The notes beneath the pieces were generated by a model. It was given only the letters and a program-made list of their open reading frames with translations, ran no database searches and was not told the origin of the DNA. A stretch of DNA of 38,183 nt, taken from contig CALMBI010000024.1 in the NCBI GenBank assembly GCA_937860115.1, positions 1 through 38,183 of the forward strand, in the 5' to 3' direction. Numbering within the stretch: position 1 is the first letter of the stretch; the number at the start of each line of letters is the position of its first letter. Made by a program: the position numbers and the translations under genes. The stretch comes from an uncultured Arcobacter sp. (GTDB taxonomy: Bacteria > Campylobacterota > Campylobacteria > Campylobacterales > Arcobacteraceae). Of this stretch, positions 1 through 38,183 are shown piece by piece.

Positions 1-128
1 ACTAAATTTTGAATCAAATGACTTAATTCATTTTCAAATTTTTTGGCTGCTGTGTTTTTATCTTTTGCTATAAATTTTAAAATATGTCCTAAGGCTTTGA
101 TAAACTTAGGTTTTTTTTCAATTTTCAT
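1..128 (-). CDS. RelE/ParE-family toxin, N-terminal part (cut by window edge)
   Basis: The first 42 residues are visible, beginning MKIEKKPKFIKALGHILKFI and continuing with AKDKNTAAKKFENELSHLI. The pattern of a basic start, a helix ending in I-A-K-D and a following A-A-x-K-F helix is typical of the N-terminal helical hairpin of ParE/RelE toxins. Family members act either on mRNA at the ribosome (RelE) or on gyrase (ParE); the fragment cannot tell which, because the catalytic C-terminal part lies outside the window. Its ATG overlaps the stop of the upstream gene as ATGA, so the two are translationally coupled, antitoxin first, as is usual for type II systems. Family assignment is by resemblance only. 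Confidence 0.7.
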   Translation of the reverse strand, partial: MKIEKKPKFIKALGHILKFIAKDKNTAAKKFENELSHLIQNL

Positions 129-391
129 CGTTGTATTCCAAGTTCATCTTGAAAAAATTTATCCATCAAAATATTATATTCTTCTTCTGTGACACCCGTT
201 TCTTGTTCAGCTTCAAAAACTCTTCGCCTAACCTCTTCAATACTACTTACCACTACACTTTGTGGATAATTATTTTCATAATCGTAGCTATCATCGATAA
301 CTCGTACTTTTCTATCATTGACAAAACTATCTATCATAGCTTTAAAATGGGGAAAAAAACTATCATCAATTTGTAAATTCATCGTTTGCAT
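125..391 (-). CDS. Antitoxin-like partner of the ParE/RelE toxin
   Basis: An acidic 88-residue protein beginning MQTMNLQIDDSFFPHFKAMI, with a C-terminal half rich in Glu (residues around EEVRRRVFEAEQETGVTEEE) and ending in KFFQDELGIQR. I place the start at 391, not at the in-frame ATG at 418, because a strong AAGGAG Shine-Dalgarno sits seven bases before the ATG at 391, while nothing comparable precedes 418. The short N-terminal beta-strand followed by a helix fits a DNA-binding antitoxin fold, and the acidic tail would neutralise the basic toxin. The stop overlaps the toxin start by four bases (ATGA). Antitoxin identity is inferred mainly from position and size; the exact family is not certain. 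Confidence 0.72.
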   Translation of the reverse strand: MQTMNLQIDDSFFPHFKAMIDSFVNDRKVRVIDDSYDYENNYPQSVVVSSIEEVRRRVFEAEQETGVTEEEYNILMDKFFQDELGIQR

Positions 392-419
392 CACTAACTC
401 CTTTTGAGCATTGCTCATT

Positions 420-644
420 TTAGCAAATAGTTTTAATATCTCTCTTTAGATAAATATCAATCTCATCTATGGCGATTTGATTTATCTCTCTAAAACTTTT
501 ATCAAGATGTCGATAGACCGATTCAAAAAGTGGGTCTTGTGAGTGGTATTTTTTAAATCTTTCACTATCTTCTTCATATTTTATAAAATAAGCTCCTCGT
601 AATCTTTTCCAATTTTCAATAAGTTGTTCTTTTTCATTCATCAT
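420..644 (-). CDS. Small hypothetical protein, 74 aa
   Basis: A charged, soluble, mostly helical protein of 74 residues (begins MMNEKEQLIENWKRLRGAYF) with no signal peptide or membrane segment. I do not recognise a family. The ATG overlaps the Nudix stop (ATGA), and two consecutive ATG codons occur at 644 and 641; GGA lies six bases before the first. It is separated by only about 28 bases from the antitoxin start at 391, so it appears to be part of the same transcript as the Nudix gene and the toxin-antitoxin pair. It could be an extra component of that module or merely co-transcribed. Confidence 0.6.
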   Translation of the reverse strand: MMNEKEQLIENWKRLRGAYFIKYEEDSERFKKYHSQDPLFESVYRHLDKSFREINQIAIDEIDIYLKRDIKTIC

Positions 645-1057
645 TTTATATCCATATTTAAATAATCTTGAATGATTTTTTTATGATCAAACACCAATTG
701 ATCAAGTGGAATATCAACATCTTGATAGATAAATACTTTTTTTGCATCATCTGCAGCTTTTGGAACTCCACTTGCTTTACAAATATAAACAATACTTGCC
801 GTATGAAATCTCTCATCTCTAGAAGGATCAGAATAAACTCCAAGCAATTTTTCTATCTTTACATCCAATGTAACTTCTTCTTTCATCTCTCTTATTAGTG
901 CAGCTTCAACACTTTCTCCAATATCAACAAAACCACCAGGAAGTGCTAATCCAAAAGGTTTATTTTTTCTCTCAATAAAAACAATTCCTAAATATTTTCC
1001 ATCTTCATTAAAAAGCTGAATCACCCCATCAGTTGCTAAAAAAGGTGTTTGTATCAT
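641..1057 (-). CDS. Nudix hydrolase
   Basis: The 138-residue protein carries a Nudix box at residues 42-64: Gly42, Glu48, then Arg56-Glu57 and Glu60-Glu61, matching G-x5-E-x7-R-E-U-x-E-E. These acidic residues bind the metal that helps hydrolyse a nucleoside diphosphate linked to another group. The usual Gly two residues after the EE pair is Thr-Leu here, a tolerated change. The rest of the sequence (an N-terminal beta strand with LFNEDGKYLGIVFIERKN) resembles ADP-ribose/NADH-type or 8-oxo-dGTP-type Nudix enzymes, but substrate cannot be read off. The ATG overlaps the phosphatase stop (ATGA), with AAGGA six bases ahead. Confidence 0.88.
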   Translation of the reverse strand: MIQTPFLATDGVIQLFNEDGKYLGIVFIERKNKPFGLALPGGFVDIGESVEAALIREMKEEVTLDVKIEKLLGVYSDPSRDERFHTASIVYICKASGVPKAADDAKKVFIYQDVDIPLDQLVFDHKKIIQDYLNMDIK

Positions 1058-1500
1058 TTAAATTCCTTAAAGATATTGTGTACACAACTTTCAATCATCG
1101 TAAAAACTTTCTCAAACCCCTCAAATCTATCAAAAAAATATGGGTCTGGAACATCTTGATTGTCATATCCAAAAAAACCAAGTTTATGAAGTTTCTCTGT
1201 TGGGCAACCCATTTTTAGAAGATTTGAGATATTACTATCATCAAGTGCCACGATAAAGTCAAACTTTTTAAAATCCTCTTTCGTTATCGCTCTTGCTCTA
1301 TGTTGAGCTATATCTATCCCATGCTGTTTAGAAACTTTTATAGAGTTTGGACAAGGATTTTCCCCTTTGTGATAATCTCCAGTCCCACAACTATCAACAC
1401 TTATAGATAAATTATGATTTTTTATAAATTCTCTTGCCACTCCCTCAGCAAGAGGTGAACGACAAATATTTCCTAAACATACAAAAAGAATCGATTTCAA
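1054..1500 (-). CDS. Low-molecular-weight protein tyrosine phosphatase
   Basis: A 148-residue cytosolic enzyme with the signature C-x5-R-S at residues 8-15 (CLGNICRS), which forms the phosphate loop with nucleophile Cys8 and Arg14, and the general-acid motif Asp-Pro-Tyr at 119-121. Full length for the family. In bacteria such enzymes remove phosphate from tyrosine (for example on capsule kinases) or, in the arsenate reductase branch, reduce arsenate; the DPY loop and absence of the ArsC cysteine triad favour phosphatase. The start is TTG at 1500, preceded by TAAGG seven bases upstream; no better ATG exists. It is the first gene of a minus-strand operon and has a -10 element at 1522-1527. Confidence 0.9.
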   Translation of the reverse strand: MKSILFVCLGNICRSPLAEGVAREFIKNHNLSISVDSCGTGDYHKGENPCPNSIKVSKQHGIDIAQHRARAITKEDFKKFDFIVALDDSNISNLLKMGCPTEKLHKLGFFGYDNQDVPDPYFFDRFEGFEKVFTMIESCVHNIFKEFK

Positions 1501-1521
1501 ATTAGTACCTTATGTGATTAA

Positions 1522-1527
1522 ATTATA
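1522..1527 (-). promoter_or_regulatory. -10 element for the phosphatase operon
   Basis: TATAAT on the minus strand, 22 bases before the TTG start, giving an expected leader of about 15 bases. No clear -35 hexamer is visible, as is common for sigma70 promoters in Campylobacterota. Confidence 0.5.
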
Positions 1528-1600
1528 AGATTTTATTCTACCATAAAACTATTTTGTTAAGATAAACACAACTCTAATAAGCCTTGAACTAGAATAAAGG

Positions 1601-1606
1601 TATAAT
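1601..1606 (+). promoter_or_regulatory. -10 element for the helicase-ribE transcript
   Basis: A perfect TATAAT 33 bases before the helicase ATG, in the divergent spacer. A GGAG ribosome-binding site follows at about 1629-1633. No good -35 is present at the standard distance. Confidence 0.55.
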
Positions 1607-1638
1607 CTACGAATATATACAAAAAAATTGGAGCAATT

Positions 1639-3039
1639 ATGAATTTTAAAGAACTAAACCTTTCACGTGAGGTACTAGCAGCGCTAGCTGTTTGCGACTA
1701 CAAAAAACCAACTCCAATCCAAGAAGCAATAATCTCTCAAATCCTAAAAAACAAAGATGTTCAAGCGATTGCCCCAACAGGAAGTGGTAAAACTGCTGCA
1801 TTTTCACTCCCTATCATCGACAAATTAAATAAAAATCTAGCAGATGATTTTAAACTTCCACGAGCTTTGATACTTGTCCCTACAAGAGAATTAGCTGTAC
1901 AAATTGATGCAAGTATCAAAAAATATGCGATCCATACTGACCTTAAATCAGCGACTATTTTTGGTGGAACAAAGATGGAACCACAAGTAAATAAACTTAA
2001 AAAAACGATTGATATTTTAGTAGCCACTCCTGGGCGACTTGCAGAACATATCAAAGAGAAAAACGTAAATCTTGCACATATCAATACACTTGTACTTGAT
2101 GAAGCAGATACAATGCTTGAGATGGGATTTTCTGAAGAGATGGGTGTAATATTTGATAGTTTTGAAACAAAGCCTCAAACGATGCTTTTTAGTGCAACTT
2201 TAGGGGAAAGTATCAAAAAACTTGGGGAGAAAATCCTAGAGAGTGCATATTGTGTAAACATAGATAAAACACAAAAAGGGACACACAAAATCGTCCAGTC
2301 AGTTTATTATATCAATCGTGATGAGAAAAATGCCCTCACCTCTTATCTTATAGGGAAACAATATCAACATCAATTTATCGTTTTTACAAGAACAAAACAA
2401 ACAGCCGAAGAGGTTTTTAACTATTTAGTTGAGAGTGGTTTGAAATGTGATAGTTTACATGGGGATAAAACACATGGGAAACGACAAGTAGCAATCCAAA
2501 GGTTTAGAGATAAAGAGGTGCAAGTTTTAGTAGCGACTGATATTACAGCTCGTGGAATTGATATCAAAGGGCTTGAATATATTATCAATTATGATATCCC
2601 AAATAGTGTGGAGGATTATATCCATAGAATTGGACGAACTGGAAGAGCTGGGATGGATGGAAATGCTATTAGCCTTGTAAGTTCAAGTGAAGTGTATAGT
2701 CAAAAAGTAATTGAGCGAAAACTTCATATCAAGATGAAAGTAGTGAAAGAGAAAGGGTTTGGAAATGATGTCGAAGATACTATCAAAGCCCCTAAAATCC
2801 TGATACGAAAAGAAGCTAAAAGGGATGTCACTGGAGCTTTTGGGCAACAAAAGAAAAAAGTAAAACCAAAGAAAAAAACAACCAAAAGAGATGGCGATCC
2901 AAAAGCTGAAAAGTTTGAAAAGAAAACTTCAAAAACGGTGGCAAAAACACCAACAAAAGAGAAAAAAGCAAAAAAGTTGATAGATTCTAAAACATATGCT
3001 AAAAAAACAAAATCGTACAAAGATATAAGAGGTAGATAA
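1639..3039 (+). CDS. DEAD-box ATP-dependent RNA helicase (RhlE-like)
   Basis: A 466-residue protein with every core helicase motif: Q motif around Pro24-Gln28, Walker A APTGSGKT at 45-52, PTREL at 81-85, DEAD at 154-157, SAT at 185-187, ARGID at 304-308 and HRIGRTGR at 329-336. After the two RecA-like domains comes a strongly basic, Lys/Thr-rich tail (about residues 395-466), which in this family binds RNA or ribosomes. Such enzymes remodel structured RNA during ribosome assembly and mRNA decay, especially in the cold. It is the first gene of a plus-strand transcript, and its TAA shares an A with the ATG of ribE, so the two are coupled. Confidence 0.95.
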   Translation: MNFKELNLSREVLAALAVCDYKKPTPIQEAIISQILKNKDVQAIAPTGSGKTAAFSLPIIDKLNKNLADDFKLPRALILVPTRELAVQIDASIKKYAIHTDLKSATIFGGTKMEPQVNKLKKTIDILVATPGRLAEHIKEKNVNLAHINTLVLDEADTMLEMGFSEEMGVIFDSFETKPQTMLFSATLGESIKKLGEKILESAYCVNIDKTQKGTHKIVQSVYYINRDEKNALTSYLIGKQYQHQFIVFTRTKQTAEEVFNYLVESGLKCDSLHGDKTHGKRQVAIQRFRDKEVQVLVATDITARGIDIKGLEYIINYDIPNSVEDYIHRIGRTGRAGMDGNAISLVSSSEVYSQKVIERKLHIKMKVVKEKGFGNDVEDTIKAPKILIRKEAKRDVTGAFGQQKKKVKPKKKTTKRDGDPKAEKFEKKTSKTVAKTPTKEKKAKKLIDSKTYAKKTKSYKDIRGR

Positions 3040-3656
3040 TGTTTACTGGTCTTATAAGAGAGATGGCAAAAGTTGAAAGTTTTGTGGGAAGTTTGCTCAC
3101 TATCAAAGCTTCATACAAACCCAAAATAGGAGATAGCATCGCTATAAATGGAGCATGTTTAACTGTTGTCCAAATAAAAAATGGTTCTTTTAGTGTGGAA
3201 CTTTCCCCCGAATCACAAAGTGTCCTAGCCCTTGAAAACTATAAAAATGAAGTCCATATCGAACCAGCTATGATGATGGGAGATAGATTTGAAGGACATA
3301 TAGTTCAAGGTCATGTGGATTGTATAGGAAAAATTGTAGCTATTAAAAACAATGGAAATTCGGCTGATTTTTATATTGAGCTTCCAAAAGAGTATATGAA
3401 ATTTGTTATCCCAAAAGGGAGTATCACAGTTGATGGAGTGAGCCTTACAGTCAATGATGTAATAGGAACTAAAAATCAATTTAGACTTACTATCATTCCT
3501 CATACAATAGAAAATACACTTTTTAAGACTTATAAAATAAACTCAAAAGTAAATATAGAAACCGATATGTTCGCACGATATATTTATAATATGTTTAAAG
3601 GTTCTAAAGATAAATTAGATTGGGATACTGTAGATAGTATTATGGCTAGATACTAA
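3039..3656 (+). CDS. ribE: Riboflavin synthase alpha subunit
   Basis: A 205-residue protein with the family start MFTGLI and two lumazine-binding beta-barrel repeats: the first holds GACLTV near residue 39, the second starts near FEGHIVQGHVDCIG (about residue 88) and contains GSITVDGVSLTV. The enzyme dismutates two molecules of 6,7-dimethyl-8-ribityllumazine to riboflavin, the last step of vitamin B2 synthesis, as a cytosolic trimer. Length is normal. It overlaps the helicase stop by one base; no other rib genes are nearby, so the pathway is scattered in this genome. Confidence 0.95.
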   Translation: MFTGLIREMAKVESFVGSLLTIKASYKPKIGDSIAINGACLTVVQIKNGSFSVELSPESQSVLALENYKNEVHIEPAMMMGDRFEGHIVQGHVDCIGKIVAIKNNGNSADFYIELPKEYMKFVIPKGSITVDGVSLTVNDVIGTKNQFRLTIIPHTIENTLFKTYKINSKVNIETDMFARYIYNMFKGSKDKLDWDTVDSIMARY

Positions 3657-3763
3657 TTTTCCCAATACCAAAATCAAAATCTAATTACGATTTTTATTAA
3701 AAGATTAACTCCAATCGTTCTACAATTTCTTATAAAAAAACCAAATATAAGGAGGAAAAGGTT

Positions 3764-3928
3764 ATGTTAGGTGATATTATTGCCTCATTATTTATTGCGG
3801 GATTTTTCTTTTTTATGTATAAGATCGGACAGGCATTTGTTCCAAAAGAAAATCCAATATCAAAGGTTTTTGCAATAGGATCTATTGTTCTTAGTACATT
3901 TTTAATAGGACTAGTGATTAGTGCCTAA
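3764..3928 (+). CDS. Small membrane protein, 54 aa
   Basis: A short gene that is easy to miss. It starts MLGDIIASLFIAGFFFFMYK and ends LIGLVISA. Two hydrophobic segments (about residues 4-18 and 35-53) flank a short hydrophilic loop with Lys-Glu-Asn-Pro, so it should be a two-helix inner-membrane hairpin. A very strong ribosome-binding site, AAGGAGG, lies seven bases before the ATG, and a hairpin terminator follows the stop by five bases. A TACAAT at 3721-3726 could be its own -10. I do not know the function; tiny membrane proteins like this often attach to larger membrane complexes. Evidence for translation is the ribosome site plus terminator, not homology. Confidence 0.75.
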   Translation: MLGDIIASLFIAGFFFFMYKIGQAFVPKENPISKVFAIGSIVLSTFLIGLVISA

Positions 3929-3933
3929 GTAAA

Positions 3934-3960
3934 AGACTAGCATTTTTGCTAGTCTCTTTT
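3934..3960. terminator. Bidirectional intrinsic terminator
   Basis: A perfect 9-bp stem AGACTAGCA / TGCTAGTCT with a TTTT loop, followed by CTTTTATTCTTT on the plus strand and by TTTTACTT on the minus strand. It ends the 54-aa gene and the convergent histidine-kinase locus. Confidence 0.85.
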
Positions 3961-5400
3961 ATTCTTTGATTTTTAGAGGTATTTTAATAGTAAATTGTGC
4001 TCCCAAATACTTTTGCTCACTGTATTCCATCTCTTTGTTTTCCACACTAATCGTACAATCCATATATTTTTCAATCATCTCTTTGGACATATAGAGCCCA
4101 ATCCCCGTGCCATTAGTATCTGATTTTGTTGTAAATTTTGAATCAAATATTTTATCAATAATATTTTCAGGTATCCCACCTGCATTATCTTGAATGACAA
4201 TCACTCCACTGTTACCATCTTTGAGAATCTTTGTTTTCAAAATTTTAAACTCTTGTTTTTCTGCTTTTCTTTCAAATTCATCGATCGCATTTACAAAAAT
4301 ATTCATAAATATTTGAATCAATTCCCTCGGATATCCAAGAATTTCTAAATCCTCATCATATTCTTCTAACATCTTAATAGAATTTTTTTTGATTTTTTGA
4401 ACTAAAAGCTCAATAGTATGTGCATATATTGTACTTAAAAAGAAACTCTCTTTTCTCTATCCTCTTTAAAAAAATTTCTAAAATCATTTATGGTTTCAGA
4501 TAGATGCATAACGTGTTGAGTAATTTTATTAAAATGATCAATATTATCTATCGGAAGCCCTATCTCATTGTGTACGACTCCAGAACTTGAAAGTGTTGAT
4601 ATGGCACTAAGTGGTTATTTCCATTGATGAATTATGTTTTCAAGCATCTCTCCCATCATAGCCATTTTTGATTGTTGATAAATGAGTTGCTCTTTGATTT
4701 GAAGTTCCCTTTTTGCTTGAAGCTCTTTTGTGATATCCCTACCACTTCCTACAGTTCCAAGTAGTCTTCCACTATCATCAAAAAAAGGTGCTTTATGCAC
4801 CTCCAAAATTAGATACTCACCTTTTACATTTCCATACTCTTCAAAAACCATATTTTTCATATTTTGTAAAACAACTTCATCAGAATTAAAACAAAGTTCT
4901 CCAAACGTATGCCACTCTTTATTCTCTTTATGTTTCTCTCTTTCTCTCAAAGCAAAATAAATATCACCTTTACCAATAGGTTCCTCTGTATCTTTTGCCA
5001 TCAAAAGATTTTCACAGATTGCTTTGTTTGCAAAGATATATTTTCCATTTACATCTTTTGCCCACAACATATCAGGAAGATTATCAGCAAGCAACCGAAG
5101 TAATTTATTTGGATCGAGTACACCATCAAGTGAGCTATCCTCTAGATCATTTTTCTGACCATGAAAAATAATCACTCCATCATCCATTTTATCCACATCA
5201 AATATATACTGCTCACCTTGACAATAAAAAAATGTTCTCCCCATATCTTTATTGTATAGAGCATTCACGCCATCTTTAATAAGTGTATTAAGATCTGTAT
5301 TGAAAGAAAAATCATCACTAAATAGTTTCTTGAAATTATGATTATAATGTTTAATTTGATTAGATTTTACATCATATAAAAATATAATTGTTCTCTTCAT
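3959..5400 (-). pseudogene. PAS-domain sensor histidine kinase, disrupted by a stop codon and a frameshift
   Basis: Read across two lesions, this is a normal soluble kinase: an N-terminal region, a PAS domain (about residues 95-235, with NLPDMLWAKDVNGKYIFANK and DITKEL), a phospho-acceptor helix with HQWK, then an ATPase domain containing the N-box (IFMNIFVNAIDEF), DNAGGIP and the GTGIGL lid. Lesion one: TAA at 4615-4617 directly after HQWK, where relatives have Gln before PLSAI (CAA to TAA). The frame then stays open for 60 codons. Lesion two: a run of five A (plus strand) at 4437-4441 where six would keep the frame into LSTIYAHTIELL. As sequenced, the sensor half (261 aa) lacks kinase function, and the ATPase part (from 4372) has no good start. 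The promoter and GAGGAG ribosome site before the ATG at 5400 are intact, so inactivation looks recent. A sequencing error remains possible. Confidence 0.85.
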
Positions 5401-5415
5401 ACTAACTCCTCAAGG

Positions 5416-5442
5416 ATGTCATTTTTAGAATTTTTATGACAT
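5416..5442. repeat. Inverted repeat in the kinase promoter/leader
   Basis: ATGTCAT and ATGACAT, a perfect 7-bp inverted repeat separated by 13 bases, next to the -10 element and covering the likely transcription start. It could be an operator for a dimeric regulator or a leader hairpin; no regulator is identified. Confidence 0.4.
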
Positions 5443-5443
5443 G

Positions 5444-5449
5444 ATTATA
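5444..5449 (-). promoter_or_regulatory. -10 element of the histidine kinase locus
   Basis: TATAAT in the context TACTATAAT on the minus strand, 44 bases before the ATG at 5400; GAGGAG lies just ahead of that ATG. Confidence 0.5.
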
Positions 5450-5470
5450 GTATCACAGTGGCACATAAGA

Positions 5471-5554
5471 TTAGTAATTTTTTTGTAATTCGATAGTATT
5501 TTTAAATGCTTCTAAATCTTGAATCGTTAACAAAAGATTTTCAATCTGATTTTG
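5471..5554 (-). other. In-frame coding tail beyond the stop of the metzincin protease
   Basis: Directly after the protease stop (TAA at 5555-5557) the same frame stays open for 27 codons, reading QNQIENLLLTIQDLEAF and then KNTIELQKNY before a second TAA at 5471-5473. The sequence is a plausible amphipathic helix, the kind of segment that follows the Met-turn in metzincins. I read the first TAA as a mutated CAA (Gln), so this is probably the original C-terminus, now untranslated. Confidence 0.6.
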
Positions 5555-6430
5555 TTATAAAACTGGATTCATCAGAGCACCTTTTGTGTCAATATGTGCA
5601 ACACCAATAAGATGTCCTATTTCGTGAGCTAAAATAACTTTAAGCTCTTGTAGATTTTCAAAACCATAAATCTCTATACGATCCATGCTACTTGTGATTG
5701 TTTTTTCCCTTTGAAACTTTCCATCTTTATAAATAGTTTTTAATGTTGTTTCAATATATCCAATAGCTGCACCTTTTGTCTCTTTAAAACTTTTAGACAG
5801 ATTTTCTATCTCCCTTCGGATTCTATTATAGTTTCTTACTATCATATTATAGTTTGTAATTTTTTGATTATATTGACCCACAAGCCCTTTATATTTCATC
5901 AGTTTTTGTTGGTAGAAATTTTTCTCTTTCTTGATATTTTGTTGTTCATCTTTTACAAAATTACTTATCTTTTCATATTCCTCTTGAGTATGTTGTTTTT
6001 GATTTTCATTTTCAATGTAGTTGTTGAGCTTTTCTATTTTGATATTTATATTTTGATTTAAAAATTCAACTTCACTTTGTTTTACTACAATCTCTTCTTC
6101 TAACTGTGGGAGTATATTTTGAATATTTTCCAATTTTTCTTGGAGTTTTTTACTATTAGAGAGATTTCTTTCAATCGCAATCTTTCGATTTGAACGATTA
6201 ACAAATACTATATTGACTGGTTTTCCATCATTTGAAATATCAAAAAGATTTGCTCCAACTTGTGATTCAAGTTCTTGCTCTATATTTTTAAGAAGAGATT
6301 TCAAAATCTCTTTTGAGAGAATTGTACTAAAATGAGGATCTATAGAGCCAACTTTTATTTTTTCTACCTGTCCATATAAAAATTCTACAGAAATAAAAAA
6401 TAAAAATAGATACTTGAATATTCTTTTCAA
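5555..6430 (-). CDS. Secreted metzincin-type zinc metalloprotease, C-terminus probably truncated
   Basis: Starts with a signal peptide (MKRIFKYLFLFFISVEFLYG, cleavage near Gly20-Gln21). Residues about 86-215 are a long Glu/Lys/Gln/Asn-rich coiled coil. The catalytic end holds HEIGHLIGVAH at 269-279, the metzincin zinc motif H-E-x2-H-x2-G-x2-H, followed by Met287 in ALMNP as the Met-turn. It should be an exported, matrixin-like peptidase of the periplasm or cell surface; the substrate is unknown. The start is TTG at 6430, with AGGA six bases before it; no ATG gives the signal peptide. The gene stops four residues after the Met-turn; in-frame coding continues beyond, so a nonsense mutation is likely. 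Activity of the shortened product is uncertain. Confidence 0.8.
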   Translation of the reverse strand: MKRIFKYLFLFFISVEFLYGQVEKIKVGSIDPHFSTILSKEILKSLLKNIEQELESQVGANLFDISNDGKPVNIVFVNRSNRKIAIERNLSNSKKLQEKLENIQNILPQLEEEIVVKQSEVEFLNQNINIKIEKLNNYIENENQKQHTQEEYEKISNFVKDEQQNIKKEKNFYQQKLMKYKGLVGQYNQKITNYNMIVRNYNRIRREIENLSKSFKETKGAAIGYIETTLKTIYKDGKFQREKTITSSMDRIEIYGFENLQELKVILAHEIGHLIGVAHIDTKGALMNPVL

Positions 6431-6458
6431 ACCTCATCCTATTTATTGGTGAAGTGAT

Positions 6459-6482
6459 AATAGATAGCTATTGCTATCTATT
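6459..6482. repeat. 10-bp perfect hairpin after purE
   Basis: AATAGATAGC / GCTATCTATT with a 4-base loop, seven bases past the purE stop. On the minus strand it is preceded, not followed, by a T-run, so it is not a standard intrinsic terminator for purE; it may protect the mRNA 3' end or act as a weak terminator. Confidence 0.5.
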
Positions 6483-6488
6483 AAAAAA

Positions 6489-6983
6489 TTATAAAATAAC
6501 CTCAATCTCTTTTGAATCATTAACAACTTTTTTCTCTTTGACGATTCTATCTTCTTTTAATTTTACAGCTAACTCTTTATCGGCGATAGCTAATATTTGC
6601 ATTGCTAAAAACGCAGCATTTACAGCTCCTGCTTTTCCAAGTGCAACAGTTGCTACAGGCATACCTGAAGGCATTTGAACAGTAGAAAGCATAGCATCCA
6701 TACCATCCATCGCTCCACCTTTCATAGGTACACCAATAACAGGTTTTGTAGTAGTGGCTGCTAAAGCACCAGCTAAGTGTGCAGCCATACCAGCTGCAGC
6801 TATAAATACTTTTGCACCTTTTTCTTCAGCTTCTTTAATATATTTTTTTGTTCGTTCAGGCGATCTATGAGCTGAACTAATGATAAGTTCATATTTTACA
6901 TTGAACTCTTCTAAAGTCTCAGCACAACTTTTCATTACATCATAATCACTTTTACTACCCATAATAATCGAAACAAAATTCAT
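6489..6983 (-). CDS. purE: N5-carboxyaminoimidazole ribonucleotide mutase (PurE, class I)
   Basis: A 164-residue protein with the PurE N-terminus (IIMGSKSDYDVMKSC), the active-site SAHRSPERT segment and the loop AAGMAAHLAGALAATTTKPV. PurE moves the carboxyl group of N5-CAIR to give CAIR in de novo purine synthesis and works as a cytosolic octamer. The length and the SDYD/SAHR motifs indicate class I, which needs a PurK partner; no purK is in this window. AAAGGG lies upstream of the ATG. The gene follows the acyltransferase fusion by 52 bases and may share its transcript. Confidence 0.95.
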   Translation of the reverse strand: MNFVSIIMGSKSDYDVMKSCAETLEEFNVKYELIISSAHRSPERTKKYIKEAEEKGAKVFIAAAGMAAHLAGALAATTTKPVIGVPMKGGAMDGMDAMLSTVQMPSGMPVATVALGKAGAVNAAFLAMQILAIADKELAVKLKEDRIVKEKKVVNDSKEIEVIL

Positions 6984-7035
6984 TCTCTACCCTTTTTTTA
7001 TTTTTTTAAAGTCCAATATAGTACCAAATATTTTA

Positions 7036-10000
7036 TTAAAGAGCTAACTTTTTCACACCTGCAAAATCTATTTTTCCACTTCCTAAAAGAGGAATATTTG
7101 CTACAACTTTTACTTCACTTGGGATCCATAAAGGTTCAATTCCAAACTCTATGATGATTTGTTTTAACTCTTCTATCTCTTGATTGATAAGAAGCACTAT
7201 TTTTTCACCTTTTTTTTCATCAGGAAGATTTACTGCAGCAAGTTTCAGATCTTCTAAATCACCAAATGCTTCGTAAATCTTATTTTCAACTGCAGTAAGA
7301 CTTATCATCTCCCCTGCTACTTTTGCAAACCTTGAATATCTATCAACAATAGTAACAAAACCATCTTCATCAACATGCCCTTTATCACCTGTTTTATACC
7401 ATACTCTATCACCCAATCTAACCAAAACATCATTTGTTTTTTCTTTATTATTAAGATACCCAACCATCACATTAGAACCTGTTACAATAATAAGTCCATC
7501 TTCACCTATTGGGAGTTCATCCATACTATTTGGATCAACAATTTTTACAGCACATCCAGGAAGTGGCATACCGATTGTCCCTCTTTTATTACCAGTTTGC
7601 ACTTGCCAATAGTTCATATCTAGATTATCAGGGATATTTGCACTTATTACAGGGGAACACTCTGTTGCACCATACCCCTCATATACTTCCACACCAAACT
7701 TTTGTTTAAATTCATCAGCAACTGCAGGATTCAGTTTTTCAGCTCCAGCAAAAACCATATTGAGAGTTTCAAACATCAAAGGAGTGAGCTTTTTATTTCT
7801 AAGATAGAGTCTAATAAAAGTCGAAGTTGCACACATGAATGTAACTTTATTTTTTGCAACTGTTTTTCCTATCCCATATCCATCAGTTGGATCTGGATGA
7901 CATACAAGTTTAATCCCTTCTATAAGAGGAAGAAGTGTAGTTACAGTTAATCCAAAAGCATGGAAGATTGGAAGAGTTCCTAAAAAAACCTCTTTATCTG
8001 TGATATTGAGCATCTCACCTATTTGTTTCACATTTGTAAGAAGATTTCTATGAGAGAGCATCACACCTTTTGGTGTCCCTTCACTCCCACTACTAAATAA
8101 AATAGCTCCAATTGAATCAATTGTATTTTTTGATCCATAAAGTGATTTAACCAAAAATGTTGGTGCAAACTTTATAAATCCGTATCGTAAAAGTATAGGA
8201 ATCATATCGAGTTTTGAACTATTTTTTTTGATATCTTCAAGATAAGTAACATTTAGATTTTCAAAAAGTGAATTTACATCTATCCCTTTATCTTTAAGCT
8301 TGTCACAAAACTTTCTTGAAGTATAGATATTTTTAATTTTTGCTTGCTCTATCCCAAACAAAATCGCCTCTTTTGAAGCTGTATAGTTAAGATTTACTGT
8401 AGTTTTTCCAGCAAGGAGTGTAGCGATATTTAAAATCGCTCCGATTGAAGTTGTTGGAAGAAGTAATCCTATATTTTGTTCACTATTTTTTTGGATGATA
8501 TTTCTAAAAAATAGTGCCATTGTGAGCATTTTATTGTAACTAAACTCTTCACCACTAATATCCACAAGTGCTATCTTTGAGCCATTTCTTTTTACAGTTT
8601 CTATTAAAACACTATCGATGTTTTGAAATTCATTGATATAATTATCCCAACTTTCACTAGCTATCTCAAATAGATTCTTTTTCACTTCACTTGCACTCGC
8701 TTTAATGTTTTTAGGTTTACCAAATGACACTATAACATCCTTTTTATATTTAGTTTCTTTTATCTCTTTGAAGTTTATGTTTGATCTTGACCACTTTGTA
8801 CCCCAAAGTCCACTGATATAAAATGGGATAATTGTTCCATTTTCTAGGTGTGAAGTTGCTATCTCAAATCCTTTTTTGAATTCTCCTAAATGTCCACTTC
8901 GGCTGATAGTTCCTTCTGGAAATATACAAACTACTTCCCCATTTGCTATATATTTTGCCACCTCTTCAAGTGATTTCTTCCCACCTCCACTTGAGATTGG
9001 TATTACTTTAAAAAAATCCAAAAATGGTTTGAGGATCTTTTTTTCATAGATACTTCGCTCCATCACAAAACGGATCGGTCTTGGAGATGCCATTTGAACA
9101 AATGCCCAATCAAGCCAGCTGATATGATTACCAAGTAATAAAAGTCCACCATTTTGCGGGATGTTTTCGATCCCTTTTACTTTTAATCTATATTTGAAAG
9201 AGAAAAAAACTGAGATAAAAAGTTTGATAAGGGATTGTGGCAATTTATATATTGTATAAAGTGAGCTTCCAAAAGCTATAAACGCTACAAGATATAGTAT
9301 CTGTGTATCGTTTACTTCTAAAAAACTAAAGCTAACAGTAGCAACCAAAAATGAAAACATAAAGATATTTTGTATAAAGTTATTTCCAGATAATATAAGT
9401 CCAAGTCTTTTATTTGAGGCATGAAATTGGATAAGTGAATTAAGAGGAACAAGCAATAAACCACCAAATACACCAAAAAAGAAAAAATTTAATCCTGTTA
9501 GGTAAAGATCACTAATAAAAGGTATAAGAAGTAAAGTAATAAATACGCCTATAGATCCAACTGGAACCATTCCAAGTTCTATATAGTTTTTTGATAATTT
9601 AGAAGCTAGCATTGATCCAACAATGATTCCTATAGCAGATACAGCCATAAGTCCTTGTATCACTATGACATTTGTAACTTCAAAATGCTCTTTGACGTAT
9701 GCTGGAAATACTGCAAGGACAACTTGCGATACCGCCCAAAAAATAGAGAGTCCGATAATTGAAATGAGTATAATCTCATTTGTTTTAATGAGCTTTAGAT
9801 TTTTTTGAAGATATTTTCCTTTGATATAATCACTCAATATGAATTTTTGGTAATTTTTTTCTATTGTTTTATTTGGAAGTTTATATGCTAAAAATAATTC
9901 AAGTAACGATCCACCAATGAGTGCAAATCCAAGTGGAGCGATATTTTTTAAAATCGACTCTTCACTTGTTGTATCCATAAGTAGATTTTCAAATCCGATA

Positions 10001-10476
10001 GAATAAGCAAACATTCCTAAAAGAATAGCAACTATAGTGACAGACTGTACCGCTCCATTTCCAGCTGCTATATTGTTACTTCCTAAAAGTTCTTTAATAT
10101 AGCCATATTTCGCTGGAGAATACAATGCACTTTGAGCAGCAAGCAAAAAAGTGAGTCCAAAAGCAATCCAAAAAAATCCAAGATAATATGAAGTTGTGAT
10201 TCCAATAGTAATAAATACTGCAAACCATGCCGATATTTGCATAACACGATCTTTTTTGAAGCGATCACTAAGAAATCCAGCAGGAGAAAAAAGAAGGATA
10301 AAAGGAAGTAATATCAAACCATTTACAATAGCCGTTAAGATTATCTGCTCACTTCCATCATAGACTTTAAAAATTGTATTTTGGATAATTATTTTATGCC
10401 CAAGGTCTGTAAAAGCATTTAAAAATACAACAACTATATAAGGAAGAAATCCTCCTATTTTCAGTAGATTGGACAT
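7036..10476 (-). CDS. LplT-PlsC-Aas fusion: lysophospholipid transporter / acyltransferase / acyl-ACP synthetase
   Basis: A 1146-residue inner-membrane protein made of three parts. Residues 1 to about 415 are a 12-helix major facilitator resembling LplT, which flips lysophospholipids inward. Residues about 430-625 are a PlsC-type acyltransferase with NHISWLD near 447 (the catalytic H-x4-D) and FPEGT near 517. From about 640 to the end is an adenylate-forming acyl-ACP synthetase with SSGSEGTPKGV near 794, YEGYGATE and GDKGHVDEDG. Together they would import lyso-phosphatidylethanolamine and re-acylate it. In E. coli LplT and Aas are separate neighbours; here they are one polypeptide. Start: ATG with an AGGGGAG ribosome site, 18 bases after the U32 gene stop. 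Confidence 0.92.
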   Translation of the reverse strand: MSNLLKIGGFLPYIVVVFLNAFTDLGHKIIIQNTIFKVYDGSEQIILTAIVNGLILLPFILLFSPAGFLSDRFKKDRVMQISAWFAVFITIGITTSYYLGFFWIAFGLTFLLAAQSALYSPAKYGYIKELLGSNNIAAGNGAVQSVTIVAILLGMFAYSIGFENLLMDTTSEESILKNIAPLGFALIGGSLLELFLAYKLPNKTIEKNYQKFILSDYIKGKYLQKNLKLIKTNEIILISIIGLSIFWAVSQVVLAVFPAYVKEHFEVTNVIVIQGLMAVSAIGIIVGSMLASKLSKNYIELGMVPVGSIGVFITLLLIPFISDLYLTGLNFFFFGVFGGLLLVPLNSLIQFHASNKRLGLILSGNNFIQNIFMFSFLVATVSFSFLEVNDTQILYLVAFIAFGSSLYTIYKLPQSLIKLFISVFFSFKYRLKVKGIENIPQNGGLLLLGNHISWLDWAFVQMASPRPIRFVMERSIYEKKILKPFLDFFKVIPISSGGGKKSLEEVAKYIANGEVVCIFPEGTISRSGHLGEFKKGFEIATSHLENGTIIPFYISGLWGTKWSRSNINFKEIKETKYKKDVIVSFGKPKNIKASASEVKKNLFEIASESWDNYINEFQNIDSVLIETVKRNGSKIALVDISGEEFSYNKMLTMALFFRNIIQKNSEQNIGLLLPTTSIGAILNIATLLAGKTTVNLNYTASKEAILFGIEQAKIKNIYTSRKFCDKLKDKGIDVNSLFENLNVTYLEDIKKNSSKLDMIPILLRYGFIKFAPTFLVKSLYGSKNTIDSIGAILFSSGSEGTPKGVMLSHRNLLTNVKQIGEMLNITDKEVFLGTLPIFHAFGLTVTTLLPLIEGIKLVCHPDPTDGYGIGKTVAKNKVTFMCATSTFIRLYLRNKKLTPLMFETLNMVFAGAEKLNPAVADEFKQKFGVEVYEGYGATECSPVISANIPDNLDMNYWQVQTGNKRGTIGMPLPGCAVKIVDPNSMDELPIGEDGLIIVTGSNVMVGYLNNKEKTNDVLVRLGDRVWYKTGDKGHVDEDGFVTIVDRYSRFAKVAGEMISLTAVENKIYEAFGDLEDLKLAAVNLPDEKKGEKIVLLINQEIEELKQIIIEFGIEPLWIPSEVKVVANIPLLGSGKIDFAGVKKLAL

Positions 10477-10494
10477 AATCTCCCCTTTTGTAGA

Positions 10495-11772
10495 TTATTC
10501 GACAAAATCCTCAGTTTCGATTCTAAAGATTGTAAGATATGGCAATTTTATAGGGAGTTTTATTGGATTGATATTTCCACTATGTACAGATTCAAGTTCT
10601 TTTCCTGATTCTGTTGTAAGTTTTTTAAATTTTATATAAGTTTTGCCATCTCTTTTATAGATAGTACCTATTTCATTATCAACTTCAGATATCTCCGCTC
10701 CAAGTGGGGCAAATACTTCCACCTCTTCATTGAGATAAGTTTTGTATTTACACATAAAATGCTCCCCATCAGCTGTCACCAATCCACTCACTTCAAATGC
10801 ACCTTTACTCATCGTATAATCATGGTTTTCTGTCCCTTGTTTTTCAAATGGTTTATGTACAAGATAAGCATCTGTAAAGCCTCGATTTTTAGTTGTTTTA
10901 AGTTCATCTTGGTATTTTTGTGCTACAAATTTTCCAGCATAAAAATCATCTATTGCCATACGATATGTGTATGCAGTAATTGCTGCATAATAAGGTGATT
11001 TTGTTCTCCCTTCAATTTTTATACTATCAACTGCTCCACTTGCAAGTATCTCATCGATATGACTAGCAAGGTTCATATCTTTTGCATTGAAGATATATGT
11101 TCCAATCTCTGGTTGCTCTTCAAGTCTAAAAAGTGTCCCGTGATTTTCGTTTCCAGCATACAAAGTGTATTCAAATCGACAATCATTTGCACAACTTCCA
11201 CGATTTGGGACTCTTCCCATTTGAACAGCACTTACCAAACATCTTCCACTATACGCAAAACACATAGATCCATGGACAAATATCTCTATCTCAAGATCTG
11301 GCAATCTTTTTTTTATCTCTTCCACATCTTTTAAACTTATCTCACGTGCTGCAATAATTCTTCGCACACCCATATCATAATAGACTTTTGCATCAAGGTA
11401 GTTCATCACATTTGCCTGAGTTGAAAGATGAATCGGAATATGTGGAGCTATCTCACGACAGAGTCCAACAACCCCAGGAGTTGCTACAATAAGTGCATCA
11501 GGATTTAGTTCACTCATCGCTTTTATATGGTTTTTAAGAAGCTCAATTTGTGAATTAAATGGAAAACCATTGATAGTAACATAGACTTTTTTTCCTAATG
11601 AGTGAGCATAGTCTATTCCCTCTTTAAAAGTTTCAACAGTAAACTCTTTTCCACTTCGTATTCTAAGTGAAAAATGGCTCACCCCTCCATAAACTGCATC
11701 AGCTCCATAAGCAAATGCTATTTTTAATTTTTCTAAATTTCCAGCTGGTGATAATAATTCTACTTTTTTCAT
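10495..11772 (-). CDS. U32-family protein, TrhP-like tRNA uridine hydroxylase
   Basis: A 425-residue protein starting MKKVELLSPAGNLEKLKIAF, the standard U32 barrel beginning, with the family signature at about 163-180 (EIFVHGSMCFAYSGRC) and further cysteines Cys194 and Cys198. These cysteines suggest an iron-sulfur cluster. In E. coli the homologue TrhP (YegQ) makes 5-hydroxyuridine at position 34 of several tRNAs using prephenate; older annotations say collagenase or peptidase U32. Other U32 branches (RlhA, UbiU/V) differ in length and context, and TrhP fits the size best. The Shine-Dalgarno is weak (AAGAG); a TATAAT at 11814-11819 supplies a promoter. It is probably the first gene of a U32-aas-purE transcript. 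Confidence 0.85.
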   Translation of the reverse strand: MKKVELLSPAGNLEKLKIAFAYGADAVYGGVSHFSLRIRSGKEFTVETFKEGIDYAHSLGKKVYVTINGFPFNSQIELLKNHIKAMSELNPDALIVATPGVVGLCREIAPHIPIHLSTQANVMNYLDAKVYYDMGVRRIIAAREISLKDVEEIKKRLPDLEIEIFVHGSMCFAYSGRCLVSAVQMGRVPNRGSCANDCRFEYTLYAGNENHGTLFRLEEQPEIGTYIFNAKDMNLASHIDEILASGAVDSIKIEGRTKSPYYAAITAYTYRMAIDDFYAGKFVAQKYQDELKTTKNRGFTDAYLVHKPFEKQGTENHDYTMSKGAFEVSGLVTADGEHFMCKYKTYLNEEVEVFAPLGAEISEVDNEIGTIYKRDGKTYIKFKKLTTESGKELESVHSGNINPIKLPIKLPYLTIFRIETEDFVE

Positions 11773-11813
11773 ATAACTCTTTTGTATTAATATTGTATTT
11801 GATTTGTTTTTTG

Positions 11814-11819
11814 ATTATA
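11814..11819 (-). promoter_or_regulatory. -10 element of the U32-aas-purE transcript
   Basis: TATAAT (context CGATATAATC) on the minus strand, 42 bases before the U32 ATG. It lies between the rpoC terminator hairpin and the gene. Confidence 0.55.
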
Positions 11820-11890
11820 TCGAAGCTCAACTAAATTATGAAAGTTCAAGATAATATCTAATCAAAAGTTTAAGAAGTTTATTTGGAAGT

Positions 11891-11918
11891 TTAAAGAGGA
11901 GTGATCTCTCCTCTTTAA
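11891..11918 (-). terminator. rpoC downstream hairpin
   Basis: A perfect 11-bp stem TTAAAGAGGAG / CTCCTCTTTAA with a 6-base loop, four bases after the rpoC stop. The trailing U-tract on the minus strand is weak, so termination may be partial. Confidence 0.65.
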
Positions 11919-11921
11919 TTT

Positions 11922-20646
<8,725 letters not shown>

Positions 20647-20658
20647 TTAATAAAGCTT

Positions 20659-20704
20659 AAAAAAGCACTCTAAGATACATGACTAACATGTATCATAGAA
20701 TGCT
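20659..20704 (-). terminator. Attenuator between rplL and rpoB
   Basis: An 18-bp stem (one G-U pair and one A-A mismatch) with a 5-base loop, followed on the minus strand by six T: a good intrinsic terminator. Because rpoB has no obvious promoter of its own, partial read-through here would give less rpoBC than ribosomal protein mRNA. Confidence 0.75.
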
Positions 20705-20721
20705 AACTTTTTTAAACCACT

Positions 20722-20747
20722 AATGCTTCGCCGTATGGCGAAGCATT
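20722..20747 (-). other. Perfect 11-bp hairpin after rplL
   Basis: AATGCTTCGCC / GGCGAAGCATT with a 4-base loop, 25 bases past the rplL stop and without a T-run. It sits upstream of the attenuator and is a candidate RNase III or mRNA 3'-end stabilising site, as in the E. coli rplL-rpoB spacer. Confidence 0.6.
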
Positions 20748-20771
20748 ATAAGGGTTTTTTACTAAGAAAAA

Positions 20772-21143
20772 TTATTTAATAATAACTTTTGCTCCAGCTT
20801 CTTCTAATTGTTTTTTAGCAGCTTCTGCAACATCTTTAGGAACACTTTCTTTTACGATAGAGTTTGCTTCTTCAGACATAGTTTTAGCTTCTTTTAATCC
20901 AAGACCAGTTAATGCTCTAATCTCTTTAATAACGTTGATTTTTTTGTCTCCAGAGTCAACTAAAACAACTGTAAACTCAGTTTGCTCTTCAGCAGCTTCA
21001 ACAGCAGCAACAGCTCCACCAGCAACAGCTACAGGTTGAGCTGATACTCCAAATTTTTCTTCAAACTCTTTTACTAATTCTGAAAGCTCTAATACGCTTA
21101 AACCAGAAATAAATTCTAATACATCTTCTTTAGAAATTGCCAT
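20772..21143 (-). CDS. rplL: Ribosomal protein L7/L12
   Basis: A 123-residue acidic protein with an N-terminal dimerisation helix region (residues 1-35, [20 protein letters not shown]), an Ala/Val-rich hinge (about 37-52) and the conserved C-terminal domain ([20 protein letters not shown] and GLGLKEAK). Dimers bind L10 to form the ribosome stalk that recruits EF-Tu and EF-G. AAAGGA lies six bases before the ATG. It follows rplJ by about 68 bases in the classic order. Confidence 0.98.
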
Positions 21144-21211
21144 TTCAAATCCTTTTTATTTTTTATTTTAAATATTGTTGTTGTTCACACATTCTGTTGC
21201 TAATCATAAAA

Positions 21212-21700
21212 TTATGCAGCAGTTTCTTCTTTTTGTCTTCTAAGAGCATCAAGACCAATTGTAAAGTTTCTAATAGGTCCCATCCAAACAGAAGCAAGCA
21301 TTCCAAGTAATTCTTCTCTACCTGGTAATTTAGCAAATGCATTAACTCTAGCAGCGTCAGCAATTTCTCCTTCAATAATACCACCTTTGATAACAAAAGT
21401 GTCTTTATTTTCAGAAGCGAATTTCTCAGCAACTTTACAAGCAGTAATTTGATCGTTTGACCAAATAAACATACTTTCAGCTTTAAGATCCATTTCTGGC
21501 ATTCCAGCAGCTTTAAGAGCAACATTTACTAATGTATTTTTCGCAACTTGAACTTTTACTTCAGCATCTTTTGCAGTAAGTCTTAAAGACTCTAATTTTT
21601 TGTGTGTTGAACCTTTATAATTAACAACAACAATAGCACCTGCAGATTTGAATTCTTCAGAAAGCGCATTAACGATTACATTTTTTTCTTGTCTAGTCAT
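21212..21700 (-). CDS. rplJ: Ribosomal protein L10
   Basis: A 162-residue protein starting MTRQEKNVIVNALSEEFKSA, with the N-terminal rRNA-binding domain (VVVNYKGSTHKKLESLR, KNTLVNVALK) and the C-terminal helix that holds L7/L12 dimers. It is the base of the stalk. A strong GGAGG ribosome site precedes the ATG. The 5' leader carries an L10-leader-like element, so the L10-L7/L12 complex probably represses its own mRNA. Confidence 0.97.
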   Translation of the reverse strand: MTRQEKNVIVNALSEEFKSAGAIVVVNYKGSTHKKLESLRLTAKDAEVKVQVAKNTLVNVALKAAGMPEMDLKAESMFIWSNDQITACKVAEKFASENKDTFVIKGGIIEGEIADAARVNAFAKLPGREELLGMLASVWMGPIRNFTIGLDALRRQKEETAA

Positions 21701-21815
21701 AGTTTTCCTCCTTCCAAAACAAAAAAACTTCGGTAGGATTTACGAAAAAAGTAATCGAAGTGAATTTAATCACTCTTTTTACAATTCTCACCCACTGTCT
21801 TTAGTTTTAAGATAA
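21701..21815 (-). promoter_or_regulatory. rplJ leader, L10-leader-like autoregulatory RNA
   Basis: The minus strand contains AAAGACAGTGGGTGAGA (21788-21803), which resembles the kink-turn segment (GACAG...GGGUG) of known L10 leaders, followed by a small AGTGA/TCACT hairpin and the CCTACCGAAG end. In other bacteria this RNA binds the L10-L12 complex to control rplJL. Assignment is by motif resemblance and position only. Confidence 0.55.
21721..21760 (-). terminator. Possible attenuator in the rplJ leader
   Basis: CTTC...GAAG with an inner GATTAC/GTAAATC pairing and an asymmetric bulge, followed by seven T on the minus strand, just before the rplJ ribosome site. It could be the terminator that the L10-leader fold opens or closes. 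Confidence 0.5.
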
Positions 21816-21835
21816 AGCCAAATATTATTTTGGCT
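21816..21835 (-). other. Short hairpin after rplA
   Basis: AGCCAAA / TTTGGCT, 7 bp with a 6-base loop, two bases past the rplA stop and followed by TTATCTT on the minus strand. A weak terminator or 3'-end hairpin. Confidence 0.4.
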
Positions 21836-21837
21836 AA

Positions 21838-22533
21838 TTAGTTTTTAATATCCATCATCTCTTGAGTATCAATTTTGATACCTGGAGACATTGTTAATGA
21901 AATAGTAGCAGTAGTTACATATTTACCTTTTGCAGTTGAAGGTTTTTGTCTATTTACAGCTGCCATTAAAGCTTTTGCGTTTGCTTTGATATCTTCAGCA
22001 GAGAAAGATGCTTTACCAATTCCAGCATGAATAATACCTTTTTTATCAACTCTATATGTGATTTGACCACCTTTAGCATCTTTAACAGCCTTAGTAACAT
22101 CCATAGTTACAGTTCCAACTTTTGGATTTGGCATTAAACCTTTTGGTCCAAGAATTCTACCAATTTTACCAACTAATCCCATTGTATCTGGAGTAGCGAT
22201 AAGTACATCAAAATTGATTACACCACCTTGGATTTGCTCAACTAAATCATCATTTCCAACTAAGTCAGCACCAGCGGCAAGAGCTTCATCCATTTTAGTT
22301 CCCTTAGCAAACACTGCAACTCTTACAGTTTTACCAGTTCCAGCAGGAAGTACAACAGAACCTCTAATCATTTGATCAGCATGTCTTGGATCTACATTTA
22401 AGTTTAATGCTAATTCTACAGTTTCGTCAAATTTAGCAGAAACTAATTCTTTAACATTTGCAACAGCATCAGTTAAATTATATACTTTTGTTGTATCTAC
22501 TTTAGCAAGTAGATTCTTTAATCTTTTACTCAT
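21838..22533 (-). CDS. rplA: Ribosomal protein L1
   Basis: A 231-residue protein from the ATG at 22533 ([20 protein letters not shown]). An earlier in-frame start at 22566 would add 11 unusual residues, but AAGGA lies seven bases before 22533 and the L1 family starts here. Landmarks: [20 protein letters not shown] near 55-75 and [15 protein letters not shown] near 125-140, the rRNA-binding loop. L1 forms the mobile stalk at the ribosomal E site and in many bacteria represses its own operon. Confidence 0.96.
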
Positions 22534-22611
22534 TTCATTTTCCTTCGCATTTTTGTTTGCTACCACATTTAATGCCTTGTGGTCTTAACGGCAACTAAAT
22601 AATTTTAAAAA

Positions 22612-23037
22612 TTATTTTTCTACTTCTACACCAATACTTCTACATTGACCTTCAACAATTTTAACCGCTTGATCAACATCATTTGTGTTAAGGTCAGCAA
22701 TTTTTTGTTTTACGATATCTAAAACTTGCGCTTTAGAAAGTTTAGCAACTTTATTTTTAAGTGCGTTATTACTTCCTTTTTTAATTCCAGCAGCTTTCAT
22801 AATAAGCTCTGACATTGGAGGTTGTTTTGTAACAAATGTAAAACTTTTATCTGTATATACTGTAATTACAACTGGGATTTTAAATCCAGCATTAGCTTTT
22901 GTTCTTTCGTTGAAAGCTTTACAGAATTCCATAATATTAACACCTCTTTGACCAAGTGCAGGTCCAACTGGTGGTGACGGATTAGCAGCTCCAGCTGGTA
23001 TTTGAAGCTTGATAAAACCTTGTATTTTTTTAGCCAT
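22612..23037 (-). CDS. rplK: Ribosomal protein L11
   Basis: A 141-residue protein starting [20 protein letters not shown], with the Pro-rich N-terminal hinge ([20 protein letters not shown]) and C-terminal 23S rRNA-binding domain. It is normal in length and sits at the GTPase-associated centre, where RelA senses uncharged tRNA and thiostrepton binds. AAAGGA precedes the ATG. A long perfect inverted repeat lies between it and nusG. Confidence 0.98.
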
Positions 23038-23060
23038 TTTAATTCCTTTTTATGTTTTGA

Positions 23061-23120
23061 AATAGGTATTAGGCAATACTACTAAAATTAGAAGCTAGTA
23101 CCTATTGCCTAATACCTATT
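23061..23120. repeat. 18-bp perfect inverted repeat between nusG and rplK
   Basis: AATAGGTATTAGGCAATA and its exact complement are separated by 24 bases, which contain a further inner TACTA/TAGTA pair. It forms a very stable mRNA hairpin in the rplK leader with no T-run behind it, so it is more likely a processing or regulatory site than a terminator. Confidence 0.75.
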
Positions 23121-23137
23121 AACTGATATTTAAAATA

Positions 23138-23665
23138 TCAAACTACCCTTTCTACTTGCGTATAAGAGATTTCAACTGGTGTATTTCTTCCAAAGATTAA
23201 TACATTTAAAGTTAATAATCCCGAAGCCATGTCAAATGATTCAACATTTCCATTAAAGTTCGCAAATGAACCATCTTTGATTCTTACCATTTCACCTTGA
23301 TCAAATGAAATTTTTGGTTTAGCTGCTGCTCTATGATTAACTTTTTCTAAGATTTGATTGATATCTTTTTCACTTAACGGTGATGGTTTTTTTGCTTCAC
23401 CAATAAATCTTCCTACTTTTGCCATTGATTGGATCTTGTGCCAAAGTGCTGTATCAAGATCGATTCTAGCAAATACATATGCAGAGTACAAAGGTTTTTC
23501 GATAATCACTTTTGCACCTTTTTTAATTTCAATAAGATCTTCAGTTGGAACAAGTACTTGCTCTATTCTTCCATCATTCATCTCGCTACTCAATCTCTCA
23601 AGTTGCTTTTTAATAGTTAATTCACTACCTGAATGTGTTTGTATTGCATACCAATTATGTGCCAC
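23138..23665 (-). CDS. nusG: Transcription antitermination factor NusG
   Basis: A 175-residue protein (begins as MAHNWYAIQTHSGSELTIKK) with the N-terminal NGN domain (WYAIQTHSGSE, PLYSAYVFARIDL, VGRFIGE) and a C-terminal KOW domain (GEMVRIKDGSFANFNGNVES). It binds RNA polymerase, suppresses pausing and links it to Rho or to ribosomal protein S10. The start is GTG at 23665, with AAGGA six bases upstream. It follows secE by nine bases. Confidence 0.97.
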   Translation of the reverse strand: MAHNWYAIQTHSGSELTIKKQLERLSSEMNDGRIEQVLVPTEDLIEIKKGAKVIIEKPLYSAYVFARIDLDTALWHKIQSMAKVGRFIGEAKKPSPLSEKDINQILEKVNHRAAAKPKISFDQGEMVRIKDGSFANFNGNVESFDMASGLLTLNVLIFGRNTPVEISYTQVERVV

Positions 23666-23674
23666 TTTAAATCC

Positions 23675-23857
23675 TTAGTTCATTATAGATGTTAGACTTA
23701 ACGACATAATTGCGTCAATAAGTGCTAAAAATAGTGATATTACAGTTACCACAACAAAAACTGACAAATAAGCACTTTTCACTTGCTCTTTTATCGGAAA
23801 TATTACTTTATTTAATTCGTCTTTAGCTTGTTTATAATAATTACTTAATTTGCTCAA
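23675..23857 (-). CDS. secE: Preprotein translocase subunit SecE
   Basis: A 60-residue protein with a short amphipathic N-terminal helix (YYKQAKDELNKVIFPIKEQV) and one membrane helix (about residues 30-55), the minimal SecE form. It clamps SecY in the membrane. The start is TTG at 23857, after AAAAGG about ten bases upstream; no ATG or GTG fits. Position next to nusG confirms the identity. Confidence 0.95.
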   Translation of the reverse strand: MSKLSNYYKQAKDELNKVIFPIKEQVKSAYLSVFVVVTVISLFLALIDAIMSLSLTSIMN

Positions 23858-23936
23858 AATTTAACCTTTTTAGTGAAAAAATAAAAACAAAAAGTTAACA
23901 TTTTTACTTTTAATTTATCACGTTCAGAATTTTTAG

Positions 23937-24012
23937 TGGCAGGCCAAGAGGGACTCGAACCCCCATCACTCGGATTTGGAATCCGATGCTCTACCATTGG
24001 AGCTATTGGCCT
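23937..24012 (-). tRNA. tRNA-Trp (CCA)
   Basis: A 76-base cloverleaf: acceptor AGGCCAA/TTGGCCT, loop TTCCAAA with anticodon CCA, discriminator G, and CCA encoded in the DNA. It lies between rpmG and secE, a placement common in this phylum. Confidence 0.97.
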
Positions 24013-24017
24013 AAAGA

Positions 24018-24040
24018 CTAGGTAGGGATTCCCTACCTAG
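24018..24040 (-). other. Perfect 10-bp hairpin between rpmG and tRNA-Trp
   Basis: CTAGGTAGGG / CCCTACCTAG with a 3-base loop, nine bases past the rpmG stop and five before the mature tRNA 5' end. There is no T-run, so it is probably a processing or 3'-protection hairpin. Confidence 0.6.
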
Positions 24041-24049
24041 GAAAGAAGA

Positions 24050-24226
24050 CTAAGATTTTAACTTAACTTCTTTGTGAATTGTGTGTTTTCTTAATTTTGG
24101 TGAATATTTTTTCACTTCAAATTTTTCAGTGTGTGTTTTTGGGTTTTTCATTGTTGTGTAGTTAATGTCACCAGTTTCTACACATTTCAAACCTATTTTG
24201 ATTCTAACTTTACCTTTTGCTGCCAT
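24050..24226 (-). CDS. rpmG: Ribosomal protein L33
   Basis: A 58-residue basic protein ([20 protein letters not shown], then [20 protein letters not shown]). Sequence and length fit L33. It has a single Cys (Cys15), so it is the zinc-free (C-minus) type rather than the four-cysteine form. It starts 14 bases after the tuf stop and is part of the tuf-rpmG-tRNA-Trp-secE-nusG transcript. Confidence 0.95.
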
Positions 24227-24239
24227 AATTTAATACCGA

Positions 24240-25448
24240 CTACTCAATAATTTTAGAAACAACACCAGCACCAACAGTTCTTCCACCTTCTCTGATAGCG
24301 AACTTAGTTCCCTCTTCAAGAGCGATTGGAGCAACTAATTGTACAGTTAATTTAGTGTTATCACCTGGCATAACCATTTCAACACCGTCTGCTAATGTAA
24401 CAGCACCAGTTACGTCTGTTGTTCTAACGTAGAATTGTGGTCTATAGTTAGTAAAGAATGGTGTATGTCTTCCACCCTCTTCTTTAGAAAGGATATACAC
24501 TTCACACTCGAATTTTGTATGTGGAGTAATTGTTCCTGGTTTAATAAGAACTTGCCCTCTTTCAACATCTTCTTTTTTAACACCTCTTAAAAGGATACCA
24601 CAGTTATCACCAGCTTGTCCTTGATCCATCTCTTTTCTGAACATCTCAACACCTGTTACAGTTGTTTTGATAGTATCTCTAATACCAACGATCTCGATAA
24701 CTTCACCGATTTTAATTGTTCCTTTTTCAATTCTTCCAGTAACAACTGTTCCTCTTCCAGAAATTGAGAATACATCTTCAACTGGCATTAAGAAATCTTG
24801 GTCGATATCTCTAACTGGAGTTGGGATATAAGAATCAACAGCATCCATTAATGCAACAACTTTCTCTCCCCATGGTCCAACTGTACCAGCTTTAGCTTCT
24901 TCTAATGCTTGGAATGCAGAACCAGGAATAATTGGAGTATCATCACCTGGGAAATCATACATAGAAAGAAGTTCTCTAACTTCCATTTCAACTAATTCTA
25001 ACATTTCATCTTTATCATCTTCATCTAATTGATCTTCTTTATTTAAGAATACTACTAGGTATGGAACACCAACTTGTTTAGAAAGAAGGATATGCTCTCT
25101 AGTTTGAGCCATTGGACCATCTGTAGCAGCGATAACTAAGATAGCTCCATCCATTTGTGCAGCACCAGTAATCATGTTTTTAACGTAGTCAGCATGTCCT
25201 GGACAGTCAACGTGCGCATAATGTCTAGCTGCAGTTTCGTATTCGATATGTGAAGTAGCGATTGTAATCCCTCTTTCTCTTTCTTCTGGAGCGTTATCAA
25301 TTTGATCGTAATCTTTCATTTCTCCACCGAATTTAGTTGCAAGAACTGCAGAAATAGCAGCAGTTAATGTAGTTTTACCGTGGTCAACGTGTCCGATTGT
25401 TCCAATGTTAACGTGTGGTTTATTTCGTGTAAATTTTTCTTTAGCCAT
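24240..25448 (-). CDS. tuf: Elongation factor Tu
   Basis: A 402-residue GTPase with G1 GHVDHGKT near 18-25, G3 DCPGHAD near 81-87 and G4 NKED near 136-139, followed by two beta-barrel domains ending [11 protein letters not shown]. It carries aminoacyl-tRNA to the ribosome. AAAAAGGA precedes the ATG. It is the only tuf copy seen here, downstream of a five-tRNA cluster. Confidence 0.99.
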
Positions 25449-25478
25449 TTTTTTTCCTTTTTAGTATTTTTAATTTTA

Positions 25479-25519
25479 CCCTTTGAGTAGATAAGTCAAG
25501 GACTTGTCTATTCAAAGGG
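25479..25519 (-). other. 19-bp hairpin in the tuf leader
   Basis: CCCTTTGAGTAGATAAGTC faces GACTTGTCTATTCAAAGGG across a 3-base loop; only two positions are G-U on one strand. It sits between tRNA-Thr and the tuf start, with no T-run on the minus strand, so it is likely an RNase III/processing site that separates tRNAs from tuf mRNA. Confidence 0.7.
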
Positions 25520-25533
25520 CCTCAATGCCTTTA

Positions 25534-25608
<75 letters not shown>

Positions 25609-25713
25609 TCAATTGTAAAAAAGTTGGGAATTGTACAATAAAAAACTTTAAATGTAGCTTTAATTAATTTTTATTATTTGAAGTTATTTATTTGATTGAT
25701 TTTTGATTTAAAG

Positions 25714-25790
25714 TGGAGCGGGAGACGAGACTCGAACTCGCGACAATCTGCTTGGAAGGCAGAAGCTCTAGCCAACTGAGCTACTCCCGC
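25714..25790 (-). tRNA. tRNA-Gly (TCC)
   Basis: A 77-base cloverleaf, acceptor GCGGGAG/CTCCCGC, loop CTTCCAA with anticodon TCC, encoded CCA. The 105 bases between it and tRNA-Thr (GGT) hold no gene. Confidence 0.97.
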
Positions 25791-25794
25791 AAAG

Positions 25795-25879
25795 TGGTGG
25801 TGAGAGAAGGATTTGAACCTTCGAAGCCGTAGGCGGCGGATTTACAGTCCGCAGGATTTGACCACTCTCCAACCTCACC
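25795..25879 (-). tRNA. tRNA-Tyr (GTA)
   Basis: An 85-base class II tRNA with a long variable arm, loop CTGTAAA with anticodon GTA, acceptor GGTGAGG/TCTCACC, encoded CCA. It lies four bases upstream of tRNA-Gly. Confidence 0.97.
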
Positions 25880-25909
25880 GTTAAAAATTTGCGTTTTAAA
25901 ATAAATTAA

Positions 25910-25985
25910 TGGAGCTGGATATAGGACTTGAACCTACGACCTGCTGATTACAAATCAGCTGCTCTACCAACTGAGCTAATCCAGC
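25910..25985 (-). tRNA. tRNA-Thr (TGT)
   Basis: A 76-base cloverleaf, acceptor GCTGGAT/ATCCAGC, loop TTTGTAA with anticodon TGT, encoded CCA. Confidence 0.97.
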
Positions 25986-25998
25986 TTAATTTATTTAG

Positions 25999-26074
25999 TG
26001 GTGGCGCGGGGCGGAATCGAACCGCCGACACAAGGATTTTCAATCCTTTGCTCTACCGACTGAGCTACCGAGCC
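25999..26074 (-). tRNA. tRNA-Phe (GAA), with an acceptor-stem mismatch
   Basis: A 76-base cloverleaf with loop TTGAAAA and anticodon GAA, intact D, anticodon and T stems, discriminator A and encoded CCA. The acceptor reads GGCTCGG against CCGCGCC, leaving U4 opposite C69 (plus-strand base 26006 is G; a T would restore A-U). It is the first tRNA of the cluster. Confidence 0.95.
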
Positions 26075-26112
26075 ATCTATTTAAGAAGATCATCTTCGTA
26101 AATTGGAGTGGA

Positions 26113-26118
26113 AGTATA
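26113..26118 (-). promoter_or_regulatory. -10 element of the tRNA-tuf cluster
   Basis: TATACT on the minus strand, 39 bases upstream of mature tRNA-Phe. No clear -35 or other feature was seen in the 95-base spacer to murD. Confidence 0.45.
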
Positions 26119-26169
26119 ACTAAAGAAACTTAAATAACTCTTAATATTCTAAACATTTTTTGAGATTTT

Positions 26170-27330
26170 TTATAATCTCGTAAATTGTTTAAATTTTTCC
26201 CCTCTTTCTTTGTATGAAGTAAATTGATCAAGTGATGCTGCAGCTGGTGAAAGAAGTGCAATCTCCTCATCATTTTGTGTTATCTTCATATTGTTTGAGA
26301 TATCTTCTACTGCATTTTCTAAAAAATAACATTTATGACAAGTAAGATTATTATACTCTTTTGATAATTGATCTAATTTATCACAATTTGTTCCTATTGC
26401 ATATATCTCTAAATTGTATTGATAAAACTCTTTAAAAAGAGGACTTAGATCTACACCTTTATCATCTCCACCTAATATAATATGGATCTTTTTTTCTTTG
26501 TATCTTTTAATAGCTTGTAATGTTGCATCAAAATTAGTAGCTTTAGAATCATCAACCCACAACCTATGATGTTTATCTCTAAATTCTTCCATTTTATGTG
26601 GATCTTGAATAAAACTATTTATGGTCTCATAAGAGATATTATCAAATAAAATTTTATCTACACTCATAGCTAATAGAGCATCTGTTAAAAATGGTTCTTG
26701 AAAATTGATCTTTGATTTATCGATTCCAAAAGCATTAGCTAAATCATCACAATTATCATAACAAATTTTAAATCCTTTTGTAGGATATGATTCATATTTT
26801 TTTGGAATAATTGCTACTTCTCCTTCAAGTAAACTATCAAGAGGTTTTAGTTTTGCTTTTTCGTACTCTATAAAACTTCCATGCCAACTTGTATGATCTT
26901 CTGTGATCGGTAGTAACACATAGATATTTGGTTTTGCTTGATTTGTGTAATGGATCGTAAATGATGATGTCTCTAAAATCCAAATATTTTTTGATTTATC
27001 CATTTGCGCGAGTGGTAATCCAATATTTCCCCCAGCTTGTGCATTTTTATATTTTAAGACGTGTTCCATCATTGCTGTGGTTGTTGTTTTACCGTTTGTC
27101 CCACTGATCCAAATAGTATATGGTGCATCTTTACAGATAAGATCATATTCACTTATTAAATTTTTTGTATTTTGCACAAGATGATTATAAGGAGGAATAC
27201 CAGGACTTACAACAGTTAGTTCTTCACTATGAATATCATACAACTCGTTATCATTATCATCATAGAGCACTGCATTTGGATAGATTTCTGCTATAGCTTG
27301 AGCAGTTTTACCTTTACCTAATATTCTCAT
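26170..27330 (-). CDS. murD: UDP-N-acetylmuramoylalanine--D-glutamate ligase
   Basis: A 386-residue Mur ligase. The ATP loop is GTNGKTT at residues 77-83; further motifs are ILETSSF, LPITEDHTSWHGSF with the conserved His, the C-terminal DDSKATNFDATLQAI and LILGGDDKGVDL-type segments (here HIILGGDDKGVDLS), and LLSPAAASLDQF near the end, diagnostic of MurD. It adds D-glutamate to UDP-MurNAc-Ala in the cytosol. It is shorter than the E. coli enzyme (about 440), mainly in the N-terminal Rossmann part, as usual in this phylum. GGAG lies close to the ATG; it starts 18 bases after mraY. Confidence 0.95.
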   Translation of the reverse strand: MRILGKGKTAQAIAEIYPNAVLYDDNDNELYDIHSEELTVVSPGIPPYNHLVQNTKNLISEYDLICKDAPYTIWISGTNGKTTTTAMMEHVLKYKNAQAGGNIGLPLAQMDKSKNIWILETSSFTIHYTNQAKPNIYVLLPITEDHTSWHGSFIEYEKAKLKPLDSLLEGEVAIIPKKYESYPTKGFKICYDNCDDLANAFGIDKSKINFQEPFLTDALLAMSVDKILFDNISYETINSFIQDPHKMEEFRDKHHRLWVDDSKATNFDATLQAIKRYKEKKIHIILGGDDKGVDLSPLFKEFYQYNLEIYAIGTNCDKLDQLSKEYNNLTCHKCYFLENAVEDISNNMKITQNDEEIALLSPAAASLDQFTSYKERGEKFKQFTRL

Positions 27331-27348
27331 TTTTTCTCCAATATCACA

Positions 27349-28401
27349 TTATCTAATTTTTAAACTAAGGATTGCTAATAGATTAGCCATAAACGCTATG
27401 ATCCAAAATCTTATAATGATCTTATTCTCATGCCAACCTTTTTTTTCAAAATGATGATGGATTGGAGCCATGAGAAAAACTCTTTTTTGTCTATATTTAT
27501 AACTTCCAACTTGTAAAATTACTGAAACTGCTTCAATTACAAAAATAAGTCCTATTAAAATTAAAAGCACCTCACTTTTTGCAACAATTGCAAGATAACC
27601 CATAAATCCACCCATAGCTAAACTACCACTATCACCCATAAAAACTTGTGCAGGATGTGAGTTAAACCATAAAAATGCGATTAAGCTCCCAATAAAGCTA
27701 GCTCCAATAACCGATAGTTCACCAACATCAGCAATGTATGGTAAAAGTAAATATCCGCTAAATATAACGTGCCCTGTAATATACACTAAAACAGACAATG
27801 TAAAAAATGCGATAATAGAAGGTACAGTCGCAAGTCCATCTAGCCCATCTGTTAGATTTACAGCATTTGATGTTGCTACCATCACAAGTACCCAAAAAGC
27901 AATAGCAAAGAGCCCCATATCAAAAAGTGGCATCTTATAAAATGGTGCATAAAACATAGTTGTATGATTAGCAAATAAAAGTACACCAACAACTATCAAT
28001 GATGCAACAAATTGTAAAATTAATTTAGCCCTTGGTGAGAGTCCAGAATCATTTTTATTTGCAAATATTTTTGATAGATCATCTTTAACCCCAATAGCAC
28101 TAAAAAGAGCTATACTTAAAATTGCTCCTATTACATAAAGATTGTTGAGTTTAGCTGTAAGAATAGTTGCAAATAACGTACCTGCAATAAATACAATACC
28201 ACCCATAGTAGGTGTTCCTACTTTTACTTTATGTGTTTCTGGTGCATATTCATAGATGGGTTGATTAGCTTTTCTTTTTCTAGCCCACTTTATAAACTTT
28301 GGCATAAAATAGATCGTAAAAACGAAACCTATAAAGAATCCTAGTCCTGCACGAACTGAGATATATTGAAGAATATTAATATCTAAAAATCTATAAAACA
28401 A
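27349..28401 (-). CDS. mraY: Phospho-N-acetylmuramoyl-pentapeptide-transferase
   Basis: A 350-residue membrane protein of about ten helices. Conserved sites: VGTPTMGG near residue 62, the acidic [10 protein letters not shown] near 105, [10 protein letters not shown] near 187, and the cytoplasmic HHHFEKKGW near 320. MraY transfers phospho-MurNAc-pentapeptide onto undecaprenyl phosphate to make lipid I. The start is TTG at 28401, with AAGG upstream. It forms a two-gene operon with murD, divergent from gpmI. Confidence 0.97.
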
Positions 28402-28470
28402 TTTTTAAAGCCTTTTTTTTGTAAAATGAGGAGTATTATATATAAAAAATTATTAAAAAGGTTTAAGAAA

Positions 28471-29946
28471 ATGGCGGAGAAAACTTTACTCATCATCACA
28501 GATGGAATAGGATTTAATAGTTCAAAACATTACAATGCTTTTTGTAACGCAAATAAATCAACTTATGATTATCTTTTTGAAAATGTTCCAAATAGTCTCA
28601 TCAAAACATATGGTGAATTTGTAGGTCTACCAGATGGTCAAATGGGAAATAGTGAAGTGGGACATATGAGTATTGGGAGTGGAAGAATTCTTTATCAAGA
28701 TCTTGTAAAAGTAAATCTTGAAATCAAAAACAACACTCTAAAAAACAATCCTGTTTTACAAGATACAATAATAAAATCAAACAATATCCATATAATTGGA
28801 CTACTGAGTGATGGCGGTGTTCACTCACATATTGATCATATTATCGCTTTAGCTGCAATCGCTTCAGAAAATAAAAAAGTATTTTTACATCTTATAACAG
28901 ATGGAAGAGATGTATCTCCAAGTAGTGCTAGTCATTATATAGATCAAATAAATGCAATCTGCAATGAAAATATCACTATTGCTACACTTGGTGGTAGATA
29001 CTATGGAATGGATAGAGATAACAACTGGGATAGAATACAACTAGCATACGATGTAATGACATCTAAAGATTTAAAAATAGAATCTCTTTCGCCTAAAGAA
29101 TATATTACAAACCAATATGAACACAATATTTTTGATGAATTTATACTCCCTGTAAGATTTAATAATTTTAAAGGGATTAAAAATAATGATGGGGTGATAT
29201 TTGCAAACTTTAGAAGTGATAGAGCAAGAGAACTTACAACTGCTTTTGCAAGTGGTTCTTTTGATGGATTTCAAAGAGAATTACTTCAACTAAATATCGC
29301 AACAATGACAGAGTATGACAAAAAACTTCCACTACCTGTGATGTTTCCAAAAGAGAATCCAACGAATACTCTTTCTGAAGTTATTGCAAAAGCTGGATTA
29401 ACACAACTTCATACAGCTGAAACTGAAAAATATGCTCATGTTACTTTTTTCTTTAATGGTGGGAAAGAGGAGCCATTTCCAAACGAAAAAAGAGTTCTTA
29501 TCCCTAGCCCAAAAGTTGCTACTTATGATATGCAACCACAAATGTCAGCACCTGAAGTTGGTATAGCTGTGAGAGACGGAATGGATCAAGAGATCGATTT
29601 TATTGTTGTTAATTTTGCTAATGGTGATATGGTTGGTCACACTGGTGTATATGAAGCTGGTATCAAAGCTGTTGAAGCAGTTGATAAAGAACTTGGACTT
29701 ATTTTAGAAAAAGCAAAAGAGAAAAATTACAAAATTATTATCACAAGTGATCATGGAAACTGTGAAATGATGCAAGATGAAAATGGACATGTTCTTACAA
29801 ATCATACGGTTGGAGATGTATTTTGTTTTGTAATAGCTCCTGAAGTAAAAACTATTAAAGATGGTGGATTAAACAATATTGCACCGACCGTGCTTAAACT
29901 GATGGGATTAGAGATTCCAAGTGAAATGGATGAGCCATTATTTTAA
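28471..29946 (+). CDS. gpmI: 2,3-bisphosphoglycerate-independent phosphoglycerate mutase
   Basis: A 491-residue alkaline-phosphatase-fold enzyme. I start it at ATG 28471 ([20 protein letters not shown]), as families begin just before the metal-binding LIITDG; an in-frame ATG at 28426 would add 15 basic residues. The nucleophile Ser lies in [15 protein letters not shown] (about residues 61-75); metal ligands appear in [27 protein letters not shown] and TSDHGNCE. It interconverts 2- and 3-phosphoglycerate in glycolysis and gluconeogenesis using two Mn ions. AAGG precedes the ATG by nine bases. It is the first gene of a six-gene plus-strand run and overlaps the next ATG by one base. Confidence 0.95.
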
Positions 29947-30656
29947 TGTCACAAAATATTTTTACTATTAAATCACTTCAGATTTCAAAAAAATCACCCA
30001 TAGAGTCTAAGTTATTAGATATCAATTTTTTTATTGCTGATTCTACTGCACTCATTGGAGAGAGTGGAAGTGGAAAGTCAATCACTATTAAAGCATTTTT
30101 AAATATGCTCCCATCTAACTTAGAGTTGCATATTGATTATAAAAGTGATTTTGAACTTAATAGTCAAACAATAGGATACGTCCCACAAAATCCATTTACT
30201 TCACTCTCCCCTCTTACAAAAATAAAAAAACAATTTTCAACGTCAGCAAATAGACAAAAAGAACTTTTAAAACTTGTGAATCTTGAAAGTGATACTTTAG
30301 ATAAATATCCAATGGAACTCAGTGGTGGACAACTACAAAGAGTTGTCATTGCACTCTCTTTAGAAAATGATCCAAAAATATTACTTCTTGATGAACCAAC
30401 TACTGCACTTGATACAAATAATAAACAAATGATCTTACAACTTTTAAAAGATCTTCAAAATGAACTTCATTTTAAGATGCTTTTTGTGACTCATGATATA
30501 GATTCGATAAAAAATATTTGTAATGATGTAGTAATTTTAAAAAATGGAAAAATCTGTGAATATGGAACAATCGATGAAATATTAACCGATCCGAAAACAC
30601 ACTACACACGAAATTTAATAAATGCAAGTTTTACTAACAAGGAGTTTAGAAAATAA
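29946..30656 (+). CDS. ABC transporter ATP-binding protein (oligopeptide/nickel-type, lone)
   Basis: A 236-residue ATPase with Walker A GESGSGKS at 38-45, Q-loop Gln81, signature LSGGQ at 125-129, Walker B ILLLDEP at 145-151 and switch His183. Sequence style is that of DppD/OppD/NikD importer ATPases, but it is short and lacks their C-terminal peptide-binding zone. No permease or binding protein is adjacent, so its partner is encoded elsewhere or it serves another role. It overlaps the gpmI stop by one base and precedes PBP1A, suggesting only co-transcription. Confidence 0.88.
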   Translation: MSQNIFTIKSLQISKKSPIESKLLDINFFIADSTALIGESGSGKSITIKAFLNMLPSNLELHIDYKSDFELNSQTIGYVPQNPFTSLSPLTKIKKQFSTSANRQKELLKLVNLESDTLDKYPMELSGGQLQRVVIALSLENDPKILLLDEPTTALDTNNKQMILQLLKDLQNELHFKMLFVTHDIDSIKNICNDVVILKNGKICEYGTIDEILTDPKTHYTRNLINASFTNKEFRK

Positions 30657-30657
30657 T

Positions 30658-32577
30658 ATGAAAAAAAAATTAACAATACTATTTATGATCTTAAGTGGAA
30701 TATTTCTGATTTGGGTTTTATATATAATTAATCAAATACGAATCGATATAAATAAGGTAGTTGATTACAATCCATCAATTACTACACAAATTTTTGATAG
30801 AAATAATAAACTTGTAGCAAATGCATTTGATGGTGAACATAGATTTTATGCTCCTTATAAAACTATACCAAGTCAAGTGATCGAATCATTAGTTGCTATT
30901 GAGGATACAAACTTTTTTGAACATGGTGGGATCAATGTTGAAGCTATCTACAGAGCTATCATTAAAGATATTAGACATATGAGCCTTGTTGAAGGAGCGA
31001 GCACTCTTACACAACAACTTGTTAAAACTATGCTTCTTACAAGAGAGAAAAAATTTACTAGAAAAATAAAAGAGGTCGTACTTACTTTTCAAATAGAAGC
31101 TTCTCTTTCAAAAGAAGAAATTCTTGAAAGATATCTCAATGAGGTCTATTTTGGACATGGATACTATGGGATAAGAACAGCGGCCCTTGGATATTTTCAC
31201 AAAGATCTTAATCAACTTAATCTTAAAGAGATCGCGATCTTGGTTGGGTTACCAAAAGCACCAAGTTTTTACGATCCTACAAAAAACATAAAATTTTCAC
31301 TTAGTAGAGGAAATCAAGTGATCACACGACTAAGAACTCTTGGTTGGATCAATGATAAACAATACAATGAAGCTATCAATTTTACCCCTATTGTATACAA
31401 TGAAACACAAACAAAAAATAAAGCACCTTATGTAGTTGAAATGGTGTTAAATGAACTTGAAGTAAAATATCCAGATATTAGAACAGGTGGCTATAAAATC
31501 AATTTAACAATCGATGTAGATGCTCAAAAAATTGCTGAAGATGCCTTAAGATTTGGATATGATAGTATCAAAAGCAGAGATAAATACGCAGATACAAACA
31601 AAAGTAAAACTCAATCACTCAATGGTGCTATTGTAGTTTTAGATAGTGCAACAGGAGGCATTTTAGCACTTAGTGGTGGAGTTGATTATGCTAAATCATC
31701 TTATAATAGGGCAATATCTGCTATTAGACAACCTGGAAGTTCTATAAAACCATTTGTTTACCAAACTGCACTCAATCTTGGCTATGGTACAGAGAGTGAG
31801 ATATCAGATGTCGCTAGAACTTTTGAATATAAAACAGAAGATGGGACGAAAAAAACATGGCAACCAAAAAACTCTCACAATGATTACAAAGGATTTGTGA
31901 CGATAAGAGACGCATTGGTGCATTCTAGAAACTTAGCAACTATCAATTTAGTAATGGATATTGGACTCGATAAAGTGACAGATAATCTCAAATTATATGG
32001 TTTTAAAAATCTACCTTATAATATGTCTATAGCACTTGGAAGTTTTGGTGTTACACCTATGCAAATGAGTGAAATGTATACGATATTTTCAAATAATGGA
32101 ACGCAAGTGAAACCCTATCTTGTAGAATCAATAGAACAAAAATCAAAAATTTTAGAAAAAGCAATTGTTCAAAAAAGAGAATTAGTAGAACCTGAAAAGA
32201 TTGCTAAGATGACATCTATTTTACGTGATGTTGTAAGATATGGAACTGGTGGTGGAGCTGCTGTTGGTGGAGTTGATATCGCTGGAAAAACTGGAACAAC
32301 AAATAATAGTATAGATACTTGGTTTTGTTCTTATACTCCATCAGTTCAAGCTGTAGTTTGGTTTGGAAATGATGATAATAAACCACTCAGTGGTGGTGAA
32401 TCAGGTGGAAGTGGTCCTGCTAGAGTAGCTGGGCAATTTTATAAAAACTGGATTCAGATACGTCCTCAAAGTAAAAGGTATTTCGATAATCTTGTTGTTC
32501 CAGTAGATCAAAATGCTACAATAGAAACGCAAAATCTAACAGAAGCACCCCCAACAAACAATAATGTAGAATTTTAA
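30658..32577 (+). CDS. Penicillin-binding protein 1A (bifunctional transglycosylase/transpeptidase)
   Basis: A 639-residue protein with an N-terminal membrane anchor (MKKKLTILFMILSGIFLIWV), a GT51 transglycosylase domain (EDTNFFEHGG with the catalytic Glu, GASTLTQQLVK, LNEVYFGHGYYG) and a transpeptidase domain with SSIK near 361-364, HSRN, and KTGTT near 543. It polymerises lipid II and crosslinks peptidoglycan in the periplasm, linking functionally with murD/mraY across the divergent promoter. I use the ATG at 30658; an upstream in-frame start is inside the ABC gene. AAGGAG lies 13 bases before the ATG, longer spacing than ideal. Confidence 0.95.
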   Translation: MKKKLTILFMILSGIFLIWVLYIINQIRIDINKVVDYNPSITTQIFDRNNKLVANAFDGEHRFYAPYKTIPSQVIESLVAIEDTNFFEHGGINVEAIYRAIIKDIRHMSLVEGASTLTQQLVKTMLLTREKKFTRKIKEVVLTFQIEASLSKEEILERYLNEVYFGHGYYGIRTAALGYFHKDLNQLNLKEIAILVGLPKAPSFYDPTKNIKFSLSRGNQVITRLRTLGWINDKQYNEAINFTPIVYNETQTKNKAPYVVEMVLNELEVKYPDIRTGGYKINLTIDVDAQKIAEDALRFGYDSIKSRDKYADTNKSKTQSLNGAIVVLDSATGGILALSGGVDYAKSSYNRAISAIRQPGSSIKPFVYQTALNLGYGTESEISDVARTFEYKTEDGTKKTWQPKNSHNDYKGFVTIRDALVHSRNLATINLVMDIGLDKVTDNLKLYGFKNLPYNMSIALGSFGVTPMQMSEMYTIFSNNGTQVKPYLVESIEQKSKILEKAIVQKRELVEPEKIAKMTSILRDVVRYGTGGGAAVGGVDIAGKTGTTNNSIDTWFCSYTPSVQAVVWFGNDDNKPLSGGESGGSGPARVAGQFYKNWIQIRPQSKRYFDNLVVPVDQNATIETQNLTEAPPTNNNVEF

Positions 32578-32587
32578 AAGGCTTTAA

Positions 32588-33466
32588 ATGATTACACTAG
32601 ATAAATCTACAAAAGAGCTTTTTAGCTCTTTTTGTATCAATAACAATCTGACAGAAAATATGGAACAAGCGATTGAATACTTTACGATATTTGGTGGGCT
32701 TGATGAAAAACTTGACTTTACAATCCCTATCAAAGAACTCATTAAAAAAGTTGTTTTGGTAAACTATGATACGTTTAGAAAAGAGATCAATCAAATCATA
32801 GGTGGTTATGGTGTCGAGTATGCAATTCTTAGTGGTATTGCACTTGGAGATCGTAAAACAACTACTACTTTTAAAAGAGCACATCTTAGTTTTGAGGAAG
32901 GGATGAAATGTGTTGATAATCTTTTAGATACTGAGATTATTGAGATCGAATCATCACAATACTTTCTTCTTGGAAAAAGAAATGATACAAAGACTGCAAA
33001 AAAACTTTTCTTTACCGTGCCATTTATTCGGTTTTGGTTTGGATTTATTTCTCCTATATATAAAGGAATCAAAGAGGGAAATTTTGAAGAATTTGATAAA
33101 AGATACGATAACTATATGGGTGAATTTGCTCAATTTATTTTTGAAGAGTTGTGTTTAATATTTTTACAAAATTATAATTTTGATGATGAGATCAAACAGA
33201 TAGGAAAATTTTGGGACAATAATCTTCAAATCGATATCGTTGCAAAGACTAAAGGCGATAAATTGATCGTTGCTAACTGCAAATACACAAATAATAAACT
33301 CAAAAAAAGTGAACTCAATAGATTAGTTGATGATTGTAGTAATTTACAGATTGATCCTGATATTTTGATCTTATTTTCAAAAAGTGGATTTTCGAGTGAA
33401 CTTAAGAGTTTAAAAAGTGAAAAGTTTAAGCTTTTTAGTGTGAAGCATTTGAAGCAATTAATTTAA
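32588..33466 (+). CDS. DUF234-like protein with a nuclease-type C-terminal fold
   Basis: A 292-residue soluble protein. The N-terminal half is helical and not recognised. The C-terminal half (from about residue 145: FIRFWFGFISPIYKGIKEG, then FAQFIFEELCLIFL) resembles DUF234, which is usually attached to archaeal-type ATPases. It contains DIVAKTKGDKLIVANCKYTN, a D-(x)n-N-x-K pattern like the PD-(D/E)XK nuclease core but with Asn where Glu is expected, so catalytic activity is doubtful. No ATPase domain is present. AAGG sits seven bases before the ATG, ten bases after PBP1A. Function unknown. Confidence 0.65.
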   Translation: MITLDKSTKELFSSFCINNNLTENMEQAIEYFTIFGGLDEKLDFTIPIKELIKKVVLVNYDTFRKEINQIIGGYGVEYAILSGIALGDRKTTTTFKRAHLSFEEGMKCVDNLLDTEIIEIESSQYFLLGKRNDTKTAKKLFFTVPFIRFWFGFISPIYKGIKEGNFEEFDKRYDNYMGEFAQFIFEELCLIFLQNYNFDDEIKQIGKFWDNNLQIDIVAKTKGDKLIVANCKYTNNKLKKSELNRLVDDCSNLQIDPDILILFSKSGFSSELKSLKSEKFKLFSVKHLKQLI

Positions 33467-33548
33467 AAAATATTTAAATACTTTACATTTCTTAAATTTA
33501 AATTATTTTTTAACTCTTAATGAGATATTACTAAAGGGTCCAAATAAT

Positions 33549-34612
33549 TTGAAAAACTTTTTAAAATACTATTATTTCTATCTTTTATATACAATACTAT
33601 CCAAGCACAAACTATCAAAGATGTCTCAAATATAGTAGGAATTAGGGAAAATCAACTTATCGGGTATGGTCTTGTAGTTGGTCTTCCTGGAACTGGTGAT
33701 AAGAGTAAATTTACAATGCAATCACTCCAAAATCTCCTGAGAAACTCTTACGTAAAGATCCCAACATCTTCAATTAATTCTAAAAATATTGCTACAGTTA
33801 TGGTAACGGCAACATTGCCAGCTTTTGCTAGACAAGGGGATAAAATCAAAGTCAACGTATCTTCAATTGGGGATGCAAAATCGATCAATGGTGGAGAGCT
33901 ACTCCTTACACAATTAAAAGCAGTTGATGGAAAAGTATATGCTTTAGCTCAAGGTAATATTGTTTCAAATGCAAATAGTGCAACCACTGGTTACATCTAT
34001 GAAGGTGCATCTGTTGAAAATGAAATCAATTTTTCACTCAAAGATGAAGAATCTATAACTTTAAGTCTCTTACAAAATGATGCCAAAACAGCAGCAACTA
34101 TAGAAAAAAAGATCAATCAAACTTTCAATCAAAAGATTGCGTATGCAACTGATACAAGAACAATATTAGTAAATAAACCAAAAGATTCATCAATCGTAGG
34201 ATTTATCGCAAAAGTTGAAGGGATTGAGCTTGAGTCTGATATTCAAAAGAAAATTATCATAGATATAGCACGAGAAATAATAGTCGCAGGATCAGATATA
34301 CCAATCAAACCAATCACTGTGACTCAAAAAGATTTTACAATTAAAATCAAACAATCAAAACTAAACGAAACTGATTTCAAAGATGCTACTAAAAATGTAG
34401 GAGTTGATATAGGTGATGATGTTTCTGTTGGAAATAAACCAGTTGAGATCAATCTAAATAATGCTCTTGTGAATTCTTTGGCAGAACCAACTGTTTCAGA
34501 TCTTATGAGAGCAATGAAGATTATGAAAATCGATATTAATCAAATCATTAAGACATTAGAGATGCTAAAAGATCTTAATGCAATCGATGCAAAATTGGAG
34601 ATAATAAGATAA
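33549..34612 (+). pseudogene. flgI: flgI, flagellar P-ring protein, frameshifted at the start
   Basis: Codons from 33557 onward encode a full FlgI: signal peptide (LFKILLFLSFIYNTIQA), then IKDVSNIVGIRENQLIGYGL, VVGLPGTGDKSKFT, and the complete C-terminus to about 354 residues. FlgI is exported to form the P ring around the flagellar rod. In the coding frame a TAA lies at 33545 and no ATG, GTG or TTG occurs before the ATG at 33716, which would delete the signal peptide and N-terminal strand. A TTG at 33549 with AAAGGG ten bases ahead is the expected start but is one base out of frame; adding one A to the A5 run at 33552-33556 gives M-K-K-L-F-K. So either a deletion inactivates flgI, or the base is a sequencing error, or a rare start is used. 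The remaining frame is intact to 34612. Confidence 0.8.
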
Positions 34613-34613
34613 T

Positions 34614-35717
34614 ATGGCAGAGTTTTTAAGTCAAGATGAGATTGATGCACTTCTAGGGATCGCAGAAGATGGTAATGCCGACCTTGATGAAGTAGCGCAC
34701 TCAAAGCCTGCTACAAAAGAAAAAAGTTATACAATTTATGACTTTAAAAAACCAAATACAATTACAGTTGATCAACAAAAAGCATTTGAAGCACTCCATG
34801 AAAAACTTGTCCGTGCAGTTGTAACAAATCTTTCTTCTATGATGAGAAAAATAGTTGAAGTAAAAGTCTCTTCGATTGAACAAATGACTTATGGGGAATT
34901 TATTCTTTCGATTCCTCCAATTACTAGTTTAAATACCCTTTCAATGAAACCACTTGAAGGAAGAATTGTTATCGAGTGTAATCCAGGGATTAGTCATAAG
35001 ATCATTGCTGAATTACTTGGAAATGGGAAAAGCTATTCTCCAACAAATCAAGACAAAGAACTAACAGATCTTGAAGTTGAGATTTTAGGACATTTTTACA
35101 ATCTATTAATAACTGATTTAAAATTAACATGGGATGAGATCGCAACTATCAACTTTAAAATAGAATCACGTGATACAAATGCAAATGCTATTCAAGTTAT
35201 ATCAAACCATGAAGTTGTATTACTTGTGGTTATAGAGATCACCATTGATGATGAGATAGGAAATGTATCTATTTGTTATCCGATTGCTTATATTGAACCA
35301 CTTTTAAATAAAATCGTTACAAAACTTCTTGGAAGTGGCGGAAATAAAAAAGCAAGTAAGAGAAAAGATCTCAACACTCTCATCTCAGGTGCAAGGATGG
35401 AAGTTGAAGCTGTTTTAGCTGAAACTCACTTGAATGTACTAGAACTATTAAATCTCAAAAAAGATGATGTTGTAGTATTTAATAAAAATGCAACAAGTTC
35501 ATCAGCAAAAGTATATATCAATAAAAAAGAGAAATTTGAAGCGATAGCAGGTCTTTCAAATAATCGAAAAGCTGTACAAATTTTAACAAATGTTGACCAT
35601 GAAAAAATGGAAACACTTGAAAAACTAAAAGTACTTAGAGAAGATAGAGAGCAAAGACAAAGAGAGCAAAACGAAAGAATTGCTCGTCTTATTGAAACAA
35701 AAAACGATATATACTAA
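34614..35717 (+). CDS. fliM: Flagellar motor switch protein FliM
   Basis: A 367-residue protein. It starts MAEFLSQDEIDALLGIAEDG, the conserved CheY-binding N-terminus, then the middle CheC-like domain (YDFKKPNTITVDQQKAFEAL; GEFILSIPPITSLNTLS; CNPGISHKIIAELLGNG) and the C-terminal SpoA domain that contacts FliN (VEAVLAETHLNVLELLNLKK). It sits in the C-ring and switches rotation. It begins two bases after the flgI stop. A weak AT-rich hairpin (35721-35737) follows its stop and may end transcription from both sides. Confidence 0.97.
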   Translation: MAEFLSQDEIDALLGIAEDGNADLDEVAHSKPATKEKSYTIYDFKKPNTITVDQQKAFEALHEKLVRAVVTNLSSMMRKIVEVKVSSIEQMTYGEFILSIPPITSLNTLSMKPLEGRIVIECNPGISHKIIAELLGNGKSYSPTNQDKELTDLEVEILGHFYNLLITDLKLTWDEIATINFKIESRDTNANAIQVISNHEVVLLVVIEITIDDEIGNVSICYPIAYIEPLLNKIVTKLLGSGGNKKASKRKDLNTLISGARMEVEAVLAETHLNVLELLNLKKDDVVVFNKNATSSSAKVYINKKEKFEAIAGLSNNRKAVQILTNVDHEKMETLEKLKVLREDREQRQREQNERIARLIETKNDIY

Positions 35718-35745
35718 ATCAAAATTTATAAAATTTTTTGACTTT

Positions 35746-36657
35746 TTAATCTAATAGTTCTTTTGCTATATCAAACCGATTTGCTGTCATAAGATGAATT
35801 TTTGGATGAAATTTTTTTACCTCTTTCAGTAAACTAAAACTTAAATCCATCCCTACTTTATATTCTTCCTCTTCACCTATTTTGGAAGCGTTTGTAAGGG
35901 CATCTATCCATGTATCAGGTACATAGATCCCAGGTACATGAGAAGCTAAAAACTGAGCAGTTCTTAGTTTTGTGATAGGAAAAATCCCTAAAATAAGCTG
36001 TGAATTAGCTCTTTCATCTCTAAATTCACTTTTTGCACTATTAAATGATTCAAGAAGTGCTTTACCATTTTCGAGATCATAGATCGGCTGAGTGATAATC
36101 CCTACAGCACGATTTGCAATTTTTTTATTCATCTTTTTTTCTAAAGTTTTAAAATTTTTTGCGTATGAATTTACAACCGCAAAAGGATAAAGTGGTTTTG
36201 GAGCTATTTTAAACGGTTTTCCAGTGAAATCCATTCCATTATTAAACGAATTAATTATCTCTAGTAGAAGATTTGAATTACCCTCAAATACCCCTTTTGT
36301 ATGAGGCTGATCACTCATATGGATTGGATCACCAGTGAGAGCCAAAATAGCTCGTATGTCAAAATCGTTTCCACCAAGTAGATCACTTTGGAGTGCTATT
36401 TTATTTCTATCTCTCATTGACATTGTAGCTATTACTGGTTTTTGAAATGTTTGTTGGAGCTTTAAAGCTGCAAAAAAAGCATTGTATTTCAGTTTTGAGA
36501 GTGGATTATCAGTTGTTGAAAAACCATCAACTTTACTTGCAAGATCGTACTCTTTAATTTTTTCAATCACTCCATCAAAAGTTGGTTCATGTGATGGTGT
36601 AGTCTCTAAAGTAAGATACTCTTCATTTTGTAATTTTTCGATAAGTTTTTGAAACAT
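35746..36657 (-). CDS. MetF-like (methylenetetrahydrofolate reductase family) protein
   Basis: A 303-residue TIM-barrel protein with MTHFR features: LTLETTPSHEPTFDGVIEKI at the start with the conserved Glu, STTDNPLSK, PVIATMSMRDRNKIALQSDL, ILALTGDP (the LxGDP flavin loop, about residue 105), AVGIITQPIYD (the family's QP motif) and GIFPI. It diverges from ordinary MetF (which opens FSFEFFPPK), so it is a paralogue; partner and substrate are unknown. Such proteins occur with corrinoid methyltransferases and C1 pathways. A TACAAT at 36688-36693 would be its -10; AAAGG precedes the ATG. Confidence 0.8.
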   Translation of the reverse strand: MFQKLIEKLQNEEYLTLETTPSHEPTFDGVIEKIKEYDLASKVDGFSTTDNPLSKLKYNAFFAALKLQQTFQKPVIATMSMRDRNKIALQSDLLGGNDFDIRAILALTGDPIHMSDQPHTKGVFEGNSNLLLEIINSFNNGMDFTGKPFKIAPKPLYPFAVVNSYAKNFKTLEKKMNKKIANRAVGIITQPIYDLENGKALLESFNSAKSEFRDERANSQLILGIFPITKLRTAQFLASHVPGIYVPDTWIDALTNASKIGEEEEYKVGMDLSFSLLKEVKKFHPKIHLMTANRFDIAKELLD

Positions 36658-36687
36658 ATATAAGACAACCTTTTTTAAAATTGTGCG

Positions 36688-36693
36688 ATTGTA
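36688..36693 (-). promoter_or_regulatory. -10 element of the MetF-like gene
   Basis: TACAAT (context GGTACAATC) on the minus strand, 31 bases before the ATG, in the 107-base spacer, which holds nothing else clear except a 5-bp GTACT/AGTAC hairpin. Confidence 0.4.
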
Positions 36694-36764
36694 CCACAGA
36701 TAAGTTTTTAAGAAGCAAAAGTCGTACTGATAAGTACAGACTAAACAGATATCGTGTGAAGATT

Positions 36765-37169
36765 TTACTCTACAGTTAGTTTTCGAAATAGATGAAATTT
36801 TTCTTTTTCGAGCATCTCTTGTGTGTATTTTTTTGTAGCTTTATTACATTTATGCCAAATCCCTGATGGTAGTCGCACCTCTAATCTCTTTTTCTCTTTT
36901 AATTTTATAATCTTTTTTGGTGTCAAGATTTTTGATACAGGTGAAAAATCAACCTCTGTTAGATCAATATCACTTTTATAAAAAAGCGTTTGTTCTTTAA
37001 ATTTACCCCAACCTGGAATCCCCTCTTCAGTATAAGGTATCTCATATTCGTTTTCAAAATCTACTACAATTTTGTAGTGACTATTCTCATAAACATCTTT
37101 GATCATCCCTTTTCCAAAAACGAGCCCAAAGACGATATCCCCTTTTTTAGCATTTTCAAAATATCCCAT
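36765..37169 (-). CDS. Hypothetical protein, 134 aa, beta-barrel-like N-terminus
   Basis: A basic cytosolic protein. Residues 8-40 (KKGDIVFGLVFGKGMIKDVY, then KIVVDFENE) look like the small SH3/Tudor-type barrel seen in proteins that bind RNA polymerase or nucleic acid, with a downstream aromatic/charged segment. Beyond that I recognise no family. A strong AAGGAGG lies four bases before the ATG, so it is translated well. It stands alone between the MetF-like gene and the MCP, with no shared operon visible. Confidence 0.7.
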   Translation of the reverse strand: MGYFENAKKGDIVFGLVFGKGMIKDVYENSHYKIVVDFENEYEIPYTEEGIPGWGKFKEQTLFYKSDIDLTEVDFSPVSKILTPKKIIKLKEKKRLEVRLPSGIWHKCNKATKKYTQEMLEKEKFHLFRKLTVE

Positions 37170-37240
37170 TTTTCCTCCTTGATATTTTTGGAATTATCGC
37201 AAAAATCTGTTGCAACTTGGTAACAAAAATGTGTCAAAAT

Positions 37241-37269
37241 AAAAAAACAGGCTTTCACCTGCTTTTTTT
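37241..37269 (-). terminator. Terminator of the chemotaxis receptor gene
   Basis: GCAGG-type stem (CAGG/CCTG, extended by A/T pairs) with a 6-base loop, followed by seven T on the minus strand, 24 bases past the MCP stop. The matching A/T arms may let it work in both directions. Confidence 0.7.
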
Positions 37270-37293
37270 CTGTGCTCTTTTCAAAAAAATCTT

Positions 37294-38183
37294 TTAGAAA
37301 CTTGCCCACTCATCGTCATCATCATTTGATGCTACGATTGGTTTGATTGGTGTAGTTGAAGTTACAGCTTTTGGTATAACTGGTTTTGTAGAAGCAGCCA
37401 TTGAAGCTGATGATGTTTTTACTGCTGGTTTAGGTGTAGTTTTGAGTACAGGTGTTGGAGTATGATTATGTTTACTCATAGTTTTAGCTTGTACTGTATC
37501 TTTCCCTGTAAACTCTTTTTCATTTGCATTAGAAACAACAAGTTTAGCTATAGCATCTGTATCAACAGCAATATCATGTGTTTGAGATGCAATCGCTGCA
37601 TTTTTTTGTGTTTGTTGATCTAAAGAAGCTACTGCATCATTGATTTGATTAATCCCTTGGAGTTGCTCTTTAGAAGCGAGTTCTACATCTTTAATAATAT
37701 TGATAGTTTGTTCTATATTCTCATTAAGTGTTTCATATCCACTAATCATACTATCAGCTATTTTTTTACCATTATTTGCTTTAGTAGTTGCATTTTGAAC
37801 AAGTTTTTTAATCTCATTTGCAGCATCAGCGCTTCTTGTAGCAAGGTTTCGCACTTCCCCAGCAACAACAGCAAACCCTTTTCCAGCTTCCCCAGCTGTC
37901 GCAGCTTCAACAGCAGCATTTAAAGAGAGAATATTTGTTTGGAATGCAATTTGATCAATAATACTAATAGCTTCATTAATAGCATTTACTTCTTTATTGA
38001 TCTCATCCATAGCTTTAGTAGTTTCACTTGCAAGTGCTTTTCCTTCACTAGACGCCTCAGTCACGCTAGAAGCTAAGTTTGCCATTTTTACAATATTGGT
38101 TGTATTAGAAGAGATATTAGATGTAACTTCTTCTAATGCTGCTGCTGTTTCTTCTAAAGCTGCTGCAGCTTCGTTTGAGTTTT
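37294..38183 (-). CDS. Methyl-accepting chemotaxis protein, C-terminal half (cut by window edge)
   Basis: The frame stays open to the right edge, so the ligand-binding and membrane parts are missing. The visible 295 residues are the cytoplasmic coiled coil: Ala/Glu-rich methylation helix ([20 protein letters not shown]), the hairpin tip [20 protein letters not shown] followed by [20 protein letters not shown], which binds CheA and CheW, then the return helix. A Lys/Thr/Pro-rich linker (about 60 residues) ends in DDDDEWASF, whose last five residues resemble the NWETF pentapeptide that tethers CheR/CheB. Tip Thr replaces the usual Arg in EAARAGE, as in many Campylobacterota receptors. Confidence 0.95.

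What the first reader, a model, noticed from the sequence alone, without database searches (positions are those of the whole stretch)
3959..5400. Sensor histidine kinase broken by two independent lesions
The coding sequence of a PAS histidine kinase is complete except for a TAA directly after the phospho-acceptor HQWK (plus-strand base 4617 is A; G would give CAA, Gln) and a missing base in an A5 run at 4437-4441. Both lesions fall between conserved blocks that otherwise read normally (PLSAISTLS, then LSTIYAHTIELL and a full ATPase domain). The promoter and ribosome site are intact, so decay looks young.
Basis: partly seen in the sequence, partly recalled or inferred. Interest (0 to 1): 0.55.

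Follow-up and report, generated by a model that had tools for sequence, protein, structure and literature searches.

The report
Dead sensor kinase among many
A bacterial sensor gene has been switched off by a premature stop and a frame slip, and it is one of about a dozen such sensors broken in this one genome, apparently a snapshot of a bacterium shedding part of its ability to sense its surroundings.

Summary
Window 3959-5400 (-) is a PAS histidine kinase split by an in-frame TAA (4615-4617) right after HQWK and by a one-base frame loss at the A5 run 4437-4441. Two same-genus Arcobacteraceae genomes (G007, G001) carry intact orthologues (480 and 479 aa; 70 and 67% identical over the N-terminal part); G007 also keeps the purE neighbour. 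dN/dS is about 0.2 on both sides of the lesions and the ATPase motifs are preserved, so the loss is recent.

The case is not isolated. In the same genome (1.73 Mb draft), 12 of 25 scorable kinases of this HQW[RK]QP class are broken, against 3 of 86 sampled in three relatives (p = 4e-7). Eight kinases of the other class, each beside a response regulator, are intact, as are ABC, radical-SAM and MFS families and scorable neighbouring genes. Seven broken kinases have intact orthologues, mostly syntenic. Several lesions hit the phospho-acceptor box, which codon composition nearly explains (p = 0.07). The adjacent M10-peptidase gene also has a premature TAA. Best reading: ongoing loss of an expanded kinase repertoire; the principle is known, the snapshot useful.

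The parts
4615..5400 (-). N-terminal open frame: PAS sensor part and first DHp helix up to HQWK, ends in the premature TAA
4615..4617 (-). premature in-frame TAA straight after the phospho-acceptor motif HQWK; both relatives read on in one frame
4442..4614 (-). second DHp helix region, still in the first frame but behind the stop
4437..4441 (-). A5 run (T5 on the coding strand) at which the frame is lost by one base
   Evidence: frame and length comparison with L002/L003
3959..4438 (-). C-terminal part with a full HATPase_c domain; first ATG of this frame gives ORF 3959-4372, 137 aa
   Evidence: HATPase_c 1.8e-18
5406..5411 (-). GAGGAG ribosome-binding site before the kinase ATG
   Evidence: read directly
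5555..6430 (-). neighbouring M10-type peptidase gene, which also ends in a premature TAA (5555-5557) about 26 codons before its open frame does

Best explanation
The locus is a recently inactivated cytoplasmic PAS sensor histidine kinase. Shown: the coding frame is interrupted twice; orthologues in two same-genus species are intact; the sequence on both sides of the lesions was under purifying selection until recently; and about half of the scorable kinases of this class in the genome are likewise broken, in stages from a single stop to a 3' remnant. Inferred: a terminated product would stop inside the first DHp helix just after the phospho-acceptor histidine and lack the rest of the dimerisation domain and the ATPase, so it cannot autophosphorylate; the downstream ATPase fragment, if made at all, has no histidine to phosphorylate. 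Inferred: the lineage is losing an expanded repertoire of HQW[RK]QP kinases (c-di-GMP and chemoreceptor genes are also few) through relaxed selection, possibly after a niche change, while kinases sitting beside a response regulator are kept.
For: Lesions and frames. Intact orthologues. dN/dS about 0.19 (N part) and 0.23 (C part) and no excess of changes behind the lesions. Genome-wide: 12/25 broken in G000 against 1/37, 1/22 and 1/27 in G007, G001 and G003, p = 4e-7. Intact orthologues, mostly syntenic, of L021, both L026 kinases, L027, L029 and L033, and a syntenic full-length counterpart of the L022 remnant. Control families and neighbours intact. Fewer HATPase_c, GGDEF and MCP genes than relatives.
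Against: No reads or second strain of the species could be examined. The assembly is a 255-contig draft. The M10 peptidase next door is also truncated, so decay is not limited to signalling. The control loci were taken from the better-scoring HATPase_c matches of the relatives.
Confidence: 0.87

Rival explanations
1. Sequencing or assembly error: the stop and the frame slip, and those in the other kinases, come from homopolymer errors or mis-joins at the conserved H-box DNA shared by paralogues.
For: Draft assembly with 255 contigs; one lesion lies in an A5 run; four kinases have lesions at or near the H-box, the DNA most alike among paralogues.
Against: Scorable neighbours and three non-signalling families are intact and the rest of the window reads open. 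Lesions include several stop codons, a deletion of about 225 codons and 3' remnants between conserved neighbours, which error does not make. The other, equally drafty genomes have 3 broken of 86. Mis-joins at a motif read in the same frame in all paralogues would give in-frame chimeras, not stops.
Confidence: 0.07
2. A functional split or recoded kinase: two polypeptides, readthrough of TAA or programmed frameshifting yields an active enzyme.
For: Both parts keep good sequence and the ATPase fragment has an in-frame ATG at 4372.
Against: The break falls inside the DHp bundle and the stretch 4442-4614 belongs to neither open reading frame; two independent recoding events would be needed; relatives show no split; TAA ends many intact genes of the window.
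Confidence: 0.03
3. General genome decay in which kinases are not special: any dispensable gene is equally likely to be broken and the kinases only stand out because they are many.
For: The adjacent M10 peptidase is also truncated; some GGDEF matches are split or stopped and three response-regulator matches contain stops.
Against: Scorable neighbours and ABC, radical-SAM and MFS families are intact; kinases beside a response regulator are intact, 0/8 against 12/25, p = 0.03. These controls are mostly core genes, so the test is weak.
Confidence: 0.3
4. The H-box is a target of a special mutational process that disables kinases there.
For: TAA in the same column in the window kinase and L021, two stops in the H-box of L031, and a slip just behind it in L033.
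Against: The box holds 22% of the C-to-T/G-to-A nonsense-accessible codons of the core, so 3 of 5 stop-bearing genes there has p = 0.07; the region was chosen after the fact; most other lesions lie elsewhere.
Confidence: 0.03

Closest known systems
PAS-domain sensor histidine kinases with HisKA-type DHp and HATPase_c (best named relatives AtoS, FixL, ZraS)
   Same: PAS, DHp and HATPase_c order; the intact G007 orthologue matches HATPase_c 2.7e-16, PAS families, and AtoS as best NCBIfam model.
   Different: DHp scores below Pfam's HisKA cut-off (22.6 vs 26.9 bits) and no named NCBIfam cut-off is reached; the window copy is interrupted twice; no response regulator next to it.
Loss of signalling genes in host-associated Campylobacterota (PMC9239204)
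   Same: Kinase, c-di-GMP and chemoreceptor genes reduced together.
   Different: There inferred mainly from gene numbers; here many genes are still present as recognisable broken copies. No host association is known for this genome.
Arcobacter butzleri RM4018 two-component repertoire (PMC2147049)
   Same: Same family; large kinase set (37) and high density of two-component genes.
   Different: RM4018 lists only 5 pseudogenes in all and 31 kinase/regulator pairs, against 12 broken kinases here.

Membership tests
Functional sensor histidine kinase | One open frame joining phospho-acceptor histidine, complete DHp and HATPase_c | tested here: not met
   TAA at 4615-4617 and frame loss at 4437-4441
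Functional sensor histidine kinase | Phospho-acceptor H-box and ATPase motifs (N, G1, TTK, G2) present in the sequence | tested here: met
   HQWK, MNIFVNAIDE, DNAGGIP, FTTK, GTGIGL read in two frames; HATPase_c 1.8e-18
Recent pseudogene | Intact orthologue in close relatives | tested here: met
   G007 480 aa and G001 479 aa, single frames
Recent pseudogene | Signature of past purifying selection still visible on both sides of the lesions | tested here: met
   dN/dS about 0.19 and 0.23 against G007; synonymous sites near saturation
Recent pseudogene | Lesions present in the sequencing reads | not testable with these tools
   no reads available
Signalling-repertoire decay in one lineage | Excess of broken kinases over relatives | tested here: met
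   12/25 vs 3/86, p = 4e-7
Signalling-repertoire decay in one lineage | Non-signalling genes spared | tested here: inconclusive
   ABC, radical-SAM, MFS families and scorable neighbours intact, but the adjacent M10 peptidase is truncated; no whole-genome census possible

The most novel reading that the evidence does not exclude
This Arcobacteraceae lineage is in the middle of a selective, near-synchronous shutdown of its expanded HQW[RK]QP kinases while keeping its regulator-paired two-component systems: a direct view of signalling-network contraction in progress, perhaps marking a recent move to a stable or host-associated niche.
Probability: 0.4. Interest if true: 0.5.

Novelty: new member of a known kind. 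Interest (0 to 1): 0.34.

Why it matters
One dead kinase is ordinary. About half of a kinase class dying in one genome, with intact and often syntenic counterparts in sister species, would let the order in which signalling genes are lost be read directly, a step usually inferred only after the genes have vanished. It also gives a mechanical reason why stops recur at the phospho-acceptor: HQW[RK]Q holds about 22% of the C-to-T/G-to-A nonsense-accessible codons of the kinase core.

Tried and rejected
Targeted mutation of the H-box was considered because the window and L021 have TAA in the same column, L031 has two stops there and L033 slips just behind it. With codon accessibility included, 3 of 5 stop-bearing genes in the H-box gives p = 0.07; counting L031's two stops separately, 4 of 6 gives p = 0.02: suggestive at most, and the region was chosen after the fact. 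TAA-as-glutamine recoding was rejected: the frameshifts remain and TAA ends many intact genes. Phase variation at the A5 run was rejected: the run is short and the TAA is not a repeat-tract lesion. No Rfam element lies at the lesions; repeats in the region are short and AT-rich. The genome-collection scan returned the G007 and G001 orthologues but no record of the window's own species. The G007 record is not in the annotated collections.

Full report
Observation. On the minus strand from ATG 5398-5400 the frame runs 261 codons through a PAS domain to ENIIHQWK and meets TAA at 4615-4617. The same frame then continues as kinase sequence (PLSAISTLSSS...) to the A5 run at 4437-4441, beyond which the kinase reads in another frame to its native stop at 3959. 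The N-terminal part matches PAS_4 and S-box models, the C-terminal part HATPase_c at 1.8e-18. A GAGGAG ribosome site is present, but promoter-like sites in the region do not exceed shuffled sequence, so the 'intact promoter' is not established.

Relatives. The window lies in a 1.73-Mb, 255-contig draft genome (G000, 97% complete). Of eight genomes of its genus, three carry this kinase: G000, G007 (record JAQUAG01, an Arcobacteraceae metagenome bin) and G001 (CAMCYD01, whose record title names Helicobacter pylori, although the genome is grouped in this genus). Both relatives encode it in one frame, 480 and 479 aa. In G007 it follows purE directly; in G000 an M10-like peptidase gene lies between.

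Age. Codon comparison with G007 gives dN/dS about 0.19 upstream of the stop and 0.23 downstream of the frame slip. Behind the slip G000 has 18 unique residue changes against 14 and 17 in the relatives; in the N-terminal part 29 against 14 and 22. The ATPase motifs are intact. Synonymous sites are near saturation, so these are rough values, but they exclude long neutral decay.

Not alone. HATPase_c finds 41 places in G000 against 48-94 in four same-genus genomes. I fetched the G000 places and samples from G007, G001 and G003, built an HMM of the DHp+ATPase core and asked whether one open frame joins H-box and ATPase. The automatic list gave 11 broken of 25 in G000 at score 100 or more. Manual correction sets aside L030 (contig edge), moves L031 (two stops inside the H-box, passed the length cut) from intact to broken, and adds the second L026 kinase, which scores below 100. 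That gives 12 broken and 13 intact, with L030 and L032 set aside as contig-edge cases. Relatives: 1/37, 1/22 and 1/27, not hand-corrected. Fisher p = 4e-7. Eight lower-scoring kinases of G000 (on C210, C114, C91, C229, C220, C146, C185 and C93) are all intact, and each lies within about 2 kb of a response-regulator match; that these are classical HisKA/OmpR-type pairs is my inference.

Kinds of lesion. Window: stop plus slip. L021: two stops. L024: one stop in each of two facing kinases. L031: two adjacent stops. L033 and both L026 kinases: one frameshift each. L027: frameshift near the ATPase. L029: about 225 codons missing between two matched parts. L022 and L023: 3' remnants of about 120 codons. 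Intact counterparts at about 58-73% identity exist in G007 or G001 for L021, both L026 kinases, L027, L029 and L033, and the L022 remnant lies between the same neighbours as a 607-aa kinase in G007. The stages range from one lesion to a remnant, so this looks like a continuing process.

Controls. ABC_tran and Radical_SAM matches contain no stops, and the few MFS_1 matches are in long frames. Neighbours of the kinases that could be scored against the relatives, at 60-95% identity, read open. GGDEF (11 vs 39 in G007; two G000 places look split or stopped) and MCP (5 vs 23) are reduced, and three response-regulator matches contain stops. The M10 peptidase next to the window kinase ends in a TAA about 26 codons before its open frame does; two relatives at 41 and 40% identity continue through that column. 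So decay is not strictly confined to signalling.

H-box clustering. Four broken kinases have lesions at or just behind HQW[RK]QPL. That box contains 22% of the C-to-T/G-to-A nonsense-accessible codons of the core (about three of 13 per kinase), so 3 of 5 stop-bearing genes there has p = 0.07. I do not claim a targeted process.

Interpretation. The terminated product would end just after the phospho-acceptor, and the ATPase fragment lacks it; no working kinase can be expected (inference from established histidine-kinase architecture). The simplest account is relaxed selection on an expanded kinase class in a lineage with a small genome. Loss of signalling genes with host association is documented for Campylobacterota (PMC9239204), whereas A. 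butzleri keeps 37 kinases and has only 5 pseudogenes (PMC2147049). No host association is shown for G000.

Verdict. Observation and interpretation are both supported; as a single gene it is ordinary, and the added interest lies in the genome-wide pattern. Limits: no reads, no second strain, a draft assembly and a sampled control set.

Noticed in passing
window 5555-6430 (-), TAA at 5555-5557: The adjacent M10-type (matrixin-like) peptidase gene stops at a TAA just behind its Met-turn (MNPVL), while the frame stays open for about 26 more codons that match the C-terminus of two distant Arcobacteraceae homologues. It is absent from the other genomes of the genus and sits between purE and the kinase.
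   Followed up: partly
window about 4690-5105 (-): The PAS domain (DMLWAKDVNGKYIFANKAIC...) is about 60% identical to PAS domains of kinases from Sulfurimonas, Bacteroidetes and other phyla, unusually high for a PAS sensor, suggesting a conserved ligand and horizontal spread.
   Followed up: no
L031 (G000:C237:18500-23500): Kinase with two adjacent stops (TAA TAG) and further changes packed into the H-box while the rest of its core is open; a response-regulator match with a TGA lies on the same contig at 19312-19644.
   Followed up: partly
G000:C237:310-778 and G000:C120:3350-3789: Two GGDEF genes of the same genome look split by frame changes, one with a TAA as well.
   Followed up: no
G001 (CAMCYD010000029.1, L062): Public record titled 'Helicobacter pylori PMSS1' encodes this Arcobacteraceae-type kinase and is grouped in the window's genus; the title looks wrong.
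   Followed up: no
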